A DNA stretch of 64,000 nt from Mucilaginibacter geliditolerans (GTDB taxonomy: Bacteria > Bacteroidota > Bacteroidia > Sphingobacteriales > Sphingobacteriaceae). The translations under genes and the position numbers were made by a program. Location of the stretch: positions 151,210 to 215,209 of the forward strand of contig NZ_JACHBY010000009.1 in NCBI RefSeq assembly GCF_014200495.1. Direction: 5' to 3'. The notes beneath the pieces were generated by a model, which ran no database searches, was not told the origin of the DNA, and was given only the letters and a program-made list of their open reading frames with translations. Numbering within the stretch: position 1 is the first letter of the stretch; each line of letters begins with the position of its first letter. Below are positions 1 to 64,000 of this stretch, in pieces.

Positions 1-1171
1 AGTCGCGCACCGCCTTATCAGTAAAATTTGGAAAATAACAGCGGCCAGGCCATACGCTGCCAATATATTTTTCGCCATCGGGATAGGTGGCAAAATAACC
101 TTTGGCAACACCCTCATCATGTTGCTTGTAGCCGTCCTCAACCTTAATACCCGGGTCCACAATGGTAACCAGGTGAAAATTCATGGCTTTAAGCTTGTCG
201 ATCATCCCCTTTGGATCAGGAAAAGTCTGCTTATTCCAGGTAAATATTTTGTAGTGATCCATGTAATCAATATCGCAATACACCACATCGGCAGGGATCT
301 TATCTTCTCTTAATTTACTGGCGATGTCAAGCACTTCCTCAGCGCTCATATAGCTCCAGCGGCATTGCTGATAGCCGAGGCTCCAAAGCGGCGGCATTTC
401 CATTCTGCCGGTTAGCCAGGTATAATCCTCAATGATCTGCGCCACGCTTTGCGCGCCGAAAAAGTAATAGTTCATATCACCCCCATCGGCACCAAACCAG
501 CTCATTTGTTCATCGGTTGATGCGCCAAAATCGAAATAACTTTTATGCGTATTATCAAAAAACAACCCGTAGCTCAGGCCATTGTGCAATCCCACAAAAA
601 ATGGGAAAGTTTCATATAAAGGATCTGTTTTAGGACCATGATCGGGAGCATCGGTATTCCAGTTCACATAAGCGCTCCCCCTGCGGTCGAGATTTCCGGT
701 CTTTTCACCCAGACCGATAAACCTTTCATCCTTATATAATTTGCGGTAATTAACCACCCTTGTACCCTGCCAGTTGGTACCAAAACGCGGATCATCCTCA
801 CTCAGCACTTTACCATCAGCAGTTGAAAAATTAAAACGCAACGGTGATTTATTGATATGTAGCGTTAATGCCGATGTACTTACGGTAATATCAGTAGCAG
901 TTTCCTTATAATTTAAGGTAGATTCAGGGTCTTTTACCACCGCGAATGAACTATCCGCACTATGCTCCTTACTGATACTTACCCTTATAATGGTAGGGCT
1001 ATACACCCAAACCCTGGCTTCGGCTTCTTTTGTTTTGATGAGCAAGACGTTATTTTGCTGTGTTACGCTTTCGGCATTTCCTAATATTTCTGTCTGCATA
1101 TGTTGTTGTGCAAATAGGCTGGATGAATAAATTACTAACAGGATAACGAGCGAATAACAATAACGTTTCAT
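1..1171 (-). CDS. Glycoside hydrolase family 31 enzyme (alpha-glucosidase/alpha-xylosidase type), 3' end outside window
   Basis: The first 390 codons of a secreted or periplasmic GH31 enzyme are present; the gene runs off the left edge. A signal peptide occupies residues 1-21, ending in SSSLFAQ. The N-terminal beta-sandwich is followed by the family segment FIGLGEKTGNLDRRG near residue 176, then PFFVGLHNGLSYG, PPLWSLGYQQCRWSY and the barrel-strand motif DVVYCDIDYMD. GH31 enzymes release alpha-linked glucose or xylose from oligosaccharides with two aspartates. Those catalytic aspartates lie beyond the window edge, so substrate class cannot be decided. The ATG at 1171 is chosen because it begins a typical signal peptide 20 nt downstream of a TAnnTTTG element. 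The leader holds a palindrome that may be an operator. Confidence 0.88.
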   Translation of the reverse strand, partial: MKRYCYSLVILLVIYSSSLFAQQHMQTEILGNAESVTQQNNVLLIKTKEAEARVWVYSPTIIRVSISKEHSADSSFAVVKDPESTLNYKETATDITVSTSALTLHINKSPLRFNFSTADGKVLSEDDPRFGTNWQGTRVVNYRKLYKDERFIGLGEKTGNLDRRGSAYVNWNTDAPDHGPKTDPLYETFPFFVGLHNGLSYGLFFDNTHKSYFDFGASTDEQMSWFGADGGDMNYYFFGAQSVAQIIEDYTWLTGRMEMPPLWSLGYQQCRWSYMSAEEVLDIASKLREDKIPADVVYCDIDYMDHYKIFTWNKQTFPDPKGMIDKLKAMNFHLVTIVDPGIKVEDGYKQHDEGVAKGYFATYPDGEKYIGSVWPGRCYFPNFTDKAVRD

Positions 1172-1191
1172 TTTTTACGAATTGGTAGAAC

Positions 1192-1199
1192 CAAATGTA
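1192..1199 (-). promoter_or_regulatory. Promoter -7 element of the GH31 gene
   Basis: On the minus strand this reads TACATTTG, a full match to the Bacteroidota housekeeping sigma -7 consensus TAnnTTTG, 20 nt before the GH31 start codon. No TTG is seen at the expected -33 position. That place is instead occupied by the palindrome at 1203-1229, which suggests regulated transcription. Confidence 0.6.
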
Positions 1200-1202
1200 A
1201 TA

Positions 1203-1229
1203 ATTCTTCGGGAACGTTTCCGGAAGAAT
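1203..1229. promoter_or_regulatory. 27-bp quasi-palindrome, candidate operator
   Basis: ATTCTTC at the left end pairs with GAAGAAT at the right end, around a centre GGGAACGTTTCCG with an AACGTT core. A central CG flanked by symmetric arms is the general shape of LacI/GalR-family operators. The site overlaps the place where the -33 promoter element of the GH31 gene would be, so binding would control that gene. No regulator gene is adjacent; the link to a LacI-type protein is inference. Confidence 0.4.
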
Positions 1230-1270
1230 GGAAAAATATCATAATAACAATCCCGATCCAAAAACCGCAC

Positions 1271-1350
1271 CTTGTTGGTGTTGTCACTAACAAGCTTATA
1301 AGTTTAAGCAACATAAAAGATAGTGGTTTGTTGGTGACAACACCAACAAA
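1271..1350. repeat. Inverted pair of 24-bp repeats with GTTGGTG core
   Basis: A 24-nt unit at 1271-1294 and its reverse complement at 1327-1350 match at 21 of 24 positions. Each unit is itself nearly palindromic: GTTGGTG on one side and CACCAAC or CACTAAC on the other. It lies between the GH31 promoter and the YcxB-like gene. No T-tract follows, so it is not an obvious terminator. Confidence 0.6.
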
Positions 1351-1368
1351 GAGCGAATAAATGAAGCA

Positions 1369-1842
1369 CTACAACCCTTTTTTCCCATTAACAAACATCA
1401 ATTTTTTTATTTCGTAAAGCTCTTTTTCGGATACAGCTTTTTTAGGGAAATAAGTATTTTGCGTGCTATTAAACCAAATAAAAAAACATTGATTATTCTC
1501 AGAAAACTTAATGATACTGTCCCATCCTGTCCATGTTAAAGATGATTTACTTTTTATTTCAATACCCGTATCATCTATCTTCCAAAACAATTCTTCATCA
1601 GCATTGGGAGTTGACTTATATCTGTTTCTTGCAGCTATATAAGGATTGGCGATCAATATTATTACAAAAGCTGAAAAAACTATCAAATTGCTTATATCAT
1701 GTGTGATATTAAAGTCTTGATAGGTAGTAAATCCCAAAAAAAATATAAATATCCAGATGGTTCGGTTTTGATACGATTTTTTTAAACTAAGACTTAGATA
1801 TGTCTTGTAATCTTGCTTTGTTGAAAAGGTGATAGGGTCCAT
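1369..1842 (-). CDS. YcxB-like membrane protein
   Basis: A 157-residue protein of unknown function. Two adjacent hydrophobic segments near residues 27-46 and 51-71 form a membrane hairpin. They are followed by a soluble domain with the pattern W-K-(5)-G-I-E-I-K...TWTGWDSI...F-I-W-F...YFPKKAVS. This layout and the closing YFPKKA segment resemble the YcxB-like family, where the C-terminal domain is PH-like. It stands alone between two repeat elements and has no recognisable promoter or partner gene. Base composition is AT-rich compared with its neighbours. The family call is moderate; no function is implied. Confidence 0.6.
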   Translation of the reverse strand: MDPITFSTKQDYKTYLSLSLKKSYQNRTIWIFIFFLGFTTYQDFNITHDISNLIVFSAFVIILIANPYIAARNRYKSTPNADEELFWKIDDTGIEIKSKSSLTWTGWDSIIKFSENNQCFFIWFNSTQNTYFPKKAVSEKELYEIKKLMFVNGKKGL

Positions 1843-1905
1843 TTAAATGAATCTGGTTGAATATAATAACAGCTTAAAGATATCCAAACCGTCCATAAAA
1901 ACAAA

Positions 1906-1990
1906 GCGTCATTGCGAGGAACGAAGCAATCTCTAAACTATACAGGGCTGACCTGCTAATCGGGGATTGCTTCGTTCCTCGCAATGACGC
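1906..1990. repeat. REP-like palindrome, GTCATTGCGAGG family, copy 1
   Basis: Perfect 26-bp arms (1906-1931 and 1965-1990) around a 33-nt loop. The arm begins GCGTCATTGCGAGG. Related copies are at 30036-30141 and 63847-63923, and a half-element of a sister family is at 24904-24947. It lies in an intergenic gap and no transposase is present. Confidence 0.85.
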
Positions 1991-2022
1991 GTGGGTTATG
2001 CCGTATTTTAGTCTATCTGATT

Positions 2023-2094
2023 AACTTATCCTGTAAATCAAATAAATCCTAAAAATCTAGGTTCCAAATCCTGATTCTTCCTGGTTCCCTTGTT
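2023..2094 (-). repeat. CAGGATTT-type intergenic repeat, copy 1
   Basis: Read on the minus strand, it contains GGAACCAGGAAG, ATCAGGATTTGG, TTTAGGATTTATTTG and TTACAGGATAAG. The same word set occurs at 23037-23080 and 51680-51720. The repeats are imperfect and share the order 'accagg - aggattt - caggat'. Confidence 0.5.
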
Positions 2095-2096
2095 CC

Positions 2097-2996
2097 TTAT
2101 GCCCAAAGATTCTCCGGATAAACACCGCTGTTTACCAAATCAGAGATACATTTCTGCACGATAGGCTTATCTTCTTTATAAGTAACACCAAACCATTTTG
2201 ATGCAGTTGGGATCACTTTAAATGAGGCTATACCGCTTTTTATCAGTCCGTCAGCTACCAATGGTATAAAGAACTCTGATTTTGGTTTGTCCTCATTAGC
2301 CTCCACAAACTTTATAAACATAGATTCACTTTGTTTAAAAACCGCCGGGGTAAAGCCCCAGAAGTTCATAGATACACGGGTATCAAGTGACAATGGAGTT
2401 TCTATACCCCCCTCTTCATATACTACGCCGCCATCTTTAAAATAAACCTGGGTACGCTCGTTGATCTCAATCATGTTGCCGTTTTCATCAACCTTACAAA
2501 CACCGCGGGATACTGAACCATATTCAGATAATGTTTTATCAATCTGGTAGCCAACTAACGAGTAGGTATCATCAGAAACATCGGTAGTTAAAAATTTAGC
2601 CATTTTTTCAAATGAGTCATAACCATAAAAGTCATCAGCATTAATAACGCAGAATGGCTCATTAATTTGGTTACGGGCAGCTAATACCGCGTGTGCAGTA
2701 CCCCATGGTTTTGCACGCTCAATAGTTTTGTGTATACCAAATTGGGTAAGGTCATAACTTTGATAAACATAATCTGTTTCGATACGCCCCTTTAGCTTAG
2801 GCTCAAAAATAGCCTTAAAATTGTCTGCAAACTCCTCGCGAATAATGAAGCTGACCTTACCAAAACCGGCTTTTATAGCATCATAAATAGAGTAATCAAT
2901 AATTGTTTCGCCATTAGGACCAAAGCCATCAACTTGTTTCATGCTTCCATAGCGGCTGGCCATACCCGCGGCCAGTATCAGTAATGTAGGTTTCAT
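2097..2996 (-). CDS. Sugar nucleotidyltransferase family protein
   Basis: A 299-residue cytosolic enzyme with a Rossmann-like NTP-transferase fold. The nucleotide-binding signature LILAAGMASRYGSMKQ lies at residues 6-21. PWGTAHAVLAAR follows near 97-108, and NADDFYGYDSF at 119-129 supplies the likely metal-binding aspartates. Family members activate a sugar phosphate with an NTP to give an NDP-sugar and pyrophosphate; this subfamily's sugar is not recognisable from sequence. The usual GxG of the signature is GMASRYG here. It is a single gene with no co-oriented pathway partners. The start codon is the only one that includes the N-terminal beta strand. Confidence 0.78.
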   Translation of the reverse strand: MKPTLLILAAGMASRYGSMKQVDGFGPNGETIIDYSIYDAIKAGFGKVSFIIREEFADNFKAIFEPKLKGRIETDYVYQSYDLTQFGIHKTIERAKPWGTAHAVLAARNQINEPFCVINADDFYGYDSFEKMAKFLTTDVSDDTYSLVGYQIDKTLSEYGSVSRGVCKVDENGNMIEINERTQVYFKDGGVVYEEGGIETPLSLDTRVSMNFWGFTPAVFKQSESMFIKFVEANEDKPKSEFFIPLVADGLIKSGIASFKVIPTASKWFGVTYKEDKPIVQKCISDLVNSGVYPENLWA

Positions 2997-3107
2997 ATAT
3001 TCTTTAGGTGTGATTTATTAACTGTAAATATGACATTTTTATTTGATCGTTTCATAAGCTTTTTAACACTTATACCATTTTTTTAGCCAAAATGTTTTGA
3101 AACGAAA

Positions 3108-4223
3108 TTATTTAATATAGCGAAAATCCTGCCCGTCTTTTATGTTCAGCAAGGCTTCATAAATAAGGCGGATAACATTATCCACGTCTTCTTTATGTAT
3201 CATTTCAACTGTAGTGTGCATATAACGCAATGGCAATGATATCAATGCCGAAGGTACGCCGCCGTTTGAATAAGCAAATGAATCGGTATCGGTACCTGTA
3301 GACCGTGATGATGCCTGGCGCTGAAACGGTATCCCCGCTTTTTCTGCCGATTGGATCAGCAGTTTGTTTAAATTATTCTGAATTGCCGGTGCATATGATA
3401 TTACCGGTCCCTTACCGCAAGCCAGGTCGCCTTGCGTTATTTTGTTGATCATTGGTGTTTGAGTGTCGTGCGTAACATCGGTAACAATAGCAACATTTGG
3501 TTTAATATGATGCGCTATCATTTCGGCACCGCGTAAACCTATCTCCTCCTGCACCGAGTTTACAATGTATAAGCCAAATGGCAGCTTCACCTTGTTCTCT
3601 TTAAGCATACGGGCAACTTCGGCTATCATAAAACCACCGGCACGATTATCTAGTGCTCTACCAACATAGTAGCGATCGTTTAATATCATAAATTCATCCT
3701 CATAGGTAATTACACAACCTACATGGATACCCAGCTTCTCTACCTCTTCCTTTGAGGTACAGCCGCAATCCAGGAAAATATTTTTAAGTGTCGGTGCTTC
3801 CTCTTTATCACCTGCACCGCGGGTATGTATAGCAGGCCAGCCGAAAACAGCTTTCACTATGCCTTTATCGGTATGAATGTCAACCCTTTTTGATGGCGCT
3901 ATCTGGTGGTCAGATCCACCGTTACGGATAACATAGATCAAACCATCGCTGGTGATATAGTTTACAAACCATGAAATTTCATCGGCATGCGCCTCGATAA
4001 CTACTTTATAGGCAGCATTTTTATTGATGATACCAACGGCAGTGCCATAATTATCTACATAATGCTCATCAATATAAGGTTTTAAATATTCGAGCCACAT
4101 TTCCTGGCCCTTCCACTCAAAACCGGTAGGCGACGGATTATTTATATATTTTTCGAAAAAAGAAAGCGAAGTTTCATTTACAACGGGAGTATGCTTTGGA
4201 GCATCAGTATTTTTCTTAGCCAT
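3108..4223 (-). CDS. M42 family metallopeptidase (glutamyl aminopeptidase/deblocking type)
   Basis: A 371-residue cytosolic co-catalytic zinc aminopeptidase. Metal and catalytic residues are visible in family order: H79-x-D81 in IEAHADE, D192 in LDNRAGG, E226-E227 in QEEIGLRG, D249 in TDVTHD and a C-terminal histidine in MHTTVEM. M42 enzymes assemble as dodecameric tetrahedral particles that trim peptides released by larger proteases. The N-terminus is about 20 residues longer than typical and lysine-rich at first (MAKKNTDAPK). A full promoter lies just upstream, so the ATG at 4223 fits a leader of about 25 nt. Confidence 0.9.
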   Translation of the reverse strand: MAKKNTDAPKHTPVVNETSLSFFEKYINNPSPTGFEWKGQEMWLEYLKPYIDEHYVDNYGTAVGIINKNAAYKVVIEAHADEISWFVNYITSDGLIYVIRNGGSDHQIAPSKRVDIHTDKGIVKAVFGWPAIHTRGAGDKEEAPTLKNIFLDCGCTSKEEVEKLGIHVGCVITYEDEFMILNDRYYVGRALDNRAGGFMIAEVARMLKENKVKLPFGLYIVNSVQEEIGLRGAEMIAHHIKPNVAIVTDVTHDTQTPMINKITQGDLACGKGPVISYAPAIQNNLNKLLIQSAEKAGIPFQRQASSRSTGTDTDSFAYSNGGVPSALISLPLRYMHTTVEMIHKEDVDNVIRLIYEALLNIKDGQDFRYIK

Positions 4224-4255
4224 GTTTCATAAGGTGGCCTGTGTTTAGCCACAAG

Positions 4256-4285
4256 CAAATATAATAAAGCTACCGATAATGCCAA
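4256..4285 (-). promoter_or_regulatory. Promoter of the M42 peptidase gene
   Basis: The minus strand shows TTG at 4285-4283, a 19-bp spacer and TATATTTG at 4263-4256. This matches both elements and the spacing of the Bacteroidota primary sigma promoter (TTG, N19, TAnnTTTG). Predicted start of transcription is about 4250. Confidence 0.75.
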
Positions 4286-4329
4286 GTTAACTAATAACCT
4301 TAGGAGTATAGTTTATCAATAGTTTAACA

Positions 4330-4428
4330 TTGACTTTATGCTGATACTGCATCTTTGTGGTGAGTAAATTTTTCAATATATAATTAGTTTGGTTGAAAGC
4401 CGGTTTATTTTATAAGCCGGCTTTTTTT
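4330..4428 (+). ncRNA. Candidate short non-coding transcript with its own promoter and terminator
   Basis: On the plus strand TTG at 4330-4332 is followed 17 bp later by CATCTTTG (4350-4357), one mismatch from TAnnTTTG. An 8-bp GC-rich hairpin follows (4396-4403 with 4417-4424) and ends in a T-tract (4422-4428). No plus-strand open reading frame fits between them. The transcript would be about 65 nt and lie between two minus-strand genes. The spacer is shorter than optimal, so this is tentative. Confidence 0.35.
4396..4428 (+). terminator. Intrinsic terminator, plus-strand polarity
   Basis: Stem AAAGCCGG/CCGGCTTT with a 13-nt loop, followed by seven T residues on the plus strand only. The T-tract overlaps the stop codon of the minus-strand GNAT gene. 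No plus-strand gene precedes it, which is the reason for the ncRNA candidate. Confidence 0.6.
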
Positions 4429-4846
4429 ATGCCGACAGATCCTTTTCCATAATCTCGTAATCAAACCCATTCTTTGAGAAATGCTCGCCTTTTTGCACAA
4501 AACCGTGCTTTAAGTAGAATGGGATGGCCGTAAGCCGGGCATTGCACCAAAGCCTTGTACCTCCCTCACTGATAGCAAAATTGGCAATATATTGCAATAG
4601 CCTGCTTCCGATACCCTTACTTTGTACCGATGCTTCAACAGCAAATTTCCTGAACTGCCAGCTATCGTCCCGCTTAAACAGGGACACCACCGCCACCAAA
4701 TTATTATCATGGAACGCGCCGAAATGATATCCATCGTTATCCTCGTCGATCTCCATCTCAAACATTTTTTGCTGCGGGTACAAAATATCCCTACGTAATT
4801 TCCAGGTTAATTCAGGGCGGATCTGTTCAATGCTGATTTCATTCAT
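4427..4846 (-). CDS. GNAT family N-acetyltransferase
   Basis: A 139-residue single-domain acetyltransferase. The acetyl-CoA binding motif A appears as FAVEASVQSKGIGSRLLQYI near residues 68-87, with the Q/R-x-x-G-x-G core written as QSKGIG. The later segment IPFYLKHGFVQKG (about 108-120) is the typical C-terminal strand-helix of the fold. GNAT proteins transfer an acetyl group from acetyl-CoA to an amine; the substrate here is unknown. The gene sits 59 nt downstream of the M1 peptidase stop on the upstream side, separated from it by a bidirectional terminator. Confidence 0.85.
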   Translation of the reverse strand: MNEISIEQIRPELTWKLRRDILYPQQKMFEMEIDEDNDGYHFGAFHDNNLVAVVSLFKRDDSWQFRKFAVEASVQSKGIGSRLLQYIANFAISEGGTRLWCNARLTAIPFYLKHGFVQKGEHFSKNGFDYEIMEKDLSA

Positions 4847-4871
4847 ATCGGATTAAAAATATATGTTTTAA

Positions 4872-4905
4872 AACAAAAAACCCGGCATAACCGGGTTTTT
4901 GTTTT
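4872..4905. terminator. Bidirectional intrinsic terminator
   Basis: A hairpin with stem AACCCGG/CCGGGTT is flanked by an A-tract on the left and a T-tract on the right, so it works in both directions. On the minus strand it lies directly after the stop codon of the M1 peptidase gene. Confidence 0.75.
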
Positions 4906-6903
4906 TTATTCTTTACTTTTCCAGACATTGTTTGCCGGGTTATAATCGGGCAGCACATTATCCGGATCATAAGTAACCGACTCAATAGGTTCGGTCGACG
5001 GATATTTAAAGGTGCGGGTTGCAAAGCGTTCCCATATCTCAACCGGATATTTTATACGCTCGGTTTTACCGCTCTTGGTTTTTATCTCCAATATCACCGG
5101 CATAGCCATTTTGTCAAGATTATCAATAGTGATCAACGCACCTTTTGTTGGGTCGCCGTCTACATATTTAACATCGCTAACAGCTACATCAAGCCTCCAG
5201 TTGTTAATGAACCAGCCTCTCCAGAACCATTGCAGGCTCTCGCCCGATACATTTTCTATCGTGCGGAAAAAGTCATCAGGTGTTGGGTGTTTGTAAGCCC
5301 ATCTTTCAATATAAGTTCTGAACGCAAGGTCAAAACGCTCTGGACCCAGGATTTGCTCGCGCAATAACACCAAACCCGCGCTTGGTTTTCTGTATAATAA
5401 TGTACCTGTATTTGCTTCTTTAAGATCAGCTGGTGCTGTTAATACCGGCTCTAAAGTTGGGTTGGTAAACCTGGCGCCTATCATATGCATATCCATTGGC
5501 TTGGTTGGCTTATACTCACCATTATTAAAATCAGCAGTTGATAAGCCGTTGATAAAAGTGTTAAAGCCTTCATCCATCCAGCCGTATAAACGTTCGTTCG
5601 AGCCTACTATCATCGGGAACCAGGTATGGCCAAACTCGTGGTCGTTTACACCCCATAATTCTTTTCCTTTGGCTTTTGATCCGCAGAAAACAATACCCGG
5701 ATACTCCATACCGCCTACAATACCTGCAACCGCAGTAGCAGCTGGGTAAGGGTATTCAAACCATTTGGCAGAGTTGTATTCGATAGATTTTTTTACGTAT
5801 TCAGTTGATCTTCCCCATGCATCATTACCATCGCTCTCAACCGGGTAGGCCGATATCGCTATTGATTTTTTACCGCTTGGCAAATCCATCTTGGCTGCAT
5901 CAACAATAAACGCTGCTGAAGACGCCCATGAAGCATCACGCGCGTTTTTTATCTTAAAATGCCAGGTTAAGGTTGATTTACCAGCCGGGCGCGATGCCGG
6001 GTCGGTAACTTCGGCCGCGCTGCGGATAAGCACTGTTTTTTCGCTTTCGGCAGCTTGTGCCCAGCGTTTCTGTTGTTCAGATGTATAAACATCGCCAGGG
6101 TTTTGTAACTCGCCTGATGCTAATACAATGTGGTTAGCAGGTACTGTAATACTCAGGTCGAAGTCGCCGTACTCCAGGTAAAACTCACCCGGACCAGTAT
6201 AAGGCAGCGTATTCCATCCCATCACATCATCATACACACACATACGCGGGTACCATTGTGCTACCTGGTATATCTTACCGTTCTTGGTATCCAGCACACC
6301 CATACGGTCCGATCCGTAATTTGGCGGTGTAAATGACCATTCTATCTTCACTTTTACCTTGCCCCCGTCAGCTGCTAGCTCTTTAGGTAAAAACACCTGC
6401 ATACGGGTATCGGTTATCAGATATTTTACATCAACGCCATCAACCTTAATTGATTTAATTTTATCACCGGCGTCAAATATTTGTCCGCGGCCCCAGTTAC
6501 GGCTGCCGGATAATGGCACAATAGCTGTACCCCTTGAATCTTGTTTAAAAAGGTTCTGTTCAACCTGCATCCATAAAAAGCCTAATTTTTGCGGGCTGTT
6601 ATTGGTATAGGTAAGTGTTTCAGATCCGGAAATTTCGTTGGTTTGATCGTTTAGCGTAGCTGCTAACTGGTAGTCAGCACGGTTTTGCCAGTATTTTGGC
6701 CCGGGTTGCCCATCCGCAGCACGGTTTTCGTTTCCATTCTTTGTATAAAAGTACGGCCCAAAAGCATCGCGGTAATTGTATTTGCTAACAGGTTTAGAAG
6801 TGTCTGTTGCGGCTGCAGGCTGTGGGGTTTGTTGCTGTGCCTGGCTCACATTAATAACGGCAACAAAAGCCGGCAGTACACCGGCAAGCAGTTTAAATTT
6901 CAT
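4906..6903 (-). CDS. M1 family metallopeptidase, secreted
   Basis: A 665-residue exported zinc metallopeptidase. Residues 1-23 form a signal peptide ending SQAQ. The exopeptidase motif is present as GGMEYP, then HEFGHTW near residues 421-427 (HExxH) and WMDEGFN about 20 residues later supply the three zinc ligands. M1 enzymes remove N-terminal residues from peptides in a two-metal-free, single-zinc mechanism. Here the GAMEN motif is degenerate, as is usual in Bacteroidota paralogues. The gene is monocistronic, closed by the terminator at 4872-4905. A second M1 gene lies at 27344-29035. Confidence 0.9.
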
Positions 6904-6958
6904 TTAGTTCTTTTAGATCAGTTAAAAATCGACCGAAAGATAATATAAAATACGGAAA

Positions 6959-7026
6959 AGCCCCGATTGGTAAAATAATTGTTACCTGCAAGTTAATTAT
7001 CAGGCATTATTTTACCAATCGGGGCT
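6959..7026 (-). terminator. Perfect 21-bp inverted repeat, likely terminator of the beta-barrel/arsC unit
   Basis: Arms at 6959-6979 and 7006-7026 are perfect reverse complements, starting AGCCCCGATTGG, with a 26-nt loop. It lies immediately downstream of the ArsC-like stop codon. TTTTCC follows on the minus strand, which is a weak T-tract. The arm is unusually long for a simple terminator. Confidence 0.55.
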
Positions 7027-7051
7027 GTTATTTTATGAACGTTTAAAACTC

Positions 7052-7399
7052 TTATTTATTGAAATGCTGTTTATAAGCCTGCTCATCAAAACCAAAGAAT
7101 AAAAAACCGCCGTCTTCAATAACCGGGCGTTTTATCATACTTGTTTTCTCTTTCAACAAAGGCAATGCTTCAGCAACGCCTTTCACGCTTTCTTTTACCG
7201 ATGGATCGAGCTGTTTCCAGGTAAGGCCCTGCTTATTCATAAAATGAGTGTAGCCCGCCTTGCTGTCCCACTCCTGTAACTTTTCTTCGCTGATGCCTAA
7301 CTTTTTAAAGTCGTGGAATTCATAATCAACCCCATTATTTTTAAACCAGTCGAGCGCTTTTTGTACTGTATTACAATTTTTAATGCCGTATACTTTCAT
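7052..7399 (-). CDS. ArsC/Spx/YffB-family thioredoxin-fold protein
   Basis: A 115-residue small cytosolic protein. The N-terminal MKVYGIKNCNTVQKALDWF has the single redox cysteine (C10) at the end of the first strand, as in the arsenate reductase/Spx superfamily. A conserved segment follows with WKQLDP and KRPVIEDGG, the latter typical of the family. YffB-like members lack the full arsenate-reducing site and have no assigned function, so arsenate reduction is not claimed. It starts 6 nt after the stop of the outer-membrane gene and is probably co-transcribed with it. Confidence 0.82.
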   Translation of the reverse strand: MKVYGIKNCNTVQKALDWFKNNGVDYEFHDFKKLGISEEKLQEWDSKAGYTHFMNKQGLTWKQLDPSVKESVKGVAEALPLLKEKTSMIKRPVIEDGGFLFFGFDEQAYKQHFNK

Positions 7400-7405
7400 T
7401 TGTTA

Positions 7406-9856
7406 TTATTGATTACCTGTGCCTTTGTTGCTGTTTTTCGTATCGTCGTTATCTATCCCGTGTTGATTTTTCTTGATGTCGCTGTTCAGTCTGCCAAACT
7501 TGTAGCTCACCCTTAGGGCAAATGTACGGTATGTTTGCTCATGATTATCCACCTGCGAAAAATCTGGGGTATTGGTTGTTGAGCTTCCATGCCAATATTT
7601 GCTCCATGGGTTATTAGCTACTAAGGATATGCTGGCGGTTTTTTTCAGGAAATCTTTACTGAATACATAGGAATTAAATATAAAATAACTTGATTTCCCC
7701 TGTAAAGTAACATTGCCGCTAAAGTAACCGGTGTTCATTCCTATGCGGTAGCCGCTTGCAAATTTGTAACTGATACTGGTAAACATATTGCCCATGTAAC
7801 CGCTATTTTTGTACGACGTTCCATTATAAAAACCCTGCAACCATAAGCGATTTAATAAACCATTAATGTTTACTGATAGTTTTGATGTTATAGGAATATT
7901 AGCATTAATGTTATAGCCCAAAGTTCTGTTGCTGCCTAAATTTTGATAAGTTGAGTAAGTAACTGTATCCAGTTGATTACCTATTGTCTCCGTTTTAAGG
8001 CTGGTCACGTTTTGGATAGAATTGTTGGAAAACGAATAACTGAACCCTGTATTTATTGATGCTTTTGAAAAATGACTGTAATTTAACTCAAATACATGGT
8101 TTAATTCGGGTTTCAGATTGGGATTACCTGAGCTGATGAACTGCGGATCGGACCTGTCAACAAAAGGATTTAACTCACTTATAGAAGGGCGTTGTATACG
8201 CTCTGTAAACCCAAAATTGATACTGTTATTTTTAAACTGGCGCTGTATAGAAACAGATGGAATAAGATTGGTATAATTTGTGTTTAAGGTAGAACCCACC
8301 GAACTAAAATCAGCATTAACGGTAGTTTCCTCTAATCGTAACCCGGCCTTTCCTGTCCAGTCCTTTAATTTTACCTGGTATGAGTTGTATAAACTGTATA
8401 CATCCTGGTGATAATTAAAGTTGTTGGTTTGCTCGTCATTTTGCAGGTATTCATTACTTTGCGTGTTAGCCAATGTATCCTGGTGAAAATCACTGAAATT
8501 ATTTCTGAAGATGGCTTTACCGCCTACTTCAAGACTAAACTTTTTAAAAGGCTGCGCATAATCAATCTGTACTGTTTGATCTCTTTCACCGGAATTATTG
8601 TATTGACGGAAATTTGGCTGGCGATAATTGATCGTATCAGTAAATAAGTTCTGATTGTATTCATTATCAGGAGAATAACTATACCTGTATGACAAGGTCA
8701 ATAACTGATCCTTACTCTTTTTAAACCCTAGCTGATAATTAATGCTTGCATCAACACCAGTATACTTTGAAGTACTGCCATTGTTTGTAGCATATTGCTG
8801 CGAGATAATATTATTCATCACAGTTTGTGTAAAACTGCCTTCGCCATTGTTATTTATACCATTATTGAAATCAATTGACGCGGTAACCAGGTTAAGCGAA
8901 TCAATCTCATAGCTAAATTCACCATCAAAATACTTGTAGTTGCCGGTATAATCGGCACTGCCAGATTGTGTTAAAACAGATGCCGGGTTAAAAAAGGTTT
9001 GTGTATTATCAAAGGGATTTGTGGATTTGTTTTGTCGGCCCAAGCCTGCGTAGCCAGAAAAACCGAACTTACCTTCCTTTACCGTGCCATTTAAATTAAC
9101 GCCGGGGCCCCAAATTGTATTATAGCGCGCATTAACGCCAATGTTATAACCCTGGTCGGCATTTTTTGTGGTGATGATATTAATGATACCAGCTAAGCCT
9201 TCCGCATCATATTTTGCCGGAGGTGTAGTGATCACCTCAATTTTTACAATGTTGGTAGCCGGCATAGACCGTAATACATCCGACGGATTTTTAGCTAGCA
9301 AAGCTGATTCTTTACCATTTACCAATATTTTATAGTTGCCGCTGCCTTTCAGCTGGATATTATCGTTCGCATCAACCGTTAATAAGGGCACCTTTCGCAT
9401 CATATCCAGCGCAGTTATCGATTTACTTTCCGGGTCGGAAGATACGTTATAGCTAATACGGTCAACTTCCTGTTGCATCAGGGGTTTTACAGCTGTTACC
9501 GAAACTTCCTTTAATTGATTGGTTGCCGGTTTCAGTTTTATTTTACCTGCATTAGTAACGCCTGCGGCAGATGATATATTAATAACCTTAGTGCTATATC
9601 CTATAAAAGCCAATACAAGCTGATATTTTTTGCCTGCCGGAGCCTTCAGTTCGAAACTACCGTCATCTTTTGTTAAATTACTTTTTACGGGTACTTTAGT
9701 TTGGGCATCCTGTAAAGCTACGGTAACATAGCCCTGTGGCTGGTTGGTCACCGAATCGATCACGATACCTTTAACAGTTACGATTGGAACAGCATTTTGA
9801 GCCAATGCCATGGCATAAAAATAACAGCACAGCGCTGTTAGTAGAATTTTTCTCAT
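7406..9856 (-). CDS. Outer membrane beta-barrel protein with carboxypeptidase-regulatory and plug domains
   Basis: An 816-residue TonB-receptor-like outer membrane protein. A signal peptide covers residues 1-19, then a carboxypeptidase-regulatory-like domain (about 25-110, VTVKGIVIDSVTNQPQGYV), a plug-like domain (about 120-230, with KILVNGKESALL and VEVITTPPAKYDAEG-type text) and a barrel of the OMP_b-brl_3 type to the C-terminus. The segment PPAKYDAEGLAGIINI is a hallmark of this subgroup. Such proteins import or surface-display substrates that are hard to predict. The C-terminal tail after the barrel is polar (SDIKKNQHGIDNDDTKN). No SusD partner is adjacent. Confidence 0.87.
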   Translation of the reverse strand: MRKILLTALCCYFYAMALAQNAVPIVTVKGIVIDSVTNQPQGYVTVALQDAQTKVPVKSNLTKDDGSFELKAPAGKKYQLVLAFIGYSTKVINISSAAGVTNAGKIKLKPATNQLKEVSVTAVKPLMQQEVDRISYNVSSDPESKSITALDMMRKVPLLTVDANDNIQLKGSGNYKILVNGKESALLAKNPSDVLRSMPATNIVKIEVITTPPAKYDAEGLAGIINIITTKNADQGYNIGVNARYNTIWGPGVNLNGTVKEGKFGFSGYAGLGRQNKSTNPFDNTQTFFNPASVLTQSGSADYTGNYKYFDGEFSYEIDSLNLVTASIDFNNGINNNGEGSFTQTVMNNIISQQYATNNGSTSKYTGVDASINYQLGFKKSKDQLLTLSYRYSYSPDNEYNQNLFTDTINYRQPNFRQYNNSGERDQTVQIDYAQPFKKFSLEVGGKAIFRNNFSDFHQDTLANTQSNEYLQNDEQTNNFNYHQDVYSLYNSYQVKLKDWTGKAGLRLEETTVNADFSSVGSTLNTNYTNLIPSVSIQRQFKNNSINFGFTERIQRPSISELNPFVDRSDPQFISSGNPNLKPELNHVFELNYSHFSKASINTGFSYSFSNNSIQNVTSLKTETIGNQLDTVTYSTYQNLGSNRTLGYNINANIPITSKLSVNINGLLNRLWLQGFYNGTSYKNSGYMGNMFTSISYKFASGYRIGMNTGYFSGNVTLQGKSSYFIFNSYVFSKDFLKKTASISLVANNPWSKYWHGSSTTNTPDFSQVDNHEQTYRTFALRVSYKFGRLNSDIKKNQHGIDNDDTKNSNKGTGNQ

Positions 9857-9908
9857 ATGACGTTAATAGTTGCTTAGGTAGACGTAGAAATTATCTGTTC
9901 GTTACAAA

Positions 9909-9944
9909 CAGGTAAAGGTATTTTTATGCAGGTAAAGGTATTTT
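9909..9944. repeat. 16-bp direct repeat upstream of the beta-barrel gene
   Basis: CAGGTAAAGGTATTTT occurs at 9909-9924 and again at 9929-9944, a 20-bp period or about two helical turns. It lies 53-88 bp upstream of the start codon at 9856. The spacing suits a dimeric or cooperative regulator; none is identified. Confidence 0.5.
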
Positions 9945-10005
9945 ACTTTTTACAGACAAAAAAGCATTTAACAAACTTTAACTAAAAGATTAGTTTAAAT
10001 TAACA

Positions 10006-10569
10006 CTACAACCTATTGTACTTAGTCATAGTAAGTTCCGTACCAATTGTGGCGAAACTTTTTATAATTTCAATAGAGCGGTCAATCAATGCAGGGAGTT
10101 CAGGTTTTTCATCATCATCAAAGCCGCTCAGTACATAATCAACCTGGCGGCCTTTAGGGTAGTTATCACTCACGCCAAAACGCAGGCGCGCGTATTCATT
10201 GTTGCCAAGGGTAGCCTCGATATGCTTTAAACCGTTATGCCCGGCAGCGCTTCCTTTAGGTTTCAGGCGTAGCGTGCCTAATGGCAATGCAATATCATCC
10301 ACAATAACCAATACATTTTCAACGGGGATCTTCAGTTCCTTCATCCAATGATTAAGGGCTTTACCGCTCAAATTCATATAGGTGGTTGGCTTAATAAGGT
10401 ATAGCGTACGGCTTTTGTAGTTTACTTCGGTATAATAAGCCAGGCGCATGTTATAAAACTTAACATTTTCCTGCTTGGCCATTTCATCCAATACCATAAA
10501 CCCGATGTTATGCCGGGTATCAGCATATTCAGGACCAATGTTACCTAAACCAACTATAAGATATTTCAT
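10006..10569 (-). CDS. pth: Peptidyl-tRNA hydrolase
   Basis: A 187-residue enzyme that frees tRNA from peptidyl-tRNA dropped by ribosomes. The N-terminus MKYLIVGLGNIGPEYADTRH includes N10 and the catalytic H20. TYMNLSG, VVDDIALPLG (catalytic-dyad aspartate) and GHNGLK follow in the standard order. The length matches the bacterial Pth family. It is the last gene in the co-oriented translation run prs-rplY-pth, separated from rplY by 342 bp packed with nested palindromes. Confidence 0.96.
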   Translation of the reverse strand: MKYLIVGLGNIGPEYADTRHNIGFMVLDEMAKQENVKFYNMRLAYYTEVNYKSRTLYLIKPTTYMNLSGKALNHWMKELKIPVENVLVIVDDIALPLGTLRLKPKGSAAGHNGLKHIEATLGNNEYARLRFGVSDNYPKGRQVDYVLSGFDDDEKPELPALIDRSIEIIKSFATIGTELTMTKYNRL

Positions 10570-10570
10570 A

Positions 10571-10918
10571 AGCCCCTAACCCCTAAAGGGGAACTTTTTG
10601 ATTTGCACGATTGAATCGCTTTGTTATTTAATAAATAGCGATGGGTTTGAAACCATGAGCGTTCAAAATCCTGAATGTCATGCTGAATTTATTTCAGCAC
10701 CCCACTTGCAAAGTGTATACCAGGCAAGCCGCTTGTCCTGTGAGATGCCGAAACAAGTTCGGCATGACGGTGGATTATAACGTTTCGATTCCTCCCGATT
10801 TCAAACCTGTCGCTATGCGAAGATATTATTTCTATACAAGAACAGCGATAAGTAAACTTATCGCTGTTCAAATTAGTTAACCCTTAACTCCCCCTTCAGG
10901 GGGGCGGGGGCTTATTTT
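10571..10918. repeat. Nested palindrome cluster between rplY and pth
   Basis: Facing GC-rich elements lie at the outside: 10571-10599 with CCCCTAAAGGGG, and 10877-10918 with CCCCCTTCAGGGGGG. Inside these is an imperfect inverted pair, GCGATGGGTTTGAAACC near 10638-10654 and GATTTCAAACCTGTCGC near 10798-10814. The innermost element, at 10676-10770, has ends CATGCTGAA and GCCGAAACAAGTTCGGCATG. A separate perfect 14-bp hairpin sits at 10840-10869. The layout looks like successive insertions of repeats into older repeats. No credible gene is present. Confidence 0.65.
10840..10869. terminator. Perfect 14-bp hairpin downstream of rplY
   Basis: GAACAGCGATAAGT pairs perfectly with ACTTATCGCTGTTC across a 2-nt loop. 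It is 43 bp past the rplY stop codon. Only TTGTATAG follows on the minus strand, so termination is possible but not certain. Confidence 0.35.
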
Positions 10919-11496
10919 TTGCCTGAAGCAGCTTCCTGCTCAGCCTGACGTAATGCACGTGAAGTAGTTACCGATACAATGGTATCTTCAATAGCGTTAG
11001 TAATGATTAAGTTAGCTACTTTAATTTCAGCAACTTTTACTGATTTACCAACTTCTAAACCTTCAATGCTTACTTCAATCGCATCTAAGTGATCTTTAGG
11101 TAATGCTTTGATACGTAATTTTCTTAGTTTCTGAACTAATTTACCACCGGCTTTAACACCTGATGAGCTTCCGGTTAATTTAATCGGAATTTCAATGGTA
11201 ACTGGTTTTTTCTCATCTAACAATAGAAAATCTACGTGGATGATCTGCTCAGTTAATGGGTGAAACTGGATATCTTTAATGATAGCCTGTGAAGTTACAC
11301 CAGCAATTTGTAAATCGATGAAATGAACAACCGGTGTATAAACTACGGCTTTCAAATCAGCTGCGGACACTGCAAAGTGGGTTTGGGTTGGCCCACCGTA
11401 AAGTACTGCTGGTACCAGGCTCTGGTAACGCAATTCCTTCGCGTCTCGTTTCCCTACGTTCTCTCTTAAAGAACCGCTAATAGCAATTGATTTCAT
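10912..11496 (-). CDS. rplY: 50S ribosomal protein L25, general stress (CTC/TL5) form
   Basis: A 194-residue protein that binds 5S rRNA. Residues 1-90 form the L25 core, opening MKSIAISGSLRENVGKRDAK with the LRYQSLVPAVLYGG segment. The C-terminal CTC domain follows, with the LRKLRIKALPKDHLDAIEVS text. The length agrees with the long CTC form rather than the 94-residue enterobacterial L25. It follows prs by 130 bp, and that gap holds a heptad-phased inverted repeat. Confidence 0.95.
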   Translation of the reverse strand: MKSIAISGSLRENVGKRDAKELRYQSLVPAVLYGGPTQTHFAVSAADLKAVVYTPVVHFIDLQIAGVTSQAIIKDIQFHPLTEQIIHVDFLLLDEKKPVTIEIPIKLTGSSSGVKAGGKLVQKLRKLRIKALPKDHLDAIEVSIEGLEVGKSVKVAEIKVANLIITNAIEDTIVSVTTSRALRQAEQEAASGKK

Positions 11497-11521
11497 TTGT
11501 TTTTATTTATTCTTGTTAATA

Positions 11522-11622
11522 GTTGATGGTTCATAGTAAACTATGCCCACCTTGTGTATTCTCTTTTTATTATGATGATCTGTTGTTCAAAAACTATGAA
11601 CTATGAACCATCAGCCATGAAC
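11522..11622. repeat. Heptad-phased inverted repeat between prs and rplY
   Basis: The right arm (11592-11622) is made of consecutive 7-nt words such as AACTATG, AACCATC and AGCCATG. The left arm (11522-11546) has matching complementary words such as GTTGATG and GTTCATA. TGATGGTTCATAGT (11524-11537) pairs perfectly with 11600-11613. See the finding on heptad elements. Confidence 0.6.
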
Positions 11623-11626
11623 TTTC

Positions 11627-12571
11627 TCAATCCACCTTAAACAACTGGCTTATTGAGCCATGTTCGTTTACATTTTCAATAGCACTTGCAAACAGTTTAG
11701 CGGTTGTTAATACTCTTATCTTCTCGCTTTGATATTTCAGTGGTATAGTATCCGTAACTATCAGCTCAGTTAATACCGAATTCTCGATAGTTTCATATGC
11801 TTTTCCTGATAATACCGGGTGCGTACAAACCGCTCTTACGGTACGTGCGCCACGCTCCATAATTAATGCTGCTGCTTTAGCCAGCGTACCTGCGGTATCG
11901 CAAATATCATCTATCAGTACAATGTCCTGATCGGTTACATCACCTATCAGTGTCATTGATTCAATTTCATTTGCACGTTTGCGGCGTTTATCGCAAATAA
12001 CAACCTCGGCATTAAAAAACTTGGCGAAGCTGCGTGCCCTGTATGAACCGCCCATATCCGGCGAGGCAATCGTTAAATTACCTAAGCCCAGGCTTTTTAT
12101 ATAAGGTACAAAAATGATCGAAGCATCCAGGTGATCAACCGGGATGTCAAAAAATCCTTGTATCTGAGCCGCGTGCAGATCCATGGTCATAATACGGTTA
12201 ATACCCGCTGCAACCAATAAATTAGCTACCAGCTTTGAGCCGATTGCCACACGTGGTTTGTCTTTTCTATCCTGGCGTGCCAGCCCAAAGTAAGGGATAA
12301 CTGCCGTTACATAATGTGCTGATGCCCTGCGTGCAGCGTCAATCAGCATTAGTAATTCAATTAAGTTATCAGTTGGCGGGTTGGTTGATTGTATTAAAAA
12401 CACATCGCAACCACGTACTGATTCATTAAAATGCGGCTGAAATTCGCCATCACTAAATACTGAAAGGGTCACCTCACCTAATTCGCGCCCGTAAGCATCA
12501 GCAATATTTTGTGCCAATACTTGAGTACCTGAACCTGCAAATAACTTAATGGGGTTAAACTGTAAAGGCAT
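11627..12571 (-). CDS. prs: Ribose-phosphate pyrophosphokinase
   Basis: A 314-residue enzyme that makes PRPP from ribose 5-phosphate and ATP for purine, pyrimidine, histidine and NAD synthesis. Family marks are the SDGEFQPHFNESVRG segment (residues 40-54), the catalytic flexible-loop and ATP segment GLARQDRKDKPR (96-107), TMDLHAAQIQGFF with the metal/ATP histidine (129-141), and the PRPP-binding loop VLIDDICDTAGTL near 225-237. It is a full-length class I enzyme. It lies downstream of tRNA-Gln and upstream of rplY on the same strand. Confidence 0.96.
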   Translation of the reverse strand: MPLQFNPIKLFAGSGTQVLAQNIADAYGRELGEVTLSVFSDGEFQPHFNESVRGCDVFLIQSTNPPTDNLIELLMLIDAARRASAHYVTAVIPYFGLARQDRKDKPRVAIGSKLVANLLVAAGINRIMTMDLHAAQIQGFFDIPVDHLDASIIFVPYIKSLGLGNLTIASPDMGGSYRARSFAKFFNAEVVICDKRRKRANEIESMTLIGDVTDQDIVLIDDICDTAGTLAKAAALIMERGARTVRAVCTHPVLSGKAYETIENSVLTELIVTDTIPLKYQSEKIRVLTTAKLFASAIENVNEHGSISQLFKVD

Positions 12572-12583
12572 CTTCTATATTAT

Positions 12584-12744
12584 TTCGAATATCGAATTTT
12601 CGATTTCGGATTTGATTTATAATGATTTAGAATATTTAATCAGCTTGAATATCCTGTTGCCAAAGCTACTATAAAACAATTCGGATTTCGATTTTTTAAA
12701 CCGGAAAAAATCCGAAATCAAAAACCCGAAATCCGAAATCAAAT
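12584..12744. repeat. Heptad-phased inverted repeat between tRNA-Gln and prs
   Basis: The right arm (12711-12744) consists of 7-nt words such as ATCCGAA, ATCAAAA and ACCCGAA in unbroken phase. The left arm (12584-12618) has the complementary series TTCGAAT, ATCGAAT, TTCGGAT. The arms are about 90 bp apart, with a partial inner copy at 12680-12695. Confidence 0.6.
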
Positions 12745-12748
12745 TTTG

Positions 12749-12819
12749 TTGCCCGACCAGGATTCGAACCTAGACAAACGGTACCAAAAACCGTCGTACT
12801 ACCATTATACTATCAGGCA
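12749..12819 (-). tRNA. tRNA-Gln(UUG)
   Basis: A cloverleaf can be drawn: acceptor TGCCTGA/TCGGGCA with discriminator A, D-stem GTA/TAC, anticodon stem ACGGT/ACCGT around the loop TTTTGGT with anticodon TTG, and T-arm CTAGG-TTCGAAT-CCTGG. CCA is not encoded. It lies upstream of prs on the same strand. Confidence 0.93.
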
Positions 12820-13036
12820 ATCTCCTATGGTTTGTTATCCATCCCAAAAAGGAATGCAAATATAAGGCGATTTTTTTGTTATCAAAAGCAATTTTTCAAA
12901 AAGTATGAAATATCTTCATTATTTTTAAAATGACTAATTTGATCTGCTATAAGCTGCCTGTCGATATAAACACTACATAACTACTAAATTATTTGATATT
13001 CAGCTTGATAACATATTCCTCAACCATAATTACACT

Positions 13037-14425
13037 ATGAAAACATCACAACTAACGGCTTTTATTCTGCTGTTTATATTTTTTTCTTCCCGTTTATCGG
13101 CACAACAAAAGAGCAGTAATGATTCATTAACCGCCAAATTGGATGACTATTTGACCTCAGCTGTGCAAGCCGGGCAGTTTAATGGCACCGCATTAGTTGC
13201 AGAAAAAGGAAAGATCATCCTGCAAAAAGGTTACGGCTGGAAGAATTTTTCAGCACATACGCTCAACGATAATAATACCCTTTATCAGATAGGTTCTTTA
13301 ACCAAACCCTTCACGGCAATTATTATATTAAAGCTACAGGAAGAGGGCAAATTATCTGTAAATGACCTTTTAAGTAAATATTTCCCTGACCAAAAGGGCG
13401 CTGATCAAATCACTATCCAAAATTTACTGGACCATACTTCGGGCATTTATAATTATACTGACGATATCGGGCCCGAAGATTCGGCTATAGTTAGCCACCC
13501 CATAGATAGGCAATTAGCATTGGATGTATTTATTAATAAGGACCTGCTATTTAAACCGGGAACAAAATTCAGTTATAGCAATTCCGGATATTTTCTATTG
13601 GGAATGATCATAGAGAAAATAACAGGCAAGCCGTATCAGCAAGTGCTAAGGCAGTTTATCTTCACCCCTCTCGAAATGCACCATACCGGGTTCGACTATA
13701 TTAATTTAAAGGACGCTGCAAAAGCAACAGGGTACGATGTTTTTGATAGCACCCGGCATAGCATTGCTGTAAAATGGGATTCCACGGTTACTTACTCTGC
13801 CGGATCTATTTATAGCACCGCCGGAGATCTGTATAAATGGAGCAAAGCCATCGCAAAAGGCGAAATCTTATCTGCGGCTTCGTGGAAACAGGCGTTTACC
13901 CCCAATCTCGGTAATTATGGTGATGGCTGGTGGATTGATACGCTCTACGGCAACAAATACGTTACGCACAGTGGCGGCATGCCTGGTTTTATGGCAAATT
14001 TTGTTTATTATCCTGATAAGGACATCACCATTATTTTGCTGAATAATTTTGGCAACTTTGGGCAAAGCCTGCTATCCGTAAATATGGGGTTATCTGCTAT
14101 TATGTTTAACAAGCCCTATCTAAATTATACTGCTAACAAAGAGGTGGCAACTGATAAAAATACTTTACAAGCCTATACAGGCACATATGTTTATAACGAT
14201 CAGCATAAATTGATCATTACCCTTGAAAACAATACGTTATTTGTTGAGGACACTAATCCACAGGATAAATTGCCTAAAGTACAATTACACTACGGAGATG
14301 GTGATATGTTGTATATAACTGAGGCCAATTTAAAGTTTCAGTTTATAAAGGATTCAACCAACCACTATTATAAGCTAATTACCTATAATAGTGGCGGGAA
14401 AGATGCAGAATGGTTAAAGAAGTAA
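13037..14425 (+). CDS. Secreted serine hydrolase, beta-lactamase class C/penicillin-binding fold
   Basis: A 462-residue exported hydrolase. The signal peptide is residues 1-22. The catalytic triads of the family are all present: S87-LTK (SxxK), Y180-S-N (YxN) and H311-SGG (KTG equivalent). The remaining C-terminal region (about 370-462) looks like the small beta domain often attached to these proteins. Such enzymes can be D-aminopeptidases, esterases or peptidoglycan-active; a role in antibiotic resistance is not implied. It is a single gene. The convergent accA stop lies 13 nt away, with no terminator between them. Confidence 0.88.
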   Translation: MKTSQLTAFILLFIFFSSRLSAQQKSSNDSLTAKLDDYLTSAVQAGQFNGTALVAEKGKIILQKGYGWKNFSAHTLNDNNTLYQIGSLTKPFTAIIILKLQEEGKLSVNDLLSKYFPDQKGADQITIQNLLDHTSGIYNYTDDIGPEDSAIVSHPIDRQLALDVFINKDLLFKPGTKFSYSNSGYFLLGMIIEKITGKPYQQVLRQFIFTPLEMHHTGFDYINLKDAAKATGYDVFDSTRHSIAVKWDSTVTYSAGSIYSTAGDLYKWSKAIAKGEILSAASWKQAFTPNLGNYGDGWWIDTLYGNKYVTHSGGMPGFMANFVYYPDKDITIILLNNFGNFGQSLLSVNMGLSAIMFNKPYLNYTANKEVATDKNTLQAYTGTYVYNDQHKLIITLENNTLFVEDTNPQDKLPKVQLHYGDGDMLYITEANLKFQFIKDSTNHYYKLITYNSGGKDAEWLKK

Positions 14426-14438
14426 AATAAAGCGTTGC

Positions 14439-15395
14439 TTATTCTTCTATCACCACGCCCATTGAGCAGAATTTATCGATCCGCTCAGTAACTACATCAT
14501 CAATATTTTTTTCTTTTAATACTTTAAGATCTTTTAAAAGCTGTTTTTTCAGGGTTGATGCCATAGCAACCGGATCCTGGTGAGCGCCGCCAAGTGGTTC
14601 TTTTATAATGCCATCAATCAACTTGTTCTTCAGCATTTCGCTTGAGGTAAGTTTTAAAACCTCTGCCGCTCTTTCCTTATTCTCCCATGTTTTCCAAAGG
14701 ATGGTTGAGCAGTTTTCAGGAGAGATAACCGAATACCATGAGTTTTCCAGCATCAGCACCCTATCGCCAATACCAATGCCCAACGCGCCGCCCGACGCAC
14801 CTTCACCAATAATTATGCAAATAATAGGCACTTTTAGCACCGACATTTCCATCAGGTTACGTGCAATAGCCTCGCCTTGTCCGCGTTCTTCAGCCTCAAG
14901 GCCGGGGAATGCTCCGGGGGTATCTATTAAAGTAATAACCGGTTTGTTGAATTTTTCGGCAAGCTTCATCAGCCTTAATGCCTTGCGGTAACCCTCGGGG
15001 TTAGCCATACCGAAGTTTCGGTACTGGCGCTCCTTGGTATTACGGCCTTTTTGCTGGCCAATAAACATAGCTGTTTGCCCGTTTATAGAGCCAAACCCAC
15101 CTATTATAGCTTTATCATCGCCCACTGTCCTATCGCCATGCAGCTCAATAAAGTCGTCACACATCAGCTCAATATACTGTAAAGTATATGGCCTTTCGGG
15201 GTGGCGGGATATCTGTACCTTTTGCCAGCCGGTGAGGTTGGCATATATTTCGCGCTTCGCGGTTTCCAGCTTTTCTTCAAGTTCTGCAACCGAAGCGGAC
15301 ATGTCCAGTTTATTTTTATCTTCAAGCTGCTTCACTTTCTCAATCTGCACTTGCAGGTCAGCTAAAGGCTTTTCAAAATCAAACGTAATCTTCAT
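14439..15395 (-). CDS. accA: Acetyl-CoA carboxylase carboxyltransferase subunit alpha
   Basis: A 318-residue subunit that, with AccD, moves the carboxyl group from carboxybiotin to acetyl-CoA to give malonyl-CoA, the first step of fatty acid synthesis. The N-terminal coiled helix ([20 protein letters not shown]) is followed by the conserved crotonase-fold segments [45 protein letters not shown] and [20 protein letters not shown]. The length and order are standard. The partner accD is not in this window. The gene is separated from the upstream secreted protein by 47 bp. Confidence 0.96.
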
Positions 15396-15442
15396 ACTTT
15401 GTATTGAGGCCGCTAATTTAACTAAATGAAACGGAATATTGA

Positions 15443-16096
15443 TTATTTATGATTTTCCAATGACTCAAGATGTTTGATCTGAGCCGGACTAAGCAACCGT
15501 TCAGTATTATAACAGGCTACTAAAATGGCCGTTCTGAGTTCGCCCTGGTATAATCCGTAACGATTTGCATAAAAAATAACACTGCCTTCATCTAATTTTC
15601 CTCCTTTGAACAAATCATCAAGCGTTTGCTCATTTTTAATGATGATACCGCCCATCTCCAACCTTTTGCGGTGTAGCTCGGTAGCAATAGCAGTTATTTT
15701 ATTGATCTGTATCGGACTAAGATCAATCCTTTTTTTATACTTTACCACCTCATCAGGCATCGGAAAATGGTTTAATACGGCCACCAGGTTCATATTATAC
15801 AGGTCGTCTCCTTTTAATAGGGCGCTGTATTGCTCATAAGTAAGTGTTTTAAGCGGCGAGTGTTGTGCGCTATCGGCCGGATGAATAACCGCGATTGCTT
15901 TTGATATGCTATCGGGAGAGTGAATAGTTGCAATCGGCTTTGCCGTTGTATCAGTTTTGTGCCGGATGGGGGTGTCGAGCGAATGTTTTGTTGTGTTATC
16001 CGGCAGATTTTTGATAGTACTATCAGCCGTAGTCTGCGCATTTACATGCGCTAAAAACAATACAATACAAATGGATAAGGCTATTTTTTTTATCAT
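15443..16096 (-). CDS. Exported protein of unknown function with Spy/CpxP-like helical region
   Basis: A 217-residue protein. Residues 1-20 form a signal peptide ending HVNAQ. Residues 21-85 are a low-complexity linker rich in T, D, H and K, with recurring H-S/P-x-D-S words. From about residue 120 the protein is helical, with two LSPxQI motifs (LSPIQINKI and LSPAQIKHL) that resemble the LTxxQ boxes of Spy/CpxP periplasmic chaperones. The similarity is suggestive only. It may share a transcript with accA downstream. Confidence 0.55.
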
Positions 16097-16166
16097 AGTT
16101 GGGCAGCTTTATTCAATTTATCAATAATACATACAATATTTTTTACTGCATAGGCTTTAAAAAAGG

Positions 16167-16195
16167 AAGAACCCACTTTGTATAAAATGGGTTCT
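16167..16195 (-). terminator. Intrinsic terminator of the ECF sigma factor gene
   Basis: The minus strand forms an AGAACCCA/TGGGTTCT hairpin followed by CCTTTTTT. It lies 30-58 nt after the sigma factor stop codon. Confidence 0.8.
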
Positions 16196-16224
16196 TCTGA
16201 TAATATATGTTGAGTTTAATTGTG

Positions 16225-16764
16225 TTAAAATTCTTCGGCGTATACTGGTTTTTTAACGCCGTTATCATAAGCCTTTAAACTTTTCTTCAATAATTTGCGG
16301 GCAACGTGTATGCGGGTTTTAACGGTTCCGATAGGAATAATTAAATGATCGGCAATTTCATGGTATTTATGTCCTTCAAAATACATGGTGAACGGTATAT
16401 AATAATCTTCAGGCAGGCGATCAAGGGCGCGTTTAATATCATCCATCACAAATTTTGATTCACCTTGATTTTTTGTTGAACTGAATACCAGGTTTGGTGA
16501 TGAAATCTCATCAGACTTGGTAACAAATGTGCTCATTTTAACAAAACGGCGATAATTGTTGATGAAGGTATTTTTCATGATGGTATACAACCATCCTTTT
16601 AAATTTGTGCCTTCTTTAAACTTATTGTAATAAGTTATGGCTTTCAACATTGTATCCTGGACAAGGTCGTTAGCATCGTCTGCGTCATGCGTGAAATGTA
16701 AAGCATATGACCTTAATGAACTGGCCTGACGTAATACTAGGGTGTTAAACTCAATCTTTGTCAT
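16225..16764 (-). CDS. RNA polymerase ECF-type sigma factor
   Basis: A 179-residue sigma-70 family member with only regions 2 and 4. Region 2 is around residues 12-80 (ADDANDLVQDTMLKA and GWLYTIMKNTFINNYRR). Region 4 is around 108-165, with the helix-turn-helix HEIADHLIIPIGTVKTRIHVARKLLKK. It would redirect RNA polymerase to a specific promoter set. No FecR-type or ZAS anti-sigma gene is adjacent, unlike most Bacteroidota ECF factors. The upstream 259-bp gap holds a perfect hairpin at 16840-16864. It is followed by its own terminator, so it is monocistronic. Confidence 0.9.
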   Translation of the reverse strand: MTKIEFNTLVLRQASSLRSYALHFTHDADDANDLVQDTMLKAITYYNKFKEGTNLKGWLYTIMKNTFINNYRRFVKMSTFVTKSDEISSPNLVFSSTKNQGESKFVMDDIKRALDRLPEDYYIPFTMYFEGHKYHEIADHLIIPIGTVKTRIHVARKLLKKSLKAYDNGVKKPVYAEEF

Positions 16765-16839
16765 TCTGTTTAATGTTTTGTATGGATATCAAGTCAAACA
16801 TGATACCACTATGCCAAAACATTAAACTGCAAACAAGGA

Positions 16840-16864
16840 CAATAGCACGTATTTAGTGCTATTG
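16840..16864. promoter_or_regulatory. Perfect 9-bp palindrome in the sigma factor leader
   Basis: CAATAGCAC pairs with GTGCTATTG across a 7-nt loop, 76-100 bp upstream of the sigma factor start. No T-tract follows on either strand. It could be an operator or an RNA leader hairpin. The rest of the 16765-17023 gap is AT-rich and shows no gene. Confidence 0.35.
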
Positions 16865-17023
16865 ATAAGCAGGCAATCAGTAAACGAGTGGATAAATAAG
16901 AAAAACAATTAATCTATTGGAAAACAAACCTTTATATAGCGATAAAATTTAAGTTTCACGCTTATTAGGTACGATAAATCAATAAAAACAGTGACCTGAT
17001 AAATTTATTTCAACTAAATTTAT

Positions 17024-18043
17024 TTAGCCGATAATGTTTACTTCACGTTCCAGCTTAACGCCAAATTTAGTGTACACACTGTCTATGATTTGCGACGAAA
17101 GAGTGTACACTTCTTCGCCCGATGCGTCTCCATGGTTCACTAAAACCAGCGCCTGATTCTTCCATGTACCTGTGCGGCCCACTACAATTCCCTTCCATCC
17201 ACACTGTTCAATCAGCCAACCAGCCGCCAGTTTAACCTGGCCGTCACCTGCCGGATAATGTACCACCTCAGGAAAAAAAGATTGAATAGCCTGAAATTCA
17301 TCCTTATCAATTACAGGATTTTTGAAAAAGCTGCCTGCGTTACCTATGGTTGATGGATCAGGCAGTTTGGATACCCGTATGTGTGATACTACTTCTGATA
17401 CATCCTTAATAGTAGGTTCGGTGATATGTCTTTTTTCCAGCTCTTCCCTTATAGCGCCGTAATGCAGTTTAAGGTCGGGTACTAATGCCAGGCGAAATTT
17501 TACTGATACAATAATGTACTGGCCTTTCATATCATTTTTAAAAACACTGTCGCGGTAATCAAAGTTGCAATCCTCTTTCATAAAGGTTTTGAATTTGCCC
17601 GAGGCAATTTCAAAAGCATTGCAGCTAAAGAACACATCCTTCAACTCTACGCCATAAGCGCCTATGTTTTGTATGGGCGATGCGCCTACCGAGCCAGGGA
17701 TCAGGCTCAGGTTCTCCAATCCGGCATATTCGTGCTTTACGCAATAGTTTACCAGGTCGTTCCATACCTCACCGGCACCGGCTGCTACAAACACCTCGTC
17801 ACCACTAATTCGGTGATCTATCCCACGGATATTCATGCGGATAACCAGTCCATCAAAATCCTTACGAAACAACATATTACTGCCCCCGCCTAAAACCAGC
17901 CGCTCCATATTGAACCATTGCGGGTCCATAAAAAGCTCAATCAGTTCGTTCGGGTGGTTTATCTCAATAAAATATTTGGCAAAAACTTCGATACCGAAGG
18001 TGTTAAAATTTTCGAGAGAGATGTTTTCCTGTATTTGCAGCAT
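17024..18043 (-). CDS. murB: UDP-N-acetylmuramate dehydrogenase (UDP-N-acetylenolpyruvoylglucosamine reductase)
   Basis: A 339-residue FAD enzyme that reduces enolpyruvyl-UDP-GlcNAc to UDP-MurNAc with NADPH in peptidoglycan precursor synthesis. FAD-binding text LVLGGGSNMLF appears at about residues 49-59, then SLIPGSVGASPIQNIGAYGVE, the family core, and NAGSFFKNP with the catalytic serine. The length and the extra C-terminal portion match the type I (E. coli-like) form. It is a single gene; the upstream 255 bp carry an ACTTACGAAGT-type palindrome. Confidence 0.95.
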   Translation of the reverse strand: MLQIQENISLENFNTFGIEVFAKYFIEINHPNELIELFMDPQWFNMERLVLGGGSNMLFRKDFDGLVIRMNIRGIDHRISGDEVFVAAGAGEVWNDLVNYCVKHEYAGLENLSLIPGSVGASPIQNIGAYGVELKDVFFSCNAFEIASGKFKTFMKEDCNFDYRDSVFKNDMKGQYIIVSVKFRLALVPDLKLHYGAIREELEKRHITEPTIKDVSEVVSHIRVSKLPDPSTIGNAGSFFKNPVIDKDEFQAIQSFFPEVVHYPAGDGQVKLAAGWLIEQCGWKGIVVGRTGTWKNQALVLVNHGDASGEEVYTLSSQIIDSVYTKFGVKLEREVNIIG

Positions 18044-18106
18044 TTTAGTTCCGGATGTAAAGGGGCGAATTTCGGAATTTAAATTGGATTTGAAACTTGC
18101 AGAATA

Positions 18107-18139
18107 AAACTTACGAAGTCTTTAAGACTTCGTAAGTTT
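18107..18139. repeat. ACTTACGAAGT-type palindrome, copy 1
   Basis: Perfect 16-bp arms (18107-18122 and 18124-18139), centre TTACGAAGTCTT/AAGACTTCGTAA. Copies at 29993-30025 and 54858-54937 share ACTTACGAAGT and its complement. It lies between the divergent murB and permease genes. Confidence 0.8.
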
Positions 18140-18298
18140 ACTTTTGAACCGTATATGACAAATCCTGTAATACCACCGAACGCCCACTGTTCGTTTCCGT
18201 ACGTTCCCAACCATAGAAAACCAACAAACAGCCTCATTATCAATACTTTAAACAAGTGGCATAAATTTTAGACAGATTGATCTAAATCCAATTGTACC

Positions 18299-20665
18299 AT
18301 GATCAAAAACTACTTTAAAATTGCCTGGCGCAGCTTATGGAAAAACAAGGCGTTCTCATCGCTTAACATTGCAGGGCTCACCATCGGTATGGCCGGTGCT
18401 ATATTGATATTCGCATGGATACAAAATGAGATCAGTTATGATCAGTTCCACGCCAATAAGGCCGACTTGTATAAACTATGGAATAAGTCAGTAAAAAATG
18501 GGAATAATCCTATCGGATGCTGGGATGTAACAACTGCAGCAGTTACCCCGGCTTTGCAGCAATTTCCCGAAGTAAAGGCCGTTGCACGCGTGTTCTGGTC
18601 TACCGAACGCCTGTTTAATTATGGTGATAAAGCCATTACCGCAAACGGACTTGATGTTGAAAAGCCTTTTTTAACCATGTTCAGTTTTCCGTTGCTGGAA
18701 GGCAACTCCAATCATGCTTTGGATGATATTAAAAATATAGTACTAACACAACAGCTGGCGAAGAAGATCTTTGGCAATGCCGACCCCATGGATAAGCTGG
18801 TTAGGATAAACGATAAGGACACCTACAAAGTGAGCGGGGTAATGAAGGACCTGCCCAACAATACCCAGTTTGATTTTGAGTACCTGGTATCACTTGCCGG
18901 CAACCCATTGCTAAAGAATGATGAAAAACAATGGAACTCAAACAGCTACAATACCTATGTACAGTTACAACCAGGAACTAATGTTGAACAATTCGATAAA
19001 AAAATCGAGAACATCATACTTAAGCATGACACCTCAATAGCTGAACAGGTATTTCTGCACCCCATCAGTAAATGGCGGCTATACTCAGATTTCGAGAATG
19101 GAAAGATCTCCGGCGGCAAAATTGAAACCGTTCGCTTAATGTTTGTTATTGCCTGCCTTATTCTATTAATAGCCTGTATCAATTTTATGAATATGAGCAC
19201 TGCCCGTAGTGTAAAACGCGCTAAGGAAGTTGGTGTACGCAAGGTGATCGGGGCCAACAGGCTCGCGCTTGTAAAGCAGTTCTTAACAGAATCCATATTA
19301 ATTGCTGCCATTGCCGGGGTATTCGCGCTCATAATTGTGCAATCATGCCTTCCTGCATTTAACCAGCTTACCGATAAGCAGCTTTTTATTGATTACTCAA
19401 GCCCCGTTTTATGGAGCTGTATCGTTGGCTTTATACTTATCACCGGGTTATTAGCAGGCAGTTACCCGGCTTTCTTTTTATCGGGTTTTAACCCTATAAA
19501 GGTGCTTAGCGGTACATTTAAATCAGCTGTTTCGTTTTTTTCGCCCCGCAAATTGTTGGTGGTTATCCAGTTTACAGTGGCTATTGTTTTAATAATAGCT
19601 ACCCTTATCATTTATAAACAAATTAAATATGTACAGGATCGTGATAATGGTTATAGCCGCAGTGACCTGGTAGAGCACCCCGTTAATGGCGACATCAGCA
19701 AAAATTATGAAGCGCTTAAAAATGAGCTGATCAGTAGTGGCGCGGTTACAGCAGTATGTAAAACCAGTACATCGGTTACAATGGACGGTAGTACTACCAG
19801 CGGATTGGAATGGGGTGACATGGATCCCTCACACAAGCAAGTTGTATTTAGCCAGTTTGCTACCACAGGCGACTTTGTTAAAACTATAGGTTTGAAAATG
19901 GTTGAAGGGCGCGATATTAACCTGGTTGAATATCCTGCTGATACCATGTCGGTTGTAATAAATGAGTCGACGGCAAAGACAATAGGTTTCAAAAATCCCA
20001 TTGGGCAAAGTATACGCGCCGGCGGAAAACCTATTATGATTGTTGGCGTATTCAAGGATTTTATCATCGGCTCGCCTTATCAGCCCGTAGGCCCTATGCT
20101 GGTTTATGGCTCAAGAACATGGTGGTACAGTGCCATAAATTTCAGGCTTAACCCAAACAAGCCTGTGTCTGCAGATTTGAAACTGGCAGAAACCATCTTT
20201 AAGAAATATAACCCTGCATACCCTTTTCAATACAAATTTGTTGATGAAATATATAATGAAAAATTCCATGATGAAGTACGTACTGGCACCCTTGCGGCAG
20301 TTTTTGCAAGTCTTACTATTATTATTTCCTGCTTAGGTTTATTCGGCCTGGCTACTTATATGGCCGAAAGCCGCTCAAAGGAAATTGGCATACGCAAAGT
20401 TTTGGGTGCAAGTGTAAGCAGCATTATACAACTGCTTACCAAAGAGTTTGTAGCCTTGGTGGTTATAGCTATTATTATAGCTGTGCCTATCGGCTGGTAT
20501 GCCATGAATAAGTGGCTGTTGAATTATGATTACCGCATCCATATCAGTTGGACAGTGTTTGCGTGTTCGGGCCTGCTGGCTATAGTAATTGCCATTTTAA
20601 CGGTGAGTTTCCAGGCTGGAAAAGCCGCAATTGCCAAGCCGGTGAATAGTATTAAGGCAGAATAA
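18299..20665 (+). CDS. MacB/FtsX-type ABC transporter permease, no adjacent ATPase
   Basis: A 788-residue integral membrane protein. The layout is: one membrane helix at about 22-42, a MacB periplasmic-core-like domain, an FtsX domain at about 280-400 (CLILLIACINFMNMSTARS, RAKEVGVRKVIGA), a second periplasmic domain, and a second FtsX domain at about 670-780 with KEIGIRKVLGAS. The paired R/K-E-x-G-x-R-K segments mark the ATPase-coupling helices. No ATP-binding subunit is next to it. A paralogue of the same architecture is encoded at 52286-54658. Substrate is unknown; lipoprotein, peptide or antibiotic export are the family options. Confidence 0.87.
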   Translation: MIKNYFKIAWRSLWKNKAFSSLNIAGLTIGMAGAILIFAWIQNEISYDQFHANKADLYKLWNKSVKNGNNPIGCWDVTTAAVTPALQQFPEVKAVARVFWSTERLFNYGDKAITANGLDVEKPFLTMFSFPLLEGNSNHALDDIKNIVLTQQLAKKIFGNADPMDKLVRINDKDTYKVSGVMKDLPNNTQFDFEYLVSLAGNPLLKNDEKQWNSNSYNTYVQLQPGTNVEQFDKKIENIILKHDTSIAEQVFLHPISKWRLYSDFENGKISGGKIETVRLMFVIACLILLIACINFMNMSTARSVKRAKEVGVRKVIGANRLALVKQFLTESILIAAIAGVFALIIVQSCLPAFNQLTDKQLFIDYSSPVLWSCIVGFILITGLLAGSYPAFFLSGFNPIKVLSGTFKSAVSFFSPRKLLVVIQFTVAIVLIIATLIIYKQIKYVQDRDNGYSRSDLVEHPVNGDISKNYEALKNELISSGAVTAVCKTSTSVTMDGSTTSGLEWGDMDPSHKQVVFSQFATTGDFVKTIGLKMVEGRDINLVEYPADTMSVVINESTAKTIGFKNPIGQSIRAGGKPIMIVGVFKDFIIGSPYQPVGPMLVYGSRTWWYSAINFRLNPNKPVSADLKLAETIFKKYNPAYPFQYKFVDEIYNEKFHDEVRTGTLAAVFASLTIIISCLGLFGLATYMAESRSKEIGIRKVLGASVSSIIQLLTKEFVALVVIAIIIAVPIGWYAMNKWLLNYDYRIHISWTVFACSGLLAIVIAILTVSFQAGKAAIAKPVNSIKAE

Positions 20666-20709
20666 AGCGGGCTTAAAATTGGAGTTGAATTAACAAACGG
20701 ATAAGTTTT

Positions 20710-20741
20710 CATTATATTGGTATCCAACTACCAGTATAATG
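20710..20741 (+). promoter_or_regulatory. Hairpin that includes the start codon of the following gene
   Basis: CATTATATTGGTA (20710-20722) pairs with TACCAGTATAATG (20729-20741) with one G-T wobble and a 6-nt loop. The final ATG is the start codon at 20739. In RNA the stem would hide the start. Confidence 0.5.
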
Positions 20742-21611
20742 AAAACTAAATTTATCCCCATCGTTTTTACGATGACCTTCGTTTCATGCTTTTTCACCAG
20801 ATCATTCGCCCAGAAAAAAGATCTGGTGCGGATTGCCGATAGTATCACAAGGGAAGGCAGGATCTTATACAGATCAGAATGGGCATCATGGTATGGCACC
20901 GATATTTTTGTTGCAAAATGCGCTGCTAAAAAAGAATTGACTGGTGGTTATCTTTCTTATAATTCAGGCACGGGACTAACTAATATTTTTTTCTCGAAGG
21001 GAAGTTCGCCTGTAGTGTTAGCCACTACTTCATTTGGATATGATCTTAAATCAAGTAATTATACATTGGATACCACCAGCCGAAAACTTACGCCGCTTGA
21101 AGAGCAGTTATACACCATCAGGCAGGCGGCGCTTGCTAAAATATATTCCGATACTTCGTTTAGAATTTACAAGAACACCAGCTTAAACCTGGTTCCAATA
21201 ATTATTAATAATACAAGGCGTGTTTATGTGCTTTCAGGATCAAAAATAAACGGACTGGTGGTTTTTGGGAATGATTATCTATTTGAGTTTGATGCGGATG
21301 ATCATCTCATCAGCGAAAAGAAGATCCATAAAAGTTTTATACCCATAAAAGCCAATAAACGGGGAGTTGACAGCACTAAAACCGATGTAGCAAGTATTCA
21401 TACCCACTCACCCGAAACAGGAGATTTTATTACCGCAACAGATGTATGTACACTGATGCTTTATGAAAATTTCACTACGTGGGATCAGCATATCGTAGTA
21501 TCAAAAAATTATGTATCTGTATGGGATTGCAAGAAAAACCATTTGCTGATACTAACGGCAGAAGCATGGAAAAAAATAAGTGCTTCGGCAAATACCTACT
21601 TAAAAAATTAA
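20739..21611 (+). CDS. Exported protein of unknown function with a JAMM-like HxH...TxxD motif
   Basis: A 290-residue exported protein; residues 1-24 form a signal peptide ending RSFAQ. I do not recognise the family overall. Residues 220-235 read IHTHSPETGDFITATD, giving H221-x-H223-x8-T232-x2-D235. This is close to the JAMM/MPN zinc-peptidase motif (HxHPx6SxxD), with one extra residue and T for S. Glutamates upstream (for example E193 or E183) could complete a site. It resembles extracellular JAB-like domains, but catalysis is unproven. The start codon sits in a hairpin. The gene is 73 bp downstream of the FtsX permease. Confidence 0.5.
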   Translation: MKTKFIPIVFTMTFVSCFFTRSFAQKKDLVRIADSITREGRILYRSEWASWYGTDIFVAKCAAKKELTGGYLSYNSGTGLTNIFFSKGSSPVVLATTSFGYDLKSSNYTLDTTSRKLTPLEEQLYTIRQAALAKIYSDTSFRIYKNTSLNLVPIIINNTRRVYVLSGSKINGLVVFGNDYLFEFDADDHLISEKKIHKSFIPIKANKRGVDSTKTDVASIHTHSPETGDFITATDVCTLMLYENFTTWDQHIVVSKNYVSVWDCKKNHLLILTAEAWKKISASANTYLKN

Positions 21612-21766
21612 GTCTACTAAAACTTAAATCTTGATAAGCATATTTAAGCATCGCAATAAAAATCAACCATTCTTATTAAATTTATAACAACCCTGCATAA
21701 ACTTTAATCTTTTTTAATTATTTTAGAAACTTCAATTCACTTATTAAAATATTTAAAGAAGTAAAA

Positions 21767-23038
21767 ATGACAGCACCAGCTAAAAAGTCAGCAATAAACC
21801 CGGTAATAATTATCGGTGCATTGTTTTTCATATTCGGGTTTGTAACCTGGATGAATTCAGTTTTAATACCTTATTTAAGGATAGCCTGCGAGCTGAATAA
21901 TTTTGAATCCTTTTTAGTTGCAAGCGCATTTTATATTGCCTACCTACTCATGGCCAAACCGTCGGCCTGGGTGCTCAAAAAATATGGCTTTAAAAACGGG
22001 ATGGCTATTGGCCTTGCTATTATTGCTATTGGAGCGCTTATTTTTATACCTGCCGCATTAACCAGGATCTATGCTGTGTTTTTACTGGGCCTTTTTGTCC
22101 AGGGTACTGGTTTGGCGGTATTACAATCGGCATCAAATCCTTATATTACCATTATCGGCCCGCCCGAAAGTGCTGCAAAGCGTATCAGCATTATGGGCAT
22201 CTTCAATAAATTTGCCGGTGTACTAGCACCGCTTGCCCTGGGTGCCGTAGTTTTAAAAAACATCGATGCCTTCACCGCCAACCTTGCCAAACTTAGTCCG
22301 GCCGAAAAACTTACCGAACTAAATGAATTGGCATCACGGGTGATCCTGCCTTATGTTTTAATTGTTATTGTATTAGTAATATTAGCTGTACTGATCTACT
22401 TCTCGGGCCTGCCCGAAATTGATACCGATCACGAAGATGAAAACGTAGCTGCTGCAAACTCTGGTAAAACAAGCATATTTGAATTTCCGCACTTAATAAT
22501 AGGTGTAATTGCCCTGTTCTTTTATGTAGGTGCCGAGGTTATAGCAGGCGACTCTATCATCGGCTATGGCGTATCGCACCATATCCCATTATCTGAAGCG
22601 CGATACCTGGCATCAGCTACGCTCATTTGCATGGTTGTTGGTTATTTTGCAGGTATCATATTTATACCTAAGTATATTTCGCAGCAAAAGGCTTTGGTAT
22701 ATTCGGCTGTATTGGGTACTGTATTAACTGTTATAGCATTGTTTGCCCCTAAGTGGGTTTCAATATCATGTATAGCGCTTTTAGGCTTAGCCAACTCCCT
22801 GATGTGGCCTGCTATATGGCCTTTGGCATTATCGGGCTTAGGCAGATTTACCAAAATAGGTTCATCATTACTGGTAATGGGTATTGCAGGTGCAGCCGTT
22901 TTCCCGCCGATATATGGTTTATTGGTTGATGCCATGACCGCGCAAACCGCTTATATTATATTAGTGCCTATCTATCTGTTCATCCTTTATTTTGCCGCTA
23001 TAGGGTATAAAAAGGGTAAGCATGTGGTAGCGGTCTGA
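21767..23038 (+). CDS. FHS-family sugar:H+ symporter (fucose/glucose-galactose permease type)
   Basis: A 423-residue inner-membrane transporter with about twelve hydrophobic segments. The N-terminus GALFFIFGFVTWMNSVLIPYL, the segment YIAYLLMAKPSAWVLKKYGFKNG and QGTGLAVLQSASNPYIT are characteristic of the FucP/GluP group of the major facilitator superfamily. Members take up L-fucose, glucose or galactose with protons; the substrate cannot be separated by eye. It is a single gene, closed by a terminator. The upstream 155 bp are AT-rich and show no clear -7 element. Confidence 0.88.
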   Translation: MTAPAKKSAINPVIIIGALFFIFGFVTWMNSVLIPYLRIACELNNFESFLVASAFYIAYLLMAKPSAWVLKKYGFKNGMAIGLAIIAIGALIFIPAALTRIYAVFLLGLFVQGTGLAVLQSASNPYITIIGPPESAAKRISIMGIFNKFAGVLAPLALGAVVLKNIDAFTANLAKLSPAEKLTELNELASRVILPYVLIVIVLVILAVLIYFSGLPEIDTDHEDENVAAANSGKTSIFEFPHLIIGVIALFFYVGAEVIAGDSIIGYGVSHHIPLSEARYLASATLICMVVGYFAGIIFIPKYISQQKALVYSAVLGTVLTVIALFAPKWVSISCIALLGLANSLMWPAIWPLALSGLGRFTKIGSSLLVMGIAGAAVFPPIYGLLVDAMTAQTAYIILVPIYLFILYFAAIGYKKGKHVVAV

Positions 23039-23080
23039 ACCAGGATTTTATTTAGATTAAAGGGATTTTCAGGATGTGAG
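23037..23080 (+). repeat. CAGGATTT-type repeat, copy 2
   Basis: The stretch GAACCAGGATTTTA is followed by GATTAAAGGGATTTTCAGGA. It is nearly the same as 51680-51720. Its second half contributes the left arm of the FHS-symporter terminator. Confidence 0.55.
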
Positions 23081-23100
23081 AATCCCTTTTTATTTTGTTT
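23059..23100 (+). terminator. Intrinsic terminator of the FHS symporter gene
   Basis: AAAGGGATT pairs with AATCCCTTT over a 13-nt loop and is followed by a T-rich tract (TTTTTATTTTG). The T-tract overlaps the end of the convergent hydroxylase gene. Confidence 0.75.
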
Positions 23101-23527
23101 TTTTTCTGCTGATTACTAATAGTCCAAACTCTTCAGCGGGATGTTTCTCCATGGATTTATGGTGAATTTTGTGCGCCCTGCGGATTTTCAACAGGTATTT
23201 GTTATTGGTTTTAAAAGATTTGAAACGGTTATGTATAAACCAATCGTGGAAAATAAAGTAGATGATGCCATACAAGCTGATTCCTGTTCCCATCCAAAAA
23301 CGATAGTCGAGCATGATATGACCGAGCCACATCAGCCATAAGGCTATTGATGCAAACAGGACACTGAAAAGATCATTCAACTCAAACCAACCCTGCTTAT
23401 GCAAGTGATGTGTTTTATGGATGAACCACAAAGGCCCATGGAAAAGATACTTGTGGATGGCCCATGAAAACGCTTCCATACCGGCTATACTGAGTAATAC
23501 AATGCCGGTATCTGTTAAAGCTTTCAT
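23090..23527 (-). CDS. crtZ: Carotenoid 3-hydroxylase (fatty acid hydroxylase superfamily)
   Basis: A 145-residue membrane di-iron hydroxylase. Histidine clusters are in family order: HKYLFH (H25, H30), HKTHHLH (37-43), HDWFIHNR near 94-101 and HKIHHK near 118-123. Four hydrophobic segments surround them. CrtZ enzymes add hydroxyl groups to the 3 position of beta-ionone rings, giving zeaxanthin from beta-carotene. The gene starts 12 nt after the stop of the MFS transporter gene, so the two probably share a transcript. No other carotenoid genes are visible nearby. Confidence 0.87.
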   Translation of the reverse strand: MKALTDTGIVLLSIAGMEAFSWAIHKYLFHGPLWFIHKTHHLHKQGWFELNDLFSVLFASIALWLMWLGHIMLDYRFWMGTGISLYGIIYFIFHDWFIHNRFKSFKTNNKYLLKIRRAHKIHHKSMEKHPAEEFGLLVISRKKTK

Positions 23528-23539
23528 TCTCCATTAACA

Positions 23540-24736
23540 TCAAACCTGCGCGGTTGTTCGGCATGTTGCAACGCTATGCTCTTTATCCTTTAAACGGAAT
23601 GTGAACAAAAAAGCGATCAAGATATAAAAGGACGACAGGAAGAACACGGCATGTATGGATATCATGGTAATAAAACCTGCCGCTATTGGCCCCAGCGTTT
23701 GCCCTATTGACGCGCATGACTGGTTAAACCCAAGTATCGCCCCCTGACTTTTATTGGTATTATTATCGGCAATAATGGCGTTAAGCATAGGGTTACGCAA
23801 GCCATTAAACAAGCCATAAATACATATGCAAACCGCAAATGTTAGTATAGTAGCGGTAAAGCCTGCAAAAAACATCGCTGCAAAGCACAAAAAAGTTGAG
23901 AACAGTAAAATAACCGTGCGTGAGTGGAATATTTTTGTAAATAAAGGTATGCACAACTGCATAATGATTCCCATAGCAGCGAAGCCGGTATAAAGTAAGC
24001 CGATGTTATTGGGCGATAGCTTCAAGGTATCAACCGTAAAGGTCTGGAAGCCGATGATCATGGTGAATTGCGCCATGGTGAGTAAAAAGCCTATAAAAAT
24101 GGCGATGCCCACAACGGGTACTTTAAGGGTAGAGAATGAGGAGAAAAGTTTTTTAGGCTCAGTGGCAACTATCTTTTTATTGCCTACCGGGTTAGTCTCC
24201 TTCAGGAAAAAGATGGTCGCCATCACACCAAGGAACGAGATCCCAGCCGCGAAAAAGAATGGCGCCTGCAAACCAAACCTACTCAATAAACCACCTACTG
24301 CCGGACCGATCACAAAGCCAAAAGCAAAAGCCGAGCTTAATATACCAAACCGCCTGGCCCTGTTTGCAGGTGTTGAAGTATCAGAAACTATCGCTTGTGC
24401 AACTGATATATTTCCTCCGGTTAGGCCATCCAGTATCCTTGCTGCAAACAACAGGATCACGCCCCGTGCCTCGGCAAACATAATAAAGCTGATACAAGTG
24501 CCTATCAAACTAATAGCCAGTAAAGGCTTGCGGCCATATTTATCAGAAAGCGACCCTAAAATTGGCGTGGCAATTAATTGTGCTACAGAATATGCAGCCG
24601 TTAACCAGCTAAGCGATTGTTCGTTTATGCCGTACCTTTTACCAAAGGTGTACATTAACGGAACTATGATACCAAAACCCAGGGAGTTTATAACACAAAT
24701 AAATACCAGTGTCCACAGGCTTTTATCAATCTTCAT
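23540..24736 (-). CDS. MFS transporter, TetA-like drug:H+ antiporter type
   Basis: A 398-residue twelve-helix permease. The loop 2-3 signature GSLSDKYGRKPLL lies near residues 60-73, and the motif C-like region GFVIGPAVGGLLSRFG near 137-152 marks antiporters. Together they place it in the TetA/DHA1 group. Export of drugs or metabolites is the family role; the substrate is not known and resistance should not be assumed. It is the first gene of a probable two-gene unit with crtZ. A bidirectional terminator separates it from lpdA upstream. Confidence 0.85.
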   Translation of the reverse strand: MKIDKSLWTLVFICVINSLGFGIIVPLMYTFGKRYGINEQSLSWLTAAYSVAQLIATPILGSLSDKYGRKPLLAISLIGTCISFIMFAEARGVILLFAARILDGLTGGNISVAQAIVSDTSTPANRARRFGILSSAFAFGFVIGPAVGGLLSRFGLQAPFFFAAGISFLGVMATIFFLKETNPVGNKKIVATEPKKLFSSFSTLKVPVVGIAIFIGFLLTMAQFTMIIGFQTFTVDTLKLSPNNIGLLYTGFAAMGIIMQLCIPLFTKIFHSRTVILLFSTFLCFAAMFFAGFTATILTFAVCICIYGLFNGLRNPMLNAIIADNNTNKSQGAILGFNQSCASIGQTLGPIAAGFITMISIHAVFFLSSFYILIAFLFTFRLKDKEHSVATCRTTAQV

Positions 24737-24816
24737 CAGGGCGAATTTAGTTAATATACCGATTGTTGTTTAAACATTTTTATTGCCCTTATATTTTATT
24801 AGGTTCCCTAAAATAT

Positions 24817-24852
24817 AAAAAGCGGCTTACTTTTTAAGTAGACCGCTTTTTG
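24817..24852. terminator. Bidirectional intrinsic terminator downstream of lpdA
   Basis: AAAAAGCGG and CCGCTTTTT enclose a further complementary TTACTT/AAGTAG part, with an A-tract on one side and a T-tract on the other. It lies about 105 bp after the lpdA stop on the minus strand. Confidence 0.7.
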
Positions 24853-24903
24853 CTTTTATTGTTACTGAATATTAAATTTTAATGGCGATAAACCTGTCGC
24901 TTG

Positions 24904-24947
24904 GTTATTGCATGCGACGAGATTGCCACGCTATCGCTCGCAATGAC
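24904..24947. repeat. REP-like half-element with CTCGCAATGACA end
   Basis: On the minus strand it begins TGTCATTGCGAGCGATAGCG and continues to GGCAATCTCGTCGCATG. It shares the TCATTGCGAG end with the large palindrome family but lacks a second long arm. Weak pairing exists between CATGCGACGA and the far end. Confidence 0.5.
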
Positions 24948-24957
24948 ATGGGGCCTT

Positions 24958-26361
24958 TTAAATATGTATTGGCCTGTTATCCGTAGCGGCTAAACAAGCT
25001 TCGCGGAATGCTTCGGTATACGTTGGGTGAGCATGGCTGGCACGTGATACATCCTCTGCCGATGCGCGGAACTCCATGGATATAACGGCTTCAGCAATCA
25101 TATCCGCAGCACGCGGACCGATAATGTGTACGCCTAATATCTCGTCGGTAGCGGCATCTGCCAAAACCTTTACAAAACCGTCAAGGTCGCCACTGGCTAC
25201 TGCCCTGCCGCTTGCCCTGAAAGGGAATGAGCCTGTTTTATATTTAACGCCTGCCTCCTTTAATTGCTCCTCGGTTTGACCAACAGCTGCAACTTCGGGC
25301 CAGGTATAAACAACACCCGGTATCAGGTTATAGTTAATATGTGGTTTTTGTCCGGCAATGGTTTCAGCAACCAATGTACCTTCGTCCTCAGCTTTGTGGG
25401 CAAGCATAGCGCCGCGGATCACATCGCCTATGGCATAAACACCTTTAACACTGGTTTCCAGGTGATCATTAACGGCTACTTTTCTACCGCGTTCTTCAAC
25501 GGCAAGGCCTATTTTATCCAAACCTAAACCATCGGTGTAAGCAATACGGCCTACAGCAACAAGACAGTAATCACCTTTTAATTCTTTCTTTTCGCCGGTC
25601 GGGCTATCAAAGGTTACGCTTACTTCTTTACCTTTTGTGGTAGCGCCGGTAACTTTATGGCCTAAGTAAAACTCAACACCTTGTTTCTGCATTACTTTTT
25701 GCAGTTCCTTGCCCAGACTTTTATCCATAGTTGGGATAATAGAATCCATAAACTCAATTACAGAAACTTTTGCGCCTAAACGTGCATAAACTGAGCCTAG
25801 CTCCAACCCAATAACACCCCCACCAATTAATATCAGGTGCTTAGGTATTTCGGTAAGCGTTAAAGCCTCGGTTGAGGTAATAATACGTTTTTTATCGATC
25901 TTGATAAAAGGCAGGCTCGATGGTTTTGAACCGGTAGCTATAATAACATTGGTGCCGGTGATCTCCTGGGTAGTACCATCGGCTTTGGTTATAACAACGG
26001 TGTTTTTGTCTTTAAAAGAACCCACACCCTGGTACGAATCAATTTTATTCTTTTTGAACAGGAAAGTAATGCCGCTGGTATTTTTAGCAACAACCTCTGT
26101 TTTGCGCTTCATCATCTGGGTAAGGTCAACTGATAAATTATCAAGATTGATACCGTGAGTTTTGAAGGTATGTGATGCATTGTAATAATGCTCAGAAGAA
26201 TCAAGTAAAGCCTTTGAAGGGATACAGCCCACATTAAGGCAGGTGCCGCCAAAGGTTGAATATTTTTCGATACAGGCAGTTTTTAAACCCAATTGGGCAG
26301 CACGTATAGCGGCTACATAGCCACCTGGGCCCGAACCGATAACGATAACATCATATTGCAT
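24958..26361 (-). CDS. lpdA: Dihydrolipoyl dehydrogenase
   Basis: A 467-residue flavoenzyme, the E3 subunit of pyruvate and 2-oxoglutarate dehydrogenase complexes, which reoxidises dihydrolipoyl groups with NAD+. The FAD motif VIGSGPGGYVAA (residues 7-18), the redox-active disulfide CLNVGC (C41 and C46), the NAD motif IGGGVIGLELGSVYARLG and the C-terminal active-site HAHPTYTEAF with the His-Glu pair are all present. It is full length and monocistronic. A TAACTTTG element lies 20 nt upstream of its start codon. Confidence 0.96.
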   Translation of the reverse strand: MQYDVIVIGSGPGGYVAAIRAAQLGLKTACIEKYSTFGGTCLNVGCIPSKALLDSSEHYYNASHTFKTHGINLDNLSVDLTQMMKRKTEVVAKNTSGITFLFKKNKIDSYQGVGSFKDKNTVVITKADGTTQEITGTNVIIATGSKPSSLPFIKIDKKRIITSTEALTLTEIPKHLILIGGGVIGLELGSVYARLGAKVSVIEFMDSIIPTMDKSLGKELQKVMQKQGVEFYLGHKVTGATTKGKEVSVTFDSPTGEKKELKGDYCLVAVGRIAYTDGLGLDKIGLAVEERGRKVAVNDHLETSVKGVYAIGDVIRGAMLAHKAEDEGTLVAETIAGQKPHINYNLIPGVVYTWPEVAAVGQTEEQLKEAGVKYKTGSFPFRASGRAVASGDLDGFVKVLADAATDEILGVHIIGPRAADMIAEAVISMEFRASAEDVSRASHAHPTYTEAFREACLAATDNRPIHI

Positions 26362-26380
26362 AGTAGTGTAAATTTGCGAG

Positions 26381-26388
26381 CAAAGTTA
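26381..26388 (-). promoter_or_regulatory. Promoter -7 element of lpdA
   Basis: The minus strand reads TAACTTTG, a full TAnnTTTG match, 20 nt before the start codon. No TTG lies at the usual 19-20 bp upstream distance, so the -33 element is weak. Confidence 0.5.
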
Positions 26389-26451
26389 AGCATTATCTGC
26401 AGCTAAAAAAGCTCAATTATGTTAGTATTAAGTCAATTGTGGGCTGATGCT

Positions 26452-27231
26452 TTAGTCCTGTTTGATTGAATTTGCATCCTTTGTTTTATAGTAACCCATT
26501 TTCAGCATAAACAGTACAAACAAGCTGCCCAGCGGCACACCAAAAGCCCATACCGAATTTAAGTAACCAGTATAGGCAAAAGTCAACCCGAATAAAATCT
26601 GAACACTCAGCAGCTTAAAGAATATCCCACCTACTGCATTGTAACCAATAGTTGGCACATTCAGCAAAATAATGGCGAAGTATTTAAGCCATTTGCGTTT
26701 TATATTGCTGCGTTTCACCTGTACAATAACATAAATATTAAAGGCGAGTATAAGCAGCGGTATTATCCCAAAAAGCCAGAAGATAGTCATGTTGGGGATC
26801 TTTTGCTTTACATCGAGCAGGTTAAAGTTGAAGATCTTTTGCGATTTATCGTTAAATATCACCTGCACTTCGCCAAACTCCGTTGCATTGGAGATCTGCA
26901 TATGGAAAACGGTTTGCCCGGGCGCTGTTCCGTCAGATCCGGTTGAAAAGGTTTTCTGTGCCGTTTCAAAGGAGTAATCCAGCTTAGTGCCAAAATTCTG
27001 CACTAAAGATTGATGCACCAGTTTGAGCGATTTTTGGATAGTATCTACATATTGAGCATTTACACCCTGCAGATCCATTAATGAGGTACATTTATTATAG
27101 TCCTCATGTATCAGCGCTTCACAAAATTCTTTGGTAGTATCCCTGTAATTGAATACGTTGCCTATAAAACTGCATCCGCTAAATAATACGATCAGCAGGA
27201 TAACCGGGATAATTAATTTGATCTTCTTCAT
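26452..27231 (-). CDS. Lipoprotein with soluble N-terminal domain and C-terminal membrane helices, unknown function
   Basis: A 259-residue protein. The lipobox LFSGC puts the acylated cysteine at residue 20. Residues about 30-140 look like a small alpha/beta domain of the NTF2-like or DUF3887 kind (EFCEALIHEDYNKCTSLMD, and repeated beta-strand text later). Four hydrophobic stretches from about 148 onward could anchor it in the inner membrane, an odd combination for a lipoprotein. It is a single gene next to lpdA. I see no enzymatic motif. Confidence 0.55.
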   Translation of the reverse strand: MKKIKLIIPVILLIVLFSGCSFIGNVFNYRDTTKEFCEALIHEDYNKCTSLMDLQGVNAQYVDTIQKSLKLVHQSLVQNFGTKLDYSFETAQKTFSTGSDGTAPGQTVFHMQISNATEFGEVQVIFNDKSQKIFNFNLLDVKQKIPNMTIFWLFGIIPLLILAFNIYVIVQVKRSNIKRKWLKYFAIILLNVPTIGYNAVGGIFFKLLSVQILFGLTFAYTGYLNSVWAFGVPLGSLFVLFMLKMGYYKTKDANSIKQD

Positions 27232-27343
27232 TATAAATAAGTCAGGTGATGATCCTGTAAAATGATGCGAACATATTAATAATTTTTAACTTGTATTATT
27301 AATGCTTTGAGTATTTTAGCCGTTTAACTGACTGATAAAACAA

Positions 27344-29035
27344 ATGAAGCTAAACAGATTACTGATAGTTTTTCTAGGAATTCTATCTTTTAATGCAAAA
27401 GCCCAGTTGGGCACTCCTAAAGATACATTTACCCACGCCGATACCCTGCGGGGTAATATATATTCGCCGTTCCGTACCTGCTACGACATTAACTATTACC
27501 ACCTGGATGTTAAGTTTGATATCGACAATAAATTTATCAGCGGCAATGTACTTTTTAAATATACTGCTACGCAGGATTTCACTCAGTTGCAGTTCGACCT
27601 GTATGATAACCTGAAGATTGAAAAAGTAGTTTATAAAGGCGCCGAAGTGCCTTACCGGCGCGAAGCTAATGCCGTGTTTGTTACCTTCCCTACTACTATC
27701 AACAAGGGTAGCAAGAATGAATTTATGGTTTATTACTCAGGCAACCCTACCATCGCCAAAAATGCACCATGGGATGGTGGTGTAGTTTATAAAAAGGATT
27801 CATTAAACAAGCCATGGGTGGCTACTGCCTGCCAGGGCGATGGAGCGAGCATATGGTGGCCTAATAAGGATCAACAGGCTGATGAGGTTGATAGTGCTTT
27901 GATCAGCATAAGTGTACCTACGGGGCTAAAAGATGTGTCAAATGGCCGATTACGCAAAGTTACCGACCTGGGCAATGGCTATACGCAGTTTGATTGGTTT
28001 GTAGCTAACCCGATAAACAACTACGATATTGAAGCCAACATTGGTGATTATACCCATTTCAGCGATACTTATGATGGCGAAAAAGGCAAGCTAAGTCTTG
28101 ATTACTGGGTACTGCCCTATCACCTGGAGCAAGCTAAAAAGCAATTCGGCGCAAATGTAAAGCGGATGCTGCAATCGCATGAGCACTGGTTTGGGCCATA
28201 CCCTTTTTATGAGGATGGTTATAAACTGATTGAAACACCGCATTTAGGTATGGAGCATCAAAGCGGTATAGCCTACGGCAATCATTACATGAATGGCTAT
28301 TTGGGTATGGATCTTTCCCACACAGGATGGGGCTTAAAATTCGACTATATTATTATACATGAAAGCGGGCACGAATGGTTTGGCAACAACATTACCTCAA
28401 AAGATCTGGCCGATATGTGGATACATGAATCTTTCACCGATTACTCTGAATCATTATTTGTTGAAACATTCTACGGCAAACAAGCCGGGCAGGAATATGT
28501 GCACGGTTTACGTAATGGTATAGCTAATGACAGACCTATAGTTGGTCCATACGGCGTGAATAAAGAAGGCGCAGAAGATATGTATGATAAAGGTTCGGTT
28601 ATTTTAAATATGGTGCGTACTATTATTAATGATGATGAAAAGTGGCGCAGCATTTTACGGGGATTGAATAAAACTTTTTATCACCAAACAGTTACCTATA
28701 ATGATATTGTAAATTATATTTCTGATCACTCGGGCCAAAACTTAAAACCTGTTTTTGATCAATACCTGCACTACACTAATTTACCTGTATTGTACATCAC
28801 TAATAGAAAAGGTAAATTATACTGTATGTGGACAGGTTGTATCCCTGATTTCAATATGCCAATAAGGATAAGAATGAAAGGCGGTGAATACAAATACTTT
28901 ACACCAAAAGCAACCAACGGAAGAGGCCCGGTTAGCTCAAGAGTGCAACCAACGCTTATTAACATCCCCGGCATAAATAAAGATAACGTTGAGGTTGATA
29001 CCTTTAACTACTATATAGGCGTGTTGATAGATTAA
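27344..29035 (+). CDS. M1 family metallopeptidase, secreted
   Basis: A 563-residue exported zinc peptidase. The signal peptide covers residues 1-20. After an N-terminal beta domain, GMEHQS takes the place of the GxMEN motif. HESGHEWF at about 339-346 and WIHESF about 18 residues later give the two zinc histidines, the catalytic glutamate and the third ligand. It is shorter than the paralogue at 4906-6903 and ends with a beta-sandwich rather than a helical domain. Such enzymes probably degrade imported or environmental peptides in the periplasm. Monocistronic. Confidence 0.9.
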   Translation: MKLNRLLIVFLGILSFNAKAQLGTPKDTFTHADTLRGNIYSPFRTCYDINYYHLDVKFDIDNKFISGNVLFKYTATQDFTQLQFDLYDNLKIEKVVYKGAEVPYRREANAVFVTFPTTINKGSKNEFMVYYSGNPTIAKNAPWDGGVVYKKDSLNKPWVATACQGDGASIWWPNKDQQADEVDSALISISVPTGLKDVSNGRLRKVTDLGNGYTQFDWFVANPINNYDIEANIGDYTHFSDTYDGEKGKLSLDYWVLPYHLEQAKKQFGANVKRMLQSHEHWFGPYPFYEDGYKLIETPHLGMEHQSGIAYGNHYMNGYLGMDLSHTGWGLKFDYIIIHESGHEWFGNNITSKDLADMWIHESFTDYSESLFVETFYGKQAGQEYVHGLRNGIANDRPIVGPYGVNKEGAEDMYDKGSVILNMVRTIINDDEKWRSILRGLNKTFYHQTVTYNDIVNYISDHSGQNLKPVFDQYLHYTNLPVLYITNRKGKLYCMWTGCIPDFNMPIRIRMKGGEYKYFTPKATNGRGPVSSRVQPTLINIPGINKDNVEVDTFNYYIGVLID

Positions 29036-29185
29036 TGACCGATCTTTAACAATACCGGCTAATTTAGTAAATTGCCCTTTATCGATCCCTTTTATATGGG
29101 ATTTATAAAGGGCTTAATTTTTTTGAGTTTTCGTGCAACTACTTCTATATACCAGGCGTCTTATAACCAAACAAACTCATAGATT

Positions 29186-29923
29186 ATGAAATCAATTACT
29201 AAGATCTTATTGGCAGCCGCATTACTAACAGGCGCCAACTATACTTTTGCAAACACACATGAATTTGCAAAAGTTAAAACAGACAATACCGTACAGGACC
29301 GTCACCTTACAGGCTTTAACGCTGTTGACGCGGCAGGCTCATTTGATGTATACATTGTACAGAGCGGTACTGAGTCGGTAAGAGTTGAAGCCCCTGCTGA
29401 TGTTATTGACAAAATTGTTACTGAAGTTGAAGGTGGTGAATTAAAGATACACGACAAAAACAATTCTGGCTGGAACTGGAGCGGATTAACTCACAAAAAG
29501 ATAGCTGTTTATGTTTCGGTAAAGGATATCAACAGCATAGGCATCACCGGTTCAGGCAATGTATTTTTTAAAGAAGGCATTAGAGCAAACTCACTTAAAG
29601 TAAGGGTAAGCGGCTCGGGTGATGTATTTGGTAAAGTTGACGTAAAATCGTTAGAAGCCAGCATATCAGGTTCAGGCGATATGAAACTTTCGGGCCATGC
29701 CGAAACTTCAACTATACATGTATCAGGCTCTGGTGATTTCACTGCTAAAGAACTGGCTACTGTAAACACCTCTGTGCATGTAACAGGCTCAGGCGATGCT
29801 GCTATTAACGTTAGCGGTAGTCTTGATGCTTCTGTATCAGGTTCAGGTGATATTAGCTACACCGGCGGCGCGCAGCATGTTGTTAAATCAAAATCTGGTA
29901 GCGGCGATATTAGCGGTAATTAA
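29186..29923 (+). CDS. GIN-domain (DUF2807) exported protein
   Basis: A 245-residue exported protein with a signal peptide (1-22). From residue about 40 it consists of short beta strands separated by repeated S/T-G-S-G-D/N turns (seven copies from about residue 118 to the end), the pattern of the head GIN/DUF2807 auto-transporter-like adhesin family. The repeats predict a right-handed beta-solenoid. Function is unknown; a surface or cell-envelope stress role has been proposed for the family. The gene is followed by a strong terminator. Confidence 0.85.
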   Translation: MKSITKILLAAALLTGANYTFANTHEFAKVKTDNTVQDRHLTGFNAVDAAGSFDVYIVQSGTESVRVEAPADVIDKIVTEVEGGELKIHDKNNSGWNWSGLTHKKIAVYVSVKDINSIGITGSGNVFFKEGIRANSLKVRVSGSGDVFGKVDVKSLEASISGSGDMKLSGHAETSTIHVSGSGDFTAKELATVNTSVHVTGSGDAAINVSGSLDASVSGSGDISYTGGAQHVVKSKSGSGDISGN

Positions 29924-29943
29924 TTATTAATTGATCTATATGA

Positions 29944-29976
29944 AACGCTCTGTTCCAAAAGAACAGAGCGTTTTTT
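29944..29976 (+). terminator. Intrinsic terminator of the GIN-domain gene
   Basis: AACGCTCTGTTC pairs perfectly with GAACAGAGCGTT over a 5-nt loop, followed by TTTTTG on the plus strand. Confidence 0.88.
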
Positions 29977-29992
29977 GTTTAGAGATGATATA

Positions 29993-30025
29993 AGACTTAC
30001 GAAGTTTTAAAAACTTCGTAAGTCT
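29993..30025. repeat. ACTTACGAAGT-type palindrome, copy 2
   Basis: Arms AGACTTACGAAGTTT (29993-30007) and AAACTTCGTAAGTCT (30011-30025) are perfect complements. It lies between a terminator and the next large palindrome. Confidence 0.8.
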
Positions 30026-30035
30026 GCTTTTCTCT

Positions 30036-30141
30036 CCAAGCGTCATTGCGAGGTATGAAGCAATCCCCGACTTTGCAGATCCACTTGCAAGGACCGCTCT
30101 ATATAGTTAGGGATTGCTTCATACCTCGCAATGACGCTTGG
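30036..30141. repeat. REP-like palindrome, GTCATTGCGAGG family, copy 2
   Basis: Perfect 32-bp arms at 30036-30067 and 30110-30141. Compared with copy 1 the arm reads GAGGTATGAAG instead of GAGGAACGAAG, and the opposite arm carries the matching changes, so pairing is kept. It lies between the convergent GIN-domain and rplQ genes. Confidence 0.85.
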
Positions 30142-30157
30142 AAATAACGTTGAAAAC

Positions 30158-30192
30158 AAAAAAAGGCCCTGATCAAATGATCAGGGCCTTTA
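30158..30192 (-). terminator. Intrinsic terminator of the S10-spc-alpha unit
   Basis: AAAGGCCCTGATCA pairs perfectly with TGATCAGGGCCTTT across a 2-nt loop; on the minus strand TTTTTTTG follows. It lies 23 nt after the rplQ stop. Confidence 0.9.
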
Positions 30193-30214
30193 ATATTAAT
30201 TGAAAGAGGATTAA

Positions 30215-30793
30215 TTATTCTCCTTTTTCAGCGTTTTCTTCGTTATCAGCAGCTGGTGCTTCTTCGGCAGCAGGAGCTTCTGCTACTGGAGCCTCGTCAA
30301 CAACCGGTGCTTCAACAACCTCTGCAGCTGGAGCAGTAGCAGCATCCTGTGCAACAGGAGCCTTAGCTTTAGCTGAACCACCGCGACGACGGGTTGTCTT
30401 TTTAGCTGTTTGTGCGTTATCGCCACCGTAAACAGTGTTATAATCTACTAATTCAATCAGTGCCATTTCAGCGTTGTCACCTAAACGGTTTTCCATTTTG
30501 ATGATACGAGTGTAACCACCCGGACGGTTAGCAATTTTCTCAGCTATGTCACGGAACAGGATGCTAACTGCATCTTTATCCTGTAAGTAGCTAAATGCTG
30601 TACGACGTGAGTGAGTAGTGTCGCTTTTTGATTTAGTTAAGATTGGCTCAACATAAACGCGTAAAGCTTTTGCTTTAGCTAATGTTGTAGTGATACGCTT
30701 GTGTAAAATAAGCGAAGTTGCCATGTTACTCAGCATCGCTTTGCGGTGGCTGGTAGTACGGCCTAAGTGATTGTGTTTTTTTCCGTGTCTCAT
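30215..30793 (-). CDS. rplQ: 50S ribosomal protein L17, with acidic C-terminal extension
   Basis: A 192-residue protein. Residues 1-125 are the normal L17 core ([20 protein letters not shown], then [18 protein letters not shown]). Residues about 130-192 form a tail: a short basic stretch (KKTTRRRGG) and then Ala-Pro-Val-Glu-rich acidic sequence to the end. Most bacterial L17 proteins stop at about 120. Last gene of the cluster; the upstream gap to rpoA is 153 bp and holds a heptad-phased inverted repeat. Confidence 0.95.
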
Positions 30794-30874
30794 TGTTTTT
30801 TAATTTTAGCACGTGCATACCGTTGGGCGATTACCTCAAGCCCTCGGAATTATGCCTTCGCTGTTTTTATTGTT

Positions 30875-30943
30875 AGTAGTGAATTGTGAGTGGTGAGTAT
30901 GAAGCAGTAAAAACTACTCACTATTCACCAATCACTGCTCACC
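30875..30943. repeat. Heptad-phased inverted repeat between rpoA and rplQ
   Basis: The right arm (30913-30943) is a run of 7-nt words of the form CTNNTCA (for example CTACTCA, CTATTCA, CTGCTCA). The left arm (30875-30899) has the complementary form, for example GTGAATT and GTGAGTG. The arms are 13 nt apart. Confidence 0.65.
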
Positions 30944-30946
30944 AAA

Positions 30947-31939
30947 TTATTCTTCGTCTAACTTAAATTTAGACAGGTTCATACCGAAAGATAATCCTTT
31001 TGATTTAACCAGGTCCTGAATTTCAGTTAATGATTTTTTTCCGAAGTTTCTGAATTTTAACATGTCAGCAACATCATATGATACTAAATCAGCCAGGCTG
31101 CGGATGTCAGCAGCTTTAAGGCAATTTAATGCACGTACTGAAAGATCAAGGTCAACCAATTCAGTTTTCAGGATCTTGCGCATGTGCAGGATCTCTTCAT
31201 CAACTTCTTTAGTTTCTTCCTTAGCCTGTGCTTCAAGCATCATGTTTTCATCGCTGAACAGCATAAAGTGCTGGATCAGGATCTTTGCTGCTTCTTTAAG
31301 CGCATCTTCAGGGTGTATTGAACCATCAGTTGTAATATCCAGCACTAATTTTTCGTAGTCTGTTTTTTGTTCAACACGATAGTTTTCAATAGTGAACTTT
31401 ACATTTTTGATCGGGGTGAAAATAGAATCGATAGCTATTACACCTACATTAGCATCCGGGTTTTTATTTTCGTCGCTTGGGATGTAACCGCGACCCTTGT
31501 TGATAGTAAGCTCGATTTCAAGCGTTACTGAAGAGTCCATGTTACAGATAACAAGGTCAGGATTTAAAACTGTAAAGTTGTTAGAGAATTTGCTGATATC
31601 GCCAGCTTTAAAAGCATCCTGACCATTAATGATCACGAATATTTTTTCGCTGTCGCCAGATTCGCCTGTCTTTTTGAAACGTACCTGTTTAAGGTTCAGT
31701 ATGATCTCGGTAACATCTTCAACAACACCTTTGATTGTAGAAAACTCATGCATCACTCCTGAGAAACGTACAGAAGTAATCGCATAACCTTCTAATGATG
31801 AAAGTAAGATACGACGCAGAGCATTACCAATGGTTATACCGAAACCTGGTTCTAACGGACGAAACTCAAACGTGCCATCAAAATCAGTTGATTTCTGCAT
31901 GATAACCTTGTCTGGTTTTTGAAATGCTAAAATTGCCAT
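30947..31939 (-). CDS. rpoA: DNA-directed RNA polymerase subunit alpha
   Basis: A 330-residue polymerase subunit. The N-terminal assembly domain (about 1-230) carries [25 protein letters not shown] and the [16 protein letters not shown] segment. The C-terminal DNA- and activator-binding domain (about 255-325) has [22 protein letters not shown] and [11 protein letters not shown]. The length is normal. The gap from rpsD upstream contains a hairpin with a T-tract that could attenuate transcription. Confidence 0.97.
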
Positions 31940-31987
31940 TTATATCCTTTGTTTATTGTTTACGAATTGATTTGATTAAACCACAAA

Positions 31988-32014
31988 AATGATTGGCAGC
32001 TTTTGCCAATCATT
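31988..32014 (-). terminator. Hairpin with T-tract between rpsD and rpoA, possible attenuator
   Basis: AATGATTGGCA and TGCCAATCATT are perfect complements with a 5-nt loop. On the minus strand TTTTTGTGG follows. It lies 19-45 nt after the rpsD stop and before rpoA. Confidence 0.5.
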
Positions 32015-32033
32015 CTGTGTATAAGTATCATTA

Positions 32034-32642
32034 TTATTTTGAGTATAACTCGACGATCAGGTTTTCCTTGATGTTTTCAGGAATCTCATCGCGGTTTGGA
32101 TAGTTAAGGAATTTACCGGTTAATTCGGCAGCATCCCATTCCAACCAGCTATATTTATTGATCTTTCTGCCGGCAACTGAATGCGAAATAGCTTCAAGAG
32201 ATTTTGATTTTTCACGTACCGAGATAACGTCGCCTGCTTTTAATTGATAAGAAGCAATGTTAACCACTTCGCCATTCACATTGATGTGTTTGTGGCCTAC
32301 CAACTGACGGGCAGCTGAACGGGTTGGCGCAATACCTAAACGGTAAACTGCGTTATCTAAACGGGCTTCTAAAAACTTTAATAAGTTTTCACCAGTGATA
32401 CCTTCTTTTGAAGAAGCGCGGTGAAACAAGTTTTCGAATTGTTTTTCCAATACACCGTAAGTGTATTTTACTTTTTGTTTTTCCATCAGCTGAGTTGAAT
32501 ACTCAGATTGCTTTCCTCTTCTTTTAGAAGCGCCATGCATTCCTGGTGGATAGTTTTTTCTTTCTAACGCTTTATCCGGACCGAAGATCGGCTCACGGAA
32601 ACGGCGTGCAATTTTTGATTTTGGACCTGTGTATCTAGCCAT
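32034..32642 (-). CDS. rpsD: 30S ribosomal protein S4
   Basis: A 202-residue primary 16S rRNA-binding protein. It has [21 protein letters not shown], the [22 protein letters not shown] segment and the S4 RNA-binding domain [34 protein letters not shown] (about 92-150). The N-terminus lacks the zinc-cysteine motif. In many bacteria S4 represses its own operon. Here it lies 67 bp downstream of rpsK and is followed by a hairpin before rpoA. Confidence 0.97.
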
Positions 32643-32709
32643 TTTTGTGTTGTTTTAAAGTATCAGACAGCCCGCAGCTGCTGAATCTTAGCTTTAAAAA
32701 ATATATTAA

Positions 32710-33099
32710 TTAAACTCTTCTTCTTTTTGAAGGACGACAACCGTTATGCGGAAGCGGTGTGATGTCTTTTATTGTGGTTACTTCAATACCTGCAGTTTGC
32801 AAAGTACGGATAGCTGATTCACGACCAGCGCCCGGGCCTTTTACAAATACTTCAACCTTGCGTAAACCTAAATCGTACGCAACTTTACCGCAATCGCCAG
32901 CAGCTTGTCCGGCAGCATAAGGGGTATTCTTTTTTGAACCTTTGAAACCCATTTTACCAGCTGACGACCATGATATAGCCTGGCCGGTTTTGTTAGTAAG
33001 GGTAATGATAATGTTGTTAAAAGTAGCATTGATATGTGCTTCGCCGATTGGCTCAACTATAACAACGCGTTTTTTGGTAACTTTTTTGCTCTTAGCCAT
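32710..33099 (-). CDS. rpsK: 30S ribosomal protein S11
   Basis: A 129-residue platform protein of the small subunit. Recognisable segments are [20 protein letters not shown] and [19 protein letters not shown], and the C-terminal [18 protein letters not shown] is nearly invariant. The length is normal. It is separated from rpsM by 130 bp, a large gap for this cluster. Confidence 0.97.
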
Positions 33100-33106
33100 T
33101 TTTTTA

Positions 33107-33135
33107 ATTATTGAGTTAACAGATTATTGAGTTAA
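33107..33135. repeat. Direct repeat in the rpsM-rpsK gap
   Basis: ATTATTGAGTTAA occurs at 33107-33119 and 33123-33135, a 16-bp period. The rest of the 33100-33229 gap is AT-rich, with no gene or clear promoter. Confidence 0.55.
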
Positions 33136-33229
33136 TGATATAACCCGGACCCGGTAACTATTTATTTATAATATATATTCCAAATGATCTAAGCGCATAT
33201 ATACTGCCCCGTTGATCATTCATCAATTA

Positions 33230-33607
33230 CTATTTAGTAGCTTTCTTTTTGTTAGCAACTGTTTTACGTTTTCCTTTACGGGTACGTGAGTTGTTTTTAG
33301 TACGCTGACCACGTAATGGTAAACCTTTACGGTGACGTGTACCACGGTAACAACCTATATCCATTAAACGTTTAATGTTAAGCTGAACTTCTGAACGCAG
33401 TGAACCTTCAACCTTGATCTGATCGTTAATGATACCACGTATGGTAGCTAACTGATCATCGTTCCAATCCTGAACTTTGGTATCAAAACTAATACCTGCC
33501 TGATTCAAAATTTCCTGAGCGGTTGAGCGGCCTATTCCGTAGATATAGGTTAAGCCTATCTCTCCTCTTTTATTTTTTGGTAAATCAATACCTGATATCC
33601 TTGCCAT
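33230..33607 (-). CDS. rpsM: 30S ribosomal protein S13
   Basis: A 125-residue head protein that contacts the large subunit. It has [26 protein letters not shown], the helix-two-turn-helix region, and [28 protein letters not shown] near the C-terminus. The tail after residue 115 is basic ([13 protein letters not shown]). It follows rpmJ by 73 bp. Confidence 0.97.
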
Positions 33608-33680
33608 ATTTTTTGTTTGTGCTTTTACGTAATAATCGAACGGCGGGCCACCGTTGTACGAATTATTACAATCTTTTTAA

Positions 33681-33797
33681 TTATCCCTGACGTTGTTTAT
33701 ACTTCGGGTTCTTTTTGTTTATAACATAAAGTTTCCCGTTGCGGCGGATGATCTTGCAATCAACACTGCGTTTTTTAATGGATGCTCTAACTTTCAT
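33681..33797 (-). CDS. rpmJ: 50S ribosomal protein L36
   Basis: A 38-residue protein found by direct translation: [20 protein letters not shown], continuing with the end [11 protein letters not shown]14 is the only cysteine. The four-residue zinc set (CxxC, C, H) is absent, so this is the zinc-free C- form. It begins 8 nt after infA and precedes rpsM by 73 bp. Confidence 0.95.
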
Positions 33798-33805
33798 CTC
33801 TTTAA

Positions 33806-34024
33806 TTATTTATATCTATAGGTTATTCTACCTTTTGTTAAATCATACGGACTCATCTCTAATTTCACTCTGTCGCCAGGTAAAATTTTGATGTAGTGCA
33901 TCCGCATTTTTCCGGAAATATGCGCAATAATCTCATGGCCATTCTCTAGTTCAACCCTGAACATTGCATTAGATAATGCTTCCCGAATTGTTCCGTCCTG
34001 TTCAATCGAAGATTGTTTAGCCAT
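33806..34024 (-). CDS. infA: Translation initiation factor IF-1
   Basis: A 72-residue OB-fold protein that occupies the ribosomal A site during initiation. It has [22 protein letters not shown], the S1-like [21 protein letters not shown] and the ending [16 protein letters not shown]. The length is exact for the family. The 63-bp gap after map includes TAATTTTG on the minus strand, a possible internal promoter. Confidence 0.97.
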
Positions 34025-34068
34025 ATTTTACTGATTATTACTTAATTATCCGCCCTAAAACCGGGATG

Positions 34069-34076
34069 CAAAATTA
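34069..34076 (-). promoter_or_regulatory. Possible internal promoter -7 before infA
   Basis: The minus strand reads TAATTTTG, matching TAnnTTTG, 44 nt before the infA start. No TTG is found at the right distance, and the upstream sequence is a long T/A tract at the end of map. It may boost the distal half of the cluster. Confidence 0.35.
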
Positions 34077-34087
34077 ATAATTTTTTT

Positions 34088-34879
34088 TTAATTTTTATTT
34101 ATTTCTTTTAAAACATTATCAACGTACGAAAAAGTTGATAAAATGTCTACTTTACCCTTACCTACAGCTACCGTATGCTCATAGTGGGCCGATGGTTTCT
34201 TATCAACTGTTGATACTGTCCATCCATCATCCCAAAATTTAACACCGGCACGGCCTGCATTTATCATCGGTTCAATGGCAATTACCATTCCTTCCTCCAA
34301 TTTTATGCCCGATCCGCGCTTGCCATAGTTTGGTACTTCTGGCTTTTCATGCAAATGCAATCCAACGCCATGCCCTACCAGTTCCTTTACTACACCAAAC
34401 CCATGCTTTTCAGCATGCTCCTGAACTGCATAGCCTATATCGCCTATCCTCATGCCCACCACAGCCTTCTCAACCCCAAGGTCAAGACATTCTCTGGTTA
34501 CACGCATCAGTGTTTTAACGGTATCGCTAACCTCTCCTACTGCAAAGGTAAATGCCGAGTCGCCGTAGTATTTATTTAAGATAACACCACAGTCAACTGA
34601 TATTAAATCGCCCTCAACCAAAACTTTTTGGCCCGGGAAGCCATGAACAACCTGGTCATTAGGCGAAATGCATAATGAATAAGGAAATCCATGATAATTT
34701 AAAAAAGCTGGAACCCCGCCGTTATCGCGGATATAGGTCTCGGCAAGTTTGTTTAATTCTATAGTTTTAACGCCTGGAGCAATCATCTTAGCGATCTCTC
34801 CAAGCGTTTTAGAAACAAGTAAAGAACTTTCTCTTATGAGTTCTATCTCTTCGACAGACTTATAATTGATCTTTGACAT
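34088..34879 (-). CDS. map: Methionine aminopeptidase, type I
   Basis: A 263-residue enzyme that removes the initiator methionine from nascent proteins. Metal and catalytic residues are in the classical order: H79 in VVHGFPG, D96 (SVDCG), D107 (GDSAF), H in VGHGVGLHLHE, E in IEPMI and E in YEHTVAV. It is the short type Ia form without an N-terminal zinc finger. It lies 9 nt after secY, the usual place in the spc cluster. Confidence 0.96.
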   Translation of the reverse strand: MSKINYKSVEEIELIRESSLLVSKTLGEIAKMIAPGVKTIELNKLAETYIRDNGGVPAFLNYHGFPYSLCISPNDQVVHGFPGQKVLVEGDLISVDCGVILNKYYGDSAFTFAVGEVSDTVKTLMRVTRECLDLGVEKAVVGMRIGDIGYAVQEHAEKHGFGVVKELVGHGVGLHLHEKPEVPNYGKRGSGIKLEEGMVIAIEPMINAGRAGVKFWDDGWTVSTVDKKPSAHYEHTVAVGKGKVDILSTFSYVDNVLKEINKN

Positions 34880-34888
34880 GCTGTTAAA

Positions 34889-36226
34889 TTAGATAACCGG
34901 GCTTGATCCAGTAACCGCAGGTGCTGAGCTACGACCTTTTATTCTGCCCGTTTTCATTAATCCATCATAATGACGCATTAATAAATGGCTTTCTATTTGC
35001 TGCAAGGTATCCAATATAACACCTACAAGAATGATCAGTGATGTACCACCGAAGAAACGTGCAAATATTGGAGTAACACCTATCATACTTGCAACAGCAG
35101 GTATAACAGCTATAATAGCCAGCGCAATTGAGCCCGGTAAAGTTATCTTTGAAATAATATCGTCTATAAAGTTGGCTGTTGCCATACCTGGTTTTACACC
35201 CGGTACAAATCCACCATTCTTTTTCATGTCATCCGCCATTTGGTTAGGATTAACAGTGATAGCGGTGTAGAAATAGGTAAACAGGATGATCAATACAGCA
35301 AACAACAAGTTGTGTGGCCATGAGTTATAGTTTGCCAACGCCATTACTGTAGGGTTAGCAGCTATGCTCGGGAACAATGATGGTATATACGCAGGTATAA
35401 ACATTAAAGCCTGTGCAAATATAATAGGCATTACACCTGCCGCATTTACCTTTAATGGTATATACTGGCGCACGCCGCCATATTGTTTGTTACCAACTAT
35501 ACGTTTTGCATATTGTACAGCAATCTTTCTTGTACCCTGAACAATCAGGATAGTGAACATTACTACAGCTATAAGCGCTACAAGTTCAACCACAAAAGTT
35601 ACTAAACCACCCTGGCCGCCTGTACGGGTTAAAAACTCTGTTGCTACAGCGCCTGGTAGTTGAGCAATGATACCCACCATTATAATTAATGATATACCAT
35701 TACCAATACCTTTATCAGTGATTCTTTCACCAAGCCACATTACAAATAATGTACCTGAGGTTAATACGAATACGTTCAGAATTGTAAACACCGGGTCCGC
35801 AATTAAACGGGCATCACCAGTGATCTGTGATTTCAAATAACCGATAGCCTGTAAAGCAGTAATAGCTATTGTTAGATAGCGGGTCCACTGGTTTATTTTG
35901 TTCTGGCCGCTTTCGCCTTCTTTTTGCAGTTTAGCAAAGTAAGGTACAGCTATACCTAGCAATTGCACCACAATTGAGGCTGAGATGTACGGCATTACGC
36001 CTAATGCAAAAATTGATGCATGCGAAAACGCACCACCTGCAAACATGTTCAGTAAACCAAGCAGGCCTTCTTTAGCATGTGTGCTTAATGATGACGGATC
36101 GACACCAGGTAAAACAACTACGCAGCCTACACGATATATTAAAAGAAATAAGAGTGTGTTAATTATACGCACTCTTAAATCCTCGATTTTCCAGATATTG
36201 GATAATGTGGTGAAAAAATTCTTCAT
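34889..36226 (-). CDS. secY: Preprotein translocase subunit SecY
   Basis: A 445-residue channel subunit of the Sec translocon in the inner membrane, with ten hydrophobic segments. The plug region VDPSSLSTHAKEGLLGLLNMF, the second helix SIFALGVMPYISASIVVQLL and the cytosolic loop FTYFYTAITVNPNQMADDMKKNGGFVPG are visible. It follows rplO by 8 nt. The C-terminus ends in a short basic/serine tail (KGRSSAPAVTGSSPVI). Confidence 0.97.
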   Translation of the reverse strand: MKNFFTTLSNIWKIEDLRVRIINTLLFLLIYRVGCVVVLPGVDPSSLSTHAKEGLLGLLNMFAGGAFSHASIFALGVMPYISASIVVQLLGIAVPYFAKLQKEGESGQNKINQWTRYLTIAITALQAIGYLKSQITGDARLIADPVFTILNVFVLTSGTLFVMWLGERITDKGIGNGISLIIMVGIIAQLPGAVATEFLTRTGGQGGLVTFVVELVALIAVVMFTILIVQGTRKIAVQYAKRIVGNKQYGGVRQYIPLKVNAAGVMPIIFAQALMFIPAYIPSLFPSIAANPTVMALANYNSWPHNLLFAVLIILFTYFYTAITVNPNQMADDMKKNGGFVPGVKPGMATANFIDDIISKITLPGSIALAIIAVIPAVASMIGVTPIFARFFGGTSLIILVGVILDTLQQIESHLLMRHYDGLMKTGRIKGRSSAPAVTGSSPVI

Positions 36227-36234
36227 TTGAAAAA

Positions 36235-36681
36235 TTATAGCTTAACTATGGTGCCGCCGGCTGCTTCAATAGCTTTTTGCGCAGTTGCGGTAAATGCATG
36301 TGCCTTAACCTCTAAAGTTGCTTTTAGCTCGCCGCGACCAAGGATCTTAACCAGGTCGTTTCTTGAAGCTAAACCATGTGCTTTCAGTGTGTCAAAATCA
36401 ACTGAAGTGAGTGTATATTGCTCAACCAGTTGTTGTAACACATCAAGGTTTACACCAACGTATTCAACACGGTTAGGATTTTTAAAGCCTACCTTAGGAA
36501 CACGACGTTGCAATGGCATCTGGCCACCTTCAAAACCAATTTTAGTTTTGTTACCTGAACGTGAACCTGCGCCTTTATGACCGCGGGTTGATGTACCGCC
36601 ACGGCCAGAACCTGTACCACGGCCAATTCTTTTTCTATTTTTAGTAGAACCTTCTGCAGGTTTTAAATTACTTAAATTCAT
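36235..36681 (-). CDS. rplO: 50S ribosomal protein L15
   Basis: A 148-residue late-assembly protein of the large subunit. [37 protein letters not shown] is the glycine/arginine-rich extension, followed by [20 protein letters not shown] and the globular C-terminal domain. It starts 4 nt after the rpmD stop. Confidence 0.95.
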
Positions 36682-36685
36682 GATA

Positions 36686-36865
36686 TTAAATATTTTCTAC
36701 CGCTACCAAATGATTAACTTTCTTTACCATACCGATGATAGCTGGAGTAGCTTCAACTTCCACACTGTGGTTGATCTTGCGTAAGCCCAGGGCCTCAACA
36801 GTCTTTTTCTGGCGCTCACTTCTATCGATCACGCTCTTAATCTGTGTTATTTTGATTTTTGCCAT
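36686..36865 (-). CDS. rpmD: 50S ribosomal protein L30
   Basis: A 59-residue protein located by translation between rpsE and rplO. It begins [20 protein letters not shown] and ends NHLVAVENI. The [17 protein letters not shown] segment is diagnostic. Spacing is 5 nt to rpsE and 4 nt to rplO, consistent with tight coupling. Confidence 0.95.
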
Positions 36866-36870
36866 GATGA

Positions 36871-37389
36871 TTATCCGTTAAATACTTTACCTAAATTAAC
36901 GCCGCGATGTTGCGCTACAGTATAAGCATCACGTAATTGTGATAATGCTGATACAGTTGCCTTAACCACGTTGTGTGGGTTTGATGATCCTTTTGATTTT
37001 GCCAATACGTTGTGAACACCTGCAGACTCTAATACTGCACGCATTGCACCACCCGCAATTACACCGGTACCATTAGCAGCTGGTTTTATGAAAACAAAAC
37101 CACCTGAAAATTTACCTATTTGCTCATGAGGTACAGTACCGTTAATGATAGGAACTTTTACTAAGTTCTTTTTTGCATCATCAATTCCTTTGGCAATAGC
37201 TTCGGTAACCTCTTTTGCTTTACCTAAGCCATAACCTACAACGCCATTTTCGTCGCCTACTACCACGATGGCAGAGAAACTGAATGTACGGCCACCTTTT
37301 GTTACTTTGGCAACGCGTTGTATGCTTACCAAGCGGTCTTTTAATTCGATCTCGCTTGTTTTTACTCTTTTTATGTTGATTGTTGACAT
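36871..37389 (-). CDS. rpsE: 30S ribosomal protein S5
   Basis: A 172-residue protein at the mRNA entry channel. The double-stranded RNA-binding-like domain starts at [52 protein letters not shown] is the conserved C-terminal half. It lies 12 nt after rplR in the standard spc order. Confidence 0.97.
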
Positions 37390-37401
37390 TTCTTGATTCG
37401 A

Positions 37402-37755
37402 TTAAAAGTTTAAACCACCTTCACGTGCACCTTCAGCAAGTGACTTAACACGGCCGTGGTACAAATAACCGTTCCTATCGAAAACAACATCTTTAATACC
37501 TGCTGCGATAGCTTTTTCAGCAACCAGTTTGCCTACGGCTACTGATTGGTCTGACTTGGTACCTGCTGTTGCTACAAAATCTTTTGACAAAGATGATGCT
37601 GATACAATAGTTTTTCCGGATACATCGTCAATGATCTGGGCATAAATACCTTTATTGCTTCTGTATACAGACAAGCGCGGACGCGCTGTTGAACCTGAAA
37701 GGCGTTTTCTGATACCTTTCTTTATTCTGTCTCTTCTTGATAATTTAGCTCCCAT
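37402..37755 (-). CDS. rplR: 50S ribosomal protein L18
   Basis: A 117-residue 5S rRNA-binding protein. [34 protein letters not shown] is the conserved beginning, and [27 protein letters not shown] is the conserved end. Length and position are standard; it starts 5 nt after rplF. Confidence 0.97.
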
Positions 37756-37760
37756 GACGA

Positions 37761-38318
37761 TTATTTTTTAGATGCTGATTTACCTGCTTTTCTTCTCAAT
37801 ATCTCGCCAACAAACTTGATACCCTTACCTTTATAAGGCTCTGGTGTACGTAGTGAGCGTATTTTTGCAGCTACCTGTCCAATTAACTGTTTGTCAATTG
37901 ATTCAAGTATGATGGTTGGGTTTTTACCCTTTTCAGCAGTTGTTGTTACTGTAATTTCTTTTGGTAATTCAAATACATAGTGGTGAGAGTAACCCAACAC
38001 TAAATCTAATGTATTACCTGTATTTGTGGCACGATAACCTACACCTACTAACTCTTGTTGTAATTTGTAACCTTCAGTTACACCTACAACCATGTTATTT
38101 AAAAGTGCGCGGTATAAACCGTGTAATGCTTTGTGGCGTTTTTGCTCAGAAGGGCGTTTAACCAATAAATTTCCTTCTTCCTGCTCAACAATGATATCAC
38201 TGTCTACAGCTTGTGTTAACACACCTTTAGGGCCTTTAACTGTTACCAGGTTCTCTGGAGATACAGTTATCGATACGCCTTGTGGCAGTGCTATTGGTGC
38301 TTTTCCTACTCTTGACAT
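37761..38318 (-). CDS. rplF: 50S ribosomal protein L6
   Basis: A 185-residue protein near the sarcin-ricin loop. It has [19 protein letters not shown], then [11 protein letters not shown], the internal duplication of the fold, and the conserved [25 protein letters not shown] at the C-terminus. It starts 17 nt after rpsH. Confidence 0.97.
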
Positions 38319-38335
38319 TGCTTAATTCCTCCTGA

Positions 38336-38734
38336 TTAATATACGTAGCATAAAACCTCACCACCAATATTTTGCTGACGAGCTTCTTTATCGGTCATTA
38401 TACCGTGAGAAGTTGACAGTATGGCGATACCTAAACCATTTAATACTCTTGGCAAGTTATCTGTACCTGCGTATTTCCTTAAACCAGGTTTACTGATACG
38501 AGCGATGCTGCGGATAGCAGAAATTTTAGTTATCGGGTGGTATTTTAATGCCACTTTAATAGTTCCTTGCGGACCATTATCCTCAAACTTGTAGTTCGCG
38601 ATGTAACCTTTGTCGAAAAGCACCTTAGTGATTTCCTTTTTCAGATTTGATGCTGGTATTTCCACAACCCTATGGTTGGCTTTAATAGCATTTCTTACAC
38701 GGGTAAGATAATCTGCGATTGGATCTGTATTCAT
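38336..38734 (-). CDS. rpsH: 30S ribosomal protein S8
   Basis: A 132-residue 16S rRNA-binding protein and, in many bacteria, the repressor of the spc operon. [26 protein letters not shown] and the C-terminal [31 protein letters not shown] are diagnostic. The 148-bp gap before it, occupied by a heptad-phased inverted repeat, is unusually long for this position. Confidence 0.97.
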
Positions 38735-38794
38735 TACTTATTGTTTATGATAGTGGTTTCCGTAGACCTTCTATCGGTTAATTATTCTTTTTTA

Positions 38795-38882
38795 AGTATC
38801 AGATAGCTAGTACATAGTATCAAGTATTGAATATCAGTTGTAGCTATCTTGCTACTTGATACTAAATACTTGTTACTGAATA
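38795..38882. repeat. Heptad-phased inverted repeat between rpsN and rpsH
   Basis: The clearest member of the class. The left arm (38795-38837) is six consecutive 7-nt words (such as AGTATCA and AGTACAT). The right arm (38843-38882) is the complementary series (such as TGATACT and TGTTACT). The arms meet across about 5 nt. Confidence 0.72.
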
Positions 38883-39152
38883 TTACCAGCTAGCTTTTCT
38901 TACTCCCGGGATTTTACCTGCTAGTGCCATTTCGCGGAAAGTTACCCTTGAAATGCCGAACTGGCGCATATAACCACGTGGGCGGCCGGTTAATTTACAC
39001 CTGTTGTGTAATTTTACCGCTGATGAAGCTTTAGGCAATTTGTCTAAAGCTAAATAATCTCCTGCTTCTTTAAGGGCAGCCCTTTTTTCAGCATATTTAG
39101 CTACTAATTTGGCACGTTTTACTTCGCGTGCTTTTATTCCTTCTTTAGCCAT
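38883..39152 (-). CDS. rpsN: 30S ribosomal protein S14
   Basis: An 89-residue long-type S14 without the zinc CxxC motifs ([20 protein letters not shown] is the family signature). The long, zinc-free form is usual for Bacteroidota. The start overlaps the rplE stop by one base, so translation is probably coupled. Confidence 0.97.
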
Positions 39153-39709
39153 TACTTGGTCTGATTTTTAAATGGTAATCCAAATTGTTTCAGCAACTCC
39201 AAAGCTTCAACATCATTTGTTGCTGAGGTTACAAAGGTAATATCCATACCTTGTATTTTATTGATCTTGTCAATATTTATCTCAGGGAAAATAATTTGCT
39301 CTGTTATACCTAATGTATAGTTGCCACGGCCGTCAAAACCTTTATCGTTGATGCCTTTGAAATCACGTATACGTGGTAAAGCAACAGCAATTAAGCGGTC
39401 TAAAAACTCATACATTGTATTATCACGTAATGTAACACGTACGCCTACAGGCATGTTTTTACGTAATTTAAAGTTAGAGATATCTTTCTTTGATTTTGAA
39501 GATACTGCTTGCTGACCGGTAATGGTAGTTAACTCAGTGATCGTGTTTTCGATCAGTTTTTTGTCGGTGGTAGCACCGCCAACACCCTGGTTAATGGCAA
39601 TCTTTTCAAGTTTAGGAACCTGCATAACGCTTTTGTACTGAAATTTATCTTTCAGTGCGGTGCGGATCTCTTCCTTATATTTTGATTTTAATCTCGGTGT
39701 GTAAGTCAT
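39152..39709 (-). CDS. rplE: 50S ribosomal protein L5
   Basis: A 185-residue 5S rRNA-binding protein of the central protuberance. [21 protein letters not shown], then [14 protein letters not shown] and [16 protein letters not shown] are diagnostic. It overlaps rplX at the start and rpsN at the stop by one base each. Confidence 0.97.
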
Positions 39710-40053
39710 TACTTAATTTCCTCCCCTGATTTTTTTGATACCCTTACCAATTTACCGGCATCGTTTCTTTTACGGCCAACGCGTGTAGTTTTTCCTGTTT
39801 TAGGATCAACCAGCGCCAGGTTTGAAATGTGTATAGCAGCTTCCTGTTTTACAATTCCACCGTTTGGATTAGCGGCATTAGGCTTTGTATGTTTTGATAC
39901 TAAGTTAGCACCTTCAACAATAGCTCTGCCTTTTTCTAATATTACTTCTGTTATCTTGCCTTGAGTGCCTTTTGAGTCACCGGCTATAACCTTTACTAAA
40001 TCACCCTTACGGATCTTTAATTTAGCAGGTTGTTCGTGTTTTTTCTTATCCAT
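39709..40053 (-). CDS. rplX: 50S ribosomal protein L24
   Basis: A 114-residue assembly-initiator protein with a KOW motif ([22 protein letters not shown], residues 12-33) and the conserved [10 protein letters not shown] segment. It starts 2 nt after rplN and overlaps rplE by one base. Confidence 0.97.
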
Positions 40054-40055
40054 TG

Positions 40056-40424
40056 TTACAATACCTCCGGTGCTAATGATACAATTTTCATAAATTGTTT
40101 CTCACGCAGTTCTCTTGCAACTGGGCCAAAGATACGGGTACCTCTTGGCTCATCCTGGTTGTTTAACAAAACTGCTGCGTTATCGTCAAAACGTATATAT
40201 GAACCATCTTTCCTGCGAATCTCTTTCTTGGTTCTTACTACTACTGCTTTTGATACAGTTCCTTTTTTAACGTTGCCTGATGGCAAAGCGCTTTTTACGG
40301 TAACTACTATCTTATCACCAATAGAAGCATATCTTTTACCGGTACCGCCCAATACGCGGATCACTAAAACTTCTTTAGCACCGCTGTTATCAGCTACATT
40401 TAATCTTGATTCCTGTTGTACCAT
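40056..40424 (-). CDS. rplN: 50S ribosomal protein L14
   Basis: A 122-residue protein at the subunit interface. [27 protein letters not shown] and the C-terminal [29 protein letters not shown] are almost invariant. Length is exact; it starts 1 nt after rpsQ. Confidence 0.97.
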
Positions 40425-40425
40425 G

Positions 40426-40680
40426 TTATTTAGCCCTTTCTATAATTTGAACTAATCTCCAGTTTTTGCTCTTGCTCAACGGACGGGTTTCCATAATCAA
40501 TACGGTATCTCCAATACCACAGGTATTAGTTTCGTCATGAGCCATAAATTTGGTAGTTTTCTTAACGAACTTACCATAAATCGGGTGCTTCACTTTCCGC
40601 TCAACAGCTACCACGATAGATTTCTCCATCTTGTTGCTAACTACCAGGCCGGTACGTGTTTTTCTTAAATTTCTTTCCAT
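40426..40680 (-). CDS. rpsQ: 30S ribosomal protein S17
   Basis: An 84-residue OB-fold protein. [23 protein letters not shown] is the conserved beginning, followed by [20 protein letters not shown] and the ending [19 protein letters not shown]. It starts 10 nt after rpmC. Confidence 0.97.
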
Positions 40681-40690
40681 TTCTAAAAAA

Positions 40691-40900
40691 TTAATTCTTT
40701 TCAGAAGCCGGCGCAGCTTTGCGCTTAGTTAATTCAGTAGTTAAACGAGCAACATCCTTGCGTACTTTTGTAATACGTGTTGGGTTCTCAATAGCCGAAA
40801 CCGCATGTGCAAATTTCAGTTTTGTGAGACTTGCTCTCTCTTCGCCGATTCTTGCAACCAATTCTTCAGTTGATAGCTCTAAAATTTCTGAGTTCTTCAT
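40691..40900 (-). CDS. rpmC: 50S ribosomal protein L29
   Basis: A 69-residue two-helix protein at the peptide exit. The in-frame ATG at 40900 ([20 protein letters not shown]) is preferred. An upstream in-frame ATG at 40933 would add eleven residues not found in L29 and would fall inside the left arm of the intergenic repeat. The C-terminal tail [11 protein letters not shown] is slightly longer than usual. Confidence 0.93.
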
Positions 40901-40908
40901 TTTCTTGT

Positions 40909-40977
40909 TAGTTATTTGAGTTTTTAGTTCCAAGCCCGCTTATCAAACTGATAACTGCAAACTCAAAACTGCTAACT
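40909..40977. repeat. Heptad-phased inverted repeat between rplP and rpmC
   Basis: The right arm (40948-40977) consists of 7-nt words of the form CTNNNAA (CTGATAA, CTGCAAA, CTGCTAA). The left arm (40909-40931) carries the complementary AGTT-containing words in the same phase. Confidence 0.65.
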
Positions 40978-40984
40978 TTTTTAT

Positions 40985-41407
40985 TTATGCTTCCACGTAA
41001 TCTCTACGTACTATAAATCTTGTTTGCACTGGTAATTTTTGTGCTGCAAGGCGTAATGCCTCTTTAGCTGTTTCCAGTGGTACACCTTCTGCTTCAAAGA
41101 TGATCCTTCCGGGGCGTACTACCGCTACCCAGTATTCCGGCGCACCTTTACCTTTACCCATACGTACCTCTGCTGGTTTTTTGGTTACAGGCTTGTCAGG
41201 GAATATCCTGATCCACACCTGGCCTTCACGTTTCATAAAACGTGTAACAGCAATACGTGCAGCTTCTATCTGGCGGCTGGTGATCCAGGCCGGTTCCAGT
41301 GATTTTATACCGAAAGATCCGAATGAAAGTTCAGCGCCACGACTGGCGTTTCCTTTCATTTTGCCTTTTTGCATCTTTCTGAACTTCGTTCTTTTTGGCT
41401 GTAGCAT
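40985..41407 (-). CDS. rplP: 50S ribosomal protein L16
   Basis: A 140-residue protein near the A-site t[24 protein letters not shown] and the conserved [22 protein letters not shown] are diagnostic. It is 47 bp downstream of rpsC and is followed by an 84-bp gap with a heptad repeat before rpmC. Confidence 0.97.
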
Positions 41408-41454
41408 TTTCTTAAGCTTTATTATCTATTCGATGTCTGTCTCGACTTTGATTA

Positions 41455-42366
41455 TTATCTCTTTCCTGGGCCACCCGGGCGATTTCCACCACCGCGATTT
41501 GCACCGGGACCGCCACCCTGGCGATTTGGTCCACCCGGACGATTTCCACCACCACCTGCGTTACCGCGACGATCGTTGCTTCCACCACCTCTTTTATCAT
41601 TAGGGCCTCCTCTGCGTTCGCCACCGCGTTCGCCGCCTCTTTCGTTACCACGACCGCCGAAGCCTGCCGCGCCACCTTCTGGCCTGCCACCTTTACCGCT
41701 GTTGCTGCTAGTACCGCCAATGTTTGGAGATAGATCGCGTTTGCCGTAAACTTCGCCTTTGCAGATCCATACTTTAACACCTATTTTACCATAAGTAGTT
41801 AATGCTTCTGCTAATGCGTAGTCAATATCAGCACGGAATGTGTGCAGAGGAATTCTTCCTTCTTTATATTGTTCGCTACGTGCCATTTCCGCGCCGCCTA
41901 AACGGCCTGATGTCATTACTTTTATTCCTTCAGCACCCATTCTCATGGTTGAAGCAATAGTAGTTTTCATGGCACGACGGAATGAGATACGAGCCTCAAG
42001 TTGTTTTGCTATACCTTCAGCAACTAATTGTGCGTCAAGCTCAGGGCGTTTGATCTCGAATATGTTGATCTGAACTTCCTTTTTAGTCAGTTTTTTCAAC
42101 TCTTCTTTGATCTTATCAACCTCTGCGCCGCCTTTACCAATTACGATACCCGGGCGTGCAGTGTGGATAGTTACAGTGATGCGTTTTAAAGTACGCTCGA
42201 TAACTATTTTAGATACACCACCTTTGTTTATACGTGCTGAAAGATATTTGCGGATCTTTTCGTCTTCAACTAATTTGTCGGCATAGTGATTTCCACCGAA
42301 CCAATTAGAATCCCAACCTTTGATGATTCCTAATCTGTTACCTATTGGATTTGCTTTCTGTCCCAT
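41455..42366 (-). CDS. rpsC: 30S ribosomal protein S3 with long Gly/Arg/Asn-rich C-terminal tail
   Basis: A 303-residue protein. Residues 1-215 form the normal S3: [21 protein letters not shown], the KH domain with [19 protein letters not shown], and [21 protein letters not shown]. From about residue 218 to the end there is a low-complexity tail of G, R, N, P, D with repeated RGG, NRPGG and GGERGG units, about 85 residues. Typical S3 proteins end near 210-240. The tail is coded by a repetitive GC-rich stretch (41458-41715) and may bind RNA like eukaryotic RGG boxes. The reading frame is intact to the stop. Confidence 0.95.
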
Positions 42367-42372
42367 TTCAAA

Positions 42373-42801
42373 TTAATTGTTATCGTTTTTACTGTCCACA
42401 ATAAGTGTTACATGGTTTGAGCGTTTGCGTATGCGGTATCCTCTTCCTTGCGGAGCAGGGCGCAGTCTTTTTAACTGACGGCCACCACCTACTGAAATCT
42501 CTTTAACATATAGTGCACTATCTTCAACGCGTTTGTCTTCGTTTTTTGCTTCCCAGTTTTTGATAGCTGAAAGCAATAGTTTCTCAACGCGTATCGCTGC
42601 TTCTTTATTTGTAAATTTTAAGATGTATAACGCTTTCTCAACGTTTTCACCACGGATCAGATCAACCACCAAACGCATTTTGCGTGGTGAAGTTGGGCAG
42701 TTCTGTAATTTAGCAACTGAAGAGCCGCCTACTATGGCCTTTGCTGCTTCTTTTTGTTGCCTGATCAATACAGACTTTTTGATTTTAGTTGTTGCTTCCA
42801 T
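42373..42801 (-). CDS. rplV: 50S ribosomal protein L22
   Basis: A 142-residue protein lining the exit tunnel. Residues 1-30 are an extra N-terminal part ([21 protein letters not shown]). Then comes the core [29 protein letters not shown], and finally the tunnel hairpin [21 protein letters not shown]. It is longer than the 110 residues of E. coli L22. It starts 3 nt after rpsS. Confidence 0.96.
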
Positions 42802-42804
42802 GCC

Positions 42805-43071
42805 TTATTTTTTCTTTTCTGCGTGACCGCGGAATGTACGGGTTGGGGCAAATTCACCCAACTTATGACCAACCATATTTTCTGTTACATACACTGGTAT
42901 AAATTTGTTACCGTTGTGTACTGCAAATGTATGACCAACAAAATCAGGAGAGATCATGGAACGACGTGACCATGTTTTTACTACTGATTTCTTATTTGAA
43001 TCATTTAGCGTCGTAACCTTTCTGTCAAGGTTATGATCGATGTAAGGTCCTTTTCTAATTGAACGAGCCAT
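42805..43071 (-). CDS. rpsS: 30S ribosomal protein S19
   Basis: An 88-residue head protein. [19 protein letters not shown] and the conserved [23 protein letters not shown] and [16 protein letters not shown] leave no doubt. It starts 2 nt after rplB. Confidence 0.97.
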
Positions 43072-43073
43072 TG

Positions 43074-43901
43074 TTATTTCTTCCTTCTTTCAATGATATA
43101 ACGATCCGATGTTTTCTTTTTGTCACGGGTTTTGTAGCCTTTAGCTAATAAACCTTTACGTGAACGTGGGTGACCACCTGAGGCTCTTCCCTCACCACCA
43201 CCCATAGGGTGATCTACCGGGTTCATGGCTACACCACGAACTCTTGGGCGACGGCCTAACCAGCGTTTGCGGCCAGCTTTACCTAACACAGCGTTTGCTT
43301 TCTCGCCATTTGAAACGGTACCGATAGTTGCCAAACAAGTTGACAGTATCATACGTGTTTCGCCTGAAGGCAATTTAATGATAGCATATTTGCCATCACG
43401 TGCTGAAAGCTGTGCGTAAGTGCCTGCGCTGCGTGCGATAGAACCTCCCTGACCTGGGTTTAATTCAATGTTGTGAATAATAGAGCCCAAAGGGATATTT
43501 TTCAATGGCATTGTATTACCTACTTCAGGAGTAGCTGTTTCGCCGGATACAACAGTTTGTCCAACTTCTAATCCTGCCGGAGCGATCATATATCTTTTTT
43601 CACCATCAACAAAGTGTAACAGTGCTATACGTGCTGAACGGTTAGGATCATACTCGATAGTTGCAACCTTTGCAGGGATATCAAATTTATTACGTTTGAA
43701 ATCTATTAACCTGTATGCTTGTTTATGACCACCACCCATGTAGCGCATAGTCATTTTACCGCTGTTGTTACGACCGCCTGAACGTGTGTTGGCTGAAACA
43801 ACCAACGACTTTTCAGGTACATTAGTTGTTATATCTGAGTTAGATACATCAACCCTGAAACGTGTGCCCGGGGTAACCGGTTTAAATCTTTTAACTGCCA
43901 T
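43074..43901 (-). CDS. rplB: 50S ribosomal protein L2
   Basis: A 275-residue protein essential for subunit joining and peptidyl transfer. Family features are [35 protein letters not shown], and the C-terminal [21 protein letters not shown] with the conserved histidine that lies near the peptidyl transferase centre. Standard length; it starts 5 nt after rplW. Confidence 0.97.
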
Positions 43902-43906
43902 CTCTA

Positions 43907-44197
43907 TTATATATTGCTGTAAAAGTCTATAACTTCACCGTCTTTCAGCGTGATGATCGCTTTCTTATACGCTGCAGCACGACCGCTAACGGCGCCTGCT
44001 TTTGTATTGCGGCTTTTTAATTTACCTACGTACCTCATGGTGTTTACATCTGTAATGGTAACACCGTACATAGTTTCTATTGCTGCCTTAATCTGAATTT
44101 TGTTAGCTCTTGGATCAACTACAAAAGCGTAACGGTTAAGCTTCTCAGTTAATTGAGTTACTTTTTCAGTAAGTAAGGGTTTTTTTAAGATTTCCAT
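43907..44197 (-). CDS. rplW: 50S ribosomal protein L23
   Basis: A 96-residue protein at the tunnel exit where trigger factor and SRP dock. [37 protein letters not shown] is the conserved N-terminal half. The [25 protein letters not shown] loop is the basic extension. It starts 2 nt after rplD. Confidence 0.96.
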
Positions 44198-44199
44198 AA

Positions 44200-44832
44200 T
44201 TACTTAGCTAATGCTTCCTCCAATGTTTTAACGGCACCTGCGGTTAATAAAAGTTTACCAGCATTTAACACATCATAAGTGTTTAGCTGCTCAACTGAAA
44301 TTACCTTAGTTTTTTTCAGATTCCTGCTTGATAAATACACGTTGTTATTTTCAACACCTGCTAATACTAATAATGTTTTATCATTAGTAACATTCAGGTC
44401 GGCTTGCAACTTGATATAGTTTTTAGTTTTGATAGAATCAAAGTTGAAATCTTCCAACACTAAAATGCTATTGTCTTGTGCTTTATATGTTAAGGCTGAT
44501 TTACGTGCCAGCGCTTTAAGCTTCTTGTTTAACTTGAAGCTGTAATCGCGTGGTTGCGGACCGAATACACGGCCACCACCATTAAACAATGGTGATTTTA
44601 CGCTACCTGCACGGGCACCGCCTGTACCTTTTTGCTTATATAATTTGCGGGTTGAACCTGCAATTTCGTTACGCTGTTTTGATTTGTGCGTACCTTGACG
44701 TTGATTAGCTAAAAACTGCTTAACATCAAGATAGATAGCGTGATCGTTAGGTTCGATACCGAATACGGACTCAGGAAGTTGCACCTTGGCACCTGTTTCT
44801 TTACCTGATACATTTAATACTTTAACTTCCAT
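44200..44832 (-). CDS. rplD: 50S ribosomal protein L4
   Basis: A 210-residue protein with a long tunnel loop. [31 protein letters not shown] is the loop sequence, and [20 protein letters not shown] belongs to the globular domain. In E. coli L4 represses the S10 operon through the leader; here the unit starts at rplC, so any such leader control is open. It starts 1 nt after rplC. Confidence 0.97.
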
Positions 44833-44833
44833 C

Positions 44834-45451
44834 TTATTTATCCACTATTACGAATGAACCCTTAGCTCCAGGGATGGAACCTTTAATTACTAACAGGTTT
44901 TGCTCCGGATAAACTTTCAAAACTTGTACGTTTTGAACTTTTACACGCTCATTACCCATTTGACCAGCCATGCGCATACCTTTAAATACACGTGAAGGCC
45001 ATGATGAGGCACCCAATGAACCTGGCGCACGTAAACGATTGTGCTGACCGTGAGTTTGCATACCCACACCACCAAAACCGTGACGTTTAACTACGCCCTG
45101 AAAACCTTTACCTTTAGATGTACCAACCACATCCACAAAATCTCCCGTAGCGAAAATCTCTACAGTAACTGTGTCACCAAGATTTTTTTCGTCTTCGAAA
45201 GTTTTGAATTCAACCAGTTTACGCTTTGGAGACGTACCTGCTTTTTGGAAGTGACCTTTTAAAGGACCTGAGGTGTTCTTTTCTTTTTTCTCACCATATG
45301 CTAACTGTACGGCAGCATATCCGTCTGTATCCACAGATTTCACTTGTGTTACAACGCAAGGGCCAGCTTCGATTACTGTACAAGGAATATTCTTCCCTGT
45401 TTCATCGAAAATGCTGGTCATTCCTACTTTTTTACCAATAATTCCTGACAT
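44834..45451 (-). CDS. rplC: 50S ribosomal protein L3
   Basis: A 205-residue protein that organises the 3' end of 23S r[33 protein letters not shown] and the conserved [13 protein letters not shown] with the residue that is often methylated by PrmB (Q in [15 protein letters not shown]) are present. It is the first gene of the unit, behind its own promoter at 45526-45555, because rpsJ is 11 kb away. Confidence 0.97.
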
Positions 45452-45469
45452 TTTCTTTTTTAGTTTGTG

Positions 45470-45487
45470 CCCATCGAAGCAGTAGGG
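45470..45487 (-). promoter_or_regulatory. Leader hairpin upstream of rplC
   Basis: On the minus strand CGAAGC and GCTTCG flank CCTACT in the predicted 5' UTR, about 20-36 nt before the rplC start codon. It may be part of a leader that controls translation of the ribosomal unit. Confidence 0.35.
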
Positions 45488-45525
45488 CTTCGTTCAAGGC
45501 ATATTATTCCCCCGTTAAGGGACGG

Positions 45526-45555
45526 CAAAGATAGATATTTTAGATTAATTCTCAA
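45526..45555 (-). promoter_or_regulatory. Promoter of the rplC-rplQ unit
   Basis: The minus strand shows TTG at 45555-45553 (within TTTGAG), a 19-bp spacer and TATCTTTG at 45533-45526. This is a full match to the Bacteroidota primary promoter. Transcription would begin about 45520, giving a leader of roughly 70 nt. Confidence 0.82.
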
Positions 45556-45731
45556 ATAGTTACTGAGTTATTTTTTCATAAATATTTTGAGTAGAGCATT
45601 TTGGCAGGAATTATGTGATAAAAAAATCGAAATCAGGCGGTTACTCATCGTAAAATGCCCCTCAAAAGGCTAACTAGAGGGTTGATTTATTAGAATTTAC
45701 CGGAGATGCAAAATAATTATATTTTTACTGC

Positions 45732-46360
45732 ATGAATTACCCTAAACTTTTCTTCTCGATAATGATAGTTCTAACTATATCATTCGGTACAGTTAATGCA
45801 CAGGACACTGTAAAAAGTCATAAAACAACACAAATCTTTAATGCCGTAGAGCGGGAACCTGCATTTCCGGTGGTGTGAAAGGATTTTATAAATATATAAG
45901 TGATAATTTAAGATATCCCGACGTTGCGCAGCTTCTAGGTATTGAAGGTAAGATGCTTGTTACATTTGTTGTTGATATAGATGGTTCCATGAGCGATGTA
46001 AAACCGCTTAATTGCCTGGGGGCCGGTTGCGAATCCGAGGCAGTACGGGTTATTTCAATGTCGCCGCTGTGGAAACCGGCTATACAAAATAGCAAACCGG
46101 TGAAAGTACAGTATACGGTACCTATAAGTTTTGGGCTTACGGGCGCTAATGTGCCAACGTATATGAAAAACCTGAGAAGATCTAACTACGGTTTTGTTTT
46201 CTTTATAAAGGGCGCCCCCTATTCAATTGATGACGCCGAAACCATGTTGGGCAAATCCTTCGACCCGGCAACCATTCAAAGCGTTGAGGACTACGATAAC
46301 CCTAAGTATGCTATGCCCGATAAAAAGGCAGTATATTTAGTGGTGATGAAGAACAGTTAA
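45732..46360 (+). pseudogene. TonB C-terminal-domain protein, disrupted by a one-base frameshift
   Basis: Frame one starts at the ATG at 45732 with a signal peptide (MNYPKLFFSIMIVLTISFGT, then VNAQ) and runs to EREPAFPVV before a TGA at 45876. The adjacent frame continues without a break as GGVKGFYKYISDNLRYPDVA through 46360. The join near 45867-45876 (CCGGTGGTG) would read FPGGVKGF if one more G were present. This is the normal 'PAFPGG...F..YI..NL.YP' pattern of Bacteroidota TonB-like proteins. Either one G was lost or the base is a sequencing error. The rest of the TonB-C domain (VTFVVDIDGSMSDVK, GCESEAVRVISMSPLWKPA) is intact. The end is an unfamiliar 80-residue tail. Confidence 0.7.
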
Positions 46361-46442
46361 ATAAATTAGCTGGATCTCTTTATAAGACTATTTCTTTTTC
46401 TTAAATTGAACTGCTATTTAACTGATCTTATTTATTACCCTC

Positions 46443-47849
46443 ATGAAAAGTCTTATCAAACTAGGGGCTACCCTTGTTATTGCCTTAGTGTTTTTAAGCT
46501 GCAAGCAAAAACCTGTTGTTCATAACCGGCTGGGTAATGCTACCCGCGAAGAAAAGAACGGCTGGATATATGTGCACCTCTCTGGCTCACCATCGGACAT
46601 TGGCTATCAGCATGGCTATTTACTGGCAAAAGAAATTGATACTTTAATAAAGGTAATGCAGTTTTACCTACCACACACCAGCAACAAGGATTGGGCCTTT
46701 TACCGCGCGGCATCAAAAAGATTTTTATGGGCTAAAATTGATCCTGAATATCAGTCTGAGATAAAAGGCATAGCCGAAGGCCTGCAAGCCCGCGGCATGA
46801 AATATGATTCGCTGGATATTACCGCGCTTAATGCCAATATCGAGCTATCATCATACTATGTACCCAGCCTGGAGAATAAACTGAAACCCGGCAGCGGCGA
46901 CGATAAAGCACCCGGAAACTGCAGCGCTTTTATTGCAAACGGAAGTTATACAAAGGATGGCAAAATAGTAATAGGCCATAATAACTGGACAGATTATATT
47001 GAGGGTGAACGCTGGAATGTTATAGCCGATATTAAACCCGAAAAAGGCAACCACATATTAATGGACTGCGCACCCGGCCTTATCCATAGCGGCGACGATT
47101 TTGTAGTAACCGGCAGCGGCATATTAATTACCGAAACTACCATAACCGGCTTTAAAGGCTTTGATACTACCCAAACCCCTGAATTTGTTCGCGCACGCAG
47201 GGCAGCGCAGTACGCTAATAGCATTGATGATGTAATAAAAATAATGACCACCAATAACAATGGTGGTTACGCTAACGACTGGCTGATAGGCGATACCAAA
47301 ACCAATGAAGTTGCCAAGCTTGAACTGGGATTGAAGGATTATAAGGTATGGCGATCAAAGGATACAGCTATGATAGGCTCAAACTTCCCCAGTGATGCTA
47401 AATTGATAAAGGAAGAAACTACCTTTAATGTGAATGACCCTACCAACTCGCCCAATGCCCGTAAATTACGGATGCAGAAATTGGTTGCTGTTGATTATAA
47501 GGGCAAGTTAACTGATTCAACAGGTAAGATTATCGAGGGTGATACCTACGATGCGCTAAATAAGAAGAACGCCTTTGACCGTTGTGTGATCGACGGGCAT
47601 GTAGACGAGGACCCAAGAGGTGTACCTGAATGGAGCGAAGGCCCTTACTTCCCTATGGGTGCGGTACAAGGCAAGGTTACCACAACCGATCTTGCCAATA
47701 AAATGCAGCTATGGGCGCATATGGGTCACCCGGGCGGGGCCGACTTTTTAGCAGCACCCTTCTTTAAAAAACACCCGGAATACAGCTACCAAAGCAAATA
47801 CCTGCGTGATATGAAGGCCTATCCCTGGACATTGTTTACAGCAAAGTGA
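46443..47849 (+). CDS. C45/phospholipase B-like Ntn-hydrolase, lipoprotein
   Basis: A 468-residue exported lipoprotein with lipobox LVFLSC (C20). It resembles the acyl-CoA:6-aminopenicillanic acid acyltransferase/phospholipase B group. The segment APGNCSAFIANGSYTKDGK has C160 as the probable N-terminal nucleophile after autocleavage; the text GHNNWTDYIEGERWNVI and VTGSGILITETTI are typical. Enzymes of this group cleave amides or acyl chains; substrate here is unknown. Signal and catalytic Cys on the same chain imply processing in the periplasm. It is 82 bp downstream of the frameshifted TonB gene. Confidence 0.75.
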   Translation: MKSLIKLGATLVIALVFLSCKQKPVVHNRLGNATREEKNGWIYVHLSGSPSDIGYQHGYLLAKEIDTLIKVMQFYLPHTSNKDWAFYRAASKRFLWAKIDPEYQSEIKGIAEGLQARGMKYDSLDITALNANIELSSYYVPSLENKLKPGSGDDKAPGNCSAFIANGSYTKDGKIVIGHNNWTDYIEGERWNVIADIKPEKGNHILMDCAPGLIHSGDDFVVTGSGILITETTITGFKGFDTTQTPEFVRARRAAQYANSIDDVIKIMTTNNNGGYANDWLIGDTKTNEVAKLELGLKDYKVWRSKDTAMIGSNFPSDAKLIKEETTFNVNDPTNSPNARKLRMQKLVAVDYKGKLTDSTGKIIEGDTYDALNKKNAFDRCVIDGHVDEDPRGVPEWSEGPYFPMGAVQGKVTTTDLANKMQLWAHMGHPGGADFLAAPFFKKHPEYSYQSKYLRDMKAYPWTLFTAK

Positions 47850-47871
47850 TGCTAGAATTTAGTATAAACCG

Positions 47872-47879
47872 TACTTTTG
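47872..47879 (+). promoter_or_regulatory. Promoter -7 element before the thioesterase gene
   Basis: TACTTTTG matches TAnnTTTG and lies 19 nt before the start codon at 47899. No TTG is in place upstream. The 5' UTR would be very short. Confidence 0.45.
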
Positions 47880-47898
47880 TGGCCTATACTATACTGTT

Positions 47899-48294
47899 AT
47901 GAATTTTTACACTCGTAAATGGGTAAAACCAGAAGACCTTAATGCACATGGTACACTATTCGGTGGGAGTTTGCTGCGCTGGATAGATGAAGAAGCCGCT
48001 ATATATGCTATCATACAACTGGGAACCAATAGCTGCGTTACCAAGTACATGTCTGAAATTAACTTTATTAATTCAGCCCGCCAGGGGGATATTATTGAGC
48101 TGGGAATTAAAGCAACCCATTTTGGTCATACCTCCATTACCCTGGCCTGTGAAGTGCGCAACAAGATCTCACACAAATCCATCCTAACCGTTGATAAGAT
48201 AGTATTTGTAAGTATTGATGAATATGGCAAGCCCAAAGCCCACGGCAAAACAGCAATTACTTATACTGATGAACGATTGAGGGAGGAAGATTAA
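47899..48294 (+). CDS. Acyl-CoA thioesterase, hotdog fold
   Basis: A 131-residue single hotdog domain. The N-terminal AHGTLFGGSLLRWIDEEAA (13-31) is the catalytic signature of the BACH/YciA group, with D28 as the likely active residue. Such enzymes hydrolyse medium to long acyl-CoA to free acid and CoA in the cytosol. The stop codon overlaps the convergent membrane protein gene by 4 bp. Monocistronic. Confidence 0.87.
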   Translation: MNFYTRKWVKPEDLNAHGTLFGGSLLRWIDEEAAIYAIIQLGTNSCVTKYMSEINFINSARQGDIIELGIKATHFGHTSITLACEVRNKISHKSILTVDKIVFVSIDEYGKPKAHGKTAITYTDERLREED

Positions 48295-49460
48295 GCCAAA
48301 TATTCCGCTGTTTTTATGGGATTATTTAAAGGAGTTAAGAACAATATAATTAAGAATATTGCCGATCCTATTGATAACACAGCTAACGTCCATGCCAGCT
48401 TATTCCCATTTCTATCTGCAAATGGAGTGTACTCTGGTGAAAGAATAATTGGGTCGCCATATAATTCGTCAACATCATCCCGTGATTTTATTGCTGCTGT
48501 AAAATCTCTCAGTTGCCGGTTATAGGGTAGCCGGGCTAAGTACACAAACTTATCCAGGCGCGTATTCACAAATTCATAATTTGTTTTCCTTAAGAAATCT
48601 TTAAAGGATTGTTGTTTTTCTTTGGCTGACAAACTATTACTTACAGTTGAAGAATATTTAACGGCTAACCAGGCAACCGGCGATATTTTAGTAACCGGCG
48701 GCTTTATCGGAAACTTAAAACTTTTGGTAATTACTGCAATAGCTCCATATTTGCCGGCGTCCCCATACTTTGGCATAACCAACGATGGGTTTAAATAATG
48801 CATCATTCTGATAGAATCAGCCGTTAATCTTTTTAGCCGTGACATGGTACTTAACGTATCGTCGATAAAAACTAATGCTTTAGGGTCGGCACTATTCCTT
48901 ATGGCTGCTATTTTATTAGTATCGGGGAAAAGGGCATTAAAAACAGGCACACATGCATAAATGTCCATATCAAAATCACGCGACTTATTAGCAACGTATA
49001 AGGAGGTTTTTACGTGCACCATATTTTTATTGATATAAAAATGCCTGGCAGTGTAATATTTTGTTGTAGGAGAATCATGGATCTCGCCTATATAATTAAG
49101 TTCGGTTAACTTTCCGGTAGCGGTAACAATATATTGCTGGGCTAAAATTAAAGGAATACTGATTGCCAGACAGTTTATAACCAAAACTCCAAATACCGGA
49201 TTCTTACGATAGCCCTGCTTTAGTCTGAGCAATTTTATGCGTGGCATCAGCCATATTAAATTTGGAATCCAGGGTAAAAAGATTGGGATCAAAAAATCAA
49301 TAATTGAATCATCGATCTTAAAAAGATTAAGCTTGATAATAAGCAGCCAATTCAAAAAAGTATATAGCACTATTGTACTTATAGCTATAATTAAAAAAGG
49401 CACAAATATCAATTTGAGCTTTAAAAGAAACTGACTTGAGCTAAGGTTAGGGGTGTTCAT
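48291..49460 (-). CDS. Integral membrane protein of unknown function
   Basis: A 389-residue protein. Four hydrophobic segments are near residues 11-36 (LIFVPFLIIAISTIVLYTFL), 47-68, 93-115 and 363-383. The soluble part between about 120 and 360 is probably extracytoplasmic and includes SPTTKYYTARHFYINKNMVHVKTSLYVANKSRDFDMDI and a YARLPYNRQLRDF segment. I do not recognise a family. It overlaps the thioesterase gene by 4 bp, convergent. Codon use is AT-rich compared with neighbours. Confidence 0.5.
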   Translation of the reverse strand: MNTPNLSSSQFLLKLKLIFVPFLIIAISTIVLYTFLNWLLIIKLNLFKIDDSIIDFLIPIFLPWIPNLIWLMPRIKLLRLKQGYRKNPVFGVLVINCLAISIPLILAQQYIVTATGKLTELNYIGEIHDSPTTKYYTARHFYINKNMVHVKTSLYVANKSRDFDMDIYACVPVFNALFPDTNKIAAIRNSADPKALVFIDDTLSTMSRLKRLTADSIRMMHYLNPSLVMPKYGDAGKYGAIAVITKSFKFPIKPPVTKISPVAWLAVKYSSTVSNSLSAKEKQQSFKDFLRKTNYEFVNTRLDKFVYLARLPYNRQLRDFTAAIKSRDDVDELYGDPIILSPEYTPFADRNGNKLAWTLAVLSIGSAIFLIILFLTPLNNPIKTAEYLA

Positions 49461-49501
49461 GAGAAAGGTTAGGATAAATATAAAGAATTAAAACAAAACC
49501 T

Positions 49502-50761
49502 TTATTCCATCATCAATCTTCTGATCAATTCAGCGCTTTGTGCCTTACCTTCTTCAAGGCGATGGCTAAAGAAGGTTTGCACTTCGTTAAAATGCTTTTT
49601 ATAACCTTCCATATCACCGTAACCAATAATAGCCGACCATTCCCTTACTGCCGAATGAAATTCCAGATCATCGCCACGGATGGTTTTATCGTAAAGCGCG
49701 GTTTCTATGGATTCTTCTAGCAGGTCCTCATTCTTAAACAGGTATTCGGCAATGCCAAGTCGCAGGCGGAAAGGTGGTGTTTGGCAAATGAGGTTATCAT
49801 AGGGGTTTACGCCCAGGTGATACCAGGCATCAACCATGCTTAAAATGCTTAAATGCGAATTAGGTTTCTGCAATTCTGGTTTTTGCGCTAGCGAAAACTC
49901 TTTCATCACGGCATCATTCAGCATAATGGGTTTGCGGCTTTCATGAAAAACAAAATCGCGGGCACGGTAAAGCCTAGATCTGAAATCCGCCTCTTCCTCT
50001 TTTATCATCAGCTTAAATAATTCTGATTCCGATTCGGCATAGCGTTTAACCTGCTGTTTGGCATAAGGATTTAATATAGCCAGGCCTGCATACACGTGGG
50101 CCTTGTAACTGAATATGCGCAGGGTGGTTAATATCTTCACATTATCTATCCCTCCAATATAAGAGCCATTTTCCCAGGGGAAAAATCCAGCAGATTTCCA
50201 GGCGGTGCCCATGCTTTCAAAACCAACATGAGTTACGGCCTGTGTATCGGCAACTATTTTATCGTGCTCATGGTAATCAACCATCTCAACAATATCACTT
50301 CCAATAGCTGTGAACAGATCGTACATACGCTGGTAAGCTGCCTTATCACAACGGTGAGGTATCAGTATCAATTTTTGCCCTTTGGGCTCAAAACCCGGGC
50401 CATGCATACCATGAAAGGTGATGATCTGTGTATCTTCAGGCAGGTATTTTTCAAATATGGCGATCTCCGGTGTTTTAACTGATGTTTGTCCGGCAACAAT
50501 GGCCCCGAATTTAGTAACGGGCCCACATTCGGCTACTACCTGCTCCAGTTTTTCCGCTTCAACGGAATAAATGATCAGGTCATTTACGTGTGCTACATCC
50601 TTGCCGCTATCCAGTATTTTGATACCCAGAGGCAATAATTCCTCTTCAAGTTTATTTCTGTTTTCGGGCAAATCGCAGCCGCAAACCTGGCAACCCGCTT
50701 TAGCAAAGGCTTTTGCATACAACCGACCCATGTCGCCTAACCCTATTAAACCAATATTCAT
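49502..50761 (-). CDS. Prephenate dehydrogenase, fungal Tyr1-like
   Basis: A 419-residue NAD(P)-dependent enzyme with an N-terminal Rossmann domain (GLIGLGDMGRLY, 4-15). Several long segments agree with the yeast TYR1 prephenate dehydrogenase as I remember it: IIYSVEA, VAGQTSVKTPEI, FEKYLPEDTQIITFHGMHGP, HDKIVADTQAVTH, ENVK/DNVK-type text, RIFSYKAHVYAGLAILNP and CQTPPFRLRLGIAEYLF. Prephenate dehydrogenase makes 4-hydroxyphenylpyruvate, the tyrosine precursor. It is longer than the usual bacterial TyrA and lacks a chorismate-mutase domain. A TAAATTTG element lies 24 nt before the start. A related activity on another carboxylate is possible. Confidence 0.72.
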   Translation of the reverse strand: MNIGLIGLGDMGRLYAKAFAKAGCQVCGCDLPENRNKLEEELLPLGIKILDSGKDVAHVNDLIIYSVEAEKLEQVVAECGPVTKFGAIVAGQTSVKTPEIAIFEKYLPEDTQIITFHGMHGPGFEPKGQKLILIPHRCDKAAYQRMYDLFTAIGSDIVEMVDYHEHDKIVADTQAVTHVGFESMGTAWKSAGFFPWENGSYIGGIDNVKILTTLRIFSYKAHVYAGLAILNPYAKQQVKRYAESESELFKLMIKEEEADFRSRLYRARDFVFHESRKPIMLNDAVMKEFSLAQKPELQKPNSHLSILSMVDAWYHLGVNPYDNLICQTPPFRLRLGIAEYLFKNEDLLEESIETALYDKTIRGDDLEFHSAVREWSAIIGYGDMEGYKKHFNEVQTFFSHRLEEGKAQSAELIRRLMME

Positions 50762-50784
50762 TCCGCTAATATAACTATGAGGAG

Positions 50785-50792
50785 CAAATTTA
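50785..50792 (-). promoter_or_regulatory. Promoter -7 element before the Tyr1-like gene
   Basis: The minus strand reads TAAATTTG, matching TAnnTTTG, 24 nt upstream of the start codon. No clear -33 TTG. Confidence 0.45.
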
Positions 50793-50893
50793 CGTATGAA
50801 AGGCTTACATTCGTCATTATAAAGTCATGCAAGGGAAACAATAAAATCCATTCTGTTCATGTTTTATTAATTTAGTATGTGTAATTTTAAATT

Positions 50894-51673
50894 ATGAAGA
50901 AGTTTTTTGCTCTGCCACTGATCGCAGCATTTATTTGTATCACCATGGTTGCGGCTCACGCACAGGACTCTGTAAAAACAACTCAACCACCTGTAACATC
51001 TACCACAACTGATGAAGCAAAACCCGCTGCAACAGTGAAGGTAAAAAAGCTTGCCCCCAAATTTTTTAAAAAAGCAGTCGACTCAACTACACACGCCACA
51101 ATAACTGCGCAAAAAACTCATTTTACGGATACCACAAAAGTAGTTGCCGCTAAACCTGAACCTCCTCAGGATAAAACATTAGCCGGCCAGTACCGCTATT
51201 TACTGAGCAAAATTTATGGTGGTACTCAACAGGATCTGGTTGGAGCTTTCCACAAAAGCTTTATAGATACGCTTACACAGGTGCGCCAGGCCTTAAAGGC
51301 ATCACAGGCTAAACTGGCTTTGCAAACAAAAACCATTGATAGCTTACAAAACAGTGCCAAGACAAGCGGCGAATCCCTGTCAGAAGCAAATGCAAAACGC
51401 AATGAAGTAAGCTTACTGGGAATAGATATTGATAAATCAACCTATAACATTGTTATGTGGGGGCTGGTACTGGTACTTGGCGCTACGGCAGCTATAGTTA
51501 TCGGCCGTTCAGGCGCTGCAAGCAGTGAAGCTAAATACAGGGTGCAACTATACAACGAGCTGGAAGAAGATTATAAAAACTACAAAGCCAAGGCCAACGA
51601 AAAGGAGAAAAAGCTTGCCCGCGAGCTGCAAACCGAGCGAAATAAGCTGGATGATCTGTTAGGGAAAGGATAA
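50894..51673 (+). CDS. Exported coiled-coil membrane protein of unknown function
   Basis: A 259-residue protein with a signal peptide (1-23), a T/K/P/A-rich stretch to about 85, then a helical part containing LAGQYRYLLSKIYGGTQQDLVGAF, a predicted coiled coil (about 125-170), one membrane helix (about 183-203, VMWGLVLVLGATAAIVIG) and a charged C-terminal coiled coil (ELEEDYKNYKAKANEKEKK). Similar proteins in Bacteroidota are sometimes labelled as tRNA methyltransferases, but no SAM motif is visible here. Function unknown. Confidence 0.55.
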   Translation: MKKFFALPLIAAFICITMVAAHAQDSVKTTQPPVTSTTTDEAKPAATVKVKKLAPKFFKKAVDSTTHATITAQKTHFTDTTKVVAAKPEPPQDKTLAGQYRYLLSKIYGGTQQDLVGAFHKSFIDTLTQVRQALKASQAKLALQTKTIDSLQNSAKTSGESLSEANAKRNEVSLLGIDIDKSTYNIVMWGLVLVLGATAAIVIGRSGAASSEAKYRVQLYNELEEDYKNYKAKANEKEKKLARELQTERNKLDDLLGKG

Positions 51674-51679
51674 AAGCCA

Positions 51680-51720
51680 GAACCAGGATTTATTGGATTA
51701 AGCGGATTTTCATGATGTAA
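51680..51720 (+). repeat. CAGGATTT-type repeat, copy 3
   Basis: GAACCAGGATTTATTGGATT is followed by AAGCGGATTTTCATGATG. Almost the same word order occurs at 23037-23080. Confidence 0.55.
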
Positions 51721-51756
51721 ACCTATTATACCGCCGTTAAGGTTTGAAACCAATAA

Positions 51757-52185
51757 ATGAAAGCATACTTATTTGGATGGAACCCGGTTAAATGGGCATG
51801 GCACGATATAGATGAGGACATTCAAAAGCTTTCGGCAAATGGTGGATTAGAAGAAACATGGAGCGTAGCTAGTCATAAAACTATACAACCCGGCGACAGG
51901 GCCTATATTGTACGCCTGGGGCTGGAGCCTAAAGGTATTTTTGCTTCGGGCATTGTTACATCAGAACCTTTCCTGGCATTACGTAAAGGCCGCACTTATT
52001 ACCGCATAATTATTACGCTGGATGTTTTGCTCAATCCCGACAAAGAACCCATCCTTACTTTTGATATTCTTAAAACAGGAAATCTTGCCTCACAAACATG
52101 GACACCACAGGGATCCGGTATTGCCATCAGGCCCGAACTGGTTGATGAACTGGAAGGCGTTTGGCAGGATTTCCTGAACGGCTGA
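51757..52185 (+). CDS. Small EVE/PUA-like domain protein
   Basis: A 142-residue single-domain protein. The opening MKAYLFGWNPVKWAWHDIDE, the strand GDRAYIVRLGLEPKGIFASG and the turn YYRIIITLDVLLNP resemble the EVE/PUA-like fold that recognises modified bases and is often the first domain of modification-dependent restriction enzymes. Here it stands alone and no nuclease domain follows. It may be a reader protein or the remnant of a larger gene. It precedes a convergent FtsX-type permease gene. Confidence 0.5.
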   Translation: MKAYLFGWNPVKWAWHDIDEDIQKLSANGGLEETWSVASHKTIQPGDRAYIVRLGLEPKGIFASGIVTSEPFLALRKGRTYYRIIITLDVLLNPDKEPILTFDILKTGNLASQTWTPQGSGIAIRPELVDELEGVWQDFLNG

Positions 52186-52285
52186 TCTATTTGATTACCG
52201 GTGTACCACGAAGCGGGTGAATACAGGCGGCACAACTGGCACACGTGCCTGGTATAAAAGATCTATATATCAACACATTACAGAT

Positions 52286-54658
52286 CTATTCGCTCCTTAA
52301 ACTTTTTACCGGGTTGGCAACCGCGGCCTTTATGGCTTGCGCGCTTACGGTCATCAGCGTGATGAGCATAGCACCTGCGCATGATACGATAAATACCCAC
52401 CATGAGATTTCAGTACGATAGTGATATGCTTTTAACCAGTTGTTCAGATAATACCAGGCCAGCGGTGTTGCTATACAGCATGATATCAGCACCAAAAGGA
52501 TAAACTCTTTTGATAGCATCCCCCATAAATTAGCTACCGAGGCGCCCAATACCTTGCGCACACCTATTTCCTTGGTACGCTGCTCGGCCACAAATGATGC
52601 TAGGCCGAATAAGCCAAGCGATGAAATGAATATAGCTAGCACTGCAAAAAATGATGCCAGTTTACCTATACGCTCTTCATCCGAGAATTTTTGGGCATAC
52701 TCATCGTCGGTAAATTTATAAGTGAACGGGCTGCCGGGATTGTAGCGTTTAAATACGCCCCCTATTTTATCGAGCGCAGCTGAAAATGCTACAGTCGGCT
52801 TTATTTTAATGGTAATAACATTGGCCCAATCATAATTCATCATAAACACAGTTGGATCAACCGGCACATAGGGCGAATTCATGATCATATCTGATACCAC
52901 CCCTACAACCGTGTAAGCTTTACCATTAAGCTTTACCGTTTGCCCTACCGGGTTTTTAAAGCCAATAAGCTTAAGCGCGCTTTCATTAAGCACCATGGCA
53001 TTCGTATCGGTAGCAAAAGCTTTCGAAAAATCGCGGCCCTGGGTTACATGCCAGCCAATGGTTTTACCAAAATCATGGGTAACGGCAATAGTCCCTAAAA
53101 CAGGGGTAACTGACGGATCTTTACCTGTCCAGTCGAAACCTATCTGGTTTGACCATACACCGGTGGTGGGGCTTGATGATTCTGCCATATTTTCAACAGC
53201 ACCAGTACGGATCAGGTCGTTCCTGATGGCATCGTAATGGCCGACCAGGTCAGGGGTGTTCATCATTACGGTTATCAGTCCTTCGCGCGTATAACCTACG
53301 GGCCTATTTTTCGCAAATTGGATCTGCTTAAATACGATCACTGTGCCTATAATAAGCGTAACCGATATAGTAAATTGCAAAACCACCAATATCTTACGAG
53401 GCAATGCCGAAAAACGCCCGCTGCGGAATGTGCCCTTTAGCACCGCAACCGCATTAAAACCGGATAAATAAAAAGCAGGGTAACTGCCGGACACCACACC
53501 AGTAAATGTTACAAACACTATCGCGGTCAGCCAAAACCACGGGTTTGCAAAAGGCACCTCCATTTGTTTATCGGCCATGATGTTAAAATATGGCAAAAAC
53601 AGCAATACAAGCACAAGAGCAAGCACAAAAGCTATCATAGCCATAATAAGAGATTCGCTTAAAAACTGTATGACTAACTGTTTCCGCACCGAACCAATGG
53701 CCTTGCGTATGCCAACCTCTTTGGCACGTTTCTCGGAGCGGGCAGTACTTAAATTCATAAAGTTGATGCAAGCCAGCAACAACACAAATGCGCCGATAAT
53801 GCCAAATAGCCATACATAGGTAATGCGGCCACCTTTTACTTTTCCATTTTCAAATTCGCTGTAAAGGCGCCATTTATCCATGCCGTGTAACATGAGTCGT
53901 TCGTGACCCTCTTTAAAATGGGTGCCTGCGAGTGGTTCTATTTTAGTCGAAACCGCATCCATATTCACATTAGGGCTCATCTGCACAAACAACTGGAAGC
54001 TATGGTTCCCCCACTGTGTTTGCGAATCCTGTACCCATTTTTCGGTAGTGATATATTTATTCCACGACATCAGGATATGCGTATCATTGAATGCTGAATT
54101 ATGCGGGATATCCTCATAAACACCCCCCACTTTCATATCATATTTACTGTTAACACGGATGGTTTTATTCATAGGATCGGCATCACCAAAAAGCGCCTTT
54201 GCGGTCGACTGACTTATTAATGCTGAAAGCTGATCGTTCAATGCATTGATATTACCTTCAACCATACGCAGGCTCATCATTGATGGGAATACAGGTTGCA
54301 CCCACATACCATCATTTGATATCTTTTTGTCGCCGTTGGCTAATATATAACCAACATTCCACGAGGCAAGCGACATACTTTTAAAATTCGCTCCGTATTT
54401 ATTATGCAATTCGGCGGCCAGCGGCATGGCTACGGCGTCCTGCGTACTCACCTGCCCGTTGAAGTCCAAAGTAGCCCTTACCTGTGCTATATCACTATGG
54501 TTGGTATGGTAATGATTAAAAGTGAGCTCATCCATGAGCCACAAGCCAATCAACATGGCCACCGCCATACCAAAAGCCAAACCAAGAATATTTATCGACG
54601 AATAAACCCTATTCTTCAGCAGGTTACGCCAGGCGATTTTGATAAAGTTCTTAAACAT
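52286..54658 (-). CDS. MacB/FtsX-type ABC transporter permease, no adjacent ATPase
   Basis: A 790-residue paralogue of the protein at 18299-20665, with the same opening (FIKIAWRNLLKNRVYSSINILGLAFGM), two FtsX domains (about 280-400 and 670-785) and the coupling segments RAKEVGIRKAIGS and KEIGVRKVLGAS. The periplasmic domains are more divergent. Again no ATP-binding subunit lies beside it. It may pair with an ATPase encoded elsewhere. It is monocistronic within the block that splits the ribosomal cluster. Confidence 0.86.
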   Translation of the reverse strand: MFKNFIKIAWRNLLKNRVYSSINILGLAFGMAVAMLIGLWLMDELTFNHYHTNHSDIAQVRATLDFNGQVSTQDAVAMPLAAELHNKYGANFKSMSLASWNVGYILANGDKKISNDGMWVQPVFPSMMSLRMVEGNINALNDQLSALISQSTAKALFGDADPMNKTIRVNSKYDMKVGGVYEDIPHNSAFNDTHILMSWNKYITTEKWVQDSQTQWGNHSFQLFVQMSPNVNMDAVSTKIEPLAGTHFKEGHERLMLHGMDKWRLYSEFENGKVKGGRITYVWLFGIIGAFVLLLACINFMNLSTARSEKRAKEVGIRKAIGSVRKQLVIQFLSESLIMAMIAFVLALVLVLLFLPYFNIMADKQMEVPFANPWFWLTAIVFVTFTGVVSGSYPAFYLSGFNAVAVLKGTFRSGRFSALPRKILVVLQFTISVTLIIGTVIVFKQIQFAKNRPVGYTREGLITVMMNTPDLVGHYDAIRNDLIRTGAVENMAESSSPTTGVWSNQIGFDWTGKDPSVTPVLGTIAVTHDFGKTIGWHVTQGRDFSKAFATDTNAMVLNESALKLIGFKNPVGQTVKLNGKAYTVVGVVSDMIMNSPYVPVDPTVFMMNYDWANVITIKIKPTVAFSAALDKIGGVFKRYNPGSPFTYKFTDDEYAQKFSDEERIGKLASFFAVLAIFISSLGLFGLASFVAEQRTKEIGVRKVLGASVANLWGMLSKEFILLVLISCCIATPLAWYYLNNWLKAYHYRTEISWWVFIVSCAGAMLITLMTVSAQAIKAAVANPVKSLRSE

Positions 54659-54857
54659 AATATGATGATCTACAGTTCACGCATCATTACTCCAACACAA
54701 TGCCATAAATACAAGTAATTGACAAACAAATACTTACTTCAATAAAACACAAACAAACCGTTCGTTTTTGATACAGATAGTGTTCGTTTGCGGGATAATA
54801 AACTTCTTAAACTTTAAGTATGTTAAATTAATACGAGCAAGCTTATCCGCCCGGTAT

Positions 54858-54937
54858 AAACTTACGAAGTTTTAAAACGGCGAAGCCCTCAACGAGGCCA
54901 TTAAAAATAGACAATTCGAGTTAAACTTCGTAAGTTT
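54858..54937. repeat. ACTTACGAAGT-type palindrome, copy 3, with interrupted centre
   Basis: AAACTTACGAAGTTTTAAAA (54858-54877) and AAACTTCGTAAGTTT (54923-54937) are the usual arms. They are separated by a 45-nt stretch absent from the other two copies. The remainder of the 54659-55009 gap is AT-rich, with no gene seen. Confidence 0.7.
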
Positions 54938-55009
54938 CATTATTCGTTAGAATTATCTGAATTTTGAAACCTTACTCTGTAAATTCACCCCAACAAGCAT
55001 CCACTCCTC

Positions 55010-55621
55010 ATGCAAAACAACCTGCAACTGCTTTACGGCAATATTGATATTTATTTGTTCGATCAGTTACTGAAAGGCCGGTTTAATGATTGCCATGAAG
55101 TAATTGATATAGGCTGTGGAGGCGGGCGAAATCTGCATTACTTTCTGCAAAATGGCTTTGAGGTTTATGGTATTGATCCGGATGCAAGAGCAATAGAACA
55201 TGTAAAACAATTATCGGCTTTGCTAGCACCTAACAATCCGGAATTAAACTTTGTAGTAGCTGCTGCCGAGCAGCTTCCCTATGTTGATGATTCTTTCGAT
55301 CTGGCTATTTGCAGCGCGATATTACATTTTGCCCGGGATCATGCGCATTTCGATACCATGCTGCGCTCTGTTTGGCGGGTACTGAAACCGGGAGGGTATC
55401 TGTTTGCCCGACTAGCATCAGATATTGGTATTGAAGATTTAGTTACACTAATTGGCGATGGTGTTTATCTATTGCCCGATGGCTCAACACGCTACCTGGT
55501 AAACCAGGAAATGCTATTGCGTTATACAGCTGAACTCGGCGCTGAATTATTTGAGCCGATAAAAACTACCAATGTGCAGAATTTGAGGTGTATGACTACG
55601 TGGTGTTTGAAGAAGAGGTAG
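55010..55621 (+). CDS. Class I SAM-dependent methyltransferase
   Basis: A 203-residue enzyme. The SAM-binding motif I is VIDIGCGGGRNLHYF (about 31-45), motif II includes VYGIDPDARAIEH, and post-I text is VAAAEQLPYVDDSFDLAICSAILHF. It belongs to the methyltransferase type 11 group; substrate is unknown. The N-terminus is short, so the substrate cap is small. It faces the convergent toxin-antitoxin pair across 187 bp. Confidence 0.85.
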   Translation: MQNNLQLLYGNIDIYLFDQLLKGRFNDCHEVIDIGCGGGRNLHYFLQNGFEVYGIDPDARAIEHVKQLSALLAPNNPELNFVVAAAEQLPYVDDSFDLAICSAILHFARDHAHFDTMLRSVWRVLKPGGYLFARLASDIGIEDLVTLIGDGVYLLPDGSTRYLVNQEMLLRYTAELGAELFEPIKTTNVQNLRCMTTWCLKKR

Positions 55622-55640
55622 GATAACTATTGCGTTAGTG

Positions 55641-55716
55641 ATAGTAGCGGATACCGGCCCCGAGCTTAAGGCCTGTGTAGTATGAGCGGATAGCACGGGC
55701 CGGAGGCAACGCCCAA
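55641..55716. other. GC-rich intergenic island, possible repeat fragment
   Basis: The word AGCGGATA occurs at 55646-55653 and 55685-55692. The first is followed by CCGGCCCCGAG and the second by GCACGGGCCGGAGG, so GGCCCC and GGGCC can pair. Composition is clearly GC-richer than the flanks. No coding potential; probably an intergenic repeat or remnant. Confidence 0.35.
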
Positions 55717-55808
55717 ATATCAATAAAGCACAAGTCATCCTAGCTAATTTCTTATCACAAGACTTACTTACGCTAAAATAAATGTTTCACAAGTAGGCCT
55801 TTCTTAAA

Positions 55809-56096
55809 TTATAACATCGGTTCTTGCCTATTGTCCCAAAAGAAAAGTATTTCTATATAAGTATCACCTATTCTATAAAACATTGAACAGCTCTTATGTA
55901 TAAAAGCTTTTCGAACGTTTTCTCTATTATGTACTTGCTGGAAAATTAGAGGAAATTTACTGATTATCTCAGTTACCTTATAAGTACGTTTTCTAAATTC
56001 GTTAACTTCTTTTTCTCCCCACCTAACCTGTATTTGTTGACCGATCGATTCAAAGGTTTCACTTGCCTCATTAGAAAAAATAACATTATAACCCAT
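55809..56096 (-). CDS. ParE/RelE-type toxin
   Basis: A 95-residue toxin-fold protein. The opening MGYNVIFSNEASETFESIGQ, the helix VNEFRKRTYKVTEIISKFP and the C-terminal strands NVRKAFIHKSCSMFYRIGD and YIEILFFWDNRQEP match the ParE/RelE superfamily. Its start overlaps the antitoxin stop (TAATG). Whether it cuts mRNA or poisons gyrase cannot be told, although the 'FFWDNRQEP' ending is ParE-like. It lies between rpsJ and the methyltransferase, in the block that splits the ribosomal cluster. Confidence 0.83.
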   Translation of the reverse strand: MGYNVIFSNEASETFESIGQQIQVRWGEKEVNEFRKRTYKVTEIISKFPLIFQQVHNRENVRKAFIHKSCSMFYRIGDTYIEILFFWDNRQEPML

Positions 56097-56302
56097 TATT
56101 TAACAGGAAACTTCTTCTTAAATTCTTCAAAGGTAACAAATCTGCCTGCTTCAATATCTGCTTGTCCACGGGCTATTCCTTGCAATACATGCTTTGGTAA
56201 TTCAACTTCGTCGTCTTTAACAAAAGAGATTTCCAATGCTTCCAGGAAAGCCTTCATAAACTTTTCCTGTTCGTCTGTGGGATATATTACATAAGCTGCC
56301 AT
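56096..56302 (-). CDS. Antitoxin, DUF2683-like
   Basis: A 68-residue protein with a hydrophobic strand (MAAYVIYPTDEQEKFMKAFL) and a C-terminal segment GQADIEAGRFVTFEEFKKKF that resembles the toxin-neutralising part of DUF2683-type antitoxins found beside ParE/RelE toxins in Bacteroidota. The one-base overlap with the toxin start implies translational coupling. A TAAATTTG element sits only 4 nt before the start codon, so the mRNA could be nearly leaderless. Confidence 0.75.
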   Translation of the reverse strand: MAAYVIYPTDEQEKFMKAFLEALEISFVKDDEVELPKHVLQGIARGQADIEAGRFVTFEEFKKKFPVK

Positions 56303-56306
56303 ATAT

Positions 56307-56314
56307 CAAATTTA
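56307..56314 (-). promoter_or_regulatory. Promoter -7 element of the toxin-antitoxin pair
   Basis: The minus strand reads TAAATTTG. The antitoxin ATG begins 5 nt downstream, at 56302. A TTG-type element at 56334-56332 has a 17-bp spacer, shorter than the usual 19, and lies beside the rpsJ terminator T-tract. Confidence 0.45.
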
Positions 56315-56336
56315 GTTAAAATAAACTTAAACAAAA

Positions 56337-56365
56337 AAAGCCATCCGTAAAACGAATGGCTTTTT
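56337..56365 (-). terminator. Intrinsic terminator after rpsJ
   Basis: On the minus strand AAAAAGCCATTCG/CGGATGGCTTTTT forms a hairpin with one mismatch and TTTTTTTG follows. It lies 23 nt after the rpsJ stop and closes the rpsL-rpsG-fusA-rpsJ unit. Confidence 0.85.
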
Positions 56366-56387
56366 AATATCTGATCTTCCGGTACTA

Positions 56388-56693
56388 TCACACCTTGATC
56401 TCAACTTCAACACCGCTTGGCAATTCAAGCTTCATTAAAGCGTCTACAGTTTTTGAGTTTGAACTGTAGATATCCAATAATCTCTTGTAAGAGCATAATT
56501 GGAATTGCTCACGTGCTTTCTTGTTTACGTGTGGTGAACGTAATACTGTAAAGATTTTCTTTTCAGTTGGTAAGGGAAGTGGTCCGCTTACAACAGCACC
56601 CGTAGGTTTTACTGTTTTTACGATCTTCTCAGCTGATTTATCAACTAAGTTGTAATCGTAAGATTTTAATTTAATCCTGATTCTTTGGCTCAT
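56388..56693 (-). CDS. rpsJ: 30S ribosomal protein S10
   Basis: A 101-residue protein. The start at 56693 gives [20 protein letters not shown], the family start; an in-frame ATG at 56714 would add seven unrelated residues. Conserved segments [30 protein letters not shown] and the C-terminal VEVEIKV are present. It is normally the first gene of the S10 operon, directly before rplC. Here it ends the str unit with its own terminator, and rplC is 11 kb downstream. Confidence 0.95.
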
Positions 56694-56760
56694 GTTATTT
56701 GTTTTTGTAACCAACTATAAGAGCTATTATCTATAGTCGATTGATTGTTTATTTGTATTA

Positions 56761-56807
56761 AGTTGATTGAGTAATAAAAGAACTAATCTCCAATCACTCA
56801 ATCAACT
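56761..56807. repeat. Inverted repeat between fusA and rpsJ, loose heptad type
   Basis: AGTTGATTGAGT (56761-56772) pairs perfectly with ACTCAATCAACT (56796-56807). The following words (for example CCAATCA, CTCAATC) recur at 7- or 8-nt spacing, so the phase is less strict than at 38795-38882. Confidence 0.5.
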
Positions 56808-56816
56808 AATCTCTAT

Positions 56817-58928
56817 TTATGCGTTAGCAGCGGCTTTTTTGCCTTTTACTTTTGCAATTACTTCTTCCTGTACGTTACGTGGCGCTTCAGCATAGTGATC
56901 AAACTCCATGGTTGAAGTAGCACGGCCTGAAGTGATGGTACGTAACTGGGTTACATAACCAAACATTTCTGACAATGGTACAGTAGCTTTAATTACCTGT
57001 GCACCTGCACGTGAATCCATACCTAACAGCTGGCCACGACGACGGTTCATGTCACCGATAACATCACCCATGTTTTCTTCAGGGGTAAGGATCTCAATTT
57101 TCATGATCGGCTCAAGCAATACTGGTTTACATTTTGGCAATGCCTCACGGTAAGCCATTTTAGCAGCTAACTCGAATGATAAAGCATCCGAATCGACAGC
57201 GTGGAATGAACCATCTATCAAACGAACTTTTAAGCTTGTTAAAGGGAAACCTGCTAACACACCATTTACCATTGAAGCAGCAAAGCCTTTTTCAACAGAT
57301 GGGATAAACTCACGAGGGATTGAACCACCGCTAATTTCGTTAACAAATTGTAAGCCTTCTTTACCTTCGTCGTTTGGTGAAAGTATTACCTGTATATCAG
57401 CAAACTTACCACGACCACCAGTTTGTTTCTTATATGTTTCGCGGTGTTGTACAGTACCTGTGATAGATTCTTTGTAAGCAACTTGCGGAGCACCCTGGTT
57501 AACTTCTACTTTAAACTCACGTTTTAAGCGGTCCATGATGATATCTAAGTGAAGCTCGCCCATACCTGAAATTACAGTTTGGCCAGTTTCTTCGTCAGAT
57601 TTTACGTGGAAAGTTGGATCTTCTTCGGCCAATTTACCTAAAGCCATACCTAATCTGTCAACGTCAGCCTGAGTTTTAGGCTCAATAGCCAAACCGATAA
57701 CCGGATCAGGGAAATTCATTGACTCAAGAATGATCGGGTGTTTCTCATCACAAAGCGTATCACCAGTTTTAATATCCTTAAAGCCTACTACCGCTGCAAT
57801 ATCACCTGCACCTACGTTAGGTATAGGGTTTTGCTTGTTAGCGTGCATCTGGAATATACGTGAGATACGCTCTTTGTTGTCAGAACGCATGTTGTGGACA
57901 TATGAACCAGCTTCCAAATTACCTGAGTATACACGGATAAAGCACAAACGGCCTACGAAAGGATCGGTGGCAATTTTAAACGCTAATGCTGCAAACGGTT
58001 CTTTTTCTGATGGTTTACGTAATATTTCTTCGCCTGTATCAGGGTTGGTACCAATGATACCTTCAACATCCATAGGTGAAGGCAATAATTCCATCACATA
58101 ATCAAGCATCGTTTGTACACCTTTGTTTTTGAAAGATGAACCGCAAACCATAGGAACGATCTTAGCATCTAAAACTGCTTTACGTAAAGCGTCAAGCACT
58201 TCGCGTTCAGTGATAGTTTCAGGAGCATCGAAGAATTTCTCCATCAGGCTCTCATCATAATCAGCTACTGATTCAAGTAATTTCTCTCTCCACTCAGTTG
58301 CTTCTTCGATCATATCCTCAGGGATAGGCACTTCAGTAAAGGTCATACCTTTATCATGCTCATTCCAAACAATACCTTTCCAGTTAATTAAATCAACAAC
58401 GCCTTTAAAATGCTCTTCAGCACCAATAGGTAATTGCAATGGAACTGCGTTGCTGCCTAACATGCTTTTTACCTGTTTTACAACATTTAAAAAGTCGGCA
58501 CCAGAGCGGTCCATTTTATTAACGAAACCTATACGGGCAACGTTGTAATTATTGGCAAGTCTCCAGTTGGTTTCAGATTGTGGCTCAACACCATCAACTG
58601 CTGAAAACAAGAATACTAAACCATCTAATACACGTAGTGAGCGGTTCACTTCAACAGTGAAATCCACGTGTCCCGGTGTATCAATAATGTTAATGTGGTA
58701 GTTATGGCCACGGTATTTCCAGCCTACAGTTGTAGCAGCAGAGGTAATGGTGATACCACGTTCCTGCTCCTGCGCCATCCAGTCCATCGTAGCCGCACCT
58801 TCGTGTACCTCACCTATTTTGTGGCTAACGCCAGAATAGTAAAGGATACGCTCTGTTGTAGTAGTTTTACCGGCATCAATGTGAGCGGCAATACCTATAT
58901 TTCTTGTATATCTTAGATCTCTTGACAT
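56817..58928 (-). CDS. fusA: Elongation factor G
   Basis: A 703-residue translocation GTPase. The G1 loop [15 protein letters not shown] (15-29), switch II segment [18 protein letters not shown] specificity motif ([10 protein letters not shown]) and domain III-V text ([32 protein letters not shown]) are all intact. The length matches bacterial EF-G1. It lies between rpsG and rpsJ, as usual. The gap after rpsG contains a perfect 12-bp inverted repeat. Confidence 0.97.
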
Positions 58929-58967
58929 CTTTGGTTTTTTTGGATTTCACTAACTCATTTTATAACT

Positions 58968-59030
58968 ACACCGATTATAACGTGTAAACATATATAATCG
59001 GTGTAATCGTATTATTAAATCGGTGTAATC
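58968..59030. repeat. Inverted and direct repeats between rpsG and fusA
   Basis: ACACCGATTATA (58968-58979) pairs perfectly with TATAATCGGTGT (58993-59004). AATCGGTGTAATC is then repeated directly at 58996-59008 and 59018-59030. Confidence 0.6.
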
Positions 59031-59037
59031 TAATTTA

Positions 59038-59505
59038 TTAGAAACGGAAATGTGAGAACGCTTTGTTAGCCTCAGCCATTTTGTGCGTATCTTCTTTCTT
59101 CTTCACTGCTGCACCTTCACCTTTAGCTGCTGAGATGATCTCACCTGCTAATTTCTCCATCATGGTTTTTTCACCACGACGACGTGCATAGCTGATCAAC
59201 CATTTCATACCTAAAGCTATTTTACGCTCAGGACGAACTTCAGTTGGCACCTGGAAGTTTGCACCACCTACACGGCGGCTTTTAACTTCAACAGCTGGCA
59301 TTACATTATTTAAAGCTTTTTTCCAGGTATCTAACCCGTTTTCGCTTGTTTTTTTCTCAACTATTTCAACTGCGTTGTAAAATATAGCGTACGCGGTAGA
59401 TTTTTTACCATCATACATCATGTTATTTACAAACCTTGTTACCAAAGTATCATTGAACTTTGGATCAGGAAGGATAATTCTCTTTTTTGGTTTTGACTTT
59501 CTCAT
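59038..59505 (-). CDS. rpsG: 30S ribosomal protein S7
   Basis: A 155-residue head protein that starts 16S 3'-domain assembly. [19 protein letters not shown], then [21 protein letters not shown] and the C-terminal [25 protein letters not shown] are conserved. It lies 19 nt after rpsL. Confidence 0.97.
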
Positions 59506-59524
59506 TGCTATCTATCCTCCTTAA

Positions 59525-59938
59525 TTATTTCTTTTTACCTTTAGTTGGAGCCGCTGCTACTTGTCCTGGTTTAGGGCGTTTAGTACCGTATTTTGAACGG
59601 CGCTGATTACGACCGGCAACACCTGAAGTATCTAACGCGCCACGGATGATGTGGTAACGTACACCTGGTAAGTCTTTAACACGACCACCACGGATCAATA
59701 CAATTGAGTGTTCCTGCAAGTTGTGACCTTCGCCAGGGATATAAGCGTTAACTTCTTTTCCGTTGGTTAAGCGCACACGTGCAACTTTACGCATTGCTGA
59801 GTTTGGTTTTTTAGGGGTAGTGGTATACACGCGTGTGCATACGCCTCTTCGCTGTGGACAGCTGTCCAACGCTGGTGACTTACTCTTGTCAACCAGAGCT
59901 ACTCTACCTTTTCTAACTAATTGCTGAATAGTAGGCAT
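59525..59938 (-). CDS. rpsL: 30S ribosomal protein S12
   Basis: A 137-residue decoding-centre protein. [16 protein letters not shown] (40-55) and [17 protein letters not shown] hold the conserved lysines (K43/K44 and the later VKDLPG lysine) where streptomycin-resistance changes usually occur; both are unaltered. The C-terminal tail [18 protein letters not shown] is about 12 residues longer than E. coli S12. First gene of the str unit, with its promoter just upstream. Confidence 0.97.
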
Positions 59939-59983
59939 TTTTCCTTTTTTGTAATTACAGTTTTATCCTTATTTTAAGGACTG

Positions 59984-60014
59984 CAAAGGTAGGTACAATT
60001 TTTCTGATATTCAA
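59984..60014 (-). promoter_or_regulatory. Promoter of the rpsL-rpsG-fusA-rpsJ unit
   Basis: The minus strand shows TTG at 60014-60012, a 20-bp spacer and TACCTTTG at 59991-59984, a full consensus promoter. Transcription would start about 59977, some 40 nt before the rpsL start. Confidence 0.8.
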
Positions 60015-60111
60015 ATGCTAACAGAATTATTTTTACTGATGGTTAAGCAGTTAGAAATGTGGTGGGTTATATAGCCACATCAAATACCCATTGCAAAGAA
60101 TGAAATAACTT

Positions 60112-60852
60112 TTATGTAGATTTAGGCGGAAGAAGTAATCGAACTTTAGTATCACCCGGTTCAAGTCCATATCTTCTGTCACCTCGTAAATAAATTGAAG
60201 GCAAATGAACCCTATCTAACGATTCATTAAATATTGCATTATAAACTGTTGCTTCGTTTGGATAGCTATAAGGTGTTTGTAAATCTTTAATATAAAAACT
60301 ACATAGCTTGAATGGAATGAATTTATAGTCAACAAATTGCTTATTAATCGCTGTTTGCAAGTAATTAAAGCCATTTTCAAATTCCTTATGTGGAGAAACC
60401 GTTATTACGTTAATAGCATGATAATGCAGATCAAATTCTCCCATGGCTTTTTTATCGAGAACGAATGTTTCATCTACTCCATATATAGTATAGAAGTTTC
60501 CGAGCCAGCTAACATTGAAAATTAATTTCTTTTTTCTTATTAGCACCTTATCTTCATGTTTTTCTAATAGTAATTCACCACCATACGAAGTTTGATGCGC
60601 AAAACCACAATTATGTATCTTACTCTTGAAACCCTTGGGTAAGCTTTTAAGAAATGATCTCCATGGCGCTATATAGGCATTATAGTGTGTCATGTGCTGC
60701 CCAATGGTATTATCCAAATTAATAATACCGGGATAACTTTTGTAACCCTCAGAATTTACTTCTAACCCTACTGGGTAATATTCCTTAATAGTATTTGCAA
60801 TTTCCGAAATCTGTTGATTCTGTGGATGAGTTAATGAAAGATAAAGCTTCAT
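60112..60852 (-). CDS. Protein of unknown function
   Basis: A 246-residue cytosolic protein I do not recognise. There is no signal peptide or membrane segment. Notable text includes PGIINLDNTIGQHMTHYNAYIAPWRSFLKSLP, IHNCGFAHQTSYGGELLLEKHEDKVLIRKKK and a C-terminal proline/arginine-rich portion RGDRRYGLEPGDTKVRLLLPP. The codon use and AT content look different from the ribosomal genes next door, which suits a recent acquisition. It takes the place upstream of rpsL where many Bacteroidota carry rpoC. Confidence 0.5.
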   Translation of the reverse strand: MKLYLSLTHPQNQQISEIANTIKEYYPVGLEVNSEGYKSYPGIINLDNTIGQHMTHYNAYIAPWRSFLKSLPKGFKSKIHNCGFAHQTSYGGELLLEKHEDKVLIRKKKLIFNVSWLGNFYTIYGVDETFVLDKKAMGEFDLHYHAINVITVSPHKEFENGFNYLQTAINKQFVDYKFIPFKLCSFYIKDLQTPYSYPNEATVYNAIFNESLDRVHLPSIYLRGDRRYGLEPGDTKVRLLLPPKST

Positions 60853-61046
60853 TTATTGAGTATTAGGTTACATTTAAAAGTAGCTATAATTTCTTCTATT
60901 GCGCTAATAAAGCGCAATGAAAATCACCAAAATCTTACCAATCAAAAAAATCAGCGGTACAAAAAAGAGCCCCGGTAAAACCGGAGCTCTTACACACTCA
61001 CTCACCCTCACTTAATCACACACACTCACACTGACAATTATCTTTT
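60853..61046. other. Intergenic stretch with terminator and low-complexity CA-rich tract
   Basis: Besides the terminator at 60965-60991 there is a CA/TCA-rich tract (60992-61034, words CACACTCA, CTCACTCAC). No coding potential was seen. Confidence 0.45.
60965..60991 (-). terminator. Intrinsic terminator after the small lipoprotein gene
   Basis: On the minus strand AAGAGCTCCGG pairs with CCGGGGCTCTT with one mismatch, and TTTTTTG follows. It lies about 55 nt after the 40-residue lipoprotein stop. Confidence 0.8.
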
Positions 61047-61169
61047 TTAATACCCGCGATAGTTATGGTAGTGGTGCGGATGGCCATAACCATACCCTAC
61101 ATAGCAACCTGAGGTTACTGAAACAAATGCGGCTATTATTAATGCGTATCCAAAAAATCTCCTTTTCAT
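61047..61169 (-). CDS. Tiny lipoprotein with His/Tyr/Gly-rich tail
   Basis: A 40-residue protein. It opens MKRRFFGYALIIAAFVSVTS, has a lipobox SVTSGC with C22 as acylation site, and the mature part is only 19 residues: YVGYGYGHPHHYHNYRGY-like text. The tail with H, Y and G could bind metal, but no function is known. It is closed by a terminator on the minus strand. The start is the only one that gives a signal peptide. Small proteins of this kind recur in Sphingobacteriaceae. Confidence 0.65.
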   Translation of the reverse strand: MKRRFFGYALIIAAFVSVTSGCYVGYGYGHPHHYHNYRGY

Positions 61170-61277
61170 AATCGTAAATTTTAAATGTCAACATCCTGAA
61201 TAACGGGTGTTTAGTTATTGGATACATTATAAATGAAAAGGATTAACCGGGCTCTAAATATTTGTTCCGATCCCAAC

Positions 61278-61314
61278 AAAAAAGCCTTTATTACTGAACA
61301 ATAAAGGCTTTTTT
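61278..61314. terminator. Bidirectional intrinsic terminator
   Basis: AAAAAAGCCTTTATT (61278-61292) and AATAAAGGCTTTTTT (61300-61314) are perfect complements with a 7-nt loop. On the minus strand it follows the proline-rich lipoprotein gene. Confidence 0.88.
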
Positions 61315-61319
61315 ATCAT

Positions 61320-61448
61320 TTATGGCGCTGCCGGAGGTGCAGGTGGCGGCGGCGGCGGCGGTGGTGCAATATGCCTTGGGGCACAGCTTGTGCATAGCAT
61401 GCCCAGCATAGCTGTAAGCAATATTATGCTTGTGAGTTTCTTTTTCAT
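61320..61448 (-). CDS. Tiny lipoprotein with proline-rich tail
   Basis: A 42-residue protein, MKKKLTSIILLTAMLGMLCT then SCAPRHIA and a run of eight prolines ending PAPPAAP. The lipobox is LCTSC (C21). A longer in-frame start at 61577 would add 43 unrelated residues before a second initiator, so the ATG at 61448 is preferred. The mature peptide is only about 22 residues. Function unknown; it may be a cell-envelope spacer. It lies beside another tiny lipoprotein and is followed by a terminator. Confidence 0.65.
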   Translation of the reverse strand: MKKKLTSIILLTAMLGMLCTSCAPRHIAPPPPPPPPAPPAAP

Positions 61449-61588
61449 ATCGTAGTGTTTTATTGTATAATAAGGCATGGTTGTTATTTGTTTTAAACTA
61501 TTGTTTATCAAGCTATTTAAGCACATATAACAGAGGTCGGCGGGGTTACCTTTTGGACTAAAATGTATTAACAGCATAACCTAACATT

Positions 61589-61969
61589 ATGAAAACCGCT
61601 TTACAGATTTTCAGGAAACATCCGGCATCTATATCCTTTTACGCACTATACAGCTATATTTTGTTTACTAATTATATGAATGAAAGGCAATATCAATTAG
61701 AACTACTACATAATGGGGGAAGAAGGATTGGCGGAGTAAGGGAATTTGTTGCCGTGTTGCCCTTTTTAGTATGTGTACTATTTATTATAGTCAGCCTGAT
61801 AAATGCCGGCATATTTAAAAAGCAACGGAAATTTTATTTATGGTTATGCCTATTCATAGTGCTTCCTTATTTATTAATGGCCAATTATTTTTTACTGATG
61901 CTGGTGCCGTTTTTAATTATCATAACAAAAAGCGGCCAGCAGCGTAAAACAATATCCGAACAACAGTAA
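61589..61969 (+). CDS. Small integral membrane protein of unknown function
   Basis: A 126-residue protein with four hydrophobic segments (about 13-29, 48-68, 74-95 and 92-112, the last two close together). The N-terminus MKTALQIFRKHPASISFYAL and the segment EFVAVLPFLVCVLFIIVSLINAGIF are all that stand out. No family is recognised. It is divergent from the small lipoprotein gene and precedes the DUF885 gene by 104 bp. Confidence 0.5.
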   Translation: MKTALQIFRKHPASISFYALYSYILFTNYMNERQYQLELLHNGGRRIGGVREFVAVLPFLVCVLFIIVSLINAGIFKKQRKFYLWLCLFIVLPYLLMANYFLLMLVPFLIIITKSGQQRKTISEQQ

Positions 61970-62073
61970 TCTTAAATTAGCAATAACACTATACATATTA
62001 CCCTCTATTACCGCTGCCTTGCCTGCAACGCAATAAACACTTATATTCGATCTTCTCAAAAACTAACCTCATT

Positions 62074-63831
62074 ATGAAAAAGTTATTATTGCTATTTATT
62101 CCGCTGATTGTAATGGTTGGCTGCAAACAGAAACCTGCTGCCGGTAACGACAAGCTTTCGGGCGATGCCGCTTTTCAAAAGTTTAGTGATGATTACCTGG
62201 CGGGATATTTTGCCTGGCGACCAGGGTCAGCGGTTACGCTTGGTTTGCATGATTACGATGGAAAGTTTGTTCCATTAAATAAAGCATCAATAGCTAAGGA
62301 ACTAGCGAGGTTAAAGGATTTTGATGAGAAAATGAATACCGCGGATACCACCTCATTAAGCCCAAAAATGTTTTATGATTTCCGTATCCTGCATTCAGCC
62401 ATAAAACAGGAGATCTTCAGCTTTGAGGACATGTCCGAGTTCACCAAAAACCCCATGACCTATGCCGGAGCCTTTGATGTAAGTGTATATGTAAAACGCA
62501 ATTTCGCACCATTGACCGATAGACTAAAATCTATCATAGCCATTGAAAAATATGCGCCGCAGTTTTATGCTGATGCGAAAGCTAATCTGAACGATACCTT
62601 ACCGAAACCCTACGTTGAAACAGCTATACAAATAGCACAGGGTTCAGCTTCTTTTCTAAATGGAGATTTAAAAATCGCGCTAAAAGATGTTAAGGACGAT
62701 ACATTAATGGCAGATTTCAACAAGGTAAACAAAGCCGCCATTGATGCCATAAACAGCTACGCCACCTGGCTGCAGAAAGAAAAGCTGCCAAAAGCAAACA
62801 ATAACTACGCTATAGGCAAGGCCAGCTACCGCAAAATGCTGCTTTATAATGAGGGTATCACCATGGATCCGGATAGTATACTAGCCATGGGTTTAAGGGA
62901 ACTGAAAAAAGAACAGATCACTTTTAATGCTGCTGCCAAAACCATCAACCCAAACAAAAAACCGGTTGATGTTTATCACGATCTGCAAAAAGAACACCCT
63001 ACTGCTGAAAACCTGATACCTGATGCTAAAAAGAACCTGGAAAAGATAAGGCAGTTTTTGATCGACAAGAATATTGTAACCATGCCATCAGAAGTGCGCG
63101 TACAGGTTAAGGAAACGCCGCAATTCGCCCGCGCTACCAGTACAGCCTCGATGGATGTGGCAGGTCCGTTTGAAACCAAAGCCAGCGAATCTTATTATTA
63201 CATTACACCTGTAGACCCGACATGGACTGCAAAACAAAAAGAGGACTGGTTATCACAATTTGATTATTATACAACTGATAATATCACCATTCACGAAGCT
63301 TATCCCGGTCATTACACCCAGTTTTTGCACCTGAATGATTCATCGGCCACTAAAATTGAGAAGATATTTGGCAGCTACGCCTATATTGAAGGCTGGGCAC
63401 ATTACTGCGAAAAAATGATGGCTGATGAAGGTTATGGTCATAATGGTGACACTATTACTGCTGCAAAATACCGTTTGGCGCAATCGGGTGATGCTTTGCT
63501 GAGGTTTTGCCGTTTATGCGTATCTATCCAAACTCACTGCCATAACATGAGTGTAGATGATGCCACCAAATTTTTAATGGATAACTGGTACCAGGGCGAT
63601 AAACCATCGCGCCAGGAAGCGCTGCGTGGCACGTTTGATCCGGGCTACTTGTTTTATAGTATCGGCAAAATGGAAATATTAAAGCTACGTGCAGACTACC
63701 AGAAACAAGAAGGCGCTAATTATTCGCTCAAAAAATTCCACGATGAAGTACTGGATCACGGCATGCCGCAAATACGTTTACTGCGCGAAGTGATGTTGAA
63801 GGATTCAAGTAAGTGGAAGGATGTGTTGTAG
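62074..63831 (+). CDS. DUF885 family lipoprotein, putative zinc peptidase
   Basis: A 585-residue exported lipoprotein (lipobox MVGC, C17). The DUF885 family carries a metallopeptidase-like HExxPGH motif, here HEAYPGHYTQF at about 407-417, and a second segment YIEGWAHYCEKMM about 27 residues later with a possible third ligand. Other family text: GYFAWRPGSAVTLGLHDYDG near the start and RQEALRGTFDPGYLFYSIGKMEILKLR near the end. It probably acts in the periplasm on peptides. It is the last complete gene in the window. Confidence 0.83.
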   Translation: MKKLLLLFIPLIVMVGCKQKPAAGNDKLSGDAAFQKFSDDYLAGYFAWRPGSAVTLGLHDYDGKFVPLNKASIAKELARLKDFDEKMNTADTTSLSPKMFYDFRILHSAIKQEIFSFEDMSEFTKNPMTYAGAFDVSVYVKRNFAPLTDRLKSIIAIEKYAPQFYADAKANLNDTLPKPYVETAIQIAQGSASFLNGDLKIALKDVKDDTLMADFNKVNKAAIDAINSYATWLQKEKLPKANNNYAIGKASYRKMLLYNEGITMDPDSILAMGLRELKKEQITFNAAAKTINPNKKPVDVYHDLQKEHPTAENLIPDAKKNLEKIRQFLIDKNIVTMPSEVRVQVKETPQFARATSTASMDVAGPFETKASESYYYITPVDPTWTAKQKEDWLSQFDYYTTDNITIHEAYPGHYTQFLHLNDSSATKIEKIFGSYAYIEGWAHYCEKMMADEGYGHNGDTITAAKYRLAQSGDALLRFCRLCVSIQTHCHNMSVDDATKFLMDNWYQGDKPSRQEALRGTFDPGYLFYSIGKMEILKLRADYQKQEGANYSLKKFHDEVLDHGMPQIRLLREVMLKDSSKWKDVL

Positions 63832-63846
63832 ATAAAATGTTCCCGC

Positions 63847-63923
63847 GCGTCATTGCTGTGAGGAACGAAGCAATCCCAAACTATACAGAGTGGCTCTGCT
63901 AATTGGGGATTGCTTCGTTCCTC
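63847..63923. repeat. REP-like palindrome, GTCATTGCGAGG family, degenerate copy 3
   Basis: The left arm starts GCGTCATTGC, then has three extra bases before GAGGAACGAAGCAATC. The right arm GATTGCTTCGTTCCTC ends early. The loop is close to that of copy 1 (ACTATACAG). The rest of the window to 64000 shows no gene. Confidence 0.7.
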
Positions 63924-64000
63924 CTATGTTTGTTTTAAATCTAAAAGATCAATAATCAACTATCTTTAGTAAAGTTCTATAAGTGAAAAAGAGTGAAAGC

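Follow-up and report, generated by a model that had tools for sequence, protein, structure and literature searches.

Heptanucleotide repeats have been described in several groups of bacteria. The TAACTGA repeats of Beggiatoaceae, Cyanobacteria and some Bacteroidetes are mostly intergenic, occur also in ribosomal protein (r-protein) operons and have other heptamers mixed in, and between two Cyanothece strains their indels are mostly 7-nt steps (PMC4679880). They are direct arrays of a single fixed word and, in the main species, mostly lie shortly ahead of start codons; the parts of that study drawn upon here describe neither paired arms nor the replacement of word dialects at orthologous gaps. 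The GGGNATC repeats of Xanthomonas and Nostoc are partly degenerate heptamers found between the same genes of related species, where their length and sequence vary; they were studied as G-quadruplex formers, and paired arms do not appear in the portion of the description used here, which also mentions heptanucleotide short tandem repeats of Calothrix PCC7601 (PMC4692102). REP/BIME elements are intergenic palindromes with proposed mRNA roles that form sequence families, most of them GTAG- or CGTC-tagged (PMC3733652). Furthermore, intrastrand template switching has been described as a process that creates and restores the stems of RNA hairpins; an excess of G-C pairs with a 5' G over C-G pairs has been proposed as its trace, and an excess of U-A over A-U pairs is also expected (Monttinen and Loytynoja 2022, PMC8794818). 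The main text of the latter paper does not contain the words 'tandem' and 'slippage'.

Here we analysed paired arrays of degenerate 7-nt words in the window, i.e. the whole stretch of 64,000 nt under study (G000:C9:151210-215209), which comes from a 6.5-Mb Mucilaginibacter genome, G000. The arrays resemble the TAACTGA repeats in period, mostly intergenic location, presence in r-protein operons, mixture of heptamers and unit-sized indels, and the GGGNATC repeats in their degeneracy, whereas their arms are paired. Like REP/BIME they are palindromes with a putative mRNA role, but they share grammar, not sequence. Heptamer repeats are already known, but in the open-licence literature, judged by top-ranked titles and starts of abstracts, we found no account of paired degenerate heptad arrays replaced at orthologous gaps.

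Results

The type hairpin, of the TACTNNN dialect, occupies positions 38795..38882 (minus strand; arms 38799-38826 and 38853-38879) between rpsN (38883..39152, minus strand) and rpsH (38336..38734, minus strand), presumptive names based on the first-pass annotation and operon order. Its arms can also pair in shifted registers, and the gap is 96% identical in the sister genome G026. Five further sites lie on the same strand: an AACTNNN hairpin in the rplP/rpmC gap (40907..40976; arms 40907-40938 and 40944-40976), a CACTNNN hairpin in the rpoA/rplQ gap (30872..30942; arms 30872-30899 and 30915-30942), a GAACTAT hairpin at 11515..11622 (arms 11515-11537 and 11600-11622), a three-armed ATTTCGG array at 12577..12744 (arms 12577-12613, 12680-12697 and 12708-12744), which adjoins a tRNA (12749-12819), and a hairpin without detected heptad phase at 56761..56807 (arms 56761-56775 and 56793-56807). 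The rpoA-rplQ hairpin is of another dialect in G026 and missing in Mucilaginibacter sp. L196, whose RpoA is 99% identical to that of G000. At the Rfam gathering score, a tRNA is the only match in the whole window. Outside the type array, a conserved leader is located 5' of rpsH (approximately 38735..38790, minus strand; ATTAACCGAT..GGAAACCAC.ATC, also ATTAACCGATGGAAGGTCG..GGAAACCACCATC; by eye in 34 genus gaps). Another leader, before rplQ (CATAATTCCGAGGGCTTGA..GCCCAACGGTATGCACGTG; rplQ-side part of the gap 30794-30871, minus strand), is strongly conserved genus-wide. Both leaders resemble autoregulatory sites of r-proteins; at its gathering score Rfam matches neither of them in the window. 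In the convergent gap 29924-30214, G000 has a long inverted repeat (GCGTCATTGCGAGG..), and the sequence that G026 has there is different and much longer.

With low-complexity segments left out, lag-7 segments were detected at 11500-11537, 11592-11622, 12573-12613, 30864-30942, 38778-38834, 38848-38877 and 40946-40977. The arms are degenerate, with a lag-7 identity of 0.59-0.72, and are not perfect or near-perfect copies of one word; a TAACTGA tandem unit is absent at all six sites, which contain AACTGNN at 40946-40977 and other words elsewhere. The first-pass annotation had described heptad-phased paired arms at these sites. Inverted repeats are present at all six, and the expectation that the arms pair better than chance was borne out, with RNA folding z-scores against dinucleotide shuffles of -4.2 (38790-38888), -3.7 (11515-11627), -2.2 (12580-12725, where part of the outer arm lies outside the tested stretch), -5.3 (30870-30947), -3.1 (40905-40982) and -6.9 (56755-56812). 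Heptad phase applies to five of the sites; at 56761-56807 no lag-7 segment reached a score of 9. Similarly, the claimed strict 7-nt phase describes the lag-7 arrays, but some arrays of the same kind have a period of 8, and the array at 12584-12744, listed as having the same architecture, does have lag-7 words and paired arms but possesses a third, inner arm.

The predicted lag-7 excess over shuffled intergenic DNA was found in the window as well as in 216 gaps outside it, taken from 20 systematically placed 20-kb stretches of G000. In these gaps z was 4.0 at both lag 7 and lag 14 and higher, 5.2, at lag 4; none of the remaining lags from 5 to 28 exceeded 2.7. Local lag-7 segments numbered 13 at a score of at least 9 (shuffled mean 5.6, maximum 10 in 40 shuffles), 10 at 10 or above (mean 2.7, maximum 5), 6 at 11 or above (mean 1.1, maximum 4) and 4 at 12 or above (mean 1.0), the last being below the shuffled maximum of 6. 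The excess is modest: small per gap genome-wide and strong where arrays sit. Across 1.14 Mb of G000 sequence and r-protein loci of the genus, periodic segments other than low-complexity ones were most frequent at lag 7 (112), followed by lags 14 (86), 8 (49), 15 (44), 12 (34) and 9 (22), with 2-14 at lags 5, 6, 10, 11 and 13. In their 7-nt periodicity above chance the arrays agree with heptanucleotide tandem repeats (SSR/STRR), from which their degenerate arms differ. The Calothrix PCC7601 heptanucleotides are known as STRR (reportedly Mazel 1990), and we know of no inverted pairing among them.

Word dialects recur. NACTNNN, ATCTCAN, GCTTTNN and ATTTCGG are found at many loci and in many species, and within G000 itself the 38795 region matches 13 further places, the best-scoring of them 74% identical, in contrast to the conserved high-copy palindromes of REP/BIME; among the matches listed it also recurs in other genomes of the genus. 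Inspection by eye of own-genome copies showed no MITE-like copy with a conserved loop. One three-armed array has matches at E <= 0.001 in at least 102 of 148 genus genomes; of those listed, seven near full-length ones (query included) and one more are all located in the same gap. A search of G000 for ACT every 7 nt, five times, gave 46 matches against 10 for the reversed control; 11 of the 46 are frames of a perfect ACTGTCA array, whose TCA phase is probably the source of the 10 control matches. This long, nearly perfect tandem array (G000:C11:105296-105396) forms the clean end of the heptad-array spectrum. Pattern matches occur in 91 of the 121 genomes of the family, and counts were higher than the control in 75, lower in 20 and tied in 26. 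Within the phylum, 161 of 247 genomes have a match, and since many have equal control matches, specificity of the pattern is weaker at that level. An apparent restriction to ACT words turned out to be an artefact of the ACT-based search: when arrays are detected from their period only, TCT, GAT and GAG cores appear and the ACT core is at its expected count.

After removal of duplicates among L002-L038, 29 G000 loci were used. The surrounding gap is convergent for 8 of them, tandem for 10 and divergent for 5; the other 6 fall within open frames, some of which are miscalled. Arrays also occur in protein linkers. Five sequences of a DEAD-type helicase linker were extractable from 16 genomes: three contain word arrays in different dialects, one a weak array and one an inserted domain instead. 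In two linkers of PrmC, some species have arrays, in differing dialects, whereas others lack them (alignments with 9 and 10 rows, among them the own genome; one genome is represented twice and one row is misaligned). Length differences in the extracted helicase and first-PrmC-linker rows are multiples of three. At the heptad-array site of the helicase linker, the open frame at L151:880-1626 (G027) harbours, after a SPALSRGEG-type segment, a DUF559 domain (Pfam PF04480, E 9.5e-35).

Genes of the r-protein operons were mapped by tblastn in 32 further genomes of the genus besides the window and G026; hairpins were counted in gaps of at least 60 nt and with arms of at least 18 nt. Lag-7 z was 20.3 at rpsN-rpsH (34 genomes), 18.0 at rplP-rpmC (31), 17.9 at rpsD-rpoA (32), 17.3 at rpoA-rplQ (32) and 16.3 at rpsM-rpsK (33), and lag 7 was the top lag at four of these gaps (z 17-20; 31-34 Mucilaginibacter genomes). 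Because orthologs are not independent, these values overstate certainty; however, the sequences are often without common words. Weaker and less specific signals were obtained at map-infA (8.7), infA-rpsM (6.8, with 7.1 at lag 4) and rpsC-rplP (5.1). Lag 7 was not the top lag at the control gap rpsE-rplO (z -3.9), which we take to be long enough for rpmD. The rplR-rpsE gap measures 12-13 nt in 31 genomes compared to 77-97 nt with a period-8 array in three. Depending on the species, the words in the rpsN-rpsH gap are TACTTGA, ATTTCGG, GCTTTNN, GACTNNN, TCTCTAA or TTCAAAA, while ten species have a non-periodic gap, which in several of them contains a hairpin and T's along with a motif similar to the Bacteroidota promoter consensus. 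Such heptad-free hairpins (e.g. AAAACATA..TATGTTTTGAATTTTTT), followed by promoter-like sequence, are seen in L102, L105, L109, L110, L113 and L120, as if a terminator and an internal promoter overlapped. At rpoA-rplQ, short gaps without an array occur in L103, L115, L116 and Mucilaginibacter sp. L196, so the hairpin is dispensable there. The same gap of L125-L131 and L140 holds three-armed arrays in which the first arm pairs with the inner or the outer arm; the inner arm is trailed by T's, an arrangement which by analogy might be attenuator-like.

We compared folding between periodic and strictly non-periodic gaps, using a strict split in place of a looser one whose non-heptad class held weak arrays. 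Median folding z was -4.05 in periodic (24) versus -5.6 in non-periodic gaps (10) at rpsN-rpsH, -5.6 (21) versus -5.95 (8) at rpoA-rplQ, where 3 of 32 gaps, short and array-less, were dropped, and -5.05 (16) versus -5.55 (16) at rpsD-rpoA; at rplP-rpmC it was -3.3 (26) versus only -1.5 (5). The looser split gave the same outcome at these four gaps, and close values at rpsM-rpsK (periodic -3.4, n = 9; non-periodic -2.95, n = 24), but not at rpsC-rplP (periodic -5.4, n = 4; non-periodic -2.45, n = 26). The control gap rpsE-rplO had a median of -0.6 (34). Since heptad-free sequences fold equally at three of four gaps, the hairpin rather than the words seems to be kept, and the weak non-periodic folding at rplP-rpmC and rpsC-rplP means that conserved folding is not general.

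For polarity and placement, 183 r-protein hairpins were reduced to 68 non-redundant ones by removing redundant, short and weakly periodic cases. G exceeds C in the 5' arm of 66 of the 68 (p 1.6e-17, uncorrected for shared descent). The same polarity was seen at the 29 G000 loci found by pattern or type-array matches (15 to 1 among 16 heptad hairpins) and was weaker in the genome sample taken without selection (8 to 3 among 13), in which non-heptad hairpins show none (36 to 39 among 89). G-C pairs with the G on the 5' side outnumber C-G pairs 426 to 122, as proposed for template switching, whereas T-A and A-T pairs are balanced (545 versus 573), without the U-A excess also expected. With the words of one arm permuted, 56 of 68 hairpins pair less well (below 5% for 23); the test is biased by the fact that the arms were chosen for pairing. 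Being built from a word dialect, arms are able to pair in more than one register. In 64 of the 68 the hairpin starts within 10 nt behind a stop codon, which may merely reflect limited room ahead of the conserved leader. Some three-armed gaps have an inner arm with a T-run. An intrinsic terminator was rejected as an explanation, as a T-run directly follows the 3' arm in only one of 68 hairpins.

Orthologous arrays are mostly either near-identical with indels of whole units or of a wholly different dialect beside little-changed genes. Between the window and G026, in which rpoA, rpsD, rpsC and secY are 97-99% identical (9 of the 46 window gaps, with flanks not found in G026, were left out), a single exact 7-nt word separates the two arrays at 11522 and a 15-nt indel those at 12584, while the rpoA-rplQ array and the 56761 hairpin are wholly different, the latter gap containing in G026 another hairpin with 8-nt units (by eye). 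An octad array shows an exact 8-nt indel between relatives. In the five closest pairs of genomes (rpoA 0.968-0.983), array gaps are mostly at least 0.92 or at most 0.75 identical; the rpsM-rpsK gap ranges from 0.60 to 0.99, including values of 0.81-0.82. Gaps that can still be aligned differ by few point changes and unit indels, and at rplP-rpmC two double substitutions between G035 and G032 preserve pairing (by eye). G017, G031 and G013 (rpoA 0.971-0.975) have three rpoA-rplQ dialects among them, although G031 and G013 share 99.3% identity over the first half of rplQ. Among the matches listed, both rpoA-rplQ arrays have same-gap relatives, the window's in G111 (87% over 68 nt) and that of G026 in G140 (86% over 63 nt); the G026 array also has a match that scores slightly higher, located at an unrelated locus of G016 (85% over 74 nt). 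Given that both dialects have same-gap relatives, old arrays exchanged between lineages would explain this replacement equally well.

Discussion

Our comparison extends and partly revises the first-pass annotation of these elements. Its claim of completely different words at each site does not hold, given the 13 own-genome matches of the 38795 region and its recurrence in the genus, nor are word sets private, as dialects are found again across loci and species. The common features also go beyond period and pairing, since the G-bearing 5' arm adds a polarity. Alignment of orthologs confirmed that words change while phase and pairing persist, but through wholesale replacement for the most part and not by word-by-word drift. 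The suggested replication slippage gains support from the exact unit indels of 7 nt at 11522 and 8 nt in the octad array. The idea of RNA insulators is consistent with placement behind stop codons and with non-heptad folding at three of four gaps, neither of which amounts to proof.

Our preferred reading, to which we assign a probability of roughly 0.4, is that slippage together with template switching or array copying makes and swaps the arrays, and that selection keeps a sequence-indifferent hairpin after the stop codon. Unit indels and turnover can be read from the alignments, while the mechanism and function that we infer would be as follows. Paired tandem arms of degenerate 7-nt, sometimes 8-nt, words would be made and renewed by replication errors, and their hairpins kept wherever useful or harmless. 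Slippage at 7-8 nt would account for gain and loss of words, template switching between arms would create and restore pairing, and whole arrays could be copied in from elsewhere via short word homology or flanking genes, be it by ectopic template switching, by short-tract conversion or through exchange with other strains. Within r-protein operons, the place of action of the hairpin would be the mRNA directly after the stop codon, as a processing site or as an expression barrier between neighbours; because it would depend on structure and not on sequence, its words would be free to change. Equal folding with and without heptads and the placement behind stop codons make such a putative sequence-indifferent mRNA hairpin our best guess for the r-protein gaps. 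It is not the whole story, as an mRNA 3' role is inapplicable to arrays in divergent gaps and protein linkers.

Arrays in PrmC and DEAD-type helicase linkers besides gaps would equally be expected if they were mutationally driven minisatellites without function, tolerated at permissive sites, and the array-less sites and the perfect tandem version at C11:105296-105396 also fit this explanation. We nevertheless find it doubtful, considering that non-heptad gaps fold equally at three r-protein sites, that arms pair in word order and that arrays are placed within r-protein operons. Interspecies exchange of gaps by homologous recombination via the conserved flanking genes, with old arrays travelling along, could explain why the G013 array is like that of G027 (0.94) although its adjoining genes are closer to G105 and G031, and why both rpoA-rplQ dialects have same-gap relatives. 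This appears unlikely to us: the recurrence of dialects at unlinked loci would be left unexplained, the non-ribosomal gap at 56761 likewise holds different hairpins, and among the matches listed from 148-149 genus genomes there is no near-identical donor at E <= 1e-9.

Cassette-like replacement within a gap, and the existence of filled and short sites as at rplR-rpsE, are also reminiscent of a non-autonomous, REP/BIME- or MITE-like mobile element moved by a transposase, whose subfamilies would be the dialects. Over 15 genomes the pattern-match count indeed correlates with the count of Y1 transposases (rho 0.70, partial 0.53 given genome size), but also with genome size itself (rho 0.78), and the genome with the most pattern matches (G020; 513, control 449) has four Y1 matches. 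Y1_Tnp was found in 13 of 16 genomes and had no match in G051, G078 and G104, which contain 14, 6 and 8 pattern matches (controls 13, 1 and 11); as only G078 clearly exceeds its control, the argument from Y1-less genomes is weak. By eye, copies in the own genome have no common loop or flank and the compared sites no target duplication, and we regard transposition as decidedly unlikely. Far less probable still is that the words are binding sites for a heptad-reading RNA- or DNA-binding protein. Here, the AACTGNN words at 40946-40977 resemble TAACTGA, which is repeated in r-protein operons of Beggiatoaceae and in five Bacteroidetes and for which S1, cold-shock or Csr proteins were proposed (MacGregor 2015, PMC4679880); against this, many unrelated dialects serve one gap, and the arms are predicted to be paired, not single-stranded. 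A reverse transcriptase as writer of the arrays is unlikely, PF00078 having matches in 7 of 16 genomes and none in G000, G020 and G026.

A more far-reaching possibility, which we consider improbable, is that Bacteroidota possess a dedicated process which composes hairpins of paired, degenerate arrays according to a grammar of 7-8 nt words, always G-arm first, and swaps them whole between loci, thereby renewing structure-only RNA elements in essential operons. If true, this would amount to a novel class of genomic elements whose defining traits are grammar and fold instead of sequence.

As period, pairing and polarity are what is inherited, homology searches will largely miss such elements. If our preferred reading, renewal by replication errors and selection for the hairpin, is right, the r-protein gaps would provide natural replicates for the birth and upkeep of RNA stems, with the same gap and fold but unrelated letters in many species, and the template-switch theory of hairpin origin would become testable in bacteria with strains from culture collections.
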